Below are positions 1-64,000 of a stretch of DNA of 64,000 bases, in pieces. Source of the stretch: Lachnospiraceae bacterium. GTDB taxonomy: Bacteria > Bacillota > Clostridia > Lachnospirales > Lachnospiraceae. The stretch covers positions 56,390-120,389 of the forward strand of contig JAGBMJ010000010.1 of assembly GCA_017634975.1 (NCBI GenBank), read 5' to 3'. Positions within the stretch are counted from its first letter, which is position 1. The number at the start of each line of letters is the position of its first letter. The translations under genes were made by a program, and so were the position numbers. The notes under the pieces are model-generated. The model ran no database searches. It saw only the letters and a program-made list of their open reading frames with translations, and was not told the DNA's origin.

Positions 1-1171
1 CCTGCCCCAGCTGCTGCCGCAGTCCCGGTTCCTCGTACAGCCGTCGCAGCTGCCTTGCGGCATCCTCCGTATCCGGATCTGCCCAGATGGTCCCTTTGCG
101 GTACAGACTGATATCCCGTTTGGTCCGCAGCAGACGGTACCTTACCGGGCAGCCGCAACCTGCATCCAGAAACTCTCTGGTCGAGGAATAGTCGGTCGCC
201 ACCGCCACTCCCCCGTATTTCATCACTTCCGCCACCGGCAGCCCAAAGCCCTCTGCACGATGCAGCGACAGGAGCACATCTGCGGCTGCCAGCAGCTCCT
301 GCACCTCCTGCCAGGGAAGCAGTCCTTCCACCCACAATACATTCGGGATACCGCGCAGCCTGCGTTCCAGCTGCTTCTTTTCCTGCTTTGTAAACCCTTT
401 TCCCTTGATCACCAGCCATACATTCTCAGGAACCGTCGGGAAGGCTTTGTGAAAAGCCTCCAGCGCTCCGTAGGGATTTTTTCGTTCGATACTGCTGCGG
501 CCGTCATACAGCACCAGACAGAGCAGATCGCTTTCCGGTACTCCGAGCCGCCTCCGTGCTGCCATCCCGTCCGGCAGCTGTTCCCCCTCTCTGCTCAGGC
601 CATAGTACATCACCTTTACCGGCTTATCCGTCACCTTACGGATCGCCCTGGCGATAAAAGCCGACGGTACCCAGATCTCATCAAAAAAGTCGCACACCTT
701 ATGCCACTCTTTCGGCAATTCCGGGGTCTCCCAGAGCCAGAAGGCGATATTGTAATGCTCATCCAGCTGTCTGCGGTCAAACTGCTTCAAAAAGGAAAGC
801 CATACCGACGGCTGCAGATGAAACAGATTCACCCCATAGTCCGTCTGCCCTTTTTCTTCCTCTGCATGCAAAAAGCAGCCGGACCACTCTTCGATATGAT
901 GAAAGGAATAGGGAATCCCCACCTCGGCAAAGGCTTCCCGCAGCAGCTGTACGCTGCGGCTTAAGCCCGTTCCCGCCGCACTGTCTCCATACAGATTGAT
1001 ACCCGCAGGACATTTTCCGGCTGCAAAATCCTTATGTGACAGTCCGCTGAAATAGGCCAGTGCCTGCCGGTCTTTATAAGCATTCCGTGCATTCAAAAGC
1101 CCTCTGGGGATCAGAGGCCGCACGATATCCTTCCACGTATGCGGTTGTTCATTGATAACTTCAGCCTTCAT
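1..1171 (-). CDS. GT4 glycosyltransferase, 3' end cut by window edge
   Basis: The minus strand is open from an ATG at 1171 to base 1, giving 390 residues of a GT-B glycosyltransferase without its last residues. The C-terminal half has the family-4 donor-site pattern EGFGLPVAE (about residues 307-315), the EX7E motif that contacts the nucleotide sugar. A WETP segment lies near residue 147. The start overlaps the stop of the upstream glycosyltransferase by 11 bases, so the two are translationally coupled. It presumably adds one sugar to the lipid-linked glycan at the cytoplasmic membrane face. Family is clear; donor and acceptor cannot be told. Confidence 0.85.
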   Translation of the reverse strand, partial: MKAEVINEQPHTWKDIVRPLIPRGLLNARNAYKDRQALAYFSGLSHKDFAAGKCPAGINLYGDSAAGTGLSRSVQLLREAFAEVGIPYSFHHIEEWSGCFLHAEEEKGQTDYGVNLFHLQPSVWLSFLKQFDRRQLDEHYNIAFWLWETPELPKEWHKVCDFFDEIWVPSAFIARAIRKVTDKPVKVMYYGLSREGEQLPDGMAARRRLGVPESDLLCLVLYDGRSSIERKNPYGALEAFHKAFPTVPENVWLVIKGKGFTKQEKKQLERRLRGIPNVLWVEGLLPWQEVQELLAAADVLLSLHRAEGFGLPVAEVMKYGGVAVATDYSSTREFLDAGCGCPVRYRLLRTKRDISLYRKGTIWADPDTEDAARQLRRLYEEPGLRQQLGQ

Positions 1172-2336
1172 CCTTCAACATCGCTTCCCAGATCGCCTCT
1201 GCGGAACATTTCCATGAAAATCTCGCCAGATTACGCCGGATCTTATTCTCGCTGCAGCCCTGCCACACACGCGCCTGCAGCAGTGCCTTTTTCAAAGCTG
1301 CAGGAGTATTTTCAAAGTAAAAGGCCGTACTTCCCATCACTTCCCGGAGCACCGGGATATCGGATACCACGACCTTCCGCACTCCATAACTCTGTGCCTC
1401 CAGCGGCGGCAGTCCGAAGCCTTCGTACTTGGAGGGGAACAGAAAACATTCCGCACCGGCATAGAGCGCCGGAAGATCTGCCTCGGGCAGCGCCCCTAGT
1501 ACATGCAGGCTTTTCAGATAAACGATATCTTCCGCACTTCCTGTATCTTCCGCTTCGAAACGACGGATCTCTTCATGTAATTCTTTATTTTTCCAGCCTT
1601 CCCGCCCGGCCAGCACCAATGGCGGCAACGATTCCCCGGCCTGCCGCAGTTCCCGGTATGCCTGCAGCAGCATCGGCAGATTCTTTCTCGGCTCCATCGT
1701 ACATAGGCACAGCCAGTATTTCTCCGGAAGGTCATATTTCACTCGCACCGCATCGATCACATCATCTGCCGGACGTTTGGCTTTCTGATCCGGTGCGCAT
1801 GGTGCCAGGATCACGTCCTCCTTTTCGATCCAATGCCGAAAATATACATATCGGTATAAGATATTATTCCGGGATTCCTGCGAGATCGTGATCACCTTAT
1901 TGCAGATTTTGACCGTATGGGCATATCCTTTTCGAAAAAAGACGACGGAACTGCGTTTCATTGTTTCCGGACAGTGAAAACATGCCAGATCCGCGATCAG
2001 ACCATAGGTATTCGGCATCCGGAAACGCAACGGTACCGGAAACGCCGGAAAAAGATAGCGGTCTGCCTTCAGTTTCTTCATCACAGCCGGCAGTCGCAGC
2101 TGATTGACCAGCAGCTTGTTTTTTCCTTTGATCACGCAAAAAGATACCCTTGAAAACCTGCGCCAATCCTGCAAAAATTCCGGCACTTCATTACGCACCA
2201 CAAGGATAAACCGCACCTTGCGCGTCGTATGTATCAGCACTTCCGTGATCCGGTAGGCATATCGCTCGAGACCGCTCATACGCTCCCCCAGTGCCGTCAG
2301 ATCCACCGCCACCGTAAGCGTACCGCTTATATTCAT
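1161..2336 (-). CDS. GT4 family glycosyltransferase (mannosyltransferase-like)
   Basis: A GT-B enzyme with the family-4 signature TMEPRKNL in mid-protein and YEGFGLPPLE (EX7E) about 80 residues from the C-terminus, features common in mannosyl/rhamnosyltransferases of the WbdB/MtfB kind. The frame is open upstream to a GTG at 2375 and an ATG at 2366. I chose ATG 2336 because GGATGG lies five bases before it and the protein then begins just ahead of the usual VDLT strand. It sits between the VanZ-GT26 fusion and the next GT4, with tight spacing on both sides. Sugar specificity is unknown. Confidence 0.85.
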   Translation of the reverse strand: MNISGTLTVAVDLTALGERMSGLERYAYRITEVLIHTTRKVRFILVVRNEVPEFLQDWRRFSRVSFCVIKGKNKLLVNQLRLPAVMKKLKADRYLFPAFPVPLRFRMPNTYGLIADLACFHCPETMKRSSVVFFRKGYAHTVKICNKVITISQESRNNILYRYVYFRHWIEKEDVILAPCAPDQKAKRPADDVIDAVRVKYDLPEKYWLCLCTMEPRKNLPMLLQAYRELRQAGESLPPLVLAGREGWKNKELHEEIRRFEAEDTGSAEDIVYLKSLHVLGALPEADLPALYAGAECFLFPSKYEGFGLPPLEAQSYGVRKVVVSDIPVLREVMGSTAFYFENTPAALKKALLQARVWQGCSENKIRRNLARFSWKCSAEAIWEAMLKDEG

Positions 2337-2387
2337 CTTTTCCATCCCACTGATAGCTTTTGCCATTCCACGCACCTGTCAAACCGA

Positions 2388-3659
2388 TCACATTTCCGTA
2401 CCCTGATCTTTTCCGATATACCCGCGGATCGTCCGGTCACGATATTTCAATGCCAGCCGGAAGATCTTCACATCCTCGATGAAATACCTCCGAAACAGCC
2501 GCACCGGTTCCTGCAGGAAACGGGAAAACCATTCCAGGCCGTGCCTCTGCATCCATTTCGGCGCACGGCGTTTTTCTTTTGCCAGAAAGCTTACTGCCGC
2601 TCCAAAAGGCAGAGCCACATGGCACTGCAGGCGGTCTTTGTATTCGGCGATCCATTTTTCCGATTTGGGTGCTCCCAATCCGACGACCAGGATATCCGTG
2701 CCAAACTCTGCCACCTTTTTCAGGATACGTTCGCTTTCTTCCGCATCCTCCGAAAAATTCATGGACGGTGCATATCCTCCTGCGGCCGGGATCTCCGGCC
2801 AGACGCTTTTCACCTGCTTCACTGCGGCCGAAACCGTCTTCTCATCTGTCGCCAGAAAAAAGATCCGCCGCTTATCCTCCTGCGCAAAAGCACATACCTC
2901 CGGCAGCAGATCGGCTCCCGTCACACGCTCCAGTAACGGACAGCCCAGGGAATCCGCGATCCACAGAAGCGGCATCCCATCCGGAACGATCAGATCAGCT
3001 TTTTCAAACAGCTCACGAAATGCAGCATCTTTCTCCGCCTTTACAATATGATCCGCATTAGGGGTGATCACCAGATGCATTCCCTTCTCCCCTGCAAATC
3101 CCCGGATCTTTTCTGCCGCTTCCGAAAAAGCCACATCATCGATCCGGATATTCATAAATGCTCTTCGGCGTTTATCCCCGTCAGATGTTTTTGCAATGAG
3201 AGTCCCGGATGCTCCGAACACAAGAAACAGCACCGCCATCAGGCCGGCGCCAAAGAGATCCTTCCCCAGGTCAACGATATCGCATTCCCTGCCCGGGATA
3301 AATGCCTGGATGATCTCATCCGTAACCGCTACCGGAAGGCAGAATAAAAACATATACATACTGCGCAGGTATTTTCGTATCCCGTTGGCGGAGGCCGCCA
3401 GACCAACCATAGCAGAAAGAAGCGCAAACTCCGTCATATGCGCAAATATACGCGCATAGGTATTCAGTATATCTTTCTGATAATGATCCAGAGGATTTTT
3501 GTTCCCATCCAGTACACGATAGACCTTATCGGCCACCGCCCCGCTGGTCACCGTCGTGACATCCCCGGGCTGCAACGTAAAATACAGGATCATCAGCATG
3601 ACCATCGGGATAGGGATACATGCCCACAGATTCCAGTTTTTTAAGCCATTTTTCTTCAT
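2388..3659 (-). CDS. VanZ-like membrane domain fused to WecG/TagA/CpsF (GT26) glycosyltransferase
   Basis: Residues 1-155 form a VanZ-like membrane domain with about four helices (12-29, 70-90, 98-116, 132-153) and the family pattern HMTEF plus DEIIQAF-IPGRECDIVDLGKD. Residues 168-420 are a complete GT26 domain: TPNADHIV (199-206), PDGMP (226-230), ERVTGADL (244-251), GAPKSEKW (329-336) and the basic C-terminal region that anchors TagA to membranes. Enzymes of this family transfer ManNAc or a related sugar to a polyprenyl-diphosphate-linked GlcNAc, the second step of teichoic-acid or ECA-type glycans. The VanZ part may tether the enzyme to lipid or assist the polyprenyl substrate; that is inference. 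It is seven bases from the UDP-xylose synthase gene. Confidence 0.88.
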   Translation of the reverse strand: MKKNGLKNWNLWACIPIPMVMLMILYFTLQPGDVTTVTSGAVADKVYRVLDGNKNPLDHYQKDILNTYARIFAHMTEFALLSAMVGLAASANGIRKYLRSMYMFLFCLPVAVTDEIIQAFIPGRECDIVDLGKDLFGAGLMAVLFLVFGASGTLIAKTSDGDKRRRAFMNIRIDDVAFSEAAEKIRGFAGEKGMHLVITPNADHIVKAEKDAAFRELFEKADLIVPDGMPLLWIADSLGCPLLERVTGADLLPEVCAFAQEDKRRIFFLATDEKTVSAAVKQVKSVWPEIPAAGGYAPSMNFSEDAEESERILKKVAEFGTDILVVGLGAPKSEKWIAEYKDRLQCHVALPFGAAVSFLAKEKRRAPKWMQRHGLEWFSRFLQEPVRLFRRYFIEDVKIFRLALKYRDRTIRGYIGKDQGTEM

Positions 3660-3666
3660 GCAGCTT

Positions 3667-4602
3667 TCAGACGATCAGCTTAAAGTACTCGATCGTCTTC
3701 TTCAGTCCTTCCTCCAGAGGAATGGTCGGTTCCCATCCCAGTTCTTTCTTCGCCAGATCGATCACCGGCTTACGCTGCAGCGGATCGTCCGAAGGCAGCG
3801 GCTCAAACACGATCTTCGACTTGCTGCCGGTCAGTTCGATCACCTTCTCCGCCAGCTGCAGAATCGTAAACTCGCCGGGATTGCCGATGTTTACCGGTCC
3901 CGTAAATCCATCCCGGGAATTCATGAGGCGTACCATTCCCTCGATCAGATCATCCACATAGCAGAAACTTCTGGTCTGTGCCCCATCCCCGTATACCGTG
4001 ATATCCTGACCTTTCAGTGCCTGTACGATAAAATTCGATACCACACGTCCGTCGTTCGGATGCATATTCGGACCATAGGTATTGAAGATACGCATCACTT
4101 TGATATCCACATTATTCTGTCTGTGATAATCAAAGAACAGGGTTTCCGCTACACGCTTGCCTTCATCATAGCAGGAACGGATCCCGATGGTATTGACACA
4201 GCCACGGTAACTCTCCGGCTGCGGATGCACTTCCGGATCTCCGTACACTTCCGAAGTGGATGCCTGCAGGATCCTGGCATGCACGCGCTTTGCAAGCCCC
4301 AGCATATTGATCGCGCCCAGCACGCTGGTCTTGGTCGTTTTGATCGGATTGTACTGGTAATGCACCGGACTGGCCGGGCAAGCCAGATTGTAGATCTGAT
4401 CCACCTCCAGATGGATCGGCTCCGTAATGTCATGCCGGATAAACTCAAAATACGGATGCCCGATCAGATGACGGATATTATTTTTATTTCCGGTAAACAG
4501 ATTATCCAGACAGATCACGTCATTGCCCTCTGCGATCAGCCGGTCGCAAAGATGTGATCCCAAAAAACCGGCACCGCCGGTTACCAATACTCGTTTGCTC
4601 AT
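3667..4602 (-). CDS. UDP-glucuronate decarboxylase (UDP-xylose synthase)
   Basis: A 311-residue extended SDR with the NAD-binding GGAGFLGS (9-16), the STSEVYGD segment (115-122) and catalytic Tyr145/Lys149 in CYDEGK. The stretch [16 protein letters not shown] (74-89) is characteristic of UDP-xylose synthases rather than RmlB, and the length fits the short bacterial form. It converts UDP-glucuronate to UDP-xylose with CO2 release, so xylose (or a sugar derived from its 4-keto intermediate) is probably a unit of the glycan. UDP-GlcA must come from a dehydrogenase outside the window; a UDP-GlcA 4-epimerase lies at 53.4-54.5 kb and would compete for it. Confidence 0.9.
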
Positions 4603-4634
4603 ATGTTTTCTCCCTTTTCTGCTGACACCTCTGT

Positions 4635-5465
4635 CTATTTTCCCAATAAAATCCGCAGATATGGCGTGATGCTGTGATACACGGCTGCCGGAAAACTGTA
4701 ATTCTTCCGCACAAAATGATACCAGTCCTTTCGTGGCAGACCTTTGGGACCTTCCTTCCGCTTCAGCCTCGTCTTCCGGTCAAGTCCCCGATCCTTCCAG
4801 CTGCCGGAAATATCATTGTCATCACACTCGCCGACAAAATCCGCGGTATTGATCACCGTAGCGCCTCTGTGCCGGAGTTTCAAACCATAATCATAATCGC
4901 CCATACTGTGCACATACATCGGATCCAGATTTCCCATCCGCCGGAAGCACTCATACGTCAACAGCAGACAGTTACAGTTAAAGGTATCGCACTGCTCCGG
5001 TTCCTCACTCGGCGGAATCAGTTCATATCTTGCGAGATACTTTGACTTCTGCCGCACGCCGCCGTAACTCTGCTGTCCCTTGCTGTCCTTCGTAGCCCCT
5101 GCCACAGCATCGGTTCGATACTGCGTCAGCCGCGCGATCAGCCGGCTCACCGTTCCCGGGAAAAATTTCACATCATCATTGACCAGCAGCACATAAGCGC
5201 AGTCCTTCATATACTTTGCCGCATAGCGCATCGCGATCCGCATACCGCCGTTCCAGAACAGATCGTCCGGCGCATGGATATGCCGGATCTGCAGTCCCTC
5301 TGCCGCCAGCTCACGGAGTGCCTCTTTTGTACCGTCCGTACTCCCGGCATCCACCACGACAAACTGCAGCGTCTCTCTGATCTCACCTTCCGTCAGCGAA
5401 CGGATGCACGCCGTTGTATGTTCTTTTCTGTTATGACAGGTCATCAGGACCGCGATCTTATCCAT
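4635..5465 (-). CDS. GT2 family glycosyltransferase (rhamnosyltransferase-like)
   Basis: A GT-A enzyme beginning [17 protein letters not shown], with NDD at 96-98 as the metal/donor site and a WNGGMRIA segment near residue 71, as in many WbbL-like rhamnosyltransferases. The frame extends nine codons further upstream, but ATG 5465 has AGGTGG just before it. That ribosome site is supplied by the end of an intergenic repeat (5470-5564). The protein lacks membrane helices, so it should act on a lipid-linked acceptor at the inner membrane face. Specificity is not determined. Confidence 0.85.
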
Positions 5466-5469
5466 GTTC

Positions 5470-5564
5470 CACCTCATCCGCCCTTCGGGCACCTGTCTCG
5501 CCTGCCGGCTCGGTCCGCGCTAAACGTGTGCCACTGGCACACAGCGCCCTCAAGGGGAAGGCAA
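5470..5564 (-). repeat. Intergenic repeat, full copy
   Basis: Read on the minus strand it starts TGCCTTCCCCTTGAGGG and ends GGGCGGATGAGGTG, enclosing a perfect palindrome with 8-base arms at 5526-5542 (GTGTGCCA-C-TGGCACAC). The same two ends recur at 20818-20895, and the first end recurs at 41905-41920 and 44925-44942. I recall similar elements scattered between genes in many Clostridia. Here its last bases provide the ribosome site of the following glycosyltransferase. Confidence 0.75.
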
Positions 5565-5567
5565 GTT

Positions 5568-6047
5568 TCAGACTGTTTGCGTCAACAATCGGGCCAGTTC
5601 CCGGATCACTCCGTAGCCGCCCTTTTTTGTCGAGATCCAGTCGGCAATCTCCAGGATCTCTTCCTCGGCATCCGCAGGCGCTCCCACGATTCCCACCAGT
5701 TTCATAGCCTCGTAATCATTTAAGTCGTTGCCGATATACAGCACACGGCTTAAGGATATGTTCTCTGCCTCGCAGTATTCCTTCAGAGCCTTCGCCTTAT
5801 CCGGCACGTTATGGATCACGGGAATCTTCAGTTTGGCCGCACGGTGTGCCACGATCGGGTTCACCTCGGTCGACAGGATCAGCTGCGGAATCCCTGCTTT
5901 ACGGATCATCCCCACCCCGTAACCGTCTCCCCGGTTAACGATCGCACTTTCCTTACCGTTCTCATCCACGATGACCCGATTATCCGTCATCACACCGTCA
6001 AAATCATACACCAGCAGATCGATATCCGCTTTGTTCGGGACAGACAT
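5568..6047 (-). CDS. KdsC/YrbI-family HAD phosphatase
   Basis: A small (159-residue) HAD hydrolase of the KDO-8-phosphate phosphatase type, lacking a cap domain. Motif I is DFDGVMTD (Asp15/Asp17), motif II is the ST at 59-60, the conserved lysine is in KAKAL (84-88) and motif III is GNDLND (106-111). Relatives remove phosphate from KDO-8-P or from acylneuraminate-9-P and are often linked to NeuA. In this locus the natural partner would be the nonulosonate genes at 56.6-59.4 kb, though they are 50 kb away. The frame opens upstream at an ATG overlapping the previous stop, but ATG 6047 has GGAG six bases ahead and is preferred. Confidence 0.82.
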   Translation of the reverse strand: MSVPNKADIDLLVYDFDGVMTDNRVIVDENGKESAIVNRGDGYGVGMIRKAGIPQLILSTEVNPIVAHRAAKLKIPVIHNVPDKAKALKEYCEAENISLSRVLYIGNDLNDYEAMKLVGIVGAPADAEEEILEIADWISTKKGGYGVIRELARLLTQTV

Positions 6048-6067
6048 AGTTTTCTCCGATCGTGCCA

Positions 6068-6982
6068 TCAGAACTGCCCCCGATGGCACTTTTTCTTTAC
6101 AAAATTGATCACCTTGTTCAGGCCGAAATACTTATTGATATACGCCCTGTCATACTCCAGATCCCTGCGGATCACCTTTTCTACCGGCAGCGGAAACTCG
6201 ATGATGCCGTAGGAAAAATCTTCCGCCGTGCTGCCGGTGGTATGAGTCGCATCTTCACGGTCAAACCCGATGTTGCGGATCAGATTGGCACGGGGTACGA
6301 TCCCGAGGCCGCGGTTCATATGCCGGCAATAGTCCCATTGTATATCCCAGGTGTCTTTCGCATGCGTATACACACTCTCAATATCTTTTTTCAGGAACAT
6401 ATAGGAAAAACGCCCATGGATGCCCATCAGTCTGCCGGATTTTTTTACTTCCGGCCAGCTTTTTACATCCACATCGTATTTTTCCCAGGCCCTGGCCCAG
6501 GTTCCCCAGCCCCAGATGCTGGAGAAGCATGAGAAAATGTACGGCTTATCCATCGAATAATTCTTCAGAAGATTCGTCCCGGAAACCATCATCACCTTCG
6601 GGTTATCTTTATAGGCCTCCAGCATGGTATCCATATACGGAAAAAAGTCCGGCGCCGGCACCACATCGTCTTCGAGGATGATCGTACAGTTCTCCTGCGA
6701 CAACACCCAGCTGATCCCCGAAGCTACGCGGTCACGGCAGCCCATATTGCTTTCGGCATAGTTTTTATGCACTTCGCATGGCCAGTCAATCCCCTCTTCT
6801 ACCAGTTTGCGGCACGCAGTGACTTTTTCTTCATCATCCGCCCGGCCTGCTCTCGGCGCATCCGAGATCAGATACATTTTGGACGGTTTTGCTACGCGGA
6901 TCGCATCCAATACTTCTTTGGTCGTATCCGGGCGATTAAAAAAGATCATCGCTACCGGAGATTTGCATGTATAATCGTTCAT
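6068..6982 (-). CDS. GT-A glycosyltransferase (GT2-like, HlpA type)
   Basis: A 304-residue protein starting with PVAMIFFNRPDTT and carrying EDD (104-106) inside IILEDDVVPAPDFF, the layout of a bacterial family often annotated as hemolytic protein HlpA or GT2-like. It has a WGWGTWARAW segment in the middle that is typical of this group. No membrane segment is seen. The gene overlaps the preceding glycosyltransferase stop by four bases and is followed closely by the phosphatase. It is probably a nucleotide-sugar-dependent transferase; the sugar is unknown. Confidence 0.78.
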   Translation of the reverse strand: MNDYTCKSPVAMIFFNRPDTTKEVLDAIRVAKPSKMYLISDAPRAGRADDEEKVTACRKLVEEGIDWPCEVHKNYAESNMGCRDRVASGISWVLSQENCTIILEDDVVPAPDFFPYMDTMLEAYKDNPKVMMVSGTNLLKNYSMDKPYIFSCFSSIWGWGTWARAWEKYDVDVKSWPEVKKSGRLMGIHGRFSYMFLKKDIESVYTHAKDTWDIQWDYCRHMNRGLGIVPRANLIRNIGFDREDATHTTGSTAEDFSYGIIEFPLPVEKVIRRDLEYDRAYINKYFGLNKVINFVKKKCHRGQF

Positions 6983-8043
6983 GATCGCTCCTGTTTATGT
7001 AATTTATTATAGATTCCCTCAAATGCGCTTAGCGCTGCATAGCAGGGATAGCCCAACAGAAAAGACTTCACTCGCAGTGTCTTGGCCAGGGGCCATTTTT
7101 CCTTTGCAAAGTATTCATAATAGAACCGCTTAAACCATTTGCGGATCTCTTTTTTATCTTTCGCCGTTCCGCCCGCTTTATAAAAACGGATCGCATTGTA
7201 GACCGAATAATTGACTTCCTTCAGGTACAGTTCCCGTTCCCCCTGTGCCTTGTAAAAATCCATCTTTTCTATGCTGCAGCCCATCGCATCGGCATAGTTC
7301 TTATTGCCGTTTTTTTTCATAATGCCGCCGCGCCACTGCCGGTAATAATACAGCGGTGCATCGATCGTAACGATCTTCTTTGCCCTCCAGATCAGACGGT
7401 ACGTGATATAGCCATCCTCAAATACCTTTCCCGGCGGGTACCACAGCCGTTCCTCTCCTTCACCGTAGAGCGATGCCAGGTAGATCTTATTCCACGGCAC
7501 CATACACTCCGTCATCTTTCCCAGAGCGTAATACTGCAGCTCCGCTTCTTTGACACTCAGCTCATGGGTCGGATAGGACTGCTTCTTAAGCATCTCTTCC
7601 AGAACTGCCGGCGTGACCGGATGCTCCCACAGCGTACCGTCCGGATCCGTTTCATAAAAACCGCACCAGGCGATCTGTGCGTGATGCGATGTCACAGTCG
7701 CATGCAGTGTCTCGATCATCTTCGGATGTGCCGTATCATCCGCATCGATAAATACGATCCATTTACCGCGGGACTTTGTCACACCCACGTTCCGTGCTGC
7801 CGACACCCCCTGATTTTCCTGATGGATCACCTCGATACGGTCATCCTTTGCGGCATATGCATCACATACGTTTCCCGATCCGTCCGGCGAACCGTCCTCG
7901 ATCAGGAGCACCTGCAGGTTCCGGTAAGTCTGTGCCAGGATGCTTTCGATACACGCGCCGATGTAATCCTCCGCTTTGTAGACCGGGACAATGACACTGA
8001 TCAGATCATCGCTATTCGGTTTTAGTGAATAGGTTTGCTGCAT
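6979..8043 (-). CDS. GT2 family glycosyltransferase
   Basis: The first 110 residues are a standard GT2 GT-A fold: ISVIVPVYKAEDYI (15-28), EDGSPDGS (49-56) and the DADD metal site (100-103). The C-terminal 220 residues are variable and would hold the acceptor site. The length (354) is usual for capsule-type GT2 enzymes. The stop overlaps the next start by four bases. It likely extends a lipid-linked glycan in the cytoplasm; donor and linkage are not deducible. Confidence 0.88.
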   Translation of the reverse strand: MQQTYSLKPNSDDLISVIVPVYKAEDYIGACIESILAQTYRNLQVLLIEDGSPDGSGNVCDAYAAKDDRIEVIHQENQGVSAARNVGVTKSRGKWIVFIDADDTAHPKMIETLHATVTSHHAQIAWCGFYETDPDGTLWEHPVTPAVLEEMLKKQSYPTHELSVKEAELQYYALGKMTECMVPWNKIYLASLYGEGEERLWYPPGKVFEDGYITYRLIWRAKKIVTIDAPLYYYRQWRGGIMKKNGNKNYADAMGCSIEKMDFYKAQGERELYLKEVNYSVYNAIRFYKAGGTAKDKKEIRKWFKRFYYEYFAKEKWPLAKTLRVKSFLLGYPCYAALSAFEGIYNKLHKQERS

Positions 8044-8075
8044 TTATTATCCGTTTGCAAGAGATACTTTTCATT

Positions 8076-9077
8076 TTAATATCTGCCCAGCAGTTTACTG
8101 ACTGCACGGCACAGTTTTGCCCATTGATAGCCGCGTTTTCCGCTCTGCAGGTGCTTACGCAGCTCCGACAACTCCTCCGCATCTGCCGTCCCCATACGAT
8201 AGATCCGCAACGCTTCCTTCAGATCACATTCCACAGCCGTCTCATAAAAAGGCGACAGATCCTCCGGGCGGTACTCCCCTCTGTGCTCATACAGATACTT
8301 CAGATCCGGATAATGCCGGATATCGCTGATCGCATGCGTCCCCGGCGAAAGCTCCCGCTCGATGCTGTAACCGATCATATTGGATGCCGACTGCTTCAGC
8401 AGCGAGATCGCGTTCCAGGAAGAACCTTCTACCTGCCGGTAGGCGCCCATACACTCCGGCAGATAATACATCTTTCCATGTTGAAACAGCCAGAACGTGA
8501 TATTGTTGTCATCAAAATTTGCCGCAAGAGCTCCCTGCGGCGGATCATTACGGTAAATATTCCGAAACAGTACTGCATTCGCCTGCAGGAACATCAGTTT
8601 CCAATAATCTTTCAGCGCCAGCTTATGCTCCCGCTTTGCCCGGCACAACGGTACCTCATTACCGTCCGGATATGCCATTAACAGATTATGTGCACACATC
8701 ACACAGTCTGCATTTTCCTTTTTCTCCAAAACAGCGACCTGCCTCTGCAGTTTCTTCGGATCGATATAATAGTCATCCCCGTCCAGAAAGGTGCAGTAAT
8801 CGCCTTTGGCATGCGCTAAGAGATTCAGCCGGTTGGCAGCCGATCGGTTCACGCGGTTGTACGCCACGCCCTCTTCCCGCGGCATCGTGTACAAAGCGAT
8901 CCTTCCGGGATGCTTCTCCATATATTCCGATACGATCACAGTCGTCCGATCTGACGAACCGTCATCTCCTACCAGGATCTCCACCGGAAAATCCGTTTCC
9001 TGCCGCAGTACGCTTTCCAGCGTCTCGGCAACGTATTTTTCCAAATTATAGGTCGTTATTAATACACTGAGTAACAT
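8076..9077 (-). CDS. GT2 family glycosyltransferase
   Basis: A 333-residue GT2 enzyme with LSVLITTYNLEKYV (3-16), VGDDGSSD (36-43) and LDGDDY (98-103). The region DNNITFWLFQ in the second half resembles the acceptor-side segment of WfgS/WfeV-like transferases. Its first base is the last base of the upstream GT4 gene, so the pair is translationally coupled. No signal peptide or membrane helix is seen. Donor unknown. Confidence 0.87.
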   Translation of the reverse strand: MLLSVLITTYNLEKYVAETLESVLRQETDFPVEILVGDDGSSDRTTVIVSEYMEKHPGRIALYTMPREEGVAYNRVNRSAANRLNLLAHAKGDYCTFLDGDDYYIDPKKLQRQVAVLEKKENADCVMCAHNLLMAYPDGNEVPLCRAKREHKLALKDYWKLMFLQANAVLFRNIYRNDPPQGALAANFDDNNITFWLFQHGKMYYLPECMGAYRQVEGSSWNAISLLKQSASNMIGYSIERELSPGTHAISDIRHYPDLKYLYEHRGEYRPEDLSPFYETAVECDLKEALRIYRMGTADAEELSELRKHLQSGKRGYQWAKLCRAVSKLLGRY

Positions 9078-10324
9078 TATTTTTTCTGAATATCATGGAT
9101 CGACGGCACCCAGCGTAAGAAAGGCACTCTGTGGATCTCATGCAGGATCATGCGGATCTTCTTTTTGTTATTGTCCAGATTGCTGACCGGCTTGCAGTAC
9201 TGCGCCGGGCGGCTCTCGGTCGCCTCCAACACGATACGTACCCACTGCTCGATATGGTTCTGCGGCAGGAAAGCACTCCTCGCAAAAGCAGCTGCTGCCG
9301 CCCCCATCTGATTGTTCAGCGCCGGATCCTGCAGAAGCCGGATCAGCGCTGCTGCCATTTCGGATACTTCCGGATACAGCAGTCCGGTTTCCTGATCCCT
9401 TACCGAATCGCACAGACCGTATTTTCTGCGACATACGACCGGCACACCGCACGCTTCCATCTCTACCGCTGCCAGACCGAAGGTCTCCGTTCCCAGCGGA
9501 TTGATGATACCGACCGCGGTATTCTGAAACACCTGATATTTCTCTTCTCCGAGGATCCCATGGAAGACTACCCCCGGAAGCAGCTGCCCGTTCGGATCCG
9601 TGATCCCGGGCATAAACTGTGCCTCGTATTCCCGCTCGGCCAGTCCGTAAGGTCCCATCTGTGCATTTGCATCATAGAGCTGCCCGTTGCCGATGATATG
9701 CAGAGTCGCATCCGGCACTGCCTGCAACACGGCTTTCCAATATGCCGCAAGGATATGAAAGTTCTTATCCGGAATGAGGGAGCCCACATACGTGACGCGT
9801 TTCTCCTTCACCGGTCCGCGGATATACTGCTCCGAAGGCGGAATGAACGGATTTGGCACATACGCCATCTTATCGCAGATCAGATCATCCACATAAAAAT
9901 CATACATCTCCCGCCCTACGGCAACGACACGTTTCACCTGTTTCGTATTCCGAAACAGCTGGATCTCCGTATAGGTCAGACGATTATGCATCCAGAAGAT
10001 ATAGCGCAGATCCAGACATTCCAGCAGGGCATAGACCTGATCCTCCTGATGATTCCGCAAAAGCACTGTGCGATGCGCGTTCTTTTCTGCGGCACGAAGT
10101 CCCTCCAGGGCGCTTTCTACCCGGATAAAATTCTCTACCGGCAGTTTTACATCCTGCACACTGTATACATAGATCTCCACATTACCTTTTGCCTGCAATG
10201 CCTGCAACAGTAATGCAAAACAGTAAGCCGTACCGCCCACCCCGGGATTTCCCAGCTCCGGCCGACTCAGATCTTTTCCTTCCGTTTCAGGTTCATGAAA
10301 CAGAACCGCTAATTTATATGCCAT
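9077..10324 (-). CDS. GT4 family glycosyltransferase
   Basis: A 415-residue GT-B protein with a glycine-rich NPGVGGTAY loop (26-34), GSLIPDKNFH (181-190) opening the C-terminal domain and the donor motif ETFGLAAVE (280-288, EX7E). It is preceded by GAGAGGGGG upstream of its ATG and by an A+T-rich spacer with a candidate promoter (10351-10378), so it probably opens the left-most transcription unit of the window. Sugar specificity unknown. Confidence 0.86.
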   Translation of the reverse strand: MAYKLAVLFHEPETEGKDLSRPELGNPGVGGTAYCFALLLQALQAKGNVEIYVYSVQDVKLPVENFIRVESALEGLRAAEKNAHRTVLLRNHQEDQVYALLECLDLRYIFWMHNRLTYTEIQLFRNTKQVKRVVAVGREMYDFYVDDLICDKMAYVPNPFIPPSEQYIRGPVKEKRVTYVGSLIPDKNFHILAAYWKAVLQAVPDATLHIIGNGQLYDANAQMGPYGLAEREYEAQFMPGITDPNGQLLPGVVFHGILGEEKYQVFQNTAVGIINPLGTETFGLAAVEMEACGVPVVCRRKYGLCDSVRDQETGLLYPEVSEMAAALIRLLQDPALNNQMGAAAAAFARSAFLPQNHIEQWVRIVLEATESRPAQYCKPVSNLDNNKKKIRMILHEIHRVPFLRWVPSIHDIQKK

Positions 10325-10350
10325 CTTAAGCGCCCCCTCTCAAGAATCTT

Positions 10351-10378
10351 ATTATACGGTATATGCACTACAAACAAT
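10351..10378 (-). promoter_or_regulatory. Candidate sigma-A promoter
   Basis: On the minus strand the -10 box is a perfect TATAAT (10356-10351). Upstream, ATTGTT lies at a 16-base spacing or TTGTTT at 15. The expected start near 10344 leaves a leader of about 20 bases with an AGGGGG ribosome site. The surrounding 118-base spacer is strikingly A+T-rich compared with the genes. The -35 box is weak. Confidence 0.5.
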
Positions 10379-10442
10379 ATTCGCAAAAAAACTTCATAGA
10401 TATTTTACCACAAAACGAGCTTTTCGTAAACCTGACAAGACT

Positions 10443-11882
10443 TCAGCCGGCTTTTCGGATCTGCAGACCGACCGTCAATATCAGATTCACGATCACTCCG
10501 GCGATCAGTACCGCCCGGATCAGATATTTCTGCTTTTTCCCGTTACACAGCTTCATCAGCATAAAACTGTCTCCCAGGAAGGCAAAGTACAGAAAGATCA
10601 GCGTACGATGCCAGGACGAAAACATGGTCGGCGAAAGCATCAGTGCCATCCGCACTGCAAATCCGGTTCCAAGGGCCCAGATCAAACCGATCCTTTTCCA
10701 CAATGGCAATGTCAGATTCCACAAAACATACAGGGTAGCTGCGATATAGATGCCGAATGCGGCCAGCTCCGCGATCTGGACCACCGTATCGTAAGGCTCC
10801 GTCAGATAGATCGCCGGTGTAGTATAATCATAATTCTTCTTATGCCCGATCAGAAAGTCCCGAACGAAGTAGTATGAAGTAAACGCTACATCGATCGCGA
10901 TCGGAATGCACGAGATCTTCTGTACCCTTTTTGCATGCTTATGCGCAACATTTCCCGGATTCCACCCTGCAAACAGCAGAAGCAGAGAAAACAAAAAGAA
11001 CGGTACATCCGGGATCATCACGAAATGTTCAAACACAAAAACGGCACACAGGCGGAATTTCTGGAACAGGTTCAGATCCGGAAACTCCGGCATCCAGTTG
11101 CGGGCCTCCATCGCGGTACGCTCCCCATTCCCCGGTGCTGTCATCGCAAAGATCAGGCCCGCCAGCCCGATGATGAGTATGGCGGTCTCGAAGCCGATAC
11201 CCGCTGATATGCTTTCAGCCACCTTCCCGGAATCTTTCTTCGCCGCTGCAATTACCGGGCCCGGCTCTTTTCGGATCGCGAAATATCTCACCAGCAGATA
11301 TGCCCCCGCAAACACCAGTACCGTAGCGGACATCTCACAGTTTGCTGTAAAGACCAGAGCAGGCACATACAGAGCATATTGCCAAATGGCGGTCTTTTCG
11401 CCGCGGATCCGCCGCATGGCACCGCTTAATACATAGGTCAGTGTCGCCATCGGCCACATATAGTTCAGGCTGGTACAGATCCAGCCCGCCGATCCCACAT
11501 GCATATACGGATAGATTGCAAACAGTGCCAGTACCAGCAGGTTTTCTTTCTTCTGCTTATCATTGACCAGCAGCACGCAGGCACTGTGGCAGAGAAGGAT
11601 ACAGATCAGGGTATCCAGCAGCTGCCATACGATAAACGGGCATTGCACCAGGATAAAAAGTATCGTCTCCGAGAGCACGCGGGAGGAATCGGTCAGATAC
11701 CGGTCCACCACCAGCGCCGGTACGGAATCCCACATTGCCGCCAGGTCACGAAAATAAACATCGTCATTGGTGAACCCGACAAAGGTCAGATGCATCAACA
11801 AAAAGAAACCGGTACAGATTGCCATCGTGACCGCGTACCAGTTTCTGTCGGGACTTTTGGATAGCCCTTTGGTATTTACCAT
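10443..11882 (-). CDS. Polytopic membrane protein, DUF6056-like (putative GT-C)
   Basis: A 479-residue protein with roughly ten or more hydrophobic helices. After the first helix comes FTNDDVYFRDL with Asp40/Asp41, the place where GT-C glycosyltransferases carry their catalytic acidic residue in the first outside loop. The sequence resembles the uncharacterised DUF6056 family, common in Firmicute polysaccharide loci. It follows the GT10 gene by 44 bases. A role as a polyprenol-phosphate-sugar-dependent transferase outside the membrane is an inference; a polymerase or ligase cannot be excluded. Confidence 0.72.
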   Translation of the reverse strand: MVNTKGLSKSPDRNWYAVTMAICTGFFLLMHLTFVGFTNDDVYFRDLAAMWDSVPALVVDRYLTDSSRVLSETILFILVQCPFIVWQLLDTLICILLCHSACVLLVNDKQKKENLLVLALFAIYPYMHVGSAGWICTSLNYMWPMATLTYVLSGAMRRIRGEKTAIWQYALYVPALVFTANCEMSATVLVFAGAYLLVRYFAIRKEPGPVIAAAKKDSGKVAESISAGIGFETAILIIGLAGLIFAMTAPGNGERTAMEARNWMPEFPDLNLFQKFRLCAVFVFEHFVMIPDVPFFLFSLLLLFAGWNPGNVAHKHAKRVQKISCIPIAIDVAFTSYYFVRDFLIGHKKNYDYTTPAIYLTEPYDTVVQIAELAAFGIYIAATLYVLWNLTLPLWKRIGLIWALGTGFAVRMALMLSPTMFSSWHRTLIFLYFAFLGDSFMLMKLCNGKKQKYLIRAVLIAGVIVNLILTVGLQIRKAG

Positions 11883-11926
11883 ATCTCGCCCTCTTCCGTT
11901 TTTATCTCCTCTTTCTCTCGCATATC

Positions 11927-12934
11927 CTAATAATCCTTCTTAATCCTCGAAATGGTCTGCGCTTTGATCTTGTGGGCCAGATGCATAGGGCGTTTCACCA
12001 CGTCAAGTACCTGCTTCACCTTGGTGGCATCTGCCAGCTTCTTCTGGTAATCGCGGCCTACATAAACCATATTGCGGCGCTTTGCCTTCTCAATGTCCTG
12101 CTCAAAGATATTGCGCAAAAAAGCATCGCAGTAATCCGGTTTCAGACACTCCGCCGCCTGCGAGGTCGGCAGTACCATCGGCGCTTTTACCATCCGCAGA
12201 TATTCTTCCTCATTCTCCCATACCTCGCGGATCCGTGCGATCGCCGACGGGATATCCGGAAAATCCATGCAGTCGATAAAGGATTCCGGGTTGAACTCCT
12301 GCTTCACGTCCGGGCTGCCCCAGTAGATCGGGATCGTATCGCCCGCAAACGCCTGCAGGATCTTCTCCGTGGTATAGCCGTTCATCGAGGAGTTCTCAAA
12401 AGCCAGTGTGAAACGATAAGCTTTCTCAAACGCCACCTTGTCCGCCACCGGTCCGCCCACGTTGTTGCGGTACTTTCCACCGGAGTCCACCGGCAGCACT
12501 TCATTAAGAGCTTTATACATCAGATCGCGCTCGCCCGCCGCATACGGATTGGACACCACGCGGTTGCAGAATTTCTTTTTGTTCCGGTAGTATTCGTCAT
12601 CAAAGGTGTGCTTCTTCAGCGCCATCTCCACATCTTCCGGATACAGCACATAATGCGGCAGACGCAGATAGCGGTCTTCGAAGGTGATGTAGTGAAATCC
12701 CATGTTGTAGTCATAAAGATTAAAATCCGGGATGATGTTCTCTCCGGTATAATAGATCTTTACGCAGTCCTGGTACGCAAAATGCTTCTGCGAAAAGCAG
12801 GAGCAGAACACGTAGTCCGGCCTCTCCACAATCTCGATGTCATAATATTTTTTCAGGATATTGTAGAAATAATTGTCTTTCTTATCAAAGTTCGGCCAGA
12901 AATCCACAAAATCGATCCGAATCGTTTTCTTCAT
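11927..12934 (-). CDS. GT10 alpha-1,3/1,4-fucosyltransferase-like
   Basis: The GT10 donor-binding signature is complete: FENSSMNGYTTEKI (179-192) followed by AGDTIPIYWGSPDV (197-210), which binds GDP-fucose in Helicobacter FucT. An acceptor-side YTGENI stretch (62-67) precedes it. The C-terminus is basic (KRPMH...KIKAQ...RIKKDY), like the membrane-associating tails of bacterial FucTs. The open frame reaches a TTG at 12949, but ATG 12934 with GGAG nine bases ahead is more likely. It should add fucose (or a related sugar) alpha-1,3/4 to a HexNAc-containing acceptor. It shares a unit with a GT11 enzyme. GDP-fucose synthesis genes are not in the window. Confidence 0.88.
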   Translation of the reverse strand: MKKTIRIDFVDFWPNFDKKDNYFYNILKKYYDIEIVERPDYVFCSCFSQKHFAYQDCVKIYYTGENIIPDFNLYDYNMGFHYITFEDRYLRLPHYVLYPEDVEMALKKHTFDDEYYRNKKKFCNRVVSNPYAAGERDLMYKALNEVLPVDSGGKYRNNVGGPVADKVAFEKAYRFTLAFENSSMNGYTTEKILQAFAGDTIPIYWGSPDVKQEFNPESFIDCMDFPDIPSAIARIREVWENEEEYLRMVKAPMVLPTSQAAECLKPDYCDAFLRNIFEQDIEKAKRRNMVYVGRDYQKKLADATKVKQVLDVVKRPMHLAHKIKAQTISRIKKDY

Positions 12935-13027
12935 CCTTACACACTCCAACTGTCATTCCTGCGGCACCGGCTGTGCGGCCCGTAATTTCTCACCTCTGTA
13001 AACCACCGGCAAAAGCATTTGCCTCCC

Positions 13028-13972
13028 CTACCAGTAGCATCCGTTCTCCACGTTTTCCACACCGGAATCCAGTCCTTCCGTCTCCCGCGACGGATAGGTC
13101 CACGCGTCCGAATAGAACGGCTGCATCTGCGGCATATCCTTCCAGCGCGCCCCTTTGATCCCAAACAGCAGCTGCAGGGAACCGCCGATCTGTATCGCCT
13201 GTCTGCCGTATTGTTTGAGCTTGACGGCTAGTGGCAGGCCATACGCGCCGCACGCGATCAGTGCCACATCAAAGTCTTCCTTCACCGCTTCGTTGTACAT
13301 ATACTCCAGCGCGTCAAACCATGTCGGAAAACGAGGATCCGGCTGGCCCAGAAGCGTCTGCACCGCCTTGACGGTACGCAGGGAAAAGGCCGGCAGGATA
13401 TCGGTTCCCGGGAACAGCTGCTCCCGTTTGGCATACTGTTTCTCGATGCTCTCCGCAAACGGATGGATCACCACCACGCGTTTGCCTGCCAGGGATGCGG
13501 TCCACGGATCCGCCGGACTGTACCAGGGCTCCAGGCCTTCCAGCAGGCCGTAGGTCATATCCGGCTTGCCGAAACGCTTCAGGAAGTAATCCTCCATCTG
13601 GTTGAACCACACGCCCATCAGATCCACTTCGCCGAGGCTCGCTTCCATCAGCCGCGAGAAACGGTCAAAGTCTTCCATACTGCCGAAAAATCCGGACAGG
13701 TTGACAAGCAGGTTGTGCAGGAACGCCTTCTGCTTCGCATCGTGGTATTCCGGCTGGCATGCCACCATCGCCTTGCACTCCGAACCGCCGATGCGTGCCA
13801 CGGCAAAGGGTTCCTTCGTCAGCAGCATCTCTTTTAACTGCCGGTTCGTTTCTTCCAGCGTCAGGATCTTTTTCCCGTTATATGTAGTTTTTGCCACCTT
13901 CCAGCCAAAGTGCGTATGCGTAAACATCCGCATCTTCCAGGAAAGGCGTTTTATATTCCATTCTAAATTCAT
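13028..13972 (-). CDS. Putative GT-D-fold glycosyltransferase
   Basis: A 314-residue soluble protein of a family found only in glycan loci. The pattern FAVARIGGSE (56-65) resembles the RFGDGE motif of GT-D enzymes (DUF1792/GT101), though the first acidic residue of that motif is replaced. IACGAYGLPLAVKLK near the C-terminus matches the nucleotide-binding end of that family. Its start overlaps the GT11 stop by four bases and GT10 follows 93 bases later, so it probably works on the same fucosylated chain. The fold assignment is by motif only. Confidence 0.6.
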   Translation of the reverse strand: MNLEWNIKRLSWKMRMFTHTHFGWKVAKTTYNGKKILTLEETNRQLKEMLLTKEPFAVARIGGSECKAMVACQPEYHDAKQKAFLHNLLVNLSGFFGSMEDFDRFSRLMEASLGEVDLMGVWFNQMEDYFLKRFGKPDMTYGLLEGLEPWYSPADPWTASLAGKRVVVIHPFAESIEKQYAKREQLFPGTDILPAFSLRTVKAVQTLLGQPDPRFPTWFDALEYMYNEAVKEDFDVALIACGAYGLPLAVKLKQYGRQAIQIGGSLQLLFGIKGARWKDMPQMQPFYSDAWTYPSRETEGLDSGVENVENGCYW

Positions 13973-14883
13973 AATTTGATCCAGTTATCTCTGGCAAGCG
14001 CCAGCTGCTCGTCCGCCTTATACTGCTTCGGGGCAATGATCACGCTGCCGTCCTTCTCGCCAAGCACCGCCCCCCAGTAACTGAAGGAACTGTTGGCAAT
14101 GATCATATGCCTGCAACAGCTCATCATCTGCATATCCCGGTAACTGTCCTTCCCTGAATGATGGATCATCCGGTAGTCCCCAAGAAATGCGAAATTCTCT
14201 TTGATATACTCCACATCGTCAGAAAAAACGTAAAAGACCGGATCCTTCACCGTCTCCCGGATCTTCTCCGCAGCGCGCTCATAATATTCCGTCCCCAGGA
14301 TGTCAAATACATTTCCCACGTAATCGCCGCGGCGTACGTGGACCGCGACACTATCCTGCTGCCGCATCCCTTCTGCGGTTGCCGCATCCTCCGCGTCCAT
14401 CGGCTGTGCAAAGGTCAGATCTTTTCGCACCTGTGCCTCACAATATTTCAGATACGCATCCGAGCAGAACACGCCCTCGATATACCAGTCTTTTTCCGGA
14501 TCAAGGTTTTCAAACTGCGGGTCATACACATACTGCTCCGGCCCGAAATTGAAGATATGTCCCTCCGGCATCGGACGCTTCGCATTCTTTCTTTTGGCGA
14601 TCTGCCGGGACAGATAGCGGAACCCGGCAAACTTATAATACCGCGGATAATATTCGTGTACCTTCGCCACTTCGCCGTAGGTCGCCGCCGGCAGTTCGAT
14701 CCCGAACACCCGCGCAAGCTCATACCCCTGATGCTCCTGCCAGTTCCGGTCAAACCACGTCAGATCCGCCTTGAGCAGCGCCGTGTCGATGCCGCGCTCC
14801 TTCAGCCGGTTCTTAAAATAACAGTAAAAGGTATATTCAAACATCTGGTTGCCCAGACCGCCATGAAACCGTATCAAATACAC
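13969..14883 (-). CDS. GT11 alpha-1,2-fucosyltransferase-like
   Basis: A 304-residue enzyme with the GT11 hallmarks: RFHGGLGNQMFEY (5-17), HVRRGDY (182-188) that binds GDP-fucose, FSDD (220-223) and ANSSFSYWGA (263-272). Length and motif order match FutC/WbsJ-type alpha-1,2-fucosyltransferases. The start is GTG at 14883 with GAGGA seven bases ahead. It sits with a GT-D-like gene and a GT10 gene, which suggests an H- or Lewis-like fucosylated side chain; the actual acceptor is unknown. Confidence 0.9.
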   Translation of the reverse strand: MYLIRFHGGLGNQMFEYTFYCYFKNRLKERGIDTALLKADLTWFDRNWQEHQGYELARVFGIELPAATYGEVAKVHEYYPRYYKFAGFRYLSRQIAKRKNAKRPMPEGHIFNFGPEQYVYDPQFENLDPEKDWYIEGVFCSDAYLKYCEAQVRKDLTFAQPMDAEDAATAEGMRQQDSVAVHVRRGDYVGNVFDILGTEYYERAAEKIRETVKDPVFYVFSDDVEYIKENFAFLGDYRMIHHSGKDSYRDMQMMSCCRHMIIANSSFSYWGAVLGEKDGSVIIAPKQYKADEQLALARDNWIKL

Positions 14884-14970
14884 TGCAATTTCCTCTGCAT
14901 TCCAGTCTTCTGTATCAGTTCCGAATCCTGACCTTTTCCGTCACGCCATTCGGACTCGCTGCCGTTTTCT

Positions 14971-16143
14971 CTACAATCCGTCCGCCTGCAGGCTGTCATA
15001 AAGTTTGCGGATCGCCAGCGTATTGGCACTGGCCGGAAAGTATTCCCATGCCCTCCGCCGTCCGGCTTCGCCCAGTTTCTTACGCAGTTCCCGGTCCCAC
15101 ACCAGACGCTTAACCGCATCTTTGAAGCCCTCTTTATCGTGATACAAAAAGCCGGTCTCATTCGTTACGATCTCCGGCGTGGCTCCGCTCTCGTAGCCGA
15201 TCACCGGAAGTCCCGCCAGCATATATTCCACCGTTACCAGCCCAAAGCCCTCATACGCTGAGGCCATCAGGCCCACATCGCTTTTTTGTAAAAGCCCGGG
15301 GATATCCGATACAAAGCCGGCAAATTCCACTTCCGACAGACCGTTCTTTTTAGCATATTCCCGCAGTTTTTTTTCATAGGGCGCAAGTCCCGTTCCCGCA
15401 AAGGTGATCCGAAAGTTCGTAAGCCCCCCGGCCTTCAGTTCCGCCGCAGCCTGCAGTACTTCCAGCTGCTGCTTCTTCGGAAAAAGATATGCGACATAAA
15501 CGAAGCGCACGATCTCCTCTGTTTTGGAATTTTCTTCCGTCTTCGCGCCATCGTCAGCATCCCCGGTTCTCTCCGGGATCTCCGCCGCATCCACACCGTC
15601 GTAGATCCGCAACACCCTTGCCGAGGGATACTTTTCGCGCATATAGTCTTTGAGCGCATCCGAGATGGTTACCAGGCATGTGGCCTGCTCATAGTATTTC
15701 CGCACCTGCTCTTCCGGATAAAAATACTCCATCCCGTAGTGTTCCTGCGCAAATTCCCGGATATGCCAGACATGCATACAGCCCAGCTTTTCCGCCAGCA
15801 TCGCACCGGTGCCGATCACGCTGGAATTGGAATGGATCACATCGATGCCGACATTCCGGTAATGCGCATACAACAGCTCCAGCTCTGCCGCGATCTGTTT
15901 CTTCCGTTTCTGCTTCTTGATCATGAAACTGACCGGCTCTTTGTAGATGGCCTGCCACTGCGTGATGTCACAGATGTAATACGGAACCCCTGCCTTTCGG
16001 AGCGCTTCCGTAAACTCCCCTTCCGCCGGAAGCGTCACAAAGGGCTGATGCGCCCCGCTCTCCTGCATCCCGAGGATCAGCGAGAGCAGTGCCCGGTTGG
16101 CACCGTACATATTATCGTAATGACTGATAAATAATACTTTCAT
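14971..16143 (-). CDS. GT4 family glycosyltransferase
   Basis: A 390-residue GT-B enzyme beginning KVLFISHYDNMYGANRALL, with the N-terminal acceptor domain to about residue 210 and the donor domain after it. The donor motif YEGFGLVTVE (EX7E, E298/E306) is intact and is followed by GYESGATPEI, a common GT4 pattern. It follows the ABC exporter after 120 bases that contain a 16-base palindrome (16171-16186). Sugar not deducible. Confidence 0.87.
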   Translation of the reverse strand: MKVLFISHYDNMYGANRALLSLILGMQESGAHQPFVTLPAEGEFTEALRKAGVPYYICDITQWQAIYKEPVSFMIKKQKRKKQIAAELELLYAHYRNVGIDVIHSNSSVIGTGAMLAEKLGCMHVWHIREFAQEHYGMEYFYPEEQVRKYYEQATCLVTISDALKDYMREKYPSARVLRIYDGVDAAEIPERTGDADDGAKTEENSKTEEIVRFVYVAYLFPKKQQLEVLQAAAELKAGGLTNFRITFAGTGLAPYEKKLREYAKKNGLSEVEFAGFVSDIPGLLQKSDVGLMASAYEGFGLVTVEYMLAGLPVIGYESGATPEIVTNETGFLYHDKEGFKDAVKRLVWDRELRKKLGEAGRRRAWEYFPASANTLAIRKLYDSLQADGL

Positions 16144-16263
16144 AACCTGTCATACCTTCCATGACACCGCATCCGGTGCACCGGATCGGAATCAACCGGC
16201 ACATTCGCCTGCCCGATGTTCCGCTGGCTTCTTCGGTATCCATCGCCGTAACCCGCGGATGCA

Positions 16264-18039
16264 TTATGCATCTTTGAGCACTTCCTCTTTATCACGCTTC
16301 GTTGCCACACCGCCGTTTACTTCAAAGATCGCATCGCAGTTGCGGATGGTCGTCAGACGGTGTGCCACGATGATCATGGTCTTACTGCCGTGCAGTGAAT
16401 CAATGGCTTCCATGACCGCCGTCTCCGTCTCGGTATCCAGGGCACTGGTCGCTTCGTCCAGTACCAGGATCTGCGGGTTTTCATACAGCGCCCGAGCAAT
16501 GGCGATACGCTGCCGCTGACCGCCGGAGAGACGCACACCACGCTCGCCCACCATGGTATCCAGGCCTTTTTCCAGCCCACGCACAAAGTCCGCCAGCTGT
16601 GCTTCCTCTAATGCCTGCCAGATCTTTTCATCATCAATGTCTTTTTCGTAAATACCAAACGCCACATTCCCGCGGATCGTATCATCCGTCAGGTACACCG
16701 CCTGCGGCACATAGCCGATGATCTTGGCCCAGCCTGCCAGGTTCTGATATACATCCACACCATCCAGCAGGATCTGTCCTTCCTGCGGCTTTAGCAGTCC
16801 CAGCACCACATCTGCCAGTGTCGTTTTGCCGGCACCGGAAGGTCCGATCAGTGCCACCGATTCCCCTTTGCGAATCTCCATATTCAGCCCCCGCAGCACA
16901 TCGTCCTGTCCTGCCGGATATTTCCAGCGCACATCTTTGATCTGAAGCTTCTCTTCAAAAGCAAGCGGCTCCGCATCCTCCGGATCTGCTGTCTTGAGCT
17001 GATAGGTATCGTCTTCCTCGATCTCTTTGAGCATCTCATACATGGAATCCAGACGGGGACGGTTGTACATGATCGCGTTCAGATTGGTGGTCAGACGCCC
17101 GACCGCCGGGAAAAGGCGGAAGGCTGCTACGGCAACCGTTCCCAGTGTCGTCACAAACCCCGCCACATCATCCGTCATATGCAGCCGCATGATCACGATA
17201 CCGATCAGGCCGCCGATGCATACCACCTCATAGACATTCATCGGGATCACATTCAGGAAATTGTTCCGCTTGGCTGCTTTGGAACTTAAGGTGCAGGCAT
17301 CATCAAAGGATTCCGCAAAATACTTCTGCCGGTTTTTGACCATGATCTCCTTGATCCCGTTAAACGCCTGCGTCAGATACTGCAGCATACGGCTGTCGCA
17401 ATCCTGTCCGATGCGTCCGAACAGTTTCACAAGCCGTTTCAGTCCGAAAAACAGGATCAGCAGACAGGATCCGAGAATGCCTACCAGCGATACCGCCAGG
17501 ACCGGATCCAAAGTGATGATAAAGATGCTGATGGCGCCGACCGTAAACACTTCTGCCAGCACACGGAAAAGATAAAAGAACACCGCAAACACACCCACCA
17601 CGTCCTGGGTGATACTGCGGATCAGCACAGCCGAATTCACCCCCAGATGAAACAGGTAGGAAGAGTTCAGGTAAGTATGGGTCATTTTAATGGAAAGATC
17701 CCTCTGTACCCCGGTGGAATACCAGGCCTGTACATACGAAGAAAACATCAGATAGATATTCTTGATCACATAAACCGCAATGATCAGGAGCCCGAGCGTC
17801 GTGATCGTCTCCAGCTGATCCGCCGGATGAAAGAAACGATCCACCAACTGCGCGTACCATTTCTTCGCATAATCGTCCGGTGTCATAATACACTCGATGA
17901 ACGGTGCGACCGAAGCAACCCCGAGCAATTCCCAGCCGGAACCGACCAGTGCCAGAAAAGTCACGACAAAATACTGCCGCTTCTGTTTGCTGTTCAATAT
18001 ATAATTCAGTTTTGATATAATGTCACGTACTGCCTTCAA
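16264..18039 (-). CDS. ABC exporter, PglK/MsbA-like (putative lipid-linked glycan flippase)
   Basis: A fused half-transporter of 591 residues: six helices up to about residue 320 and an ATPase domain from 365. Walker A is GPSGAGKT (399-406), signature LSGGQ (504-508), Walker B ILVLDE (524-529) and switch His560. The membrane part resembles PglK/WlaB, which flips lipid-linked oligosaccharides. No Wzx is present, so this and the second exporter (26.5-28.2 kb) are the only visible export routes. The start is TTG at 18039 with GAGG eight bases upstream. A good promoter precedes it (18089-18117), and it opens the unit with the fucosyltransferases. Confidence 0.87.
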   Translation of the reverse strand: MKAVRDIISKLNYILNSKQKRQYFVVTFLALVGSGWELLGVASVAPFIECIMTPDDYAKKWYAQLVDRFFHPADQLETITTLGLLIIAVYVIKNIYLMFSSYVQAWYSTGVQRDLSIKMTHTYLNSSYLFHLGVNSAVLIRSITQDVVGVFAVFFYLFRVLAEVFTVGAISIFIITLDPVLAVSLVGILGSCLLILFFGLKRLVKLFGRIGQDCDSRMLQYLTQAFNGIKEIMVKNRQKYFAESFDDACTLSSKAAKRNNFLNVIPMNVYEVVCIGGLIGIVIMRLHMTDDVAGFVTTLGTVAVAAFRLFPAVGRLTTNLNAIMYNRPRLDSMYEMLKEIEEDDTYQLKTADPEDAEPLAFEEKLQIKDVRWKYPAGQDDVLRGLNMEIRKGESVALIGPSGAGKTTLADVVLGLLKPQEGQILLDGVDVYQNLAGWAKIIGYVPQAVYLTDDTIRGNVAFGIYEKDIDDEKIWQALEEAQLADFVRGLEKGLDTMVGERGVRLSGGQRQRIAIARALYENPQILVLDEATSALDTETETAVMEAIDSLHGSKTMIIVAHRLTTIRNCDAIFEVNGGVATKRDKEEVLKDA

Positions 18040-18088
18040 AACAGGATCCTCATTTCATCCGAAATTATCCATAAATACCTAGCTTAAC

Positions 18089-18117
18089 ATAATATCACAA
18101 AAGTAGCCCTGCCGCAA
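18089..18117 (-). promoter_or_regulatory. Candidate extended -10 promoter for ABC exporter unit
   Basis: On the minus strand TTGCGG is spaced 17 bases from TATTAT, which is preceded by TG at the extended -10 position. The start would be near 18082, about 43 bases before the TTG start codon. The -35 box falls inside the terminator hairpin at 18106-18125, so termination from upstream and initiation share DNA. Confidence 0.5.
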
Positions 18118-18125
18118 GGCAGGGC
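18096..18125 (-). terminator. Intrinsic terminator hairpin
   Basis: A perfect 8-base GC-rich stem (GCCCTGCC / GGCAGGGC, 18106-18125) with a four-base loop, followed on the minus strand by TACTTTTG. It would stop transcription from the upstream unit before the ABC exporter promoter. A second hairpin lies at 18239-18270. Confidence 0.65.
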
Positions 18126-18238
18126 ATCTATGGTTCTACAATCTGTTTTTTATTCTGTATTTCCCTTTCCGTTGTCAGAACAGTTTCTTTGCCCTGCTTC
18201 ACCGGAAAGGATTGGGAAGTGTTCTTGACACCTTCCGC

Positions 18239-18270
18239 AAAAAACTGCCGTCTTTCGATGGCAGGTTTTT
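18239..18270 (-). terminator. Intrinsic terminator downstream of the 18.3-19.7 kb gene
   Basis: Directly after the stop codon the minus strand reads AAAAACCTGCC, a 9-base loop, then GGCAGTTTTTT. This is an A-tract/GC stem/T-tract structure typical of a rho-independent terminator, and it closes the 18.3-29.4 kb unit. The 110 bases between it and the second hairpin hold nothing I recognise. Confidence 0.75.
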
Positions 18271-19700
18271 CAGTTCCAGGTCCAGAGTTTTCCCTTTTCT
18301 CTCTTTTCCGCTTCCATGTCCTCACGGGCTGCTATAAGCTTCCACAGCATCAGGATTCCGGCCACATAGAACAAAGCCATATTGTAGATCATATATCTGG
18401 TCTGGCAGAAGATCAGGGCTGCTGCCACGCCGACATTCACCAGGATCGCCAACAGAACAAACAACCCAGCCATGCCGGCTGCGCGGCACTCTTCTTTTCG
18501 AAAGCACATGATCATCAATGCGATATATGCGATATACACAATCAATGCATACCAGTCCAGCAGACTGCTGCGTTTTGCCACGGTATTGATCAGACCGTTT
18601 AAGAACGATGCCCCGTAAATGCGCAGATAGGTGCCCAGATTATCCGCAAACAGACTGCTCACGATCACGGCACTCATACGGTCCGCTTCCTGCTCCGCTT
18701 CGATTCCCTCCGCAAAACCACGTTCCACCGCATAGTCAATGTACAGGTGCCCCGTGGTATCGATCGTGATCACATCGAAATGGTTTTCATAATGCTCCTC
18801 CAGTGCCCGCCAGCCGGATCCTGCAAAACGGTAGTTGCTCTCCGTTTCTTCCAATTTCTCCATCGTAAGAAGGAACAGCTTCCGCACAGCCTCTTCTTCG
18901 ATCAGCGCAGCATCTTCTTTGTCTGCTGCATAAAGCGTGGTAGTCAGCACCAGATTCATATCTCGGGTGTTCTGCGCAAAATTACCACGCAGCACGTAAT
19001 TATACAGACGTGTACCGCCCATAGCCAGAAGAATGCTCAAAACACAGCCACATACCGTAACAAGCAATCCCTTCCAATACCTTCCGGGTGTCTCTTTGCC
19101 CATCCGTCCGAAAAACATTGCCGCACAGATCGTGATATATCCCACTGCCATCTGCTTGCGGGTATCCATCATCACCGCTGCCAGAAGAAGCGCAACGACG
19201 GCCGCTTTTTTATCCCGGTCCAGCACTGCCCGAAACAGCAGTATCATGAAGAATAACCACATCGAGATCGTAATTCCCTCGGTCATGATCATATTCGAGT
19301 AGATCGCACCACGCTCTGCCAGAAACTGACAGATACAAGCCACGCCGAAATGTACCGCGATCATTCCCGCCTGCACGATCCCCGGCAGTGAAAAACGCTT
19401 TCCCAGTTCCTCCGTACTCCACCATACAGCCACCGCCATAATGAGATTCTGCAGAATGATCACGATCCACAGATAGAGCTTCTCCCCAAAGAGGCTCCGA
19501 AAAGCCCATAAAAAAAGCGGGTACACCGGTTCTCTTGCAGAGACCATGTTGATGTATCCTCTGGAATCCGCTCCCATCTGTACCCCGAAGATGAAGCAGA
19601 AAACCATATAAAACACAACGCAAACAGCCAAACGTATCCACGCAGCCGTATGTCTTTCTTTACTAAAATTCTCTCTCTTTTCTTTCTTATTCATCTCCAT
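18270..19700 (-). CDS. Polytopic membrane protein, putative GT-C or polymerase
   Basis: A 476-residue protein with about ten hydrophobic helices and a large hydrophilic loop (about residues 235-345). After the first helix comes QMGADSRGYI (41-50), whose Asp45 could be the catalytic acidic residue of a GT-C enzyme. It is the last gene of its unit, right before a terminator. I cannot name a family with confidence; a Wzy-like polymerase is another possibility. A short repeat element (19711-19797) lies just before its start. Confidence 0.65.
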   Translation of the reverse strand: MEMNKKEKRENFSKERHTAAWIRLAVCVVFYMVFCFIFGVQMGADSRGYINMVSAREPVYPLFLWAFRSLFGEKLYLWIVIILQNLIMAVAVWWSTEELGKRFSLPGIVQAGMIAVHFGVACICQFLAERGAIYSNMIMTEGITISMWLFFMILLFRAVLDRDKKAAVVALLLAAVMMDTRKQMAVGYITICAAMFFGRMGKETPGRYWKGLLVTVCGCVLSILLAMGGTRLYNYVLRGNFAQNTRDMNLVLTTTLYAADKEDAALIEEEAVRKLFLLTMEKLEETESNYRFAGSGWRALEEHYENHFDVITIDTTGHLYIDYAVERGFAEGIEAEQEADRMSAVIVSSLFADNLGTYLRIYGASFLNGLINTVAKRSSLLDWYALIVYIAYIALMIMCFRKEECRAAGMAGLFVLLAILVNVGVAAALIFCQTRYMIYNMALFYVAGILMLWKLIAAREDMEAEKREKGKLWTWN

Positions 19701-19710
19701 TATCCAAATT

Positions 19711-19797
19711 CATGTTTGTCGAGCTCCCCGTCCTCGCTTCGCTCGTCCGGAGAGCTCGGGAGAGGGGAGGCCGGGCGGTGACTGCTCGATAAACATG
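19711..19797. repeat. Short element with 14-base terminal inverted repeats
   Basis: CATGTTTGTCGAGC (19711-19724) and GCTCGATAAACATG (19784-19797) match at 13 of 14 positions as inverted repeats, enclosing 59 bases that hold a GAGCTC repeat and a CGAAGCGAG-type hairpin. It contains no ORF. It looks like a small palindromic intergenic element of the kind found in many copies in Clostridia. A second palindrome follows five bases later. Confidence 0.6.
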
Positions 19798-19801
19798 AGT
19801 C

Positions 19802-19834
19802 GTGAGGACAAAAGGACCGTCCCCCTGTCCTCAC
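19802..19834. repeat. REP-like palindrome overlapping a stop codon
   Basis: GTGAGGACA (19802-19810) and TGTCCTCAC (19826-19834) are perfect inverted arms around AAAGGACCGTCCCCC. The core resembles the GGGACGGT-TTTTGTCC motif I recall from repeats next to IS200-like REP-associated transposases in Firmicutes. No transposase is nearby. Its right arm includes the stop codon (19831-19833) of the GT2 gene. Confidence 0.55.
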
Positions 19835-20766
19835 ATCAGTTCCCGCTTGCGGCTGCTGATCTCGTAGAGATTGCGTTCAAACTCCCGACGGTTCTTGGTG
19901 ACCATATCCGAGAGGATGAGTCCGGAGAAAAACGCCTGCAAGGCACCGAGTGCAATGAAGCCGCTGACCACCAAAGTAGGCATATTCTCGACCAGATGGC
20001 TGTTTAAGAACCGTGCAAATACCCACAGGAACATAACTGCCGCAACAATCAACATGATCGCAGCAAGTGCCGAGAAAAACCGCAGCGGTTTGTAATTCTT
20101 ATACAGCTTTACGATCGTGGACAGCACTCTGGCTCCGTCGGAATAGGTGTTGAGCTTGGATTCGCTCCCCTCCGGACGGTTTCGGAATTCCACCGGAACA
20201 TTCACGATCACCATCTCGTTAAAGACTGCGTGGATCGTCATTTCCGTCTCGATCTCAAACCCGCGGCTGAGCACCGGGTAACTCTTTACAAATTCGTAGG
20301 ACATGGCACGGTAGCCCGTCATAATATCCTTGATATCGCATGCAAATAATTTGTTGATCGTGGAACGTACCACGGAATTACCCATATTGTGGAACGGTCG
20401 CTTATTCTCTTTGAAATACGTGGAGGACAAACGGTCACCGACCACCATATCCGCCTGGTGCTCCAATACCTGCTCCGCCATCTGTGCCGCATATTCCAGC
20501 GGATAGGTATCGTCACCGTCGATCATGATATAGCAGAGGGCATCGATCTCGCGGAACATCCGGCGGATCACATAGCCCTTGCCCTGCCGCGGCTCCGAAC
20601 GCACCACTGCGCCGGCTTCCCGGGCCAGTTCCGCGGTACGGTCCGTGGAATTGTTGTCATAGACATAGACCACCGCCTCCGGCAGAGCCGCCTTCGCATC
20701 TTTTACCACTTTTGCTACGGTCTGTTCCTCGTTATAACATGGAATTAAAACTGCGATCTTATCCAA
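19831..20766 (-). CDS. Polyprenol-phosphate glycosyltransferase-like GT2 with C-terminal helices
   Basis: A DPM1-like GT2 enzyme: IAVLIPCYNEEQT at the start, DNNSTD near residue 37, IDGDDTYP (82-89) as metal site and FEIETEMTIHA in the acceptor region. Two hydrophobic helices near the C-terminus (about 235-290) anchor it to the membrane. Such enzymes load a sugar on polyprenyl phosphate for use outside the cell. The frame is open to TTG 20781, but TTG 20766 has GGAG nine bases ahead and gives the N-terminus MDKIAVLIP. The stop codon lies inside a palindromic repeat. Confidence 0.85.
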   Translation of the reverse strand: MDKIAVLIPCYNEEQTVAKVVKDAKAALPEAVVYVYDNNSTDRTAELAREAGAVVRSEPRQGKGYVIRRMFREIDALCYIMIDGDDTYPLEYAAQMAEQVLEHQADMVVGDRLSSTYFKENKRPFHNMGNSVVRSTINKLFACDIKDIMTGYRAMSYEFVKSYPVLSRGFEIETEMTIHAVFNEMVIVNVPVEFRNRPEGSESKLNTYSDGARVLSTIVKLYKNYKPLRFFSALAAIMLIVAAVMFLWVFARFLNSHLVENMPTLVVSGFIALGALQAFFSGLILSDMVTKNRREFERNLYEISSRKRELM

Positions 20767-20817
20767 TTCTGTTCTCTCCAAGTATATCTTGCTAATCTAA
20801 AACTCTCGCCGAATGTA

Positions 20818-20895
20818 CACCTCATCCGCCCGGCTAACGCATACTGCCCTGCTAAACCCGCAAGCTAGTTAAGCAACAGCCCTCAAGGGGAAGGC
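20818..20895 (-). repeat. Intergenic repeat, second full copy
   Basis: On the minus strand this begins TGCCTTCCCCTTGAGGGC and ends GGGCGGATGAGGTG, the same ends as the element at 5470-5564, with a different middle. It fills most of the 136-base gap between the ketoisomerase stop and the GT2 start. No ORF is visible. Confidence 0.72.
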
Positions 20896-20902
20896 AGGAA
20901 GG

Positions 20903-21310
20903 TTAGGTATTCTGTTCTCTTACATATTTGAGGAACTCATCATAATCCCGGATATAATCGTTCTCATCATAGAACTTGGATGCAAACACGATCAGCACCG
21001 CATGTTCGGAAAACTCCGACATCTCTCTCCAGATATTGTTGGAAACATACAGTCCGTCGCAGGGATCGTCCAATACCACGGTCTTGCGCTCGGTACCATC
21101 ATCCAGTGTGATCTTGACCGAGCCATGCACACAGACCAGCACCTGTTCCAGGGACTTGTGTGCATGATGTCCGCGGACCACGCCCTGCGCGGTATCCACG
21201 ATATAGTAAACCCGTTTGATCTCAAAAGGAATATCTTTCTTTTCTTCCACCGCAACCAGATGCCCCCTGTAATCGCCATGCATCTGCAACGGATACTTAA
21301 TGATCTCCAT
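20903..21310 (-). CDS. WxcM/FdtA-type sugar 3,4-ketoisomerase
   Basis: A 135-residue cupin of the dTDP-4-oxo-6-deoxyglucose 3,4-ketoisomerase family, with DYRGHLVAVE (13-22) and the active-site segment RGHHAHK (46-52), matching FdtA His49/His51. It would move a keto group from C4 to C3 before a 3-amino sugar is made. The frame is open 32 codons further up, inside the previous gene, but only ATG 21310 fits the family start; GGAG lies ten bases before it. It overlaps the preceding GT2 gene by 14 bases. No RmlA/RmlB or FdtB is nearby, and the only aminotransferase is the WecE-like one at 50-51 kb. Confidence 0.82.
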   Translation of the reverse strand: MEIIKYPLQMHGDYRGHLVAVEEKKDIPFEIKRVYYIVDTAQGVVRGHHAHKSLEQVLVCVHGSVKITLDDGTERKTVVLDDPCDGLYVSNNIWREMSEFSEHAVLIVFASKFYDENDYIRDYDEFLKYVREQNT

Positions 21311-22106
21311 TCTTTCTTCTCTCCTCGATGTCCTGTTCCAAAAACCGGATGGTCTTCCGGTCCAGCCCCACCGGTGATTCCAGCAGTTTTTCCCGGAAAC
21401 GCTCAATATCTTTCAACACCAGTGGATGGATCTTTCCCGTGGAAACGCCGCCGATCCCGTGCTCCACCACGACCTGCGGCGTATATCCGATCCGCACCCC
21501 CAGCTGCAGCAATTTCACAAAATACGTATAATCCTCTACCAGACGGTATTCGGTATTGTGCAGTCCGTACTCCTCAAAGACTGCCCGGCTGCAGAACGTA
21601 CAGCATCCGCTGAGCAGATTGCGCCTGCGGATCATATAATTCAGCAGCCATCCGGGTGCAAACTTAAGCGCCGCTCCCAGCCAAAACGGCGGACGGATCT
21701 TCTTTTTTCCATCCGGATACACATCTGCCCTGCGGCAGGCCAAAACCTTTTCCCGCCCCGCTTCCATTCGGGATACGATCCCGGATACGGTATCCGTGCT
21801 GCAAAAGCGGTCTCCGGAACAGCAGCTGATGAAGTACTTCCCCTTGGAGAGCCCGATCACCTTATTGATGTGTGCTACCGTCCCCAGGTTTTCCTCATTA
21901 TGATTGATGCGCACATCGGCAAAGCGTTTCCGCAGTTTTCCCGCGTAATGTTCCATAAGCTCCGCATCATATTCCCTCGAACAATCATCGCTTAAGATCA
22001 CCTCGATGGCATCATAATCCTGCCTGCATACAGAAGCAACGGTCTCTTCCAGCTCTTTTGCGTTATTATAGATCAGGATCCATATTGTCGCCAGCGGCTT
22101 CATCAT
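21297..22106 (-). CDS. GT2 family glycosyltransferase
   Basis: A short GT2 protein with ATIWILIYNNAKELE at its start and LSDDCSREYD (39-48). The usual DxD is reduced to CSGDRF, so metal binding at the third position rests on a single Asp. The segment LLSGCCTFCSRAVFEEYG and VEDYTYFVKL follow the normal GT2 plan. ATG 22106 overlaps the previous stop as TGATG and has AGGA six bases ahead; an in-frame GTG lies one codon upstream. Donor unknown. Confidence 0.82.
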   Translation of the reverse strand: MMKPLATIWILIYNNAKELEETVASVCRQDYDAIEVILSDDCSREYDAELMEHYAGKLRKRFADVRINHNEENLGTVAHINKVIGLSKGKYFISCCSGDRFCSTDTVSGIVSRMEAGREKVLACRRADVYPDGKKKIRPPFWLGAALKFAPGWLLNYMIRRRNLLSGCCTFCSRAVFEEYGLHNTEYRLVEDYTYFVKLLQLGVRIGYTPQVVVEHGIGGVSTGKIHPLVLKDIERFREKLLESPVGLDRKTIRFLEQDIEERRKNGDH

Positions 22107-23188
22107 CACTGATCCTCTTTCTTCTGACCGGACGCGTCTGCCTCCAGATCCTTCACAAAGCCGTCTTTCTCAAAAACCGCCCTGATCTCTTCCTCACGTA
22201 CCTCTTCCACTTTGGCCTGTGCCGCTTCCTGCCAGACCTTCATATCCGTATTGTCATAGGTCAGTTTACGTACATGATATTGCACATCTTCGATCAGTTT
22301 GCGGTTCGCCGACATCACATCGGCCAGCATACCGATGACAAATGTGACAAATCCCAGAATGATCAACGTACACGCAAGGATCAGCGACTGTACGTGTCCG
22401 GCATTCCTGCCGTTAAACCAGAAAAACAGGAAACGGATACCGATCCCCGTACCGATCAGGAACGGAATGATACCCAGCACCGTAAGCACAGCCAGAGGAC
22501 GATACATCAAAAGTGCACGCAGGATCGTCAGCATGGATTTTTTTACATAGCCTGCCATGCTGGAAAACAGTCTGGACTTACGCAGTTCCGGGTTGGTACG
22601 CACCGGCACCGAAGTGATCGCCATCTTATTACGGCCTGCCTGCACAATGGTTTCCAACGTGTAGGTATATTCATTCACCACGTTGATATGCATCGCCGCT
22701 TCCCTTGAAAATGCACGGAAACCGGACGGCGCATCCGGAATACCGGTCTTGGATGCTTTCCGCACCACCCAGCTGCCGAAATGCTGCAGCTTCTTCTTCA
22801 GCCACGAAAAATGCGGTGTTTCATCAATGGGGCGCTCCCCGATCACGATATCCGCCTTACCCTCCAGGATCGGACGGACCAGTTTCTCGATATCCTCACC
22901 GCAATACTGATTATCCGCATCGGTATTTACGATAATGTCTGCGCCATAGGATAGGCAGGCCTCGATCCCGGCCATAAAACCTTTGGCCAGGCCTTTATTT
23001 CTCGTAAAACTCACGACATGGTGTACGCCCCAGTTCATCGCCACTTCGATGGTCTTGTCCGTACTGCCGTCATCAATGATCAGATATTCGATCTCATCGA
23101 TCCCGTCAATATGTTTCGGGAGATCGTTCAGCGCGATCTCCAGGGTATCCGCCTCATTCAGACATGGAATCTGTATGATCAGCTTCAT
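22106..23188 (-). CDS. Polyprenol-phosphate glycosyltransferase-like GT2 with C-terminal membrane domain
   Basis: Residues 1-220 are a DPM1/DPMS-like catalytic domain: IQIPCLNEADTL (5-16), IDDGSTDKT (38-46), NTDADNQY (88-95) and the RNKGLAKG segment. Two strong helices follow (about 230-255 and 265-295), then a charged tail of about 65 residues. This layout fits an enzyme that makes polyprenyl-phosphate sugars at the membrane. It sits directly after a large GT-C-like protein (23.2-25.3 kb) that could use its product. AAGGAG precedes the ATG. Confidence 0.86.
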   Translation of the reverse strand: MKLIIQIPCLNEADTLEIALNDLPKHIDGIDEIEYLIIDDGSTDKTIEVAMNWGVHHVVSFTRNKGLAKGFMAGIEACLSYGADIIVNTDADNQYCGEDIEKLVRPILEGKADIVIGERPIDETPHFSWLKKKLQHFGSWVVRKASKTGIPDAPSGFRAFSREAAMHINVVNEYTYTLETIVQAGRNKMAITSVPVRTNPELRKSRLFSSMAGYVKKSMLTILRALLMYRPLAVLTVLGIIPFLIGTGIGIRFLFFWFNGRNAGHVQSLILACTLIILGFVTFVIGMLADVMSANRKLIEDVQYHVRKLTYDNTDMKVWQEAAQAKVEEVREEEIRAVFEKDGFVKDLEADASGQKKEDQ

Positions 23189-23243
23189 AGTTTATTCTCC
23201 TTTTTATACATCCGTCAGCATGCGCTTCGGACTTTCCTGATGG

Positions 23244-25304
23244 TTACTGATCCAGTATCAAAAGTACTACCGGTGTCTCCAGCAATGTCGGTTTCTTCGG
23301 ATACGGAATGATCGCCTTGCCTCCCATATCCCAGTCGTAAATAGATCCGTGAATGGTTCCCCGGTAGATCACTCTCCAGTCCTCCCCTTCAATATCCCCG
23401 ATCAGCTTTCCCATATCGTAGCTTAAGATATACAGGTTGCGGTATCTGCTACCGTAATCCTTCACCTGCCGCTCAAGCTGCGCTTCGTTTAAGAAATACA
23501 CATCCGCACCGGAGATGGCTTTGATCGGCAGGGCAAACACACGATGACAATGATATCCCTGGTCAAAGATCAGGACCGCATCCCCCTCCCCGATACAGGA
23601 AGTGACACTGTCGATCACTTCATATTCTGCATACGTCATATCCTTTGCCGTGTACAGCACCCTACTCTGCACGACCGTTACGAGGATCATCACCGCATAC
23701 GCCGGAAGCAGTATCTGCTTCGGCTTCTTCTGCAGCAGATAGCCGGCCATCACAATGGGCAGGAACACAAACGGTGTCAGGTAGCGGGCATAATAGAAGT
23801 AATAATATACCAGCACCCACAAGAATCCGCAATACATCCATACGATATAATACAGCGAGATCACAAAAGTCACGAATTTCCGGTCTTTAAACCACAAGCC
23901 CCCCCGTTTGGCTGCCGCCACGAAAGATGCCGGAAGCAGCACAAAACCTGTCATCAGAAGGTATCCCGTAGCAAAGAAATACGGATAATACTTCGGTTCG
24001 TCCCTTCGTTCCCAATACTTATAGATAAAGTACACCAGGGTAAGACATCCCAGCACGGTGAACACTTTCTTCGCGATGCTGCCGGCCTTTTTGCTGTGTC
24101 GCAGATTTTTCTCTATCGTCAAAAGCACATTTTTTCTGCCCCATACCAGCATCGCTACGGCAAGCACTGTACAGAGCAGGGCAGCCGCCCAGACGACCGT
24201 TTCCAGATTCTGCTCCGTCAACAATCCCTTTGTCTTGCCGAACAACTGTGCAAAATTGGAGATCGTATACACCTCCGCCGTATGCCGCATCATCGAAAAA
24301 CCGAAGCCGTAACTCAGCGTCACACAGATCATCGCCCACAGGAAGCCGCGCTTCCCGGTACGCAGGTAATGCACAAAATACAGGATCACGATCAGCGGCA
24401 TCAGTACCGAGATCAGGATGTGCAGCATACACACCCCCATGACCGGAAGTGCCGAAAACAACGGATGCGTATCCTTATCCTCTTCGGTCAGGCTCACAAA
24501 CCACTGCGTGATGAAGGTCGCCAGTACAATCTCGGTCAGCGTGTTCTGCGCGCTCCACAAAAATATCGGAGATACGGTATACAAAGCTGTCGACAGATGG
24601 ACAAAATGCTTCCGGAAATGCAGATTCCTGCAGATCAGCCATACATTACCGATGGACAGCAGATAGCAGATACACAGGATCCCGGACATATTCCGCATCC
24701 CGAACAGCTTCCCCCAAAGTGCCAGAAGTGCCGGAAACGTTCCCAGACCGTGCAGCATACCGCTCAGTTCCTTCGGCTTATTCTCTTCTTTGTCAACGTT
24801 TAAGTACAACCCTTCCAGATCCCGGATCTCGCGGACATACTCACCTTTTTCCCATTTGATATACAGGTTCTGGTATTCCGGAAACGTGATCTCGTCGTCA
24901 TACCGGTCATTCATAAAATACATCGCGCGGATCTGGTACAGTCCCTCATCCTGACCGGTTCCGAAATAATCCGCCCTGTGCGCATTACACAGTATTCCTG
25001 CGATCACAAGGAGCAAAAGGAGCGGAAGGTATTCCCTCGTATTCCGCTTAAGCTTCGGCAGCTGTTTTTTATTCTGAAAAAAAAGTCCCACACACAGTGC
25101 CAGCGCCGGGATCAGAACCAGTCCCGCGGCACGTTCCACCGTATAGGCGTGGATCCAGAATAAAAAGCCGGAAAGGAATACGTAAAATGCCAGATAACTG
25201 CTCCCGCCGAGCAGCAGCGCCTTTCCCAATTCGATTCTCCGGTAGACCAGCGCTGCCATCAGACAATGGATCGCCACACCGGCTACGAACAAAAACATCA
25301 GCAT
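23244..25304 (-). CDS. Large GT39/PMT-like membrane glycosyltransferase (GT-C)
   Basis: A 686-residue protein with about a dozen helices and a hydrophilic C-terminal domain (about residues 570-686). After the early helices the segment FGTGQDEGLYQIRAMYF places Asp119/Glu120 in an outside loop, where GT-C enzymes of the PMT/ArnT group have their catalytic acids. It probably takes a sugar from a polyprenyl phosphate and puts it on an exported glycan or protein. The adjacent DPM-like GT2 supports this. Exact substrate unknown. Confidence 0.75.
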   Translation of the reverse strand: MLMFLFVAGVAIHCLMAALVYRRIELGKALLLGGSSYLAFYVFLSGFLFWIHAYTVERAAGLVLIPALALCVGLFFQNKKQLPKLKRNTREYLPLLLLLVIAGILCNAHRADYFGTGQDEGLYQIRAMYFMNDRYDDEITFPEYQNLYIKWEKGEYVREIRDLEGLYLNVDKEENKPKELSGMLHGLGTFPALLALWGKLFGMRNMSGILCICYLLSIGNVWLICRNLHFRKHFVHLSTALYTVSPIFLWSAQNTLTEIVLATFITQWFVSLTEEDKDTHPLFSALPVMGVCMLHILISVLMPLIVILYFVHYLRTGKRGFLWAMICVTLSYGFGFSMMRHTAEVYTISNFAQLFGKTKGLLTEQNLETVVWAAALLCTVLAVAMLVWGRKNVLLTIEKNLRHSKKAGSIAKKVFTVLGCLTLVYFIYKYWERRDEPKYYPYFFATGYLLMTGFVLLPASFVAAAKRGGLWFKDRKFVTFVISLYYIVWMYCGFLWVLVYYYFYYARYLTPFVFLPIVMAGYLLQKKPKQILLPAYAVMILVTVVQSRVLYTAKDMTYAEYEVIDSVTSCIGEGDAVLIFDQGYHCHRVFALPIKAISGADVYFLNEAQLERQVKDYGSRYRNLYILSYDMGKLIGDIEGEDWRVIYRGTIHGSIYDWDMGGKAIIPYPKKPTLLETPVVLLILDQ

Positions 25305-25316
25305 ATGATATCTGTC

Positions 25317-26465
25317 CTACTCTACAAAAAATGCTTTCTCCCGGCGGATCTCCCGATAGATCTCTTCCAGCCCGCCAAGCATTGCTTCTTTCGTGAAGTT
25401 CTTTTCCGGTACGGTACGGAAAGCTCTTGCATCCCCGCGGATCACGGCGGTCAGTTTCCTTGCCAGATCCTGCGCATCACGATTGTGAAACGAACGGCAC
25501 TTTCCATACGCCACCTCCGGCAGGGATCCGCCGTCGCTGTAGACAAGCGGTGTACCGATCTGGCAGGCTTCCAGTGCACTGAAACCGAATCCCTCCGTCA
25601 GGGACGGTACCACCACGCAGTCTGCCTGTGCAATGCAGCATTCCAGATCCTCCCTGGCGACGGAACCCTGTATGCGTACCACTTCCTTAAGTCCCCATTT
25701 TTCGATCGTTTCCACAAAATCCCGTCTCGGCTTTTCCGGCTCCTTTCCCAGCAGGAAACAGAAACGAACGCCGGAAAGATCGATCCCTCTCTGTTTCAGC
25801 AGTCGGATTGCCTGTGCGTATACGTGTACTCCCTTGGTTTTTCCGGCACGTCCGTAATACAGGATCACCTTCTCATCCCCGATGCCGAAATACTTCCGCA
25901 GTGAAAAACCGGAGGAAGACTTTTTCTCTTCCTTTCCCATCTCATTGGCCAGATACACTCTGCGCACATCACGTTTCCCGATGTACTTTTCGTAATCCCG
26001 CTTCGTGGCATCCGAGATCGCATGATATACATCAAACTTCTGCCGGCAGGAAAACTGCTCCACCGCATAATAGATCAGCGCACGGTAGAAAACATCCGAC
26101 CAGAACCACTTCTTCCCACGCACTTCATAAACCGAGAGCAGGGAAGGCTTATGATACTTTTGTGCCAGCGTACTCACCACCGGTGCCGTCGTAAAGATCG
26201 AAGTGTGCACCACATCGCACCAGCGGATGTGCGGCTCAATATCCTTCGTACGCGGAAACGGGTGCCCGAACATGGATTTCCACGGACAGTACCATACCTG
26301 TATCCCGTCCACCACCTTATGCCCGGTGTGTTCTTCATCCACCAGTTCGGCTACCACGCGCACCTCATGTCCGCGTTCGACCATGCCTCTGGCCACATCA
26401 TAAAACATGGTTTCCCCGCCGCCCACATAAGGATAAAAATGCGGCAGTATGATCGCAATCTTCAT
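25317..26465 (-). CDS. GT4 family glycosyltransferase
   Basis: A 382-residue GT-B enzyme beginning KIAIILPHFYPYVGGGETM, with the glycine-rich loop that binds the acceptor side, YYGRAGKTKG opening the donor domain and TEGFGFSALE as the EX7E motif. It starts in a four-base ATGA overlap with the ABC exporter gene, so the two are coupled, as is common for a transferase completing the flippase substrate. Specificity not deducible. Confidence 0.87.
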   Translation of the reverse strand: MKIAIILPHFYPYVGGGETMFYDVARGMVERGHEVRVVAELVDEEHTGHKVVDGIQVWYCPWKSMFGHPFPRTKDIEPHIRWCDVVHTSIFTTAPVVSTLAQKYHKPSLLSVYEVRGKKWFWSDVFYRALIYYAVEQFSCRQKFDVYHAISDATKRDYEKYIGKRDVRRVYLANEMGKEEKKSSSGFSLRKYFGIGDEKVILYYGRAGKTKGVHVYAQAIRLLKQRGIDLSGVRFCFLLGKEPEKPRRDFVETIEKWGLKEVVRIQGSVAREDLECCIAQADCVVVPSLTEGFGFSALEACQIGTPLVYSDGGSLPEVAYGKCRSFHNRDAQDLARKLTAVIRGDARAFRTVPEKNFTKEAMLGGLEEIYREIRREKAFFVE

Positions 26466-28207
26466 TGATCTTCCTCTAATTCTGTTTCCGTAATGCTTCC
26501 GTTCTCCACCTTATACAGGCGGTCACAGTTTTCGATCGTCTTCAGGCGGTGCGCAATGATCACCAGCGTCTTTCTGCCCTTTAAAGCGTTGATCGCTTCC
26601 ATGATCGCCGCCTCGGTATCGTTATCCAGCGCGGAAGTCGCCTCATCAAAGACTAACAGTTCCGGATCGTGATACAGTGCTCTCGCAATACCGATCCTCT
26701 GCCGCTGCCCACCGGAGAGACGCACTCCACGGTCACCGATCTCGGTATCCAGCCCATCCGGCAGACCGCGTACAAAATCTGCCATCTGCGCTTCTCTTAA
26801 TACTTCCCAGATACGGTCTTCGTCGATCTCCTCTTCCTTCACACCAAAAGCCACGTTGGAACGGATGGTCGTATCCAGCATATAGATGTTCTGCGCGATA
26901 TAACCGATCGCGGACAACCAGGCCGGATCGCTCCCTTTCACTTCTCTTCCGTCTGCCAGGATCTTCCCTTCCTGCGGTGTCAGCAATCCCAATAAAATGT
27001 CGATCACTGTGGTCTTTCCGGCACCGGAAGCACCGATCACGCCCACACTCTCGCCAATGGGAATGGTCATCTGTGCCTTGTCAAAGATATCCTTTTCCGT
27101 ATTGGGATAACGGAATCGGATGTCTTCCAGGCAGATCTCTTTTTCCAGATGAATACGTGTATTCTTTTCGCTGTGCTTTGCCTCAGCCAGCCCGGAGATA
27201 TTCAGATTGTCACATACAAAGTTCAGGGAAGGCTCATAATAGGCGATCGTTGACAGATGCGTCGAGATCCGGTTCACACTCGGCATCAGACGTACCGCTG
27301 CCATGCCAAACGCCGTGAGCTGCGGCAGCATCGCATTCAGATTTCTGCCCTGCAGTACGGAATACAGCATATAAGCCAGCATTCCCACCATACACACCAT
27401 TTCGATCACCAGTCTGGGAGCATTGTTAAAAACCGTATATTTTCTGGTCACGCCCGCCAGCCTGGTATATGCGTCATCAAATTCGTCAAGGAAAAAACCT
27501 TCCTTTGCCGCAACCTTCACATCCTTGATCCCAAAGACGGCCTGCTGCATCCACTTCATGGTACGCACCTGCTGTTTTAACCGATCCTGTCCGAGGTTTC
27601 CCAGCTTCGGTTTCAGCACAAAAACAATAAACAGAAGCATCACAAACATCAGCGCCGCAATGCTCATCGTCATCTTAAAGTCCACCACCAGAAGGAGCAG
27701 TCCCAGACAGATCGAGACTGCGACTTCCGTCAGCAGTTTCATCACTTCCTGCAGCAATTCAAACACATGCGGGATATCCTTATTGATCGTCTGAAAGATC
27801 GCATTCACATCCGCATTGAGATAATAGCTGTACGGACGGTTCAGATAATCCGAAAGCAGACGTACGGAGGTGCCGGCCTCCATCCGCGTCACAAACTTCG
27901 CCTGTGCATCATACAACACCAGCATATACAGATTCTTGACGACAAAGATCGCTATCGTTGCCACCAGCAGCAGCCGGACAAAGCCGTCTGCATCTACAGC
28001 TCCGATGCCAAGTACGGCAAAAGCCCCCAGCACGTACTTATTCTCCAGGACGGTCCCCGGATCCACGACTGCCGAGATCAGCGGGATGATAATGCCTACG
28101 CCGAGTGTCTCCAAAAGTGCGCTGACAAAGATCAGCACGCACAGCATGACCACACTGCGTTTCTGTTTCTTATTCAGTAATGTTTTCAGCCTGCGATATA
28201 CATTCAT
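26462..28207 (-). CDS. Second ABC exporter, PglK/MsbA-like
   Basis: A 581-residue half-transporter of the same architecture as the one at 16.3-18.0 kb: N-terminal helices to about residue 320, then an ATPase with GASGAGKT as Walker A, LSGGQRQR signature and LLVFDEATSALD as Walker B. The membrane domain differs clearly in sequence from its partner, so this is not a recent duplication. It lies between two GT4 genes with ATGA overlaps on both sides. It likely flips a different lipid-linked glycan, or the two may form a heterodimer. Confidence 0.86.
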   Translation of the reverse strand: MNVYRRLKTLLNKKQKRSVVMLCVLIFVSALLETLGVGIIIPLISAVVDPGTVLENKYVLGAFAVLGIGAVDADGFVRLLLVATIAIFVVKNLYMLVLYDAQAKFVTRMEAGTSVRLLSDYLNRPYSYYLNADVNAIFQTINKDIPHVFELLQEVMKLLTEVAVSICLGLLLLVVDFKMTMSIAALMFVMLLFIVFVLKPKLGNLGQDRLKQQVRTMKWMQQAVFGIKDVKVAAKEGFFLDEFDDAYTRLAGVTRKYTVFNNAPRLVIEMVCMVGMLAYMLYSVLQGRNLNAMLPQLTAFGMAAVRLMPSVNRISTHLSTIAYYEPSLNFVCDNLNISGLAEAKHSEKNTRIHLEKEICLEDIRFRYPNTEKDIFDKAQMTIPIGESVGVIGASGAGKTTVIDILLGLLTPQEGKILADGREVKGSDPAWLSAIGYIAQNIYMLDTTIRSNVAFGVKEEEIDEDRIWEVLREAQMADFVRGLPDGLDTEIGDRGVRLSGGQRQRIGIARALYHDPELLVFDEATSALDNDTEAAIMEAINALKGRKTLVIIAHRLKTIENCDRLYKVENGSITETELEEDQ

Positions 28208-29373
28208 GCCTTTGTATTAAGGATCCCGGCAAACGCTGCCTGATTCTTCTCCTGATATTCCTGCATAAAGCGCTCCGCATTCTGCGACAGTTCCAGCGCC
28301 TTTTCATCCTTGTTCAAGATCTCGATGATGGCATCTGCATACGCCTCATCGTCCTCTGCCACCATTGCAATAGGATAGTCCGCACGCAGCCCCCGCACGC
28401 CGATCTCATGTGTGACCAGGGGTTTAGCGTAGCTCAGCGCCTCAATGGTCTTGATATTCAGCCCCGTGCCGTAATGCACCGGATTGATCACCAGACGTGC
28501 CTGACGGTAGGCATCCCCCACATCCTCTACCACCCCCAGTTTCTCATACTCCTCACTGTCCGGGATATGTCTGCAGATCGTGCCCGCGATCTGGAAGTGA
28601 TAATCCGCCCCCTTCCGTTTCAGGATCGGCAGGATCTTTTCAATAAAGTGCTTCACGCCCTCGCGGTTCACTACATAGAAACTGCCCAGAAACAGGATAT
28701 TCTTTGTGTGGGAAACATACCCTTTCGTCTGCGGCATGCTCTCCCCGATGGTACACACGCGCACGGTCTCCGGCACGATGCTGCGGAAAAAGTCTTCTTC
28801 CTCCTCCTGGATCGCCACTACCCAGTCCGCACGTTTCAGTCCTCTGGCTTCTTCTTCCCTGGTCAGCGCAAACTCATAGTTCTTATAACCCACTGCCTCA
28901 TACATCTGTCGCTTGAACGTAAAAGCATTGACCGTATCCACCACCTTCACCGTCCCCTCCGGCACGGAAAGCAGCGGCCGTGAATTGTAAAGGTACTCCG
29001 CCCAGACCACATCGTAGTGATGCTCGGCGAAGAAATCCTTCATAAAACCGTCGATGGCCGGATCGATCTTTTCATCTATGGTAAAATATTTAAACAGCCC
29101 GGGAATATGCAGGATCTCCAGGATCTTGCGCACCTTGCGCTTGCAGAATACCGGAAACGATCGTTTTTTATTACGGAACTGGTAGAAATGATCCTCCCCG
29201 ATCCAGGCACGTGTATCCGACGGATCTTCCTCCGCATAGGTATACAGATACAGAAAATCCACTTCACAGCCCGCATCGCGGAACATATTGATCAGATTAT
29301 GAACCCGTTTCCGGTTTCCTCTCTCTACGGGGATCACCACGGTCTCCGAGATAAAAAGTATACGTTTGCCCAC
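28204..29373 (-). CDS. GT4-like glycosyltransferase
   Basis: A 389-residue GT-B protein starting GKRILFISETVVIPVERGN. The donor region reads YGTGLNIKTIEALSYAKPLV, a variant where only the second Glu of the EX7E pair is kept; this is usual in the subgroup that has GTGLKxK in this place. The start codon is GTG 29373 with AGGTGG just ahead. It is the first gene after a divergent promoter region and a long hairpin, so it opens the 18.3-29.4 kb unit. Confidence 0.82.
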   Translation of the reverse strand: MGKRILFISETVVIPVERGNRKRVHNLINMFRDAGCEVDFLYLYTYAEEDPSDTRAWIGEDHFYQFRNKKRSFPVFCKRKVRKILEILHIPGLFKYFTIDEKIDPAIDGFMKDFFAEHHYDVVWAEYLYNSRPLLSVPEGTVKVVDTVNAFTFKRQMYEAVGYKNYEFALTREEEARGLKRADWVVAIQEEEEDFFRSIVPETVRVCTIGESMPQTKGYVSHTKNILFLGSFYVVNREGVKHFIEKILPILKRKGADYHFQIAGTICRHIPDSEEYEKLGVVEDVGDAYRQARLVINPVHYGTGLNIKTIEALSYAKPLVTHEIGVRGLRADYPIAMVAEDDEAYADAIIEILNKDEKALELSQNAERFMQEYQEKNQAAFAGILNTKA

Positions 29374-29400
29374 AACTCCACCTGTTCCAAGACATAATGT

Positions 29401-29435
29401 ATCTATTCAGAACCGCTTTGCGTTTCCGAATAGAT
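29401..29435 (-). promoter_or_regulatory. Long hairpin in the leader of the 18-29 kb unit
   Basis: ATCTATTC and GAATAGAT form perfect 8-base outer arms (29401-29435), continuing inward through a wobble pair, GAA/TTC and CGC/GCG around an AAA loop on the minus strand. It lies 28 bases before the GTG start and downstream of the candidate promoter, so it would be in the mRNA leader. No T-tract follows, so it is not a normal terminator; mRNA stability, attenuation or protein binding are possible. Confidence 0.55.
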
Positions 29436-29473
29436 GCACGATTTGCCTATGCATAATCCACGCAAGTATATCT

Positions 29474-29502
29474 AGTATACCATAATTTTGTGCTTTTGCA
29501 TA
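29474..29502 (-). promoter_or_regulatory. Candidate extended -10 promoter for the 18-29 kb unit
   Basis: On the minus strand TATACT is preceded by TG at the extended -10 position (29474-29482). At 17 bases upstream the -35 position holds only TATGCA. Transcription would begin near 29467 with a leader of about 94 bases containing the hairpin at 29401-29435. It overlaps, back to back, the plus-strand promoter at 29496-29524. Confidence 0.5.
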
Positions 29503-29524
29503 ATATTTTCGTGTGTGCTATAAT
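29496..29524 (+). promoter_or_regulatory. Sigma-A promoter of the plus-strand acetyltransferase
   Basis: TTGCAT (29496-29501), a 17-base spacer and a perfect TATAAT (29519-29524). The start of transcription would fall near 29531, only about four bases before the ATG at 29535, and no ribosome site is present. The message would therefore be leaderless or nearly so. Confidence 0.75.
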
Positions 29525-29534
29525 ATAGAATGTT

Positions 29535-30092
29535 ATGAACAAAGAATTGAAGGAACTGATACAATCGGATATCCGGCGCGTCTATGATCTGCCGCTCTCG
29601 TTCAAGGAACGGTTCTTCTTTCCGTTGCAGATGAAATATCTGGTGCTGTGGCGCAAGGCCGCTTATTATCGAAAAAAAGGCAGTCTGCTCGGCAAGCTGT
29701 ATGCCCTGCGTCTGGAAAAAATGACCGAACGCACCCAGATCCTGCTCCCGCCGGAAACCACCGTCGGGCCCGGGCTCTATATCGGCCATCTGGGACGTCT
29801 GCTGATCCATCCGGAGGCCGTCTTCGGACGCAATGTCAATATTGCGACCGGTGTTACCGTAGGCCAGGCCAATCACGGCTCCCGGAAGGGGGTTCCCACG
29901 ATCGGTGATGATGTATGGATCGGTACCAATGCCGTGCTGGTCGGTAAGATTCATATCGGAAATGACGTTATGATCGCCCCGGGTGCTTTCGTCAATATGG
30001 ATGTACCCGATCATTCCATCGTCATCGGCAATCCCGCCGTGATCCACCACAAAGAAAATGCCACGCTGGACTACATCAACCGCCGTGTCTAA
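29535..30092 (+). CDS. Hexapeptide-repeat acetyltransferase (CysE/serine acetyltransferase-like)
   Basis: The only plus-strand gene. Residues 1-70 are a helical N-terminal part; 73-175 are a left-handed beta-helix with VGPGLYIGHLGRLLIHPEAV, TIGDDVWIGTNAVLVG and VIGNPA turns. His85 and His114 correspond to the catalytic histidines of CysE-like enzymes. Length (185) is between CysE and the glycan O-acetyltransferases that share this fold, so it may acetylate a glycan precursor rather than serine. It has its own strong promoter. Its TAA (30090-30092) overlaps the TAG of the converging minus-strand gene. The antisense frame in this region is a shadow. Confidence 0.83.
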   Translation: MNKELKELIQSDIRRVYDLPLSFKERFFFPLQMKYLVLWRKAAYYRKKGSLLGKLYALRLEKMTERTQILLPPETTVGPGLYIGHLGRLLIHPEAVFGRNVNIATGVTVGQANHGSRKGVPTIGDDVWIGTNAVLVGKIHIGNDVMIAPGAFVNMDVPDHSIVIGNPAVIHHKENATLDYINRRV

Positions 30093-30099
30093 CGGCGGT
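30079..30099. other. Hairpin spanning the overlapping stops of convergent genes
   Basis: ACCGCCGT (30079-30086) and ACGGCGGT (30092-30099) form a perfect 8-base stem with a five-base loop that contains most of both stop codons. No T-tract follows on either strand, so it is not a standard terminator. It may pause both polymerases or protect both 3' ends. Confidence 0.5.
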
Positions 30100-31522
30100 C
30101 AAAAACCGTAAGGCGTCTCGTGTCATCCAGCTCGATCCTTTCATAATCCGGATCTGCATATTCCAGATAATCCTTATCCGCCATTACATATACCCTGCGT
30201 ATGCCTTCCGAAGCATAGACCGCAAAGAGTTCCTCCATACTCGGATCTCTGGTATAATGGATCTCTGCCGTGATCCCACCCTGTCGTTTTATATAAAAAT
30301 CGCCCCACCCGCGGGCACAATAATCCCCGATGCTGTCATAGCTGAGTGCCACGATCCGGACATCCGCATCATTTCCGTCTCCCTGCTGTAAAATATAATA
30401 CGACGGATCCGAAGCATCCCGCATCTGGCAGACCATATCCACACGTGTTCTGTGTCCGCTCCAGAGAAGCGCCGGCAGCAGAGGGAACAGTATCACCATT
30501 ACCCACCGGTACTTCTTTCCCAATGCCATACCTTTCTCCAAAGCTGCCGCCAGAACAAGGAGCATTAAGGGAAGCACTGCGATAAAATAGCGGTTCTCAT
30601 ACAGCCCGCCGCCACGGCTGAGGTACCGGCTGTATACAAAAACTCCGCCTATGACCAGAACCGGCACGACCAGCAGGACGGTTTCCACACGAAACCACTG
30701 CTTCTCTTTCACCACAGATACCAGCAGGCAGATCCAGGCGATGCCGAACGCCGCCGTCAATACAGGATTGCCTCCGAGCAGATACGCTACCGTCTTGGGC
30801 ACATCCATAAATGCCGGACGCGGGATCCAGAAATCCGATGCGGAGACATCCGTCATACACCGGGTCAGCACAAACCATGGCGTAAACAAAGCCCCGGAGA
30901 TCAAAAACGGAATAAGATAAAGGAGCTTCTTTTTTCGAAGGATCACCAGAAACAATGCTCCGGCTCCGAGTATCACAAACAGCAGCACGCCGAAATAATG
31001 CGAAAACAGCAGAAAACACATGGCGATCGTAGTAAACACGTAACGCCGCCGGTTTGCCTCTTCGTGTAAAAGCAGAAGCATATACAGCGTAAACGCTACG
31101 CCGAAATACATCAGCGAATAGGCCCGCAGTTCCAATCCGATCCGGTTGCATACGGTCTTTGAGCAGATACTCATCACCACGATCGCGATCGATGCGATCC
31201 GTCCGTATCGCTTCTTTGCAAAAAGGGAGAGAAATACGGTTGCCGCTACCGTCAGCAGCACGCTGAGTGATAAAAGGCAGTACTCCCTCGCCGGCATGAT
31301 ATGGTAGACCGGCCAGAGCAGCAGTGCATACAGCGGAAGGTTACTGGCTTCCTTTGTCAGATAGGTATGCAAAAGCTCCGGGATCGTCGTATCTCCGCAT
31401 ACAAATCCGACCATGGCCATCTCATCGTACCAGAATTCCTTGGCCGTACTGCCATAGACCAGAAAAGCGGTAAAAAAAACCAACAGCCCGGCAAACCCGA
31501 TCCAAAAAAGTCTGTTCTTCAT
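30089..31522 (-). CDS. GT39-like membrane protein (putative GT-C glycosyltransferase)
   Basis: A 477-residue protein with about eleven helices and a C-terminal soluble domain from about residue 365. The segment KEFWYDEMAMVGFV after the first helix gives the Asp-Glu pair of PMT-type GT-C enzymes. The open frame reaches an ATG at 31555 inside the previous gene; ATG 31522 lies after that gene's stop and is more plausible. It is last in its unit and converges with the acetyltransferase gene, sharing three bases. Substrate unknown. Confidence 0.75.
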   Translation of the reverse strand: MKNRLFWIGFAGLLVFFTAFLVYGSTAKEFWYDEMAMVGFVCGDTTIPELLHTYLTKEASNLPLYALLLWPVYHIMPAREYCLLSLSVLLTVAATVFLSLFAKKRYGRIASIAIVVMSICSKTVCNRIGLELRAYSLMYFGVAFTLYMLLLLHEEANRRRYVFTTIAMCFLLFSHYFGVLLFVILGAGALFLVILRKKKLLYLIPFLISGALFTPWFVLTRCMTDVSASDFWIPRPAFMDVPKTVAYLLGGNPVLTAAFGIAWICLLVSVVKEKQWFRVETVLLVVPVLVIGGVFVYSRYLSRGGGLYENRYFIAVLPLMLLVLAAALEKGMALGKKYRWVMVILFPLLPALLWSGHRTRVDMVCQMRDASDPSYYILQQGDGNDADVRIVALSYDSIGDYCARGWGDFYIKRQGGITAEIHYTRDPSMEELFAVYASEGIRRVYVMADKDYLEYADPDYERIELDDTRRLTVFDRR

Positions 31523-31535
31523 TTTCACATCCAGT

Positions 31536-32636
31536 TTATCCGGTCGGAGTCTCATTCGTAAACACTTTCTTCAATACTTCCTTCATACGCTCCCGCGAAT
31601 ACACTTCCTGCCTCAGTTTTGCATAATCTTCCATATCCTGCAGTGCAAACAGCCGCTCCCTGGTCACTTCTTCCCAGCTTTCAAAACCGATCCCCGGCAC
31701 CTGATTGTTTTCCAGTACCTTGGTATAGCTGATCGGGACAGTATCCAGAAAAACTGCTTCCTGTAATACGCCGGAGGTCTGTGTCCCATACTGGCCCGGG
31801 CGGTATGGCAGAACGACAAAATGCGCACTTCCCAGCATCTTCAGATATTCCTCGTTGGAAAGATTGGCATCGGTAATGATCACGCGGTGTCCTGCCACAG
31901 CCCGCAGCCGTGCCAGACGTTCCTTATCATAAAATCGTCCCGTGATATGCAGCGGATATCCGTTTTGGGTAAAACATTCCACCAGTTCCTCGATCTCTTT
32001 TTCCGCGCCCATCGTCCCGATGCAGACCGCGACTTCGTCTTTCGGATACTTCCGATACGGTGTATAGACGGCTTCCTCATAGGGATAATCCGGCAGAAAT
32101 ACCTGCGATGCATTTTTGAACGCAAAACGCGGTCCGGAAGAGATCACACACTTCATCCGTTTCTGTGCCCGCTCAAAGATCTTCTGTTTGAGCTTTGCGA
32201 CCGGGCCACCGTGGTATCCGTCCAGGAACATGGTACAGTAGATCTCTTTTCCTTTGTTTCCGAACAGTGCCAGATAAAGCATCAGATAAAATTCCGTATT
32301 GAAAAACCAGATCTTATCCGCCTTCGTATGCAGAAAAACCGAGCGGATATTGGCAAACATACGCATTTTGTTGGCGATCTTCGCAAACAGGGAATTATGC
32401 CCCTTCATCACAATGTGGTGACGCAGCACTTTTGCTCCTTTTGTGCTCTCAGCAGAAGATGCTTTCAGCACGCAGCGCGGCGCAAATACTTCCGTTTCAA
32501 ATGCTTCCGAGATCATGGAATGATACGCCGAAAGCACTTTGGGAGCGTGCCCTACCGCAACGCCTTCTTCATCACAGCGTCCCTGGTATTCCGCCATACA
32601 GATCACGATCTTTTCCCCTGATGTTTTTTCGTCCAT
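31536..32636 (-). CDS. Putative GT-B glycosyltransferase (GT4-like)
   Basis: A 366-residue soluble protein. The C-terminal half has CIGTMGAEKEIEELVE, ITGRFYDKERLARL and VLPYRPGQYGTQTSGVLQEA, which follow the donor-domain order of divergent GT4-like enzymes; a canonical EX7E is not seen. The frame is open to 32915, but that extension overlaps the upstream GT2 gene and looks non-coding. ATG 32636 lies 26 bases after its stop. It could also be a galactofuranosyl-type transferase; the family call is moderate. Confidence 0.68.
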   Translation of the reverse strand: MDEKTSGEKIVICMAEYQGRCDEEGVAVGHAPKVLSAYHSMISEAFETEVFAPRCVLKASSAESTKGAKVLRHHIVMKGHNSLFAKIANKMRMFANIRSVFLHTKADKIWFFNTEFYLMLYLALFGNKGKEIYCTMFLDGYHGGPVAKLKQKIFERAQKRMKCVISSGPRFAFKNASQVFLPDYPYEEAVYTPYRKYPKDEVAVCIGTMGAEKEIEELVECFTQNGYPLHITGRFYDKERLARLRAVAGHRVIITDANLSNEEYLKMLGSAHFVVLPYRPGQYGTQTSGVLQEAVFLDTVPISYTKVLENNQVPGIGFESWEEVTRERLFALQDMEDYAKLRQEVYSRERMKEVLKKVFTNETPTG

Positions 32637-32662
32637 ATACGACCGTTTTTCCTTTCCGTTAT

Positions 32663-33670
32663 CTACAGCCTTCTCTTTTTTGCCACATAATACGTCCGCA
32701 GCAGCCCATGGATCATAGACGGGCTTACCCGTGCCAGTCTGGCCGCCATCCGGTTCATCCGTCGGCACTCGCCGTCCTTGCATACCCGCTTGGCCAGAAA
32801 CTGGATGTCCTGCTTCAGACGTGCCCCAAACCGGGTTCCGCTTAAATAGAGCGGCGTTTCCGACAGGATCTGGCAGCATGCCGAGAAATGTCTGGACAAA
32901 GCCGCCGCATAGCATTCCGGGTAGTTTTCCTTTACAAACAGGAGCATCTGTCTGCTGTGCCGGTAATACGCAGGATTTCTGGTCCTCGAAGTCGCATACA
33001 TCGTACTGCTTCCGCGCTGCAGATAGTGATATGTCTTGTGTTCACCGTAGACCGTCTTCTGTGATCTCGCAAAGATACGGTAAATGGTGCCCATATCTTC
33101 CGCCTCGGTCCCTTCCGGAAAACGCACCCCATCCCACAGTTTCTTCTCCATGAGCATTCCCCAGGGAACGCTCATAAAGTGTTCCTGATACAGCAGCGCT
33201 TTCAGGCCGTCCGTTCCTTCATAACAGGTATAGGAAAGCTGATCCGCCATGGTATGCCGCTCAAAGCCCTCCAGCTCCTGCGCTCTTTTCTCCAGATCCA
33301 CGGGGCGGCACTTTTCATGACCGCTCTTTACGATCTGTGCCCCGGTCTCCTGCTGCAGCCAGCGCAGGTATCCCAGATGATCCTTCTCAACCGTATCATC
33401 GCTGTCGATAAAAGTGATCCAGTCCCCTTTGGCCTGATCGATCCCGTAGTTGCGTGCCGCCGCCGCCCCGCGGTTCTCCGTATGGAACACACGGATCTGC
33501 GGATGGATCTCCGCATACTCGTCACAGAGCCGCCCCGAAAAATCCCGGGATCCGTCATCTACCAGGATGAGCTCATAGTCCTGATCCGTCTGCGCCAGAA
33601 TGCTGTCCACGCAGTCCATAATATAGTCCTGTGCCTGATACACCGGCACAATGATACTGATCAACTCCAA
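32663..33670 (-). CDS. GT2 family glycosyltransferase
   Basis: A 335-residue GT2 enzyme with LISIIVPVYQAQDYI (3-17), VDDGSRD (37-43) and the DSDD metal site (89-92). The variable C-terminal part contains no membrane segments. The start is TTG 33670, supported by AGGAG seven bases upstream. It follows the DUF5672 gene after 95 bases that contain only a hairpin (33722-33742). Donor unknown. Confidence 0.88.
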   Translation of the reverse strand: MELISIIVPVYQAQDYIMDCVDSILAQTDQDYELILVDDGSRDFSGRLCDEYAEIHPQIRVFHTENRGAAAARNYGIDQAKGDWITFIDSDDTVEKDHLGYLRWLQQETGAQIVKSGHEKCRPVDLEKRAQELEGFERHTMADQLSYTCYEGTDGLKALLYQEHFMSVPWGMLMEKKLWDGVRFPEGTEAEDMGTIYRIFARSQKTVYGEHKTYHYLQRGSSTMYATSRTRNPAYYRHSRQMLLFVKENYPECYAAALSRHFSACCQILSETPLYLSGTRFGARLKQDIQFLAKRVCKDGECRRMNRMAARLARVSPSMIHGLLRTYYVAKKRRL

Positions 33671-33765
33671 ATCCGTTCTCCTGTTGCCTGATTAATTCAT
33701 GTTTGCGGGGTATTGTTCCCGGCTTTTTCTCAAGAGAAAAGCAAATAAGCACTGCAAAAAATGAT

Positions 33766-34548
33766 TTATATATTAATCTCATACCCCGCGAGAAACTCGC
33801 GCATCTCGCCGTAATCCTTAAAATCCTTACTCCACCCGTGTACCGCAAAGGGGATCTCCCCGTTTTCGACGGTCTCCCGCAGATGATACTCCAGCGCAAA
33901 GGCTCTCCCGGTTTCGATATCTGCCGGCCGGAATCCCCGTCGGCTGTCACGCCCGAAAACGCCGAAAAAGATATCCTCGTTGCGTTTCCAGAACCAGTAG
34001 ATCTTGCGCCAGCGGAATTCATGGATCAGCTCCCTGCAGTGCTTCACATGCCGCAGGGAAAAGCCTCCGTTCCCCATCACGATGCCGTCATTCTTTGCCT
34101 TGCAGCAGCGGATCCGAAAGAACGGAAAGGTCTTCGTTTTCGGAAACGTCCACTCCCAGATCCGCCGGGCCGGCTGCCAGGGCGCCCCGTAATAGTCGTA
34201 GCCTTTCTCGATAAATTCCGGGATACGGTCGGTATCCTGCCAAAGAACCGCATCCGGCTGCGCGATCAGGAGGTATTCATATTGAGCAAATGCCGTATAA
34301 AAATCTTCCGATAGCAGCAGCTTATTGTATCCGCGGATCCCTTTGAAATAGTTATCCGGAAAACGCCGGAAAACCGCCTTCGGAAACTGTTTCTCATACC
34401 ACGACAGATCCAGGCTTTCGGGGACCGTAAAGACAACATCCCCGGTAAGCACCTTAAAATACCGTTCCACGCAGGCCTGCTCATCTGCATCAAACGAAGG
34501 CTTGTACGCCGGGATCAGTGCCACATAAGAGCCGGTGCCGCCCGTCAT
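33766..34548 (-). CDS. DUF5672-like protein, putative glycosyltransferase
   Basis: A 260-residue soluble protein with YVALIPAYKPSF at the start, FKGIRGYNKLLLS, AQPDAVLW and YYGAPWQ, then GNGGFSLRHVKH and EDIFFG. This order (an Asp-containing turn, a YxGAPW segment, GNGGFSLR and ED) matches the DUF5672 family, which is thought to have a GT-A fold and is found in glycan loci. Start overlaps the previous stop by four bases. Activity is not established for the family. Confidence 0.75.
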   Translation of the reverse strand: MTGGTGSYVALIPAYKPSFDADEQACVERYFKVLTGDVVFTVPESLDLSWYEKQFPKAVFRRFPDNYFKGIRGYNKLLLSEDFYTAFAQYEYLLIAQPDAVLWQDTDRIPEFIEKGYDYYGAPWQPARRIWEWTFPKTKTFPFFRIRCCKAKNDGIVMGNGGFSLRHVKHCRELIHEFRWRKIYWFWKRNEDIFFGVFGRDSRRGFRPADIETGRAFALEYHLRETVENGEIPFAVHGWSKDFKDYGEMREFLAGYEINI

Positions 34549-35687
34549 GACTGCGCCTTTCCAAACTGTTCCGCAATCAGATCTGCCGTATGATGCCAGG
34601 AGAAGCGCTCCTGTTCGGCTTCCACATTTTTCCGGTAGATCTCCTGTTTGCGGTCACGAAAATAAGCATTGATCTTGGCGGCCAACGCCGAAGCGTTCTG
34701 CGGAGGTACGATGGATCCGGTCACACCATCCGTCACCACTTCCGGCAGCCCGCCCACATCCGTTGCGATCACCGGCAGGCCAAAGCCGAAAGCAATCTGC
34801 ACGATTGCCGACTGTGTCGCCGAGATATACGGACAGACGCAGACATCCGCCGCCGCAAAATACGGCTCGATCTCCGCATCCGGCACATAACCGTCCCGCA
34901 CTTCAAAGATATCCTGCGCTCCGCTCTTCTGCATCATAGCATCGTATTCCGGACGCTTACCGGCAAAATCACCCACGACAAAGATCTTCACATCTTCCAC
35001 GGCGCTTTTGATCTGCGGCGCTGCTTCGATCAGATAGCGCAGCCCCTTGTATTCCCGTACCAGCCCAAAAAACAGGATCATCTTCGTCTGTTCGCGGATC
35101 CCCAGCCTGCTCCTTGCCTCCGCACGTCCCATTCCGGTCAGCTTAAAGGCATTGTAGGTCGGCAGTACCGTTCTCACATACGGCATATGCGGCAGCATCT
35201 TCTCCAGATCCGCAGCATCCAGCTTCGAATGCAGGATACAGAAACTGCCTTTTTTCAAAGTCGCTTTTGTCAGCAGTTTATCCAGCGGGAAGCGTTCATG
35301 GGGCAATACATTATGGCACACAAAATACACCGGAACGCCTTTCAGCCTCGAAAGCATCGCCTGATAACACGGTGCAAAATACGGATGCCACCACTGTACG
35401 ATCACCAGATCGGGCTGACTCGACAAGATCGTCTGTCCTGCCATCCCCCAGTTCATCGGATTAGCCGTATTGATCACAAATTCCGCGCCGGGCACGGCAA
35501 ACGTACGGTTGCCGTAATCCTTCTGTTCCTTTTTGAACATAAATTTCGGATACTGCAGGCTGTAGGAAAACACCTGCACCTCATAGTTCTTTTTCAGTTC
35601 TTTTACAAGAAGGCCGGTATAATGGGATATCCCGCCTTTATACGGATACACCGGACCGACCACCGCGATCTTTTTCAGCTCAGCCAT
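34545..35687 (-). CDS. GT4-like glycosyltransferase lacking canonical EX7E
   Basis: A 380-residue GT-B protein with VVGPVYPYKGGISHYT at the start, FFGLVREYKG opening the donor domain and ATDVGGLPEVV. In the EX7E position it has SATQSAIVQIAFGFG, where both glutamates are replaced; a subgroup of GT4 enzymes has this form. GAGAGG precedes ATG 35687. It follows another GT4 gene by 75 bases with nothing notable. Confidence 0.83.
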   Translation of the reverse strand: MAELKKIAVVGPVYPYKGGISHYTGLLVKELKKNYEVQVFSYSLQYPKFMFKKEQKDYGNRTFAVPGAEFVINTANPMNWGMAGQTILSSQPDLVIVQWWHPYFAPCYQAMLSRLKGVPVYFVCHNVLPHERFPLDKLLTKATLKKGSFCILHSKLDAADLEKMLPHMPYVRTVLPTYNAFKLTGMGRAEARSRLGIREQTKMILFFGLVREYKGLRYLIEAAPQIKSAVEDVKIFVVGDFAGKRPEYDAMMQKSGAQDIFEVRDGYVPDAEIEPYFAAADVCVCPYISATQSAIVQIAFGFGLPVIATDVGGLPEVVTDGVTGSIVPPQNASALAAKINAYFRDRKQEIYRKNVEAEQERFSWHHTADLIAEQFGKAQS

Positions 35688-35762
35688 AGTTGCCTCTCAT
35701 TGCTATTCACTGCCGTATCCCGCACCAACTGCGCGATCCGACTGTGAATGGTATCCATTTTG

Positions 35763-36860
35763 TCAGATACACTTTTTTGCATATTCCAGCCACGCATCTG
35801 CGATCTTCTTTACAGACGCATCTTCCGTGATCTTCCGCGCCGCTTTGCTCACACGCTCTGCATCCTTCGGGTACTCCAGCATCTTGCACATCGCCGCGGC
35901 CATTTCCTTATCATTTCCTACCTCTACCAGCAGGCCGTTTTCACCGTCTTCGATCAGTGCCGCCGGACCGCCGCTCGGGCAGTCGGTCGCCACCACCGGA
36001 ATCCCCAGTGCCATTGCCTCCATCAAAGCATTGGGCATCCCCTCATACTTGGAGGAAAGCACATAGCAGGCAGCATCCGTGATGCACTTCTCCAGGTCAT
36101 TATGATCCCCCATAAACAGGATCTGCTCCGTCAGGTGATGGGAACGAACCCATTCCCGTACCTGGTGGATTGTATTGTCCTCGCTGGCTCCGCCGTAGAT
36201 CTCCAGATGATATTCCGGATGCTCCTTTGTCACACGCTCATACGCCTTCACCAGTGTCATATAATCTTTTGCTTCATGAAAACGTCCCACGCTAACAAAA
36301 ACCTTCCTGCGCTCTGCCGGCGGTTCGATCCCCTGATATTTCGGGTTCAGCGGATTTAAGATCACGGCCGCTCTGTCTGCAACCTCTTTTGCAAAGAAGT
36401 CCCTGGCGCCGGTCGTCTGAAACACAGCTCCGGCAGCCTTTTTATACAGAAAATTTGCCAGCATCTTCTGATTTTTGGACGCGTAATCCACGGCAGGGTT
36501 GCTGCGCACCGAAATGATCACCGGGATGTTCAGCCCCCTTGCCGCCAGGATCGCACGATAATTGGCCGTCTGCATAAAAGCATACACGACGTCCGGTTTT
36601 TCCCGGACCAGACAAGCCTTCAGTCTGGCGATCCTTGTACGCATACGTGACAGGCGCCCTTTCTTTTCCTCTTCCTCGGTGAGTCCCACATCGATACGGC
36701 GCACTTTATCGGAAAGCGGATACTCCTCCTTAGACACACAAAGCGTTGCCACACAGACTTCGATGCCACGCTCCGCCATCTCCGCCGCCAGTGTGGTCAC
36801 CACACGCTCTGCCCCGCCTTTTCCCAGACTATAGATATGAAACAGTACTTTCTTTATCAT
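35763..36860 (-). CDS. GT4 family glycosyltransferase (PglH/PglJ-like)
   Basis: A 365-residue GT-B enzyme beginning KKVLFHIYSLGKGGAERV, with SVGRFHEAKDYMTL and SKYEGMPNALMEAMALG followed by ATDCPSGGPAALI. These are the motifs of GT4 enzymes that add HexNAc or Gal in PglH/PglJ-type N-glycan and capsule pathways. Its ATG overlaps the AsnB stop by four bases. Specificity is a guess. Confidence 0.86.
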   Translation of the reverse strand: MIKKVLFHIYSLGKGGAERVVTTLAAEMAERGIEVCVATLCVSKEEYPLSDKVRRIDVGLTEEEEKKGRLSRMRTRIARLKACLVREKPDVVYAFMQTANYRAILAARGLNIPVIISVRSNPAVDYASKNQKMLANFLYKKAAGAVFQTTGARDFFAKEVADRAAVILNPLNPKYQGIEPPAERRKVFVSVGRFHEAKDYMTLVKAYERVTKEHPEYHLEIYGGASEDNTIHQVREWVRSHHLTEQILFMGDHNDLEKCITDAACYVLSSKYEGMPNALMEAMALGIPVVATDCPSGGPAALIEDGENGLLVEVGNDKEMAAAMCKMLEYPKDAERVSKAARKITEDASVKKIADAWLEYAKKCI

Positions 36861-38713
36861 TGAAATTCCCTATACCATTGCTCCAGCATCAGCACATTCC
36901 AAACGATGCGCGAAGAAGCTCCGTTTTTCCGGAAGTTCCGCCACAGGATTTCCACACTCTTCGAATCCAGATACCCTTCCCGGGCCACCCTGCAATCCCG
37001 CATCAGTTCTTCTGCCCACTGCGCGGTATGCCCTTCGGTCAGCCACTTGGTCAGCGGTACCGCAAAGCCCTTCTTCGGCCGTTCCATCAGTTCCTTCGGC
37101 ACATGACGATAGAGCACTTCCTTCAGTACCTTCTTCGTCGTAATGCCGTCATATTTATATTCCGTCGGCAGAGAGAATGCAAATTCCGCCACTGCGGGGT
37201 CCAGCAGCGGGATGCGGTTTTCCAGCGATACCGCCATCCCTGCCCGGTCTACTTTGACCAGTATATCATTGTGCAGATAATCCCGCAGATCCAGAAGCTG
37301 CAGATCCGCCATCTCATCGCTCAGGATCCGCTCCTGCGTGATCGGCATCCCGGAAAAAGCCAGCTTATCCACCAGCGGATCCGTATGATCCACGGCTTCT
37401 TTCAGTTCCAGAATGTTACGCGCCTGCAGGCACAAACCGCCGCGGTAGCCCCTCTGCCCCAAAGGCAGGGCGCATGCCGCTTTTCCGAGACCTCCGCGTA
37501 ACGCTGCCGGTACACCTTTGATATGGTTCCAGAGCTTCTGCATCTTGGGGTAGGTGATATAGCCGCAGAACAGTTCATCCCCCGCATCACCGCTCAAAGA
37601 TACGGTCACCTGCGACTTCGCCAGCCGGCTCACCAGATACGTCGGGATCTGCGAACTGTCGGCAAACGGCTCGCCGTAGATCTTCGGAATCTTCGGGATC
37701 ACATCCTGCAGTTCCTTTTCCGATACGTACTGTTCAAAATGTTCGGTTCCCAGATGCTCTGCGATCGCTTTTGCTTCCGGAGCCTCATCGTATTTTTTAT
37801 CATCAAAGCCGATGGAGAAGGTCTTCACCCGTCCCTTCGCCAGTTTTGTCATCATTGCCACGACGCTGGCAGAATCCGTTCCGCCGGACAGATAAGCGCC
37901 CAGCGGCACATCCGAGACCATCATATCCTGCACGGACTTTGTCAGCCGGTCTTCCAGCGCATCCACTGCTTCCTCAAACGTACCGGTGAACGGCTGCCTC
38001 TGTACCTTCTGCATCTCTTTTACGATGTCATAGTAAAGCTCTGTCTTTTCTTTATCCTCCGGCAGGTGCAGGGTCAGCAGCTGTCCCGGGAGCAGTTTAT
38101 AAATCCCCTCATAGATCGTAGCCGGCGCCGGTACATAACCATAATATTTCATATACGCCGGCAGCACATCCCTGCGGATCTTCCCCGCAAAACCGGGATA
38201 AACGCGGAGCGCGCCAAGCTCGGACGCAAAAACAAACTTCCCATGGATACGTCCGTAAAAAACGGGCTTCTCCCCGTAGCGGTCCCGCATCAGATACAGT
38301 GTCTTTTCCTGCCGGTCATAAAGGGCAATGCCAAACATCCCCTTAGCCATCTGCAGTGTCGGAAGCACTCCGTAATGACAGAACGCATTTAGCAGGATCT
38401 CGGTATCCGAAGTACCTCGGTAGATATCCGAAAAGCCATCGGCTTCCTGCATCTTTTTTTTCATCCCGGAAGCGTTGTAGATCTCACCGTTAAAAACGAT
38501 CACATACCGTCCGTCCTGCGACTGCATAGGCTGCATCCCGTTGGCCGATACATCCCGGATCGCAAGCCGCCGAAAACCAAAGGTCAGTCCGCTGTGTTCA
38601 TCCAGCCAAGCCTCCCCCGCATCCGGCCCCCGGTGATAGATCTGCTCCATCATCCGTTCGATTGTCTCTCTCCGATGCGGCGCATCATCGATAAAACCGG
38701 CTATCCCGCACAT
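36857..38713 (-). CDS. AsnB-type glutamine amidotransferase (asparagine synthetase family)
   Basis: A complete 618-residue class-II amidotransferase. Cys2 is the nucleophile of the glutaminase domain, HRGPDAGE (27-34) and FNGEIYN (74-80) line that site, and SGGTDS (276-281) is the PP-loop that adenylates the acceptor carboxylate. Some members make asparagine; others (WbpS, AsnH type) amidate hexuronic acids in polysaccharides. The nearby UDP-HexNAc dehydrogenase and epimerase genes (40.9-43.2 kb) favour a hexosaminuronamide role here. It opens its unit behind a good promoter at 38757-38785. Confidence 0.88.
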   Translation of the reverse strand: MCGIAGFIDDAPHRRETIERMMEQIYHRGPDAGEAWLDEHSGLTFGFRRLAIRDVSANGMQPMQSQDGRYVIVFNGEIYNASGMKKKMQEADGFSDIYRGTSDTEILLNAFCHYGVLPTLQMAKGMFGIALYDRQEKTLYLMRDRYGEKPVFYGRIHGKFVFASELGALRVYPGFAGKIRRDVLPAYMKYYGYVPAPATIYEGIYKLLPGQLLTLHLPEDKEKTELYYDIVKEMQKVQRQPFTGTFEEAVDALEDRLTKSVQDMMVSDVPLGAYLSGGTDSASVVAMMTKLAKGRVKTFSIGFDDKKYDEAPEAKAIAEHLGTEHFEQYVSEKELQDVIPKIPKIYGEPFADSSQIPTYLVSRLAKSQVTVSLSGDAGDELFCGYITYPKMQKLWNHIKGVPAALRGGLGKAACALPLGQRGYRGGLCLQARNILELKEAVDHTDPLVDKLAFSGMPITQERILSDEMADLQLLDLRDYLHNDILVKVDRAGMAVSLENRIPLLDPAVAEFAFSLPTEYKYDGITTKKVLKEVLYRHVPKELMERPKKGFAVPLTKWLTEGHTAQWAEELMRDCRVAREGYLDSKSVEILWRNFRKNGASSRIVWNVLMLEQWYREFQ

Positions 38714-38756
38714 AGTTATCCCACTGACACTCCCAAAATGAATAAAATACGGTTAC

Positions 38757-38785
38757 ATAATACCACAGATTACGCAAACTCACAA
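38757..38785 (-). promoter_or_regulatory. Promoter of the AsnB-led unit
   Basis: On the minus strand TTGTGA, a 17-base spacer and TATTAT with TG at the extended -10 position. Transcription would start near 38750, about 37 bases before the ATG. It lies right after the terminator at 38797-38818. Confidence 0.65.
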
Positions 38786-38796
38786 GTAAAGCAGAA

Positions 38797-38818
38797 CAGC
38801 GCCCCTTCCGGAGCGCTG
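38797..38818 (-). terminator. Intrinsic terminator ending the 39-62 kb unit
   Basis: A nine-pair stem (CAGCGCTCC with GGGGCGCTG, one wobble pair) closed by a GGAA loop, followed on the minus strand by TTCTGCTTTACTT. It lies 58 bases after the GT4 stop. The T-tract is interrupted, so some read-through is likely. Confidence 0.65.
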
Positions 38819-38875
38819 AGCCATTACGTTTCTTTTCCTATATTGTCCTTTTGCAGCGTTGCTGTTCCTGTTAAT

Positions 38876-40027
38876 TTACAGCATCTGCGCATAGATCTGC
38901 TCCAGCTGTCTCGCCTGTGCTGTTACATCGAAACCTTTTTCACACAACGTATCGTAACATTCCTTCCGGAACGTTTCGGTTCCCAGTTTTTCCTGCAGAC
39001 GATCATAAAGCACCAATGCTTCTTCTGCCCATTCCGCAGCACTTTTCTGTAATGAAAAACACTCGACCAAAGGTGTTACCGCCACCTGATCCGTTACGGT
39101 ATCACTCATCAGCACCGGCAGTCCGGCTGCCTGCGCCTCCACCACGGTTCCGGGTAAGCCCTCGTAATGAGACGGAAAGATCACCAGATCCATCGCACGA
39201 TAATAGCCTGCCGTATCTTTTTGCATTCCGGTAAAGATCACATGATCCGTGATCCCCAGCTGCTCTGTTTTTTCTTTTACCGCCGGCATCATATCCCCGT
39301 CACCGACCAGCAGCAGTTTTGCATTGCTTTTCTTTTTCCGGATCTCCTGAAACACCTCCAGCAAAAAGACATGATTTTTGGCATAATGAAATCTTCCGAC
39401 ATGCCCGATCACAAAAGCATTCTGCAGATCATATTTTTTCTTTATCACCTGTGCATGGGCTTCCATCTCATCCGCTTCCTGATACTGTCCCAGATCCACG
39501 GCATTCGGCAGGATACGCACCTCACCTTTTTCATATTTCGGTCTGCCAAACACGGAGATCGCCGCTTCTTTGGAACATGCAAAACAGACGTCCGTTTTTC
39601 GATACAGATCCCTGCGCAGCCACTTTGTCAGCATTCCTTTCAATCCCGGATCCACCCCGGCACTGCGGGCGTGTGCGATCGTGCATTTCACACCGTGTTT
39701 CTTCGCGATGGGCAGATAGATCGCCGCCGTACTGGTCATATGTCCCTGTACGATATCGATCTCCGGATGCTCCGTAAAGAAAGCATTCAGTGCTTTACAA
39801 AAACTGAAATAATTGCAGATCTTAAACCGCGGCTGCAGGCGGTATACCCTGCTCCCCCGCGCTTCGATCTCCTTATCGTAATGCTGCTCCTTCGGATTAA
39901 AAACGAGAAAATCGTAGTGTACCTTCTCCGGATCCAGCGCGCGTAAAAGATCCATGATGCGGCTCTCCGCCCCACCCATGACCATTTCGCCGATGACCTG
40001 TAACACTACGATCTTATTACCGAGCAT
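38876..40027 (-). CDS. GT4 family glycosyltransferase
   Basis: A 383-residue GT-B enzyme with VIGEMVMGGAESRIMDLL at the start, IGHVGRFHYAKNH opening the donor domain and HYEGLPGTVVEAQAAGLPVL as the EX7E region. It resembles EpsF/WbpH-like transferases of exopolysaccharide loci. It is the last gene of the long 39-62 kb unit and is followed by a terminator. Donor unknown. Confidence 0.87.
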   Translation of the reverse strand: MLGNKIVVLQVIGEMVMGGAESRIMDLLRALDPEKVHYDFLVFNPKEQHYDKEIEARGSRVYRLQPRFKICNYFSFCKALNAFFTEHPEIDIVQGHMTSTAAIYLPIAKKHGVKCTIAHARSAGVDPGLKGMLTKWLRRDLYRKTDVCFACSKEAAISVFGRPKYEKGEVRILPNAVDLGQYQEADEMEAHAQVIKKKYDLQNAFVIGHVGRFHYAKNHVFLLEVFQEIRKKKSNAKLLLVGDGDMMPAVKEKTEQLGITDHVIFTGMQKDTAGYYRAMDLVIFPSHYEGLPGTVVEAQAAGLPVLMSDTVTDQVAVTPLVECFSLQKSAAEWAEEALVLYDRLQEKLGTETFRKECYDTLCEKGFDVTAQARQLEQIYAQML

Positions 40028-40045
40028 TCCGTTCTCTGCCGCTCC

Positions 40046-40804
40046 CTATAATTTCGCTACCACTTTTTTGCCTGCCGCCATTCCGTATTCTCCCAGCATT
40101 TCGAGACGATTACGTTTTTTCGCCGGCAGCTCCGTCAACTGTCGATAGTTAACAATGCGTGCTCTTTGGTTTGCGAACAGATCCTCGTACCAGCGAAATT
40201 CCGTTTCCGACATATCCCAGGTATGTACCACAAAGGTTGTCACACCGCTGTCCTTCTTCAGCTCCTGTTTTCGCAGAAAAGAGATCGGCAGAAAGGTCAG
40301 CTGCTCCCGAAGATACGGTGCATCGCCAAAACCATCCGTCACATAATGAAAGCCGCATTCCTTCAGGGCCCGCAGCGTATATTTATCAAAGCTGTGTCCC
40401 GGTGCCATAAAGACATCGGTTTGGATCCCCAATTGTCTCAGACGAAGCACACCCTGTTCCAGTTTTTTCTTCTGCTCCGCATACGCCACACCGGCAAACT
40501 CCGAAAAATCATTCAGCGGAAACAGACCGCCCTGCTTCGTTACGTAGACATGATCATAACCATGCATTGCGATCGCCCAGCCGAGCTTTTGTTTGGCATC
40601 CAGCCAGTCTTTATACGCTTTTTCATCGCCAAATGCAGGATTACGTCTGCCATCCGCACCTCTCAGTTTCGGATCCTTATTCTCCGGTACCACACCGATC
40701 AACGGGCAGATTTCATATTTTTCCAGAAGTTTTTCAAAACGGTGAAACTTCACCCAATCCATTTCCGGTGTAATATCATCGATCCGGATTGCGATCTTTC
40801 TCAT
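40046..40804 (-). CDS. Polysaccharide deacetylase-like protein (DUF2334 type)
   Basis: A 252-residue protein with the carbohydrate-esterase fold signature IAIRIDDI (Asp9/Asp10) and MHGYDHVY (His81, His85), which would hold the metal and catalytic base, then FMAPGHSFDKYTL. These are the NodB-like motifs in the order of DUF2334 proteins. It lacks a signal peptide, so it may deacetylate a cytoplasmic sugar precursor or lipid-linked HexNAc. It sits between the UDP-HexNAc epimerase and a GT4. Confidence 0.8.
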   Translation of the reverse strand: MRKIAIRIDDITPEMDWVKFHRFEKLLEKYEICPLIGVVPENKDPKLRGADGRRNPAFGDEKAYKDWLDAKQKLGWAIAMHGYDHVYVTKQGGLFPLNDFSEFAGVAYAEQKKKLEQGVLRLRQLGIQTDVFMAPGHSFDKYTLRALKECGFHYVTDGFGDAPYLREQLTFLPISFLRKQELKKDSGVTTFVVHTWDMSETEFRWYEDLFANQRARIVNYRQLTELPAKKRNRLEMLGEYGMAAGKKVVAKL

Positions 40805-40899
40805 ATCACTCTACCATCAATATTCTATCGCCTGATCATAACGTCCCCTCGGGATACACTTTATCCGTCGCCCGGGATCGTCAGCAACAGCTCGCGGGT

Positions 40900-41877
40900 T
40901 TACTTCAGATCTTCCTTATACCACTCGATTGCCAGTTTGATTCCTTTTGCAAAATCATAATCCGGATCATAACCGAGCAGTTTCTTTGCCTTGCTGATAT
41001 CCGCATTGGAATGCTTGATATCGCCCGGCCGGTCCGGCCCGAAATGCGGCTCCACATCGCAGCCGAGTGCTTCACACAATGCGTGATAGATATCGATCAG
41101 ATATTCCCGCCCGCCGTAAGCGATGTTGTATGCCTGTCCCGCGGCTTCCGTCGGCGCCAGACATGCCTTCAGATTCGCTTCGATCACATTGTCCACATAG
41201 GTAAAATCTCTCGACTGCTTCCCGTCCCCGTTGATCGTGGGCACTTCACCATGCAGAAGCTGCCGGATAAAGCGCGGGATCACAGCCGCATATGCCCCGT
41301 CCGGATCCTGCCGGCGCCCGAACACATTGAAATAGCGCAAGCCATAGGTATCCAGATGATACAGACGATAATAGAGCTTCCCGTATTCCTCGCATGCACG
41401 CTTGGTCAGCGCATAAGGCGAAAGCAGGTTGCCTTCCTGTCCCTCCACCTTTGGCAGCACCGGATGATCCCCGTATACCGAAGACGAGGAAGCGTAAACA
41501 AACTTCTTCACGCCGTTCTGTCTGGCCGCTTCCATCATATTGAGCGTACCGCGGATATTGTTTTCCTCATAAAAGAGCGGCATCTCGATGCTGCGGGGCA
41601 CGCTTCCCCAGGCTGCTTCGTTCAGCACATAATCCACGCCCTCGCAGGCCTTCATACATGTATCCAGGTCTTTGATATCGCCTTTGATAAAGGTATATCC
41701 TTCCCGATCCTTCAGAAAATCGATATTCCGCTGTTTTCCGGTGGACAGGTCGTCTAAGCAGCGTACCTGATAGCCCAGATCCAGGATCGCCTCGCAGATA
41801 TTCGATCCGATGAAGCCGGCCCCGCCGGTCACCAGAAACACACTGTTCTCCGGAAATTTCAAATCTTTAAAACCCAT
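40900..41877 (-). CDS. UDP-N-acetylhexosamine(uronate) 4-epimerase, WbpP/TviC type
   Basis: A 325-residue extended SDR with VTGGAGFIGSN (16-26), SSSVYGD (131-137) and catalytic Tyr155/Lys159 in PYALTK. NEAAWGSVPRSIEMP and the N-terminal extension before the Rossmann strand are typical of WbpP/TviC enzymes that interconvert UDP-GlcNAc(A) and UDP-GalNAc(A). It directly follows the dehydrogenase, as in Vi-antigen and O6-antigen pathways. AAGGAG lies seven bases before the ATG. Confidence 0.85.
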   Translation of the reverse strand: MGFKDLKFPENSVFLVTGGAGFIGSNICEAILDLGYQVRCLDDLSTGKQRNIDFLKDREGYTFIKGDIKDLDTCMKACEGVDYVLNEAAWGSVPRSIEMPLFYEENNIRGTLNMMEAARQNGVKKFVYASSSSVYGDHPVLPKVEGQEGNLLSPYALTKRACEEYGKLYYRLYHLDTYGLRYFNVFGRRQDPDGAYAAVIPRFIRQLLHGEVPTINGDGKQSRDFTYVDNVIEANLKACLAPTEAAGQAYNIAYGGREYLIDIYHALCEALGCDVEPHFGPDRPGDIKHSNADISKAKKLLGYDPDYDFAKGIKLAIEWYKEDLK

Positions 41878-41904
41878 GATAGTACTCCTTAATCATCATA
41901 ATAT

Positions 41905-41920
41905 TTCCCCTCAAGGGGAA
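41905..41920. repeat. Partial intergenic repeat, perfect palindrome
   Basis: TTCCCCTCAAGGGGAA is a perfect inverted repeat and equals the conserved end of the elements at 5470-5564 and 20818-20895. The remainder of the element is missing. It lies in the 51-base gap between dehydrogenase and epimerase. Confidence 0.6.
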
Positions 41921-41928
41921 GCACAAGC

Positions 41929-43248
41929 TTATAACCGCCAATATAACCAATGGCTGTCTTCGGTGTACGCACTGCGGTCCAGGATGCCCTTCAGATCGAG
42001 CAGAACCTTTGTCCCGTTGTCTTTATTGTAGAAGGACGCCAGCTGCTCCTGCGAAAGTGACAGGAACTGCGTATGGGAGACCGCGATGATCACCGCATCC
42101 ATCCCCTGCACGTCTTCCATCCTGCCGAATTCAATCCCGTACAGCCGCTTCGCTTCCGCCGCATCCGCCGCCGGATCTACCACCAGCGGGGTAATGCCGT
42201 ATTCCTTCAGTTCACGGTAGATATCAATCACCTTGGTATTGCGGGTATCCGGACAGTTTTCCTTGAAGGTAAAGCCCAGGATCGCCACTTTTGCGTCCTT
42301 GACTGCGATATCCGCTTTGATCAGGCTCTTCACCAGACTCTCTGCCACATAATGCCCCATATCATCATTGATCCGGCGGCCGGACAGGATGATCTGGCTG
42401 TGATACCCCAGCTGCTCCGCCTTGTAGGTCAGATAGTACGGATCCACGCCGATGCAATGTCCGCCTACCAGGCCCGGATAGAACTTTAAGAAATTCCACT
42501 TGGTTCCGGCTGCCTTCAGTACCGCCTGGGTATCGATGCCCATCCGGTGGAAGATCATGGACAGTTCGTTCATAAAGGCGATATTGATATCGCGCTGGCT
42601 GTTCTCGATCACCTTGGCCGCTTCCGCTACTTTGATGGATTCCGCACGGTAGACCCCGGCTTCTACCACCAGTTCATAGATCTTTGCCACAGTATCCAGT
42701 GTCTCCGCATCCATACCGGATACGATCTTGGTAATGGTCTCTAAGCGGTGTACCTTATCCCCCGGATTGATACGCTCCGGTGAATAGCCGATCTTGAAAT
42801 CCACACCGCATTTTAATCCGGATTCCTTTTCCAGGATCGGCACACAGATCTCTTCCGTTACCCCCGGGTATACGGTAGATTCAAACACGACAATACTGCC
42901 TTTGGTCAGATTGCGTCCCAGGATCCGGCTGGCCCCTTCCACCGGTGTCAGATCCGGTGTATGATCATCATTGACCGGAGTCGGCACTGCCACGATGTGA
43001 AACTTTGCTTCCTTAAGCTTGCTCTCATCGGCCGTAAATTCCACTTTGGTCTCCCGGATCACATCATTTCCCACCTCATTGGTCGGATCAATGCCGGATT
43101 TGTACAATGCGATCTTTTCCGCATTCAGATCAAAACCGACCACCTTGATCTTTCTCGCAAAAGCCACGGCAATGGGCATTCCCACATAGCCAAGCCCCAC
43201 CAGCGACAGTTTTTCCTCTCCTGCTGTGATCTGTTCATACAGTCCCAT
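41929..43248 (-). CDS. UDP-N-acetylhexosamine 6-dehydrogenase, WbpO/TviB type
   Basis: A 439-residue member of the UDP-glucose/GDP-mannose dehydrogenase family. VGLGYVGMPIA (17-27) binds NAD, FESTVYPG and YSPERINPGDK mark the central domain, and Cys265 in GGHCIGVDPYY is the catalytic thiolate. IGYSPERINPGDK and the overall sequence fit the UDP-HexNAc branch (WbpO, TviB, WecC) rather than UDP-Glc dehydrogenase. With the next gene it would give UDP-GalNAcA. Confidence 0.88.
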   Translation of the reverse strand: MGLYEQITAGEEKLSLVGLGYVGMPIAVAFARKIKVVGFDLNAEKIALYKSGIDPTNEVGNDVIRETKVEFTADESKLKEAKFHIVAVPTPVNDDHTPDLTPVEGASRILGRNLTKGSIVVFESTVYPGVTEEICVPILEKESGLKCGVDFKIGYSPERINPGDKVHRLETITKIVSGMDAETLDTVAKIYELVVEAGVYRAESIKVAEAAKVIENSQRDINIAFMNELSMIFHRMGIDTQAVLKAAGTKWNFLKFYPGLVGGHCIGVDPYYLTYKAEQLGYHSQIILSGRRINDDMGHYVAESLVKSLIKADIAVKDAKVAILGFTFKENCPDTRNTKVIDIYRELKEYGITPLVVDPAADAAEAKRLYGIEFGRMEDVQGMDAVIIAVSHTQFLSLSQEQLASFYNKDNGTKVLLDLKGILDRSAYTEDSHWLYWRL

Positions 43249-43251
43249 TTT

Positions 43252-44841
43252 TTATTCCTCCAGATAATCTTTTATCGTTTGTCCGAATTCATCTGCTTCA
43301 TCATCCGCAAGCAATATCACGATCGTCCCGTCGATCATCTTTACACAGTCTGCGGCCGGCCATGGCTGCATCTGAGCAAATTCCGCATTATGCACCAGCT
43401 CTTTTCTCCGCTCTGCCGTGGCCCACTTATGTGCGGAAGAGGCATACCAGTCGATCGCGGACGAATAATCCCTCTGCGTGGTCAGATACAATCCCGAAAC
43501 CACCCCCGGCATCATCGGTGCACTGGGCACATATTCCGGCGTCTGGTAGAGATTACCGTACAGCGCCACTTCACAGGTATCCGTATATCCGTCCACCAGT
43601 TCCATACGGTACTGGATACGGTTCACCAGGTTACGGATCTGCTCATTCGCCAGATGCATCCGCTCATACGCCTGATCTGCGATCACCACAAAATGTACGC
43701 AGATGCATATCAGCAGCACGGACTGCAGTGTCTGAAACAGATGCTTCTTTACATACTCCGCTTTGCTCCACTGTTCAAAACTGCCCGTATCGTGTTCCGT
43801 CTCCTGCCAAAGGATGACCGGCATCAGCCAGATCAGGACCATACTGTAGCACATGATGATCGAGATATAGGATACTTCTTCCGAGATAAAACTGTAAATA
43901 TGCGTAATGAGCGGTAACAGCAATCCCCAGATGATCAGTAAAGCGATGCGCCAGGGCTGCGCAAACAGTTTCCGCTTCCCGCAGATCCACAGGAGCAGCA
44001 CGATAACGGAGATCAGCAGGATCACATTGGATGCGTTATAAAAATTCAGCTCCCAGCGCACCAGAAAGAATCTTGCAAATTCAACATAGGAAGACTTTAC
44101 CGCCCCCAGCAGACGCTGCACGGAATAGCCGCCTGCATCGCTCATTCCCATATAATCCGCCATCTGAGTATCATCGATCTTCCACGCCACATTCATACCG
44201 ATCAGGTACGCTGCCATAGCTGCCACGCCCATTCCCAGGAAACGCCCTGCCGTCGTAAGCAGCTCCTTTGCTTTCTTCGCAGGATCGATCAGCATAAGGA
44301 GCAGCCACAGCATCAGCAGCAGGATCGTGACCGAGATATACGCCTGGTACAATCCCATCGTTACAAACAGCGCCGCTGCGCCCCCCGCGATCCCCTTCCG
44401 GCCTTTGCTCCGGATCACCAGATATGCCGAAAGTACGGAACACATCATCCCAAAGAAATAGCCGTCTGCCGTGTACATATAGGCAAAGGTACCGGTAACT
44501 GCCGGATTCACCACCAGAATCGCTGCCGTCAGCGCCTGTCCGACATTTCCCTTGATGTCAAACAATTCCACGATAAGTACTGCCGCCAGCGCAATGCAGA
44601 GGATCGAAAAAACGCCGATCACCCAGGTCGTCTCGTACTTTCCGCGGAACACTTCCACAAAAGGCAAAAAGAAACGTCCGATGGCCACCGTCCAGCCACG
44701 GGAGATCGTCCACATATAGTTCCAGGAATCGTCACAGTAAAACTTATTGGCCAGCCGGAATCCATGTGCCACAAAACCATAGATCATGGTCAGCCAAAAT
44801 ACCGCTTTTCTCCTGTCTTTCCAAAATCCACTCTGCTCCAA
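43252..44841 (-). CDS. GtrII-like membrane glucosyltransferase (GT-C type)
   Basis: A 529-residue protein with about eleven helices. The outside loop after the first helix reads NKFYCDDSWNYMW with Asp37/Asp38, the pattern of GtrII/GtrV-type enzymes that add glucosyl side groups to exported glycans from polyprenyl-phosphate-glucose. GtrA and GtrB homologues are in the same unit, completing a Gtr system. Start is TTG 44841 with AAGGAG eleven bases upstream; an alternative start is possible. Just upstream lies a perfect 11-base-stem hairpin. Confidence 0.78.
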   Translation of the reverse strand: MEQSGFWKDRRKAVFWLTMIYGFVAHGFRLANKFYCDDSWNYMWTISRGWTVAIGRFFLPFVEVFRGKYETTWVIGVFSILCIALAAVLIVELFDIKGNVGQALTAAILVVNPAVTGTFAYMYTADGYFFGMMCSVLSAYLVIRSKGRKGIAGGAAALFVTMGLYQAYISVTILLLMLWLLLMLIDPAKKAKELLTTAGRFLGMGVAAMAAYLIGMNVAWKIDDTQMADYMGMSDAGGYSVQRLLGAVKSSYVEFARFFLVRWELNFYNASNVILLISVIVLLLWICGKRKLFAQPWRIALLIIWGLLLPLITHIYSFISEEVSYISIIMCYSMVLIWLMPVILWQETEHDTGSFEQWSKAEYVKKHLFQTLQSVLLICICVHFVVIADQAYERMHLANEQIRNLVNRIQYRMELVDGYTDTCEVALYGNLYQTPEYVPSAPMMPGVVSGLYLTTQRDYSSAIDWYASSAHKWATAERRKELVHNAEFAQMQPWPAADCVKMIDGTIVILLADDEADEFGQTIKDYLEE

Positions 44842-44878
44842 TTCAGGATGTACTCCTTACTCTCTTCATTTTTATACC

Positions 44879-44910
44879 CATAAACGAAATGACTTGCCGT
44901 TTCGTTTATG
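44879..44910. other. Perfect 11-base-stem inverted repeat
   Basis: CATAAACGAAA (44879-44889) and TTTCGTTTATG (44900-44910) are perfect inverted arms with a ten-base spacer. On the minus strand GGGTATAAAAATG follows, with no T-tract, so it is not a terminator. It is either an mRNA processing/stability hairpin between two genes of one operon or an operator. Confidence 0.55.
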
Positions 44911-44924
44911 AGCCGGCATACACC

Positions 44925-44942
44925 GCCCTCAAAGGGAAGCCT
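44925..44942 (-). repeat. Partial intergenic repeat overlapping a stop codon
   Basis: The minus strand reads GGCTTCCCTTTGAGGGCG, the conserved end of the repeat family at 5470-5564. The TGA within it is the stop codon of the Wzy-like gene, so insertion of the element appears to have fixed the C-terminus of that protein. Confidence 0.5.
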
Positions 44943-46587
44943 CCTCCCTGCCCTGCGGGAACATAAGCAGTCCGCAGTTATATAATGCTGAAAAACAGAT
45001 CACATAAGCCGGATAGCACAGTGACTCCGTCATCATCGCAAACATATACAGGGCACTCATCAAAAGCGGAAATGTCAATGCCTTTCGCAGACTGCGACGT
45101 TTCCGATACGTCCATACCGCCGTCACAAATGCACCGGCTACCAGCATCGCATACGCCAGCCCGGTCAGGATGCCAAACTGATAGATCATCTGCAGATAAC
45201 TGTTATGCGCATGATAGATCAGTTTTCCTTCTTCGATCTCAATATGTCCGGGATAATGCCCCGCTAACGTGATCCGTCCCAGATATGCTTTCCAGATCTC
45301 CGTGCGGCCGTTCGTCACATCCCTCTCCGGATCGATCTCCACTTTCTTTTCCTGCTCCGTGATGCCGCCTTCCCCATGACCGAAATCTACCATGATCCCC
45401 CATTTTCCGAGGGCAAGACGCAGATATTCCGTAATCGAGGTATATTTCGGTGAATCCACCGGATCCCCTTTGATGACACGCCGCTCCGGATTAAACTCCG
45501 CATACAGTGCCGTCGGGTTGTCCGCATAAGCCGGTATGTAACGGATCGCCAGATAGCCCGGAACCACCGCCGCCAAAAGCAGAACGACAGCAAGCAGATA
45601 ACGTAACACAACCTTCTTTTTTTTCTGCTCCGTAAGCATACGCAGAACAAACAGTACAAAATAGGCAAACAAGAGTCCAAGGATCGTGGTACGTGTATAA
45701 TTATATATGATCAGAATACCGGTCCAGACAAAAAACACGTAATTCAGGAACAGTGCCGGTATCCGTTTGGAACGATTTTTCTGTGCCCTCGCTCTTGCGA
45801 TCCTTCCCGCCATCACCGCGGAAATGCATGCCAGATAACCTCCGGCATTGTTGGAATTGGAAAAATAGGTCAGATAACGTTCCGTATCATACGGCCGGTG
45901 CAGCAGACACTGGTAACTTACGTAGAACAGGGAAAGCAGCGCGGCATCCAGAAACGCATCCGTAAACATCCGCACTCTGCCTTCTTTTTTGGCAACCGAC
46001 AGCATATAGTAAAATGCACTGTATCCGACCACGAAAAAGCCCTCGTAGGAATACCCTGGATTAAAGACGGTAAACAGCACTGCAAACGCGATATATACGA
46101 TCCACAGGATCTTCTGCGGCCGCAGTTTTGCCGGAGCTTCTTTTTTCCGAACCAGCCTGCTGAGTCTGCCCGGATGCAGGATCAGATCCCGCAGTATTGC
46201 GATGAAAATCAGCCCCCAGACCAGGATCACCAGTTTCCCCAGGCGGATCACATCCGCAAACTCATAATTACAAAGATCCGGGATCCAGTGTTTCTGGTAT
46301 GCAAAATGACAAACCAGATAGCAGACCGGCAAATAGATCCCGGACCATATGGTCAGCCAGAACTCGACCGGAAAACCGGCCAGCACCATCCCGCCGAATG
46401 CCACGCAGAACCTGCGGAATGCCACCACCTGTCCGTAATTGTCTCCCGCATTCATAAATGAAATGCCGGAACAGATGGCAAAATACAAACAAAGGATCAA
46501 AACCGGCCTGCGCCAGACAGCTTCCCCGATCAGTTTTGTTTTACACCATTGCAGCAGCTCTGCCGGTGTCCGTTCTTCTTTCTTCAT
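44929..46587 (-). CDS. Wzy/O-antigen-ligase-like membrane protein
   Basis: A 552-residue protein with about twelve helices and one large outside loop (about residues 360-455) holding NGRTEIWKAY and HAHNSYLQMIYQFGI. These segments are the PF04932-type signature of O-antigen polymerases and ligases. It would polymerise repeat units outside the membrane or attach the finished glycan to its carrier; the signature does not separate the two. Its last codons lie in an intergenic repeat. Start overlaps the GtrB-like gene by four bases. Confidence 0.83.
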   Translation of the reverse strand: MKKEERTPAELLQWCKTKLIGEAVWRRPVLILCLYFAICSGISFMNAGDNYGQVVAFRRFCVAFGGMVLAGFPVEFWLTIWSGIYLPVCYLVCHFAYQKHWIPDLCNYEFADVIRLGKLVILVWGLIFIAILRDLILHPGRLSRLVRKKEAPAKLRPQKILWIVYIAFAVLFTVFNPGYSYEGFFVVGYSAFYYMLSVAKKEGRVRMFTDAFLDAALLSLFYVSYQCLLHRPYDTERYLTYFSNSNNAGGYLACISAVMAGRIARARAQKNRSKRIPALFLNYVFFVWTGILIIYNYTRTTILGLLFAYFVLFVLRMLTEQKKKKVVLRYLLAVVLLLAAVVPGYLAIRYIPAYADNPTALYAEFNPERRVIKGDPVDSPKYTSITEYLRLALGKWGIMVDFGHGEGGITEQEKKVEIDPERDVTNGRTEIWKAYLGRITLAGHYPGHIEIEEGKLIYHAHNSYLQMIYQFGILTGLAYAMLVAGAFVTAVWTYRKRRSLRKALTFPLLMSALYMFAMMTESLCYPAYVICFSALYNCGLLMFPQGREEASL

Positions 46588-47549
46588 GCTTTATCATCGG
46601 AAGACGGAGCTTTTTCCGCCGCATCCTTCTTTACGATCTGTTTAATGATATACTGTGGTGAGGCGTTCATACTGATATAGATCCGTCCCACATACTCTCC
46701 GATCAGCCCCAGCATGATCATGATCATACCGCCGAAAAACACCAGGATCGCCACAAGAGATGCAAATCCCATCACACGGTCCGGCAGCACAAAATGCTGG
46801 ATGATGATCACGATGCCGTAGAGAAAACCGGCCAATGCACTGATCACCCCCATTACCGTAGCGATCCGCAGCGGCTTCACCGAAAACGAGGTAAATCCGT
46901 TCATCCACAGCCCCAGCAGTTTCTTTAATGTATAGCCGGACTCTCCCACTTCACGGTTTCTATGGTTGATATCCACATTTACGATATTCTTCGTTGCCCG
47001 CAGTACCAGCCCGATCACATAGGGATAGGAGTTTTCGTAACGGATCATGTCATCTACGATATAACGTTTGGCTGCAAAATAACTGGACACATACAGGGTC
47101 TTTGGCTTATCCAGCATAACCTCCGCCATCTTTTCATTCACAAAACTGCCGAAATTGCGAAACAGGGAATGTTTCTTATGGCTGTACCTCGCATACGCCA
47201 CGTCTGCTCCGTTTTCCAAGGCCTCCAGCAGCTTATCCGCCTCATCCGCCGGCGTCTGTCCGTCGTCATCCAGACAGATCACGATTTCGCCCTTTGTCTG
47301 ACGCAGCCCCGCCATCAGCGCAGAATGCTGGCCGAAATTACGTGCAAAATCGATCGCCGTAATGCGTGCATCCTCCAGCGCCATCTTTTTGATCACGTCA
47401 AAAGTCTCATCCGGGGAACAGTCATTCACCAGGATGATCTCGTAGTCATATTTTTTCAGGGATTGCATTTTTTCCCGGATCTCCGCTACCACATCGCCGA
47501 TCGTCTGCGATGAGCGATAGCAGGGGATCACGTAGCTGATCATCTGCAT
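46584..47549 (-). CDS. GtrB/ArnC-like polyprenol-phosphate glycosyltransferase
   Basis: A DPM1-like GT2 enzyme with SYVIPCYRSSQTIG at the start, NDCSPDET (42-49), CLDDDGQTP (92-100) and NFGQHSALMAG, a typical GtrB/ArnC segment. Two helices (about 230-255 and 265-290) anchor it before a short charged tail. It would make polyprenyl-phosphate-glucose or a similar donor for the GtrII-like protein two genes on. The open frame reaches upstream into the GNAT gene; ATG 47549 has AAGGA nine bases ahead, and ATG 47558 overlapping the previous stop is an alternative. Confidence 0.87.
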   Translation of the reverse strand: MQMISYVIPCYRSSQTIGDVVAEIREKMQSLKKYDYEIILVNDCSPDETFDVIKKMALEDARITAIDFARNFGQHSALMAGLRQTKGEIVICLDDDGQTPADEADKLLEALENGADVAYARYSHKKHSLFRNFGSFVNEKMAEVMLDKPKTLYVSSYFAAKRYIVDDMIRYENSYPYVIGLVLRATKNIVNVDINHRNREVGESGYTLKKLLGLWMNGFTSFSVKPLRIATVMGVISALAGFLYGIVIIIQHFVLPDRVMGFASLVAILVFFGGMIMIMLGLIGEYVGRIYISMNASPQYIIKQIVKKDAAEKAPSSDDKA

Positions 47550-47554
47550 CGTTA

Positions 47555-48124
47555 TCATTCCTTCTGTGTCCGGTACGGATCCGTACACTTCATAAATATG
47601 ATCTTTCTGCGGATCCCGTCCAGCACGGCTTCCTCCGTCCGCTCCGGACAGATGGTAAACCCGCAGTTTTCATAGGAGCGGATCGCCCGCTCATTATGGG
47701 ATAAAGCCCGCAGCGTCACTTCCTTAAGCCGCATTTCACGAAAGGCATATTCCAGTGCCAGTTTCAGCACCTCGGTCCCGTAATTTTTTCCCAGAGCATC
47801 CGCCTCGCCGATAAAGATCCCAAACTCCGCACTCTCCGCTTCCGGATCGATATGGGAAAAATACTGACTGCCGATCTCGCGGCCATCTTCTTTCAATCCG
47901 ATGATAAACTGCTCGACCCGGCCGGTGCCCACCTGTTCGGCCAGCCACTTTTCATGGTCGGAGCGGGTCACTTCTGCCCGGTAGATAAACCACTCCACGA
48001 CATGCCGCATATTCCGCCAGCGGAGGATCTTATCCGTATCCGCCTCCGTGATGCGGCGCAGATACACGCGTTCCCCTTCGATCCGCGGGATGCGTGCGAT
48101 CCGTTCTTTTTGTTCTTCTGTCAT
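47555..48124 (-). CDS. GNAT N-acetyltransferase (RimJ/RimL-like; PseH- or WecD-like role possible)
   Basis: A 189-residue GNAT enzyme with VYLRRITEADTDKILRWRN at the start, FGIFIGEADALGKNYGTE as the acetyl-CoA loop region and SYENCGF near the end. Glycan-locus members of this group acetylate the 4-amino group of nucleotide-linked aminodeoxysugars (PseH, WecD). It lies two genes after the WecE-like aminotransferase and in the same unit as PseF/PseG, so either sugar could be the substrate. GGAG lies six bases before the ATG. Confidence 0.82.
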   Translation of the reverse strand: MTEEQKERIARIPRIEGERVYLRRITEADTDKILRWRNMRHVVEWFIYRAEVTRSDHEKWLAEQVGTGRVEQFIIGLKEDGREIGSQYFSHIDPEAESAEFGIFIGEADALGKNYGTEVLKLALEYAFREMRLKEVTLRALSHNERAIRSYENCGFTICPERTEEAVLDGIRRKIIFMKCTDPYRTQKE

Positions 48125-48166
48125 ATATCACTCCAAAACGGTAACGCCCGTAAGCATTCCGATCCT

Positions 48167-50014
48167 TTACTGCTTTCCTGTACGATAGATGGCAAATGTA
48201 CCGCTTTTCGCCCCTGCAGTCTGCAGATCAGACGCTTCGTTGCCGACCGCATCCTCCTGTATAAGCCGCAGGCCATACCTCTCCTGCAGAAAACGTTCCA
48301 TCCGCCACGGCTCCAGGCCAACCCAGCTCCGGCTTTCCGTACCTTCCAGCATTTGCCACAACAACAACGGGTTGTTGCTCTCAAAGACAAGAGCCGCGCC
48401 CTCTTTTGCAAACACCTCCTGCGCATCCGCGTATCCGAAAGCGCGTAATTTCTGTGCCTGCAGCGGACTGCCATACAGCCAGCCGCCAAGCAGCATCATA
48501 TTCCGTTCCGTATCGTTACGCCGAAATACCGGCGCGGTGCGGTTTACGGCAGCGGATGTTTCCAGCAGAAACAATTTCTGCGGGTGCTGCGCCATATAAG
48601 AGTATACCACATCATCCAGTTTATTAACAGATGTTTGTTCCCGGTACCCCACATAGGCATCGGAAGAGACCGGGATCAGCGCCAGCAGCATAATGACTGC
48701 CGGCATCAGACAAACGCTGCGCCATCCGGCGCGCTCCTCTTTTCGCCCCTCTGCTTTTTCCCGGGCAGATGGTTTCCGAAGCATCGCCAGCAGCAGAAAG
48801 ATCTCTGCCATATACAGTGACAGCGTGACCCGTTCCGGAGCACGTCCGCGCCAGAGCAGCCAGCCGTAGATCACAACATGCATACACCCGCAGCCCGCAA
48901 GCAGCGGCAAAAAACGGTATTTCTTTTCCTTGAGGAAGGTCACTGCCGCGATCCCATACAGAAGAAGCAGGATATACGCATAAGGAAAATCGCTGTTGCC
49001 CTGCATCTTCAGGGTACGCATCCGCAAATCGTAGAGTACGTTTTTCAGCTTCTGTCCATCCGATACCGCCCGGGATGGTTCCCGAAAGGATGCCATCTGC
49101 TCCAGGCGCTCTGCCGTGACCGTCGCATCCGGCAGCAGATCATAACGGCGGTACAGGGGATACGCCGTATCCGTAACTCCGCACTCCCCGTAAAACGCTC
49201 TGGCTTCGTCGCTCTCCCAGACCAGGGTGAAATCGTACAGATCCGTTCTGGCCCGGTTCAGCTTAAGATACGCCTGCCAGTCCGCACTGTGGTAAGCCAG
49301 GGAATGCAGACCAAGCAATACCAGCCAGACTGCCGCAAAGGCGCCCCCTAGCGGAAGTTCCTTCTTTAAGCGTATGCCGCCTTCCTCCCGCAAAAAAACA
49401 TAGAGAAGCGCTGCGCAAAGAAACGGCAGCAGCAGAAAGAATACCTGGGAACGGATCTGGTCGCAGAGCAGCAAAAGCCCCATCGGAGGAAGCAGCTGCC
49501 GGATACGTTCCCGCGTGGTTTCGGTCCTGCTGCCGCTAAGCAGCAGAAACAGTGCCGTGGCCCCCGCACAGGCCGCCACCAATGTATAATGCAGCCGCCA
49601 GAACAGCGGCAGCAGAAACAGCCAGATCATTACGATCACCGGCAGATACCGCAAAGCCGGCGAAGGCTCGTCCTTCCCTGCGGCCGCAACACTGCGCAGC
49701 AGCAAAAATGCGCACAGAAGAACCGTAGCGCACAAAAAGATGCCAAACCAGGGAAGCATCGGTAAAATACGATAAAGTAATGATAACAAAAAAGAAAGCG
49801 GTGCACGCAGATACACCGTATGCAGATCGGGTGTGCCGCTGTAGGCCCCCGAAAGAACAGAGGCGATCTGAAGATCATCATTCATACCATACAGCGGCGG
49901 TGCAGCCAGCAGCAGGATCACAAAAGGAACTGCAGTGACCGCTCCTGCCCGGAAAAGCTGCTTTCGGGATATCGTTTGCTTCTGTTTCTCACCCATAGTA
50001 TCCTTGCCGGACAT
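48167..50014 (-). CDS. Large polytopic membrane protein, putative GT-C
   Basis: A 615-residue protein with about eleven helices and a soluble C-terminal domain of about 130 residues. After the first helix comes YGMNDDLQIASVLSGAY, with Asp46/Asp47 in the position of the catalytic acids of GT-C enzymes. DUF6056 and GtrII proteins in this locus show the same arrangement. The ATG overlaps the previous stop as TAATG, and AAGGAG lies eleven bases upstream. I cannot assign a named family. Confidence 0.65.
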   Translation of the reverse strand: MSGKDTMGEKQKQTISRKQLFRAGAVTAVPFVILLLAAPPLYGMNDDLQIASVLSGAYSGTPDLHTVYLRAPLSFLLSLLYRILPMLPWFGIFLCATVLLCAFLLLRSVAAAGKDEPSPALRYLPVIVMIWLFLLPLFWRLHYTLVAACAGATALFLLLSGSRTETTRERIRQLLPPMGLLLLCDQIRSQVFFLLLPFLCAALLYVFLREEGGIRLKKELPLGGAFAAVWLVLLGLHSLAYHSADWQAYLKLNRARTDLYDFTLVWESDEARAFYGECGVTDTAYPLYRRYDLLPDATVTAERLEQMASFREPSRAVSDGQKLKNVLYDLRMRTLKMQGNSDFPYAYILLLLYGIAAVTFLKEKKYRFLPLLAGCGCMHVVIYGWLLWRGRAPERVTLSLYMAEIFLLLAMLRKPSAREKAEGRKEERAGWRSVCLMPAVIMLLALIPVSSDAYVGYREQTSVNKLDDVVYSYMAQHPQKLFLLETSAAVNRTAPVFRRNDTERNMMLLGGWLYGSPLQAQKLRAFGYADAQEVFAKEGAALVFESNNPLLLWQMLEGTESRSWVGLEPWRMERFLQERYGLRLIQEDAVGNEASDLQTAGAKSGTFAIYRTGKQ

Positions 50015-51171
50015 TACCGGTAAAACTCCTTAACCTTATCAACGATATACGCCGTCTGTTCTTCGGTCAGACCATAGAAAAGCGGCAGTCTGGTCAGGCG
50101 TTCGCTTTCCTTTGTCGTATACACGTCTTCCCCTGCAAAACGCCCGTATTTCTTACCGGCCGGTGCCGAATGCAGCGGAATATAATGGAACACCGAGAGA
50201 ATATTATTTGCCTTCAGGTGATCGATCAGTGCCGTGCGTTCTTCCTGATCATGCGCCTTGACATAGAACATATGCGCATTGTGCACGCATCCCTCCGGCA
50301 CTACCGGCAGTTCCAGCTTCCCGGCATCTGCGAGTGGCTTTAATCCGGCATAATAAGTATCCCAGATCTTTCTTCTGGCTTGATTGATCTCGTCAGCGAT
50401 CTCCAGCTGCGCATACAGATAGGCTGCATTCATATCACTGGGCAGATAAGACGAGCCCACCTCCTGCCAGGTATATTTATCGATCTGTCCGCGCAGGAAG
50501 CGGCTGCGATCTGTTCCTTTTTCCCGAACGATCTCGGCCATCTCAATAAAACGGTCATCCCGCATAAGAAGTGCCCCGCCTTCGCCCATACTGTAGTTCT
50601 TGGTCTCATGGAAACTGTAGCACCCCAGATCCCCGATGGTGCCAAGTGCCCGCCCCTTATAGGTTGCCATCACGCCCTGCGCCGCGTCTTCCACTACATA
50701 CAGATCATGCTTTTTGGCAATCTCCATGATCGTATCCATCTCACAGGCCACTCCGGCGTAATGCACCGGCACGATGGCTTTGGTCTTTTCCGTGACCGCT
50801 GCTTCGATCTTTGTCTCATCAATGTTCATCGTATCCGGCCGGATATCCACAAATACCGCCTTTGCACCACGCAATACAAATGCATCTGCCGTGGAAACAA
50901 AGGTAAAGGAAGGCATGATCACCTCATCCCCTTCTTTGATATCCAGAAGGATTGCTGCCAGTTCCGTCGCATGGGTGCATGATGTGGTCAACAGGCACTT
51001 TTTCGCCTGCGTCCGCTCTTCAAACCATACATTGCACTTTTTGGTAAAGACGCCATCTCCGCAGATCTTCTGCGCCTCAATGCACTGTTTGATATAGTCC
51101 AGCTCCTTCCCTGTGTGGGGCGGAACATTAAATTTGATCTGATACTGCTGGTATTCTTTATTCTTTTCCAT
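50014..51171 (-). CDS. wecE: WecE-like dTDP-4-keto-6-deoxysugar 4-aminotransferase
   Basis: A DegT/DnrJ/EryC1-fold PLP enzyme of 385 residues. LLTTSCTHATELAA (60-73), MPSFTFVSTADA (86-97), EDAAQ (161-165) and the PLP lysine Lys191 in SFHETKNYSMGEGG agree closely with RffA/WecE, which makes dTDP-4-amino-4,6-dideoxygalactose from the 4-keto sugar. The frame is open six codons further to 51189, but ATG 51171 has AGGA eleven bases ahead. It overlaps the preceding membrane-protein gene by 14 bases. RmlA and RmlB are not in the window. Confidence 0.9.
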   Translation of the reverse strand: MEKNKEYQQYQIKFNVPPHTGKELDYIKQCIEAQKICGDGVFTKKCNVWFEERTQAKKCLLTTSCTHATELAAILLDIKEGDEVIMPSFTFVSTADAFVLRGAKAVFVDIRPDTMNIDETKIEAAVTEKTKAIVPVHYAGVACEMDTIMEIAKKHDLYVVEDAAQGVMATYKGRALGTIGDLGCYSFHETKNYSMGEGGALLMRDDRFIEMAEIVREKGTDRSRFLRGQIDKYTWQEVGSSYLPSDMNAAYLYAQLEIADEINQARRKIWDTYYAGLKPLADAGKLELPVVPEGCVHNAHMFYVKAHDQEERTALIDHLKANNILSVFHYIPLHSAPAGKKYGRFAGEDVYTTKESERLTRLPLFYGLTEEQTAYIVDKVKEFYR

Positions 51172-52957
51172 ATACAATGAATTCCTCATTCTGATATTCT
51201 ATTTCATAGCCATTATTATATATGAAATCCTGTAATAGGGAATACTTTTTTTGCATATCCCCTGTATAATCCGGCATTTTTGCCGCTGTAACGATCCAAA
51301 AGTCCTGTTCTTGCAGACTCTCCAGCTCTTTTTCCATATCCGTGATCGCATAACTGTCCAGATCCGGCCACAAAGTGGATAATGCCGGTGAAAGTCCCAG
51401 TGCGTAATGCAGGCCGGGCAGATTGCCGTAGGTGAGCATCGTCTTTTCCGGTGCCTGCTGCAGCTGTGTCGTGATCCCCTCGATCGCCTGTTGATGGGCT
51501 GCCGATGTATGCATCCCGCGCAAAACGGCATTCTCCGTGATCACCGCATCTCTGCTGCTGCCGTCCTCACCGTCCTTAAATACATAGATACTGCCAAACA
51601 GCACGCTCTGAACCAGAAACAGCACAATAAAAGCATAGAACATATACCGCAGCGGCAGATACCGGCTTTTCCTTTCCTGGGCCTGTATCCAGCGCCCCAG
51701 CAAATATATGCCGATGGGTACCGTCAGAAACAGTTGGTTCAGCACCGCATACAGATGATTGTTACTGCCCAGAGGCGCTGCCAGCAAGGCCAGCAGGGCA
51801 AAGAGGGCCAGTTCTTTTTCTTTACGCAGCAGCATCTTATGGCAGAACGGAGAAGCCACATACACAAACAACAGCAGCAGGATCCATAGCAGTATCGTTC
51901 CGATCCCATAGAACGCACCGTTGTTATGATAATTGACCGTAAATACACCGTTGCGGTAATACCAGACAAACAAAAGGGCTGCGCCGCACAGATACAGCAG
52001 CGTTTTGACCGCCACAAACTTTTTCTTCTGAATGCGAAACATCAGGGTCCCCAGCAGAATTCCCGCCAGCATCGGCAAAAACCATTTGGCACCGAACAGA
52101 TAACCTCCGACGATGCTCTTTAGCATCCCGCCCATAGAATAACCGCCGGCATCTCCTGCCTGCGAAGTGAACAGACTGCCTACCCAGCCAAACATCCCGG
52201 TCACACCGCTCACTGCCCCCTGTATGCCGCCCACACTTGCTTCCGATCCCAGCAAAAGCAGAAATGCCGCTGCCACACCGCAGATATAGCCGCCGATACA
52301 AAGCCCTGTTGCTTTTGCAATCTCTTTGAATGAATGACGATTCTCTGCCAGATGACAGCAGACGAACAGGATCCAGATGCAATAGACCAGATTGGAGATA
52401 CGCACTAACACAGCGATCCCCAGCACCACACCGGCCAGGAACAGATTTTTTCTTTGTTCCGTTTCCGACCAGTGCCAGAGCAGCAGGCCGGCGCCAACAA
52501 ACAAAAGATATGACAGGTAATTATACAGGATCACCGTAGGGCACCAGCACAGGCCCAGGGCAATCAACTCTCCCGGAAACAGGATCACCGGAGAGATACG
52601 TTTCCTGAATACAAAATAAACCGAAAGAGCGGTTGCAAGCGGCAAAAGACGCGTCAGCACATTCATCCGCAGGAGGCTTCCGCCGGTGATCTTCATGAAA
52701 AGATGCCCGCACAGATTGGCCAGATAAGTGGCATAGATCCAGTCCCCCTTAAGCTGTCCGAACTGCTCATAATTTCCCAGACTGTACGTGGTATCCGTCA
52801 GATCTGCCCCCTGATTGACACCGAGAAAAGCGAAGACCACCAGCAAGGCCGGGAATACAAACCTTTCCATCTGAGGCAGCCGCAACATTTCCGACATGCT
52901 CTGATAAAGCTTTCTAATACTATTCGGTTCCTTTTCTCCCGACTGTGGCGCTGCCAT
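51158..52957 (-). CDS. Large polytopic membrane protein, putative GT-C
   Basis: A 599-residue protein with about eleven to twelve helices and a C-terminal soluble domain from about residue 470. The loop after the first helix has NQGADLTDTTYSLGN with Asp52 and Asp55, a GT-C-like acidic site. It resembles uncharacterised membrane proteins from Firmicute glycan loci. The ATG overlaps the GtrA stop as TAATG. Glycosyltransferase function is an inference from topology and context. Confidence 0.65.
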   Translation of the reverse strand: MAAPQSGEKEPNSIRKLYQSMSEMLRLPQMERFVFPALLVVFAFLGVNQGADLTDTTYSLGNYEQFGQLKGDWIYATYLANLCGHLFMKITGGSLLRMNVLTRLLPLATALSVYFVFRKRISPVILFPGELIALGLCWCPTVILYNYLSYLLFVGAGLLLWHWSETEQRKNLFLAGVVLGIAVLVRISNLVYCIWILFVCCHLAENRHSFKEIAKATGLCIGGYICGVAAAFLLLLGSEASVGGIQGAVSGVTGMFGWVGSLFTSQAGDAGGYSMGGMLKSIVGGYLFGAKWFLPMLAGILLGTLMFRIQKKKFVAVKTLLYLCGAALLFVWYYRNGVFTVNYHNNGAFYGIGTILLWILLLLFVYVASPFCHKMLLRKEKELALFALLALLAAPLGSNNHLYAVLNQLFLTVPIGIYLLGRWIQAQERKSRYLPLRYMFYAFIVLFLVQSVLFGSIYVFKDGEDGSSRDAVITENAVLRGMHTSAAHQQAIEGITTQLQQAPEKTMLTYGNLPGLHYALGLSPALSTLWPDLDSYAITDMEKELESLQEQDFWIVTAAKMPDYTGDMQKKYSLLQDFIYNNGYEIEYQNEEFIVYGKE

Positions 52958-53406
52958 TACTGTTCCTTCTTTGCTTCGGGTTCTTCTTTTTTCTCCAAAA
53001 ACTTCTTCCGTGTCACAAAATTGTAGACCATGACCACACCGGTTGCCACAATCTTTGACACGGCCGTCGCCGGATTCTCCGAGATCAGCTGATTCAGCCG
53101 GTTCCAGTTCGCATAGATCACATCCATACAGATATAGAGGATCACCTCGTTGATCACGAGGCCGCCTGCGCTGAGCGCCACAAAGATCACAAACTCTTTC
53201 CTGCGATCCATATCTTCCTTGCGTTCAAAAACAAATTTAAAGCTCAGTATATAATTGAATACTACTGAGACAAGAAAACCGCAAAAACCGGCCACAAGAT
53301 AATGGACACCGATCACTTTCAGCAGCATCGTAACGCCCATATCGATCACAAAGCAGATCCCGCCAACTGCTCCGAATTTTATGATCTGTTGAAATAATTT
53401 ATTCAT
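52957..53406 (-). CDS. GtrA family membrane protein
   Basis: A 149-residue protein with four helices and the GtrA features KFGAVGGICFVIDMGV near the start, LVSVVFNYILSFKFVF after helix two and VATGVVMVYNFVTRKKF at the end. GtrA proteins are thought to flip polyprenyl-phosphate sugars so a GtrII-type enzyme can use them. GtrB (46.6 kb) and GtrII-like (43.3 kb) are in the same unit, and a second GtrA domain ends the fusion protein at 54.5-56.6 kb. The frame is open to 53475 but that part overlaps the epimerase; ATG 53406 fits the family start. Confidence 0.85.
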   Translation of the reverse strand: MNKLFQQIIKFGAVGGICFVIDMGVTMLLKVIGVHYLVAGFCGFLVSVVFNYILSFKFVFERKEDMDRRKEFVIFVALSAGGLVINEVILYICMDVIYANWNRLNQLISENPATAVSKIVATGVVMVYNFVTRKKFLEKKEEPEAKKEQ

Positions 53407-53447
53407 GCTCTTTTTCTTACATTCTCCTATCGAATCGTCTCCGTATT

Positions 53448-54530
53448 TTATTTCCGGTTCCACATACCGTACCATTCCGCAAACTTACGCAGTCCCTCGC
53501 GCAAAGGTGTGGAAGGTTTGAAACCATAATCCCGCTCCAGCACCGAGGTATCGGCATAGGTCACAGCCACATCGCCGGGCTGCATCGGCAGCAGTTCTTC
53601 GTGCGCCTGCAGGTCAAAGTCCTTCGGCAATACCTCCACACGGATCAGTTCTTCCGCCAGGATCCCGATGAACTCCATCAGATCTACCGGTGAAGAATTT
53701 CCGATATTGTATACCGCATACGGCGGAACCGGCAGTCCGTCTTCCCCGGTCACACGCTCCGGCGCTCCCTGCATTACCAGCCGGATACCTTCGGTCACAT
53801 CGTCCACAAAGGTAAAGTCCCGCTTGCAGTTGCCGTAATTGAAGACCTTGATCTTCTCCCCGTTCCGCAGTTTCTCCGAAAAACCGAAGTATGCCATATC
53901 CGGGCGTCCGGCCGGTCCGTAAACCGTGAAGAAACGCAGGCCCGTTGACGGGATCTGGTACAGCTTACTGTATGCGTGTGCCAGCAGCTCGTCGGTCTTT
54001 TTGGTCGCCGCATAAAGCGACACCGGTTTCTCTGTCGGATCCTCCGTACTGTATGGGATTTTTGCATTGGCTCCGTAAATAGACGAACTGGAAGCATACA
54101 CGAGATGCTCCACGCCCTCTGCCCCGTCATCATAACTGTGCCGGCAGGCTTCCAGAATATTATAAAAACCGATCACATTAGCTTCGATATAAGCGTCCGG
54201 ATTCTCAATAGAATAACGTACCCCTGCCTGTGCCGCCAGATTGACCACGACCTGAAAACGATACTCCGCAAACAGCTTTCTGACCAGCTCCGCATCTGCG
54301 ATATTTCCCTTCACAAACTGCCAGCTGCAGGAGGAACGCGCCGCTGCTTCTTCGATCTGCTGCAGACGGTACTCCTTGATCGACACGTCATAATAGTCGT
54401 TTACGCTGTCCAGTCCGATGATCTGCGTGCCGTCGCACTCCGCAAGCAGCCGCAGTACCAGGTTCGCCCCGATAAAACCCGCGGCGCCCGTTACCAGTAT
54501 CGTACTGTGATCCAGATCAAGCTTTTTCAT
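53448..54530 (-). CDS. UDP-glucuronate 4-epimerase
   Basis: A 360-residue extended SDR with VTGAAGFIGANL (13-24), catalytic Tyr173/Lys177 in YAATKK and LAAQAGVRYSIENP (98-111), the hallmark of GAE/Cap1J-type UDP-glucuronate 4-epimerases; VYGPAGRPDMAY is also specific to them. It makes UDP-galacturonate from UDP-glucuronate. GAGGAG lies seven bases before the ATG, which is inside the last codons of the fusion gene. With UDP-xylose synthase at 3.7-4.6 kb it shows that the cell spends UDP-GlcA on two sugars of this glycan. Confidence 0.88.
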   Translation of the reverse strand: MKKLDLDHSTILVTGAAGFIGANLVLRLLAECDGTQIIGLDSVNDYYDVSIKEYRLQQIEEAAARSSCSWQFVKGNIADAELVRKLFAEYRFQVVVNLAAQAGVRYSIENPDAYIEANVIGFYNILEACRHSYDDGAEGVEHLVYASSSSIYGANAKIPYSTEDPTEKPVSLYAATKKTDELLAHAYSKLYQIPSTGLRFFTVYGPAGRPDMAYFGFSEKLRNGEKIKVFNYGNCKRDFTFVDDVTEGIRLVMQGAPERVTGEDGLPVPPYAVYNIGNSSPVDLMEFIGILAEELIRVEVLPKDFDLQAHEELLPMQPGDVAVTYADTSVLERDYGFKPSTPLREGLRKFAEWYGMWNRK

Positions 54531-56559
54531 CTGACTGCTCCTCTTTCGCCGGTTTCTTAAACACCAGTAATTTACTCAAAATATAATTCAGCACGATGAT
54601 CACGATACTGACGATCACGTATTTTGCCAGAATTTCATTTACATGCAGTACCACGACCAGCAAAAGCATCAAACCTTCATCCACGCCGAAGGAAAACAGA
54701 CGCGCTCCCACAAACGCCGCAAACTCTTTCGCTACTTCCCTGCATCCTGTCTTAGTACTGTGGAATACAAAGATACGGTTGGTGATATAGGCAAAGATCA
54801 CGGAAAAGACCCAGGATACCGCATTGGCCAGCCCCACACGGACAGCCTCCTCCATCTCTGCAAATACCCCTTTGGCAAAGATCGCATAGGTCACCCAGGC
54901 CACGACGGTCGTCAAAAAACCGACGATCAGGTAATCCCACACTTCCTTCTTTGCAAAGTAGATGCCCATCGCCCAGTCGATCAGTTTTTCCATCTGATCA
55001 AAGAACAGACTGCGTAAGGCATCCACGAGAATGCCCACGATAAAGATGATCAGAACCGACAGGAGCATATGCAGGATACGTGCCGGGCCGTAGGCCTTGT
55101 TTACCCCCAGCCACTCCGGCCACGCATACCGCAGCAGCAGATGCTCATGCAGCAGATATACGCCAAAGGTATACGGCGCTATGCGCGCCAATACATCCAT
55201 CACCAGATTCTTCTTCGGTTTCCGGTTCACAAAAAAGCAGAACAGGCCGACCGATGCGCAAAGAACCAGGATATGGTTATAGTCATCCAAAGTCGTCAGC
55301 AGATAAGCAAAGCCCTGATCCAAAAAACCAAGCCGGAACGGCTCACCTTTTGCAGTGGCTTCTGCTGCCGACTCCACAACCATATGCCGCAGCCCGCCCG
55401 CCACGAGCATTCCAACCGGGATCAGCACTACAGAGATCACGTAACATAACAAACACTTTTTCCCGTTAGCAAGGAACGGGATCCCGTGCAGCCGGATATA
55501 GGCCGCCAGGATGTACAGGCAAAGGAACCACAGGATACTGACACCATGATCGTCCATTGCCAGTTCTGCCGGAACCAGTGATTTCGGCAGGCTGATCAGA
55601 CACAGGATCGCAATAAGCAGCGTCATATGCTGCTGCTTTGACATCTTTTTGACTGCCGCTCCCAGAAACGGCGAGAACAGATACATCAGAAGATATGCAC
55701 TTGCAAACCAGTAGTGATTGTTCACCACCGGCAGAAAGAAATACTGCAGATTGTAAAAATTCAGATACGTTCCCCTGTCTGCGATCCCTGTGATCAGGCA
55801 GATCGCCGCCACCAGAACGCTGTAAAAGAAGACTTCACACCACAATTTCACCAGACGGCGCAGGGTAAAGCGGCTGTCGACCAGAAAATACCCGCTGATC
55901 ATCACATAGAGATTGACCGATACCAGACAGAATGCCTCCAGGAACCAAAAAGCAAGGTTGCTCCCGCTGTGATCCCCGTCCAGCCGGTGCAAAAGTCCGC
56001 CCTTATCCAGGTAGTGCAGCATGATCACCATCAGCATGGCAACTACACGCAGCACCTCAAACTTCGCTTCCCGCGGCTTTTTGCTCTGCATTACCACCGT
56101 TGGTCCGTCCAATACCTTCTCAAAGACCAGTTTGGTCTCGTCTTCGGAAACCTTTGTATAGCCCAGATCCTCAAACACCTTACGGGATGCCGCATTCTCC
56201 GGCTTTACTTCCGCGATCAGCGCCGTATACTTCTCGGAAAGTTCCCCTTCCAGCTTTGCAAGCATCTGCTTCGCAATGCCGCGTCCGCGGTATTCCTCCC
56301 CCACACTGTAGCTGATCACACCCTTCTTCGGATCGGACTGTGCCTGTCCGACACGCACCTGCCCCACCGGCAGCAGAAAATCCATGCACACAAAACTGTC
56401 GATGCTGTCCTTTTCCAGCATCCACGCAAACCATTTCTGATGTTCCTCCCAGCCGATCTGCTCGGTGGAAAATGAGGCACTCCGCACCGCCGGATCATTC
56501 GCCCAGCGATAGAATAATTTACAATCGGTCTCTAGTGTTTTTCTCAGATAATATGACAT
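54517..56559 (-). CDS. Three-domain fusion: GNAT acetyltransferase, acyltransferase-3, GtrA
   Basis: One uninterrupted 680-codon frame with three recognisable domains. Residues 1-150 are a GNAT enzyme (LRKTLETDCKLFYRWANDP, then acetyl-CoA loop RGRGIA at 91-96 and RKVFEDLGY) resembling PseH-type sugar N-acetyltransferases. Residues 165-520 are an acyltransferase-3 membrane domain with about ten helices and the R-x10-H motif (Arg171/His182). Residues 540-670 are a GtrA domain with four helices (DYLIVGFLTTVVAW, ITNRIFVFH, LNYILSKLLVFK). It lies between PseF and UDP-GlcA 4-epimerase. It could acetylate a sugar amine inside and an O-position across the membrane; the GtrA part may move the lipid-linked substrate. 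Function is inference. Confidence 0.87.
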   Translation of the reverse strand: MSYYLRKTLETDCKLFYRWANDPAVRSASFSTEQIGWEEHQKWFAWMLEKDSIDSFVCMDFLLPVGQVRVGQAQSDPKKGVISYSVGEEYRGRGIAKQMLAKLEGELSEKYTALIAEVKPENAASRKVFEDLGYTKVSEDETKLVFEKVLDGPTVVMQSKKPREAKFEVLRVVAMLMVIMLHYLDKGGLLHRLDGDHSGSNLAFWFLEAFCLVSVNLYVMISGYFLVDSRFTLRRLVKLWCEVFFYSVLVAAICLITGIADRGTYLNFYNLQYFFLPVVNNHYWFASAYLLMYLFSPFLGAAVKKMSKQQHMTLLIAILCLISLPKSLVPAELAMDDHGVSILWFLCLYILAAYIRLHGIPFLANGKKCLLCYVISVVLIPVGMLVAGGLRHMVVESAAEATAKGEPFRLGFLDQGFAYLLTTLDDYNHILVLCASVGLFCFFVNRKPKKNLVMDVLARIAPYTFGVYLLHEHLLLRYAWPEWLGVNKAYGPARILHMLLSVLIIFIVGILVDALRSLFFDQMEKLIDWAMGIYFAKKEVWDYLIVGFLTTVVAWVTYAIFAKGVFAEMEEAVRVGLANAVSWVFSVIFAYITNRIFVFHSTKTGCREVAKEFAAFVGARLFSFGVDEGLMLLLVVVLHVNEILAKYVIVSIVIIVLNYILSKLLVFKKPAKEEQSDEKA

Positions 56560-56587
56560 GAAAACTTACTCAATCCTTACCTTCGTA

Positions 56588-57274
56588 TTATTGATGCAGC
56601 AGGCGGTATTTCATCTCCGCGATCTCCCAGTCCTTTTCGGTATCGATATCCTGCACATTTTCCTCATCCTGCAGGAACGCTGCAGTGTGCGTCATCACGA
56701 TCCGCCTCTCCTTCAGAAAGGCTTCCGTGCGCAGACAGTAAAACTGGCCACAGTCGTGGTACTCCGGCTCCAGATCCTGGGAACGCTTCAGCTGATCTTC
56801 CGGATAATGTGCCGTCAGCTCCCCGTCCCGTAAAAGCAATGCTCTGCGTGGCGGAAACGAAAACTGAACCACCGGCATCACGGTATCCGCGTTTCCTTCC
56901 GTCAGGGTCTTCATTGCCGTCTGCAAAGCTTCTGCCGTCACAAAGGGAGCCGTGGGATAAATGCAACAAAGGGCATCGTAGGAAACGCCCCGTTCTTCAT
57001 ATGCTGCAAGCACCTCCAGCAGCACATCCGCCGTCGTCGAATGATCATCCGCCGTATCTGCACTTCGCAGAAACGGGACTTCGGCTCCGGCTGCTTTTGC
57101 CACCTGTGCGATCTCTTCGTCTTCGGTCGAGACCATCACCGTGTCAAACACACCGCTCTTTAACGCCGCTTCAATAGAGTAGTGGATAATGGGTTTGCCC
57201 AGAAAATCTTTGATGTTCTTTCTCGGTATTCTTTTACTGCCGCCACGGGCAGTGATCACAGCCAATGTCTTCAT
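56588..57274 (-). CDS. pseF: Pseudaminic acid cytidylyltransferase (PseF type)
   Basis: A 228-residue CMP-nonulosonate synthetase. ITARGGSKRIPRKNIKDF (7-24) is the nucleotide-binding loop, then STEDEEIAQVAK, DDHSTTADVLLEVL and CCIYPTAPFV, which together match PseF more than NeuA. It joins CMP to pseudaminic acid or a close relative. Its ATG directly follows the stop of the upstream GT2. Two genes upstream is PseG, but PseB, PseC and PseI are not in the window. Confidence 0.88.
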   Translation of the reverse strand: MKTLAVITARGGSKRIPRKNIKDFLGKPIIHYSIEAALKSGVFDTVMVSTEDEEIAQVAKAAGAEVPFLRSADTADDHSTTADVLLEVLAAYEERGVSYDALCCIYPTAPFVTAEALQTAMKTLTEGNADTVMPVVQFSFPPRRALLLRDGELTAHYPEDQLKRSQDLEPEYHDCGQFYCLRTEAFLKERRIVMTHTAAFLQDEENVQDIDTEKDWEIAEMKYRLLHQ

Positions 57275-58315
57275 CTATTTTCGTACCTTCTTTACCAAAC
57301 CGCGATATGCAAATAATACCACATAATAAACAAAAAACAACAGATTGGACTTCAGATGCATCTTCACCAGCTTCCGGTCTTCGGCCGGCACCAGCTTCTG
57401 AAAATACGGATTCTCCGGCAGCTCCGGATATTCCGCAAGGATCATCTTCCGCAGATACGCCGTATTGCCGGGTTTGCGGTGTTTTCCGCTGTACATATAC
57501 GAAAAGAGAGTCGTGATGTAGGCCAGCTCCGAAAAACGAAACATGACCTCCTCCTGATATGCCTCCGGCAGTTTTCTTTCCCGGTACTCCGAAAGCAATC
57601 GTTCTCCCGCTTTTACACGGTCGCAGCATTTCTCCCAGCTCACGTGATGTGTCGTGGAATCCGCCACCGTAAGATAATAATACAGTGGCTCCGGTACCCG
57701 CTCAAAATGCGTGAAATACATCGACCAAAGCGGTGATGCACAATTATCTTCATAGAAGATTCCTTCCGGAAACGTCAGGTGGTTCCGGCTCAACAGCTCT
57801 CTTTTGTAGATCTTTACCACCATACTGCCGGAGCGCAGGATCCATTTTTTATGCTTTTCCGTATCCAGAAGACCCGTCTGTTCGGGTGTATTGTTCTCAA
57901 CCACCTGCCCCGGAGTAAAACCGTATTCCGTCACCAGCGAATAATCACAGCCCACGACATCGGCTCCGGTCTCTTCTGCCTTCCGCAGCAGTTTCTCATA
58001 CATCTGCGGATCCACGAAATCATCACTGTCCACAAAACCGATCCATTCGCCCTTTGCCACCGCCAGCCCGCGGTTCCGCGCACCGCCCTGCCGGTGGTTC
58101 TCCGCACACAGGATCGTCCGAAAACGCCCGGGATGCTCTTTTGCAAGCCGCGCTTCATATTCCTGCAGGATCTGCGGAGATGCATCCGTCGACGCATCAT
58201 CCACGGCGATGATCTCAAAATCCTCCGCGGTCTGCGCCAGCAGAGAATCCAGGCAATGCTTCAGTTTGTCCTCTCCGGCCATGTTATAGACCGGTACGAT
58301 AATGGATAAAAGCAT
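57275..58315 (-). CDS. GT2 family glycosyltransferase
   Basis: A 346-residue GT2 enzyme with LLSIIVPVYNMAGEDKL at the start, VDDASTDASP and VDSDDFVDP (DxD at 96-98). It lies between PseG and PseF, so transfer of or next to the nonulosonate is possible, though GT2 enzymes do not usually use CMP-sugars. A GTG three codons upstream is also in frame; ATG 58315 gives the usual family N-terminus. Donor unknown. Confidence 0.86.
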   Translation of the reverse strand: MLLSIIVPVYNMAGEDKLKHCLDSLLAQTAEDFEIIAVDDASTDASPQILQEYEARLAKEHPGRFRTILCAENHRQGGARNRGLAVAKGEWIGFVDSDDFVDPQMYEKLLRKAEETGADVVGCDYSLVTEYGFTPGQVVENNTPEQTGLLDTEKHKKWILRSGSMVVKIYKRELLSRNHLTFPEGIFYEDNCASPLWSMYFTHFERVPEPLYYYLTVADSTTHHVSWEKCCDRVKAGERLLSEYRERKLPEAYQEEVMFRFSELAYITTLFSYMYSGKHRKPGNTAYLRKMILAEYPELPENPYFQKLVPAEDRKLVKMHLKSNLLFFVYYVVLFAYRGLVKKVRK

Positions 58316-58316
58316 A

Positions 58317-59354
58317 TTATTCACTCAAAAGGGCCCGCGCGATACGCTCCGCCCCTCTGCCATCGGTCAGTCTCCGTAGACGTTTTGACATCTCTCTTCG
58401 CAGAGCCGCATCCCGCATCTGTTCCAGCTGTTTTTGTAATGTTTCTTTCGAAAAACCGTCAATATGGATATATCCGGCAAACAGAAACAGATCTCTTTTT
58501 GCAAAAGCTTCCGCATTCGGGATCTGATTGTCTGCGAGCGCATAACAAATCCCCGGCGTTCCGGTCGCCGCCAGTTCATACAATGTCGTGCCTGCTGCCG
58601 TAATAGCCAGATCGCTGTTTTGCAGCGCCGCCTTCAGGTTCGGGATCGGGCCGCATATCGTGACATTTTCCAGTGCCTCTGCCATACGCTTCAGCTCCGG
58701 CAGATCCGGATCGAGTGCTCCCGCGATCAGGGTAAACCTTATCTCCCGCCATGCGGTCTGCTCTGCGACCAGCTTCAGAAACTGCGGCAGAAAGTGCACC
58801 GGATCGGTCCCGCCGCTTACCACCAGCACTTCTTTCAGATCTTCGCGGATATCATGTTCCGGAAGATCCCGGTAGATCCGGTTCATCGGCATATACGTCT
58901 CCCCCAGAAGAAGCTGTGCCCCCGGGTATTCTTTCACATAATCATAATCCTCTGCATACATCCCGTAACAGATCAGCGTATCACACGACCAGATCCTCTC
59001 ATGCAGATCATCGATATATGCCGTCCTTACAAGCTTTGACATCGCCTGCAGATAGGTATCGGACACAAAATAACTGTCGATCAGATATACCGCATCGTCA
59101 CGTTCACGGATGCCCTGTTCCCTGAGTTTTTCCCCGATCAAAGGCACTTCGGAATCAAATGCATCAAAAGGGCGGTTCAGGCACCATACCGGATAGCCCG
59201 CCTCCTGCGGCAGGCGCACGGAGATCTCCTCCGCCACAATAAACAGCACCTCCGCTCCATGCTCTCTTGCGGCCTCTGCGATATTTAAGCATCTGCGCAT
59301 ATGCCCGGTCGCCGTTGCTGCATTTGCTTCCGTACGGATCACTAACCTGCGCAA
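58317..59354 (-). CDS. pseG: PseG-like UDP-sugar hydrolase of pseudaminic acid synthesis
   Basis: A 345-residue GT-B-like hydrolase with VIRTEANAATATGHMRRCL at the N-terminus, where His18 matches catalytic His17 of Campylobacter PseG, and VSGGTDP plus ITAAGTTLYELAATGTPGI for UDP binding. It would release 2,4-diacetamido-2,4,6-trideoxy-altrose from UDP for the next, PseI, step. In many relatives PseG is fused to the GNAT domain PseH; here none is attached. The start is TTG 59354, four bases after the mutase stop; GTG 59342 is an alternative. Confidence 0.83.
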   Translation of the reverse strand: MRRLVIRTEANAATATGHMRRCLNIAEAAREHGAEVLFIVAEEISVRLPQEAGYPVWCLNRPFDAFDSEVPLIGEKLREQGIRERDDAVYLIDSYFVSDTYLQAMSKLVRTAYIDDLHERIWSCDTLICYGMYAEDYDYVKEYPGAQLLLGETYMPMNRIYRDLPEHDIREDLKEVLVVSGGTDPVHFLPQFLKLVAEQTAWREIRFTLIAGALDPDLPELKRMAEALENVTICGPIPNLKAALQNSDLAITAAGTTLYELAATGTPGICYALADNQIPNAEAFAKRDLFLFAGYIHIDGFSKETLQKQLEQMRDAALRREMSKRLRRLTDGRGAERIARALLSE

Positions 59355-59358
59355 GATT

Positions 59359-60477
59359 TTATGCCCCCAGCTCTTTTTCAGCAGTATCCAGTACCAGGGC
59401 GATCACCTTATCCATATCCAGATACTGATAAATCCCCAAACGTCCGCCAAAGATCACTTCCGGATGCTGCGCTGCGAGATCTTTATACTTTGCATACAGT
59501 GTATTGTTCCGCTCATCGTTGATGGGATAGTATGGTTCATCGCCCTTCGTCCACTGTTTCGGATACTCTCTGGTGATCACGGTCTTCGGATTCACCTCAC
59601 CCTGCTGGCACCCCAGTTCAAAGTGCTTATGCTCGATGATACGGGTATACGGGATCTCATACTCGGTATAGTTTACCAGAGCGTTGCCCTGATAGTTTTC
59701 CTCATCCAGGAGTTCCGTCTCGAAACGCAGACTACGGTATTCCAATGTACCATAGCACTCTTCAAAATACTGGTCAATCATGCCGGTGAAAACACGCTTC
59801 TTTGCAATGCCGTCAAAGTATGCACGATCTGAGAAATAATCGGTATTCAAGCGCACTTCGATCCCGTCCAGCATCTTTTCCACCATTTTGGTATATCCTC
59901 CGATGGGAATGCCCTGGTATGAATCGTTGAAATAATTATTGTCATATACGAAGCGTACCGGAAGCCTGCGGATGATGAAGGCCGGCAGTTCCGTACATTT
60001 CCGCCCCCATTGCTTCTCGGTATAGCCTTTTACCAGCTTCTCATAGATATCCCGGCCCACCAGACGGATCGCCTGCTCCTCGAGATTTTTCGGTTCCGTG
60101 ATCCCGGCTTCTTTGATCTGCTCCTCGATCTTGGCCTTTGCTTCCGCCGGTGTCCGCACCCCCCACATCTGCGCAAAGGTATTCATATTGAACGGCAGAT
60201 TGTACAGTTCATCCTTATATCTGGCCACAGGGCTGTTCGTATAGCGGTTCATCTCCGTGAACTGCTGCACATAATCCCACACTTTCTTATTCGACGTATG
60301 GAAGATATGCGCACCGTACTTGTGCACCTGGATCCCTTCCACTTCCTCCGAATATACATTGCCGGCAATGTGATCTCTTCGCTCGATCACCAATACTTTT
60401 TTCCCAGCCTTCTTCGCCTCATGGGCAAAGATTGCTCCATACAGACCGGCACCGATAACCAAATAATCGTATTCCAT
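59359..60477 (-). CDS. glf: UDP-galactopyranose mutase
   Basis: A 372-residue FAD protein: VIGAGLYGA (7-15) and ERRDHIAGNVY bind FAD, KYGAHIFHTS and YTEKQWG line the substrate site, all diagnostic of Glf. It turns UDP-galactopyranose into UDP-galactofuranose, so the glycan probably contains Galf. A strong AAGGAGG site lies seven bases before the ATG. It follows the HAD gene after 44 bases with nothing notable. Confidence 0.95.
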   Translation of the reverse strand: MEYDYLVIGAGLYGAIFAHEAKKAGKKVLVIERRDHIAGNVYSEEVEGIQVHKYGAHIFHTSNKKVWDYVQQFTEMNRYTNSPVARYKDELYNLPFNMNTFAQMWGVRTPAEAKAKIEEQIKEAGITEPKNLEEQAIRLVGRDIYEKLVKGYTEKQWGRKCTELPAFIIRRLPVRFVYDNNYFNDSYQGIPIGGYTKMVEKMLDGIEVRLNTDYFSDRAYFDGIAKKRVFTGMIDQYFEECYGTLEYRSLRFETELLDEENYQGNALVNYTEYEIPYTRIIEHKHFELGCQQGEVNPKTVITREYPKQWTKGDEPYYPINDERNNTLYAKYKDLAAQHPEVIFGGRLGIYQYLDMDKVIALVLDTAEKELGA

Positions 60478-60521
60478 GTTGCAGCCTCCTTTATATTCTT
60501 TAATCGTATTCGTTCAGAATC

Positions 60522-61151
60522 TTACGGAATTTCCTTTAAACTTCCATACGTATCCTGCTCTTTCGCTTCCCAGTATCTTCTGCTCCGAAAGCCGCGGTGC
60601 AGCAGATAGCCCCGGATCCCGGTTGCTTCTGTTACGGCCTGCTCATTCTCGGTATCACCGATCAGCATCACCTGCGGATCTGATGTCAGAAGTGCACGCG
60701 TCGCTGCTATCTTCTCCGCCTTCGCAGCGGAAGGATTCACCACGATCACCTGCTCCGCATACGCCGCAATCTTCAGCTGTTCCAGTTCACGGTACAGCCC
60801 CTGCGTATTTTTTCTAGCCGTCAGATAAACAATGTGCTCCCCCTTTTGCTTCCGTTCCTGCAAAAACGGGAGCGTATCCTCATACAGCACATCCAGCTCC
60901 AGATACTCTTTTTCCTCGATCTTCTCCTGCCATTCCTTCTGTATCTCCCGGGCCTTTGTTTCCTCCAGATGCAGGATATTTGTTAAATACTGTTTTCCGG
61001 AATGGCCGTCCGCCTTATACTGCATATACACTGCCGGATCAAACTGTCCGGCTATGGCAGGAAAATACCTCTGCAGCAGTCTCTGCATCAATACCCAGTG
61101 TCTTTTGGTCGAATCGATCAGGGTTCCGTCCAGATCCAGCAGGCAGATCAT
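60522..61151 (-). CDS. HAD-superfamily hydrolase
   Basis: A 209-residue HAD enzyme with LLDLDGTLIDS (4-14, nucleophile Asp6), the motif-II Thr in YLTARK and GDTENEQ as motif IV. The helical insert between residues 15 and 85 is a C1-type cap, so it is likely a small-molecule phosphatase. Its ATG overlaps the ATP-grasp stop. HAD/ATP-grasp pairs occur in several glycan loci, but the substrate of this one is unknown. Confidence 0.83.
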   Translation of the reverse strand: MICLLDLDGTLIDSTKRHWVLMQRLLQRYFPAIAGQFDPAVYMQYKADGHSGKQYLTNILHLEETKAREIQKEWQEKIEEKEYLELDVLYEDTLPFLQERKQKGEHIVYLTARKNTQGLYRELEQLKIAAYAEQVIVVNPSAAKAEKIAATRALLTSDPQVMLIGDTENEQAVTEATGIRGYLLHRGFRSRRYWEAKEQDTYGSLKEIP

Positions 61152-62140
61152 CGCACCACAACCTCCTGATAGACACGCAATACATGCTTCACCGTTGGAT
61201 CCGGTGTAAGCCAGGTCTTCGGCACCTCATACCCCAGCAGATGGGCAATCAATGCTCTGGATAATTGGAATCCTGCCGCCTCTGACAGGCCTCCGCCTGC
61301 TGCGATCCTGAGATTCACATCCATGACCAGCCATTCACCGTCACATTTTGCAAATTGGATATTAAAGGCCGGAGGGAACTCACAGAGCTTAGCGAAATAC
61401 TCTACACGCTCCTGCAGTTCCGGCAGTTTCGGAAACGCTGCCTTGGTACAGACCCCGCTTTTGGCTTCCAGACGCTGCCGTACAAAGGTGCTTACTGTTT
61501 TACCATCGCAATAGCCTTCCACTGTAACCTCTTCGATCTGTCCGGGCAGGTCACCGCGCCCCCGCAGATCCGGCTGCAATACCATCTCATTCCAGTCGAT
61601 CTGCTCTATCCGGGCCTTCAGCTCTGCCCCGAGAATATGGCGTAATCCCATGGCCCCAAAACCATCTCTCTTTTTCAACACATACTCTGCATCATCATCG
61701 ATCGCAAAGCCGTCTTTTCCCGGCCGGTACAAAGGCACCGTTGGAATATGATTCTTCCTGCAAAAATCAAACAGATTCTGCTTATCATTCAATAACTCTT
61801 CCGTCCGCATCAGCGGCGATGCACTGGTCACGCCAAGCGCTGCAAATTCCTCACGGTCCTGCGCAAACAACGCCTGCTCCCACGGAATCAGCGGAATGAT
61901 CGCATCGATCTTTTCCTGTTGTAACAGAGAATACATATTCTCCGCATAGGAAGGGGCGTTGACCGGTTGTACCTGAAAAAAAGCATCTGCGATCGTTGCA
62001 GCTGCCACCAGTTCCCGCGGATTCGTGTCCGTAATTATAAGCTCCGCATCCTCCGGAAAATACTGTTTCACCGTCTTACTGATCCGCCATCCGGAACCTG
62101 TTCCTCCCGCCGTGATCAGTATTTTCTTCTTTGTACCCAT
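61148..62140 (-). CDS. ATP-grasp ligase (CarB/PylC-like)
   Basis: A 330-residue protein with an N-terminal ILITAGGTGSGWRISK Rossmann-like region, a central ATP-binding part (VLKKRDGFGAMGLRHIL) and FNIQFAKCDGEWLVMDVNLR as the metal-binding end of the ATP-grasp fold. Such enzymes join a carboxylate to an amine through an acyl phosphate, so an amide on a uronic acid or an amino-acid decoration is possible. The frame is open eight codons upstream to a GTG; ATG 62140 with AGGAG just before it is preferred. It is the first gene of the long 39-62 kb unit. Confidence 0.8.
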   Translation of the reverse strand: MGTKKKILITAGGTGSGWRISKTVKQYFPEDAELIITDTNPRELVAAATIADAFFQVQPVNAPSYAENMYSLLQQEKIDAIIPLIPWEQALFAQDREEFAALGVTSASPLMRTEELLNDKQNLFDFCRKNHIPTVPLYRPGKDGFAIDDDAEYVLKKRDGFGAMGLRHILGAELKARIEQIDWNEMVLQPDLRGRGDLPGQIEEVTVEGYCDGKTVSTFVRQRLEAKSGVCTKAAFPKLPELQERVEYFAKLCEFPPAFNIQFAKCDGEWLVMDVNLRIAAGGGLSEAAGFQLSRALIAHLLGYEVPKTWLTPDPTVKHVLRVYQEVVVR

Positions 62141-62200
62141 AGCTCCTATCTTACACCAAATCACAGCTTTTGTCTATTCTGCGGAGCCATCTCCTCTATA

Positions 62201-62237
62201 GTAAAGAAGGGATGATCCGCACCGGAACCATCCCCTT
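62201..62237 (-). terminator. Intrinsic terminator after the CAP gene
   Basis: On the minus strand GGGATGGTTCCG pairs with CGGATCATCCC (one bulge) around a GTG loop and is followed by TTCTTTAC. It lies 22 bases after the CAP stop codon and separates this single-gene unit from the glycan operon. Confidence 0.7.
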
Positions 62238-62258
62238 AGGAATCACGTCTATAAAAGT

Positions 62259-63092
62259 TTAATTTGTAAACATCTCTGTCCAATAATATCCGTAGGCCGT
62301 TCCCTGTTGCTGAACCAGACCAACTCCGATCTTTGTATATGCACCACTCATGATATTACGTCTGTGCCCCGGAGAATTCAGCCAGGCATTTACTACCGCC
62401 TCTGCGGACCGCTGACCGGCTGCAATATTCTCCGCCGCCGCACCGTAACCGATCCCGAGTTCATCAAAGACCGTAAAACAACTGCGCCCATCCGGCCGAT
62501 CATGAGAGAATACCCGCACCAGTTCGGCGGATCTGGTCTGCGATGCCGCACATAATGCATCCGATTTGCTCAATGCCGGCAATCCTTCTTTCGCCCTTTC
62601 CTGATTGCATAATGCGATCACCCTGTCAATCTCGGAACTGCTCTCGGAGACAACAGGCTGTGTCGGAACTGACGGTTGCTGCACCGGCGTACTTACCATG
62701 GTTCCGTTTCCCTGACGCCCCTCCAGTTTGCCCGAACTCATATAATGCATATAATAGAGCGGCAGTTTGTCCCCATACGCTGCCTGCAGATCCGGATATT
62801 TTGCCCTGTAAAACTGTACATTGAATTCCGCACACCCCTGACGTCCTTCCGCCATTCCGTTCGTCAGAAAATGTGCTAAAAGTGCATTTTCATCTGTGCC
62901 CAGGACAGCCACCAGATCCGGATATTTCTGGGCATAAAACTTTGCATCAAAGACCGATGCATATATCGCTGCCTGCCCGGCAGCCTCCGCTTTCAATGCT
63001 GTTGCGGAAGATACCCACAGTATGACCAGCATAGCAAAAACAGCTGCACAACGTTTCCCACCCCATACATAGAATCCATTCTTTTTCCCCAT
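62259..63092 (-). CDS. Secreted CAP/SCP-domain protein with two YPDL repeats
   Basis: A 277-residue exported protein. A signal peptide covers about residues 1-38 (basic start, hydrophobic core, cut after an AEA-A site). Two 39-residue repeats follow (48-86 and 90-128) sharing FxxxFYxxKYPDL and EGRQG. After a Pro/Gln/Ser linker, the CAP domain (155-277) has His197 (FSHDRPDG), Glu221 (AAENIAAG) and His243 (SPGHRRNIM), the metal-site residues. It acts outside the cell, probably at the wall. The frame is open to 63170 but ATG 63092 with GTGAGG ahead gives a proper signal peptide. Confidence 0.88.
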   Translation of the reverse strand: MGKKNGFYVWGGKRCAAVFAMLVILWVSSATALKAEAAGQAAIYASVFDAKFYAQKYPDLVAVLGTDENALLAHFLTNGMAEGRQGCAEFNVQFYRAKYPDLQAAYGDKLPLYYMHYMSSGKLEGRQGNGTMVSTPVQQPSVPTQPVVSESSSEIDRVIALCNQERAKEGLPALSKSDALCAASQTRSAELVRVFSHDRPDGRSCFTVFDELGIGYGAAAENIAAGQRSAEAVVNAWLNSPGHRRNIMSGAYTKIGVGLVQQQGTAYGYYWTEMFTN

Positions 63093-63120
63093 AAGCCTCA
63101 CCCTTATTCCTTCCATGAAA

Positions 63121-63151
63121 ATATCGCCGGCAGATAACCTGCCGACGATAT
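63121..63151 (-). promoter_or_regulatory. Palindrome at the transcription start of the CAP gene
   Basis: ATATCG-wobble-CGGCAG and its inverse form a 13-pair stem with a GTTAT loop (63121-63151), starting one base after the -10 box. It covers the expected start point, so it could be an operator, or a hairpin at the 5' end of the message. TTTTC follows on the minus strand, so weak attenuation is also possible. Confidence 0.55.
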
Positions 63152-63152
63152 T

Positions 63153-63181
63153 ATTGTAGCAATAAAACACTATTTCGTCAA
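63153..63181 (-). promoter_or_regulatory. Promoter of the CAP gene
   Basis: TTGACG and TACAAT on the minus strand are separated by exactly 17 bases, one mismatch from consensus in each box. The start would be near 63146, about 54 bases before the ATG. An inverted repeat (TAATGAC / GTCATTA, 63182-63206) abuts the -35 box. Confidence 0.78.
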
Positions 63182-63206
63182 TAATGACTGTACAACTTGG
63201 TCATTA
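63182..63206. promoter_or_regulatory. Inverted repeat next to the -35 box
   Basis: TAATGAC (63182-63188) and GTCATTA (63200-63206) are perfect arms 11 bases apart. They lie between the surface-protein stop codon and the CAP promoter. It may be a regulator site or a weak terminator hairpin of the upstream gene. Confidence 0.4.
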
Positions 63207-63218
63207 CGAGCAATTGTT

Positions 63219-64000
63219 TCAATCTTCTTTCTTTCTGCTTTTCAATGTAACAATTGCTCCGGCTGTCATAGCCAACATACCGATGACTGCAAATACGATA
63301 CCAGCAACGCTTCTCGGTCCGGTCTTCGGAACCTGATCCAAAACAGATCCGGTCACTTCATAATCACCACCTGTCAGGGTTTCAATCTTAAAGCTATCCG
63401 AATATACCGACGTTTCGGGAACATCCGTCAGAGAAACACGAACACGTACTTCACTGCCCTCTTCTTCACGGGTCGGGATGTAAACCATATCGGTTGCTTC
63501 CGGGATATCTTCCCACTGATTCGTATCCTGGTTTTTGCGTTCCCACTGAACTTTAACAACCTGCTCCGGCTGTACCGGAATAATATTGCTCACTACGATC
63601 GGCTGCTCCGGCTGTACCGGGATCGGCGTCGGAAGAACTACTGCTGCCTCCGTCGGAACAGCCGCCGTTTCCGTAGGTGCCGGCGTTACTACTGCCTTCG
63701 GGGTCGGTGTTGTGGTTGCTTCCGCTTCCTTCGTCGGTGCCGGTGTCGAGGTCGCTTCTGCTTCCTTCGTCGGTGCCGGGGTCGAGGTCGCTTCTGCTTC
63801 CTTCGTCGGTGCCGGGGTTGAGGTCGCTTCTGCTTCCTTCGTCGGTGCCGGGGTCGAGGTCGCTTCTGCTTCCTTCGTCGGTGCCGGGGTCGGGGTCGCT
63901 TCTGCTTCCTTCGTCGGTGCTGGGGTTGAGGTCGCTTCTGCTTCCTTCGTCGGTGCCGGGGTCGGGGTCGCTTCTGCTTCCTTCGTCGGTGCCGGGGTTA
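63219..64000 (-). CDS. Wall-anchored surface protein with Thr/Pro/Glu repeat stalk, N-terminus outside window
   Basis: The frame stays open from the TAA-side end at 63219 to the window edge, about 260 residues. From the right come 8 copies of a 12-residue unit (TPAPTKEAEATS or a near variant), then a Pro/Val/Thr linker, a small domain (VVKVQWERKNQ to FKIETLTGG), and the C-terminus VPKTG, a hydrophobic helix and KSRKKED. That end is a sortase-type sorting signal (VPKTG in place of LPxTG). The repeat region would be an extended stalk through the wall. The frame has an internal GTG at 63593, but the repeats show that translation starts beyond the window. Confidence 0.85.
   Translation of the reverse strand, partial: TPAPTKEAEATPTPAPTKEAEATSTPAPTKEAEATPTPAPTKEAEATSTPAPTKEAEATSTPAPTKEAEATSTPAPTKEAEATSTPAPTKEAEATTTPTPKAVVTPAPTETAAVPTEAAVVLPTPIPVQPEQPIVVSNIIPVQPEQVVKVQWERKNQDTNQWEDIPEATDMVYIPTREEEGSEVRVRVSLTDVPETSVYSDSFKIETLTGGDYEVTGSVLDQVPKTGPRSVAGIVFAVIGMLAMTAGAIVTLKSRKKED
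63724..64000 (-). repeat. 36-bp in-frame tandem repeat
   Basis: GCTTCCTTCGTCGGTGC recurs exactly every 36 bases at 63724, 63760, 63796, 63832, 63868, 63904, 63940 and 63976 (one copy has a C-to-T change), so at least eight units run to the window edge. Units alternate mainly between Ser and Pro codons at one position (TCGAGG, TTGAGG, TCGGGG on the plus strand). The array is coding and its length is likely to vary between strains. Confidence 0.92.

Follow-up and report, generated by a model that had tools for sequence, protein, structure and literature searches.

A probably genus-specific fusion of a putative divergent PseH-type acetyltransferase with an AT3-GtrA membrane module in Lachnospiraceae

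The locus described here raises the question why a single polypeptide should combine a cytoplasmic acetyltransferase-like domain with two membrane domains, and whether the three parts act in succession on one sugar or are joined for another reason. It lies within a stretch of 64,000 nucleotides of Lachnospiraceae DNA, referred to in the following as the window.

Domain architecture and genomic setting

The earlier note on this DNA had described three domains within one uninterrupted frame of 680 residues, a description that we could substantiate: The ATG-started single open reading frame at 54517..56559 on the minus strand encodes a 680-residue GNAT-AT3-GtrA fusion, and all three segments exceed their Pfam gathering cut-offs, namely PF13302 (GNAT) at residues 5-135 with 48.8 bits against 25.4, PF01757 (Acyl_transf_3) at residues 166-511 with 99.6 bits against 31, and PF04138 (GtrA) at residues 543-667 with 66.9 bits against 26.1. 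The domains and the surrounding genes are as follows:

58317..59354, minus strand: PseG, UDP-sugar hydrolase (TIGR03590, 154.7 bits against a cut-off of 153.55, barely over)
57275..58324, minus strand: family-2 glycosyltransferase (its relative in locus L032 matches PF00535; same BLAST cluster)
56588..57274, minus strand: PseF, pseudaminic acid cytidylyltransferase (TIGR03584, 295.6 bits against a cut-off of 205.7)
56110..56559, minus strand: GNAT domain of the fusion, putative divergent PseH type, residues 1-150 (Pfam, tree, AlphaFold2 model)
55027..56064, minus strand: Acyl_transf_3 (AT3) domain of the fusion, residues 166-511 (Pfam, motif, hydropathy)
54559..54933, minus strand: GtrA domain of the fusion, residues 543-667 (Pfam, four hydrophobic segments, tree)
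53448..54530, minus strand: NAD-dependent sugar epimerase/dehydratase (PF01370)
52957..53475, minus strand: second GtrA, a separate gene from another subfamily (PF04138; tree)
51158..52957, minus strand: c1TM, large membrane protein (no Pfam match; present in 21 of 22 unfused AT3 loci)
50014..51189, minus strand: WecE, dTDP-4-amino-4,6-dideoxy-sugar transaminase (TIGR02379, 657.7 bits against 434.85)
48167..50014, minus strand: c3TM, large membrane protein (no Pfam match)
47555..48124, minus strand: GNAT2, separate acetyltransferase (TIGR03585, 73.3 bits, under the cut-off of 93.1; groups with canonical PseH in the tree)
46584..47588, minus strand: GtrB-like family-2 glycosyltransferase (its relative in L032 matches PF00535; same BLAST cluster)

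The fusion gene starts 28 bases past the end of PseF and shares its last 14 bases with the epimerase/dehydratase gene. Both PseF and PseG are encoded upstream of it on the same strand, with PseG two genes ahead of PseF. The adjoining PseF and the PseG in the same strand run, on which the note had based a nonulosonate setting, are thus confirmed by their profiles, and relatives of the GNAT domain elsewhere likewise occur in pse loci (see below). As regards a three-component Gtr system, the window's locus holds the GtrB-like gene as well as c1TM, which we consider a candidate GT-C transferase, and c3TM.

Hydropathy analysis yields 14 hydrophobic segments, of which the AT3 part accounts for ten (residues 172-513) and the GtrA part for the other four (544-666). 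The AT3 part resembles the O-acyltransferases OafA, OafB, Lag1, and OatA in its Pfam domain, its R-x10-H and ISG motifs, and its ten hydrophobic segments. R171-x10-H182 in the first membrane helix shows no variation in an alignment covering 31 of the 34 fusion proteins, and the available text of PMC7448272 describes this motif as essential in OafA. The RxxR motif of loop 2-3 is absent from residues 156-525, where R230-x3-R234 is found instead. Known fusion partners of AT3 proteins comprise SGNH, racemase, and NRF domains according to the available text of two sources, whose main texts name neither GNAT nor GtrA (PMC9558356, PMC12423673). The GtrA part shares its Pfam domain, the four segments, and the GtrB-like enzyme in the locus with the GtrA/GtcA flippases of undecaprenyl-phosphate sugars; these are usually small separate proteins (PMC7389260, available text), whereas GtrA forms the C-terminal domain of the fusion. 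In the portions of the literature searched we found no report of a GNAT-AT3-GtrA or an AT3-GtrA fusion. An internal start at Met157 may yield AT3-GtrA alone.

To place the fusion in its genus, 35 genomes of one Lachnospiraceae genus, including the window's own, were compared. The AT3-GtrA part was matched in 34 of them; the one genome without it, G009, has a completeness of 72% and is likewise devoid of PseI and PseG matches. Within these 34 genomes the GNAT is intact in 22 (21 if G008, in which it is broken by a run of N, is left out), truncated in six, decayed in one, and absent in five. Because the architecture recurs across the genus in this manner, a sequencing error or a chance joining of genes is ruled out. 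Two genus members, G032 and G021, match L022 and L023, which are metagenome-assembled genomes from sheep omasum and rumen.

The GNAT domain and the PseH step

Among the 35 genus genomes, PseI was matched in 34 (33 over cut-off), PseF in 35 (34), PseG in 34 (27), PseB in 31 (30), and PseC in 26 (19), while a PseH over the TIGR03585 cut-off was found in none. PseC makes the substrate of PseH. It is over cut-off in 12 of the 22 genomes with an intact GNAT and in 6 of the 12 without, and therefore does not track the GNAT; it is over cut-off in none of the window's nearest relatives G006, G010, G021, and G032. The window's own genome has PseB, PseC, and PseI on different contigs from the window.

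Could the fused GNAT supply the PseH step? Canonical PseH (TIGR03585; C. jejuni, 4xpk; H. pylori, PMC4363471, available text) shares with it the GNAT fold by Pfam, the nonulosonate-locus setting, and, for the most part, the columns of H40, W43, and N122. It differs in that the fused GNAT reaches only 31.8 bits against the curated PseH cut-off of 93.1, is joined to membrane domains, and falls on the opposite side of a strongly supported branch: In a tree of 59 GNATs, which holds 14 of the 22 intact fused ones, the fused and pse-locus GNATs are split from canonical PseH and GNAT2 with a support of 100/100, placing the fused GNAT outside the canonical group, and the fused GNATs form a single group (99/92). 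Two residues follow this split: R69 occurs in 34 of 35 rows on the fused/pse-locus side and in 0 of 34 on the canonical side, which includes GNAT2; F129 occurs in 33 of the 34 rows with a residue at this position on the former side and in 2 of 34 on the latter. From the tree and this residue pattern we therefore call the GNAT PseH-like in role, although outside TIGR03585, and its assignment to a second GNAT clade beside canonical PseH is, as far as sequence comparison goes, well supported. In H. pylori PseH, Tyr138 is the proposed general acid (PMC4363471, available text). Of the 20 fused GNATs in which the equivalent column is occupied, 19 have Phe; Tyr is found in just 3 of the 10 canonical rows of the same alignment. 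The AlphaFold2 model of the domain has a mean pLDDT of 95.0 and a pTM of 0.86. Among solved structures, the best sequence match is the uncharacterised GNAT MJ1062 (PDB 3eo4), which, unlike the fused domain, stands alone and lies in what we take to be a pse-like neighbourhood.

The company that related GNATs keep points in the same direction. When residues 1-149 were searched against 398 phylum genomes (E <= 1e-14), 12 places outside the genus emerged. Eleven of them are pseudaminic-acid (pse) loci in which the GNAT adjoins PseI or is joined to it, the sole exception being L146; among these 11 are five PseG-GNAT proteins, a GNAT-PseI protein, and a GNAT-formyltransferase. In L140, PseG and PseI are the only pse genes shown. 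The distant loci L024 and L025 likewise have PseG-GNAT proteins beside PseI. In all these PseG-GNAT proteins (L139, L140, L141, L143, L144, L024, L025), and in a GNAT-PseG protein (L216), the GNAT is related to the fused one, but its partner is PseG rather than AT3 or GtrA. Fused-type GNATs occur in 11 genomes of the phylum and canonical PseH over cut-off in another 11, with no overlap; L139, one of the loci with a fused-type GNAT, also carries a weaker canonical-like GNAT. Three further loci from other Lachnospiraceae genera (L203, L213, L216), which do not stem from a systematic search for GNAT relatives in that family, contain PseB, PseC, PseF, PseI, a GNAT relative, and PseG, lead from there directly into AT3, and continue with c1TM, WecE, and c3TM. 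L203 and L213 have the GNAT relative fused with a formyltransferase; in L216, the GNAT-PseG protein overlaps an AT3-c1TM protein. GNAT2 is found downstream of WecE in L203 and L216 and is absent from L213.

With no PseH over cut-off in any of the 35 genomes and its relatives residing in pse loci, the note's suggestion that the N-terminal GNAT could be the missing PseH is well supported by these comparisons. The strongest competing reading swaps the roles: GNAT2 would be the working PseH, and the fused GNAT would acylate the WecE product or another amino sugar. GNAT2 scores higher on the PseH model (73.3 bits against 31.8) and groups with canonical PseH at 100/100. Moreover, in G029 and G030, whose main loci show no GNAT2, GNAT2-like genes adjoin PseF, so that the PseH activity could reside in GNAT2 in these two genomes or in all; this is the main evidence against the fused GNAT as PseH. 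Against a swap, GNAT2 accompanies 11 of 22 unfused AT3 loci, six of them with no pse gene in the stretch; the relatives of the fused GNAT sit in pse loci at 11 of the 12 places, where no gene has WecE as its best reference; and L213 combines a full pse block and a relative of the fused GNAT with the absence of GNAT2. On balance, we judge such a swap unlikely and retain the fused GNAT as the putative PseH.

Origin of the fusion and fate of its parts

Beyond the genus, we found no three-domain open frame in 394 Lachnospiraceae genomes of other genera (from a family search of 397) or in 397 other genomes of the phylum (from a search of 398), no more than two candidates having been scored in each genome; the idea that the fusion is common elsewhere was therefore rejected. 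The AT3 matches in G264, G185, and G442 run beyond the domain via stop codons and represent AT3 without a fused GtrA, the frame in G185 being cut by a contig end. Two very long frames proved to be other proteins, namely the AT3-c1TM protein behind the GNAT-PseG protein in G253 (L216) and a GtrA-YfhO fusion in G237 (L217), another Lachnospiraceae genome.

The likely ancestry of the membrane parts emerges from 22 unfused AT3 loci of other genera (20 plus L150 and L154), which are the best-scoring ones together with those of G255 and G264 and thus no random sample of the 46 genomes from other genera that gave a match; six of the 22 stretches are cut by a contig end. They contain c1TM in 21 cases, WecE in 18, c3TM in 14, the GtrB-like gene in 13, GNAT2 in 11, and an adjacent separate GtrA in 10. 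In the tree, the fused GtrA groups with nine of these ten adjacent GtrAs, whereas the separate GtrA in the window falls into a different subfamily; the gene order differs in that GtrA precedes AT3 in the unfused loci and follows it in the fusion. These data support an origin of the AT3 and GtrA parts in two genes that stood side by side, but unfused, in a conserved surface-glycan locus. The best reading of GNAT-AT3-GtrA is a putative genus-specific fusion of three enzymes that are neighbours in one such locus of relatives.

Within the genus, the AT3-GtrA tree of the 34 genomes, with AT3s of other genera as outgroup, needs four changes of GNAT state. Apparently, a single gain of the GNAT was followed by four losses or decays, AT3-GtrA being retained each time, which fits the single group formed by the fused GNATs. 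Lone GNATs of the same clade (genus genomes, E <= 1e-10) occur only in G003, G017, G026, and G034, that is, in 4 of the 12 genomes without an intact fused GNAT and in 0 of the 22 with one (Fisher p = 0.011); on the tree, this corresponds to only two of the four GNAT-state events (sign test p = 0.5). Their neighbours are not pse genes, the one in G017 lies beside a separate AT3 gene, and at the same threshold none was seen in the genomes with a truncated GNAT. That the lone GNATs are relocated PseH enzymes is suggestive only.

This history bears on the note's reading that modification, flipping, and acylation of one sugar are the work of a single polypeptide, whereby a nonulosonate precursor would be finished inside, moved in lipid-linked form, and O-acylated outside. 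The physical fusion of the parts speaks for such an assembly line, as does the presence of at least one pse gene in 11 of the 22 unfused AT3 stretches and the direct passage from pse block to AT3 in L203, L213, and L216. Further, the AT3 protein Lag1 has been linked to the acetylation of legionaminic acid, a nonulosonate (PMC9558356, available text). However, AT3-GtrA outlasted the GNAT in each of its four apparent losses or decays, so that the activities do not have to be coupled. Moreover, nonulosonates are usually transferred from CMP-sugars and not from undecaprenyl-phosphate. Other genera keep AT3 and GtrA as separate genes, mostly together with WecE (18 of 22 loci), and in the other 11 stretches, some of them cut by a contig end, no pse gene was seen. 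The single-polypeptide reading is thus not supported, and we regard an obligatory assembly line as improbable. That the fused GNAT is instead a catalytically idle relic in the course of being lost, as its truncation, decay, or absence in 12 of the 34 genomes might suggest, is highly improbable given nine residues (N21, H40, W43, G66, R69, R91, N122, S125, and G133) that are invariant over 23 aligned GNATs (14 fused, nine lone) and a domain modelled with high confidence.

Proposed role of the fusion protein

Taken together, we consider it likely that the protein joins a divergent PseH to an AT3-GtrA membrane module in a manner specific to this genus, and that the joining serves to tether rather than to form an obligatory assembly line. 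The reading is supported at the level of sequence by the three domains, the one clade of fused GNATs, the several losses or decays that affected just the GNAT, and the kinship of AT3 and GtrA with adjacent separate genes. In the proposed mechanism, the cytoplasmic GNAT would N-acylate the 4-amino group of UDP-4-amino-4,6-dideoxy-L-AltNAc, after which PseG, PseI, and PseF would complete the CMP-nonulosonate; the pathway would thereby lead to a surface sugar resembling sialic acid. The AT3 domain would use acyl-CoA of the cytoplasm as donor to acylate a sugar outside, and the GtrA domain would flip or present an undecaprenyl-phosphate sugar made by the GtrB-like enzyme of the locus; the cargo of GtrA is somewhat likelier to be a WecE-derived aminosugar than a nonulosonate. 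The AT3-GtrA membrane module thus probably O-acylates an undecaprenyl-linked sugar, and the chief effect of the fusion would be to anchor PseH at the membrane complex and to set its dosage.

More tentatively, the protein might be part of a working membrane complex in which the second PseH type shares an acyl-CoA pool with the AT3 pore, so that nonulosonate synthesis would be tied in space and dosage to the flipping and O-acylation of lipid-linked sugars of the same glycan, and across the phylum many pse loci with no TIGR03585 member might rely on this second type.

The fusion connects three loosely linked families to one locus. If a second PseH type is missed by the current model, pathways that seem to be without PseH may be complete. 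Likewise, the genetic link of an AT3 protein, a family whose acceptor is often unknown, to a GtrA partner would make the question of the acceptor testable.

Nonulosonate genes elsewhere in the window's genome

In the genome that carries the window, the PseI that scores above the curated profile cut-off lies on another contig (L061:8598; G000:C124), where it is surrounded by the housekeeping genes dnaX, recR and phosphofructokinase. A second nonulosonate-type gene group (L068; G000:C93) holds PseB and PseC together with a PseI relative that scores below the cut-off.

Joined frames and a compact locus in other genomes

Several pathway, transferase and flippase domains are joined in single proteins in other genomes, and one locus of a different genus is compact:

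L151:6784 (genome G001), single 579-aa frame of PseF and PseI
L216, 2164-14148, consecutive PseB, PseC, PseF, PseI, GNAT-PseG fusion, AT3-c1TM fusion, WecE, c3TM, GNAT2 and GtrB-like gene
L209:1438 (another genus), single 501-aa frame of GNAT2 and a GtrB-like glycosyltransferase
L217:4778-7810 (another Lachnospiraceae genome), GtrA-YfhO fusion, 1011 aa

The GtrA-YfhO fusion combines a flippase and a candidate transferase in one protein. Long PseF frames also occur in genomes G019, G025 and G031.

GNAT fusions, mostly within or near pse genes

Further GNAT fusions are encoded at the following positions:

L072:9912-10823 (genome G014), GNAT-FdtA protein adjoining PseC
L073:5175 (genome G033), frame resembling GNAT-FdtA
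L135:7727-8821, GNAT-formyltransferase protein within a pse locus
L203:10608-11792, GNAT-formyltransferase protein within a pse locus
L213:4586-5725, GNAT-formyltransferase protein within a pse locus

In L213, a PIG-L deacetylase gene adjoins the GNAT-formyltransferase gene. The three GNAT-formyltransferase proteins of the pse loci, with this deacetylase in L213, may constitute a route to an N-formylated nonulosonate.
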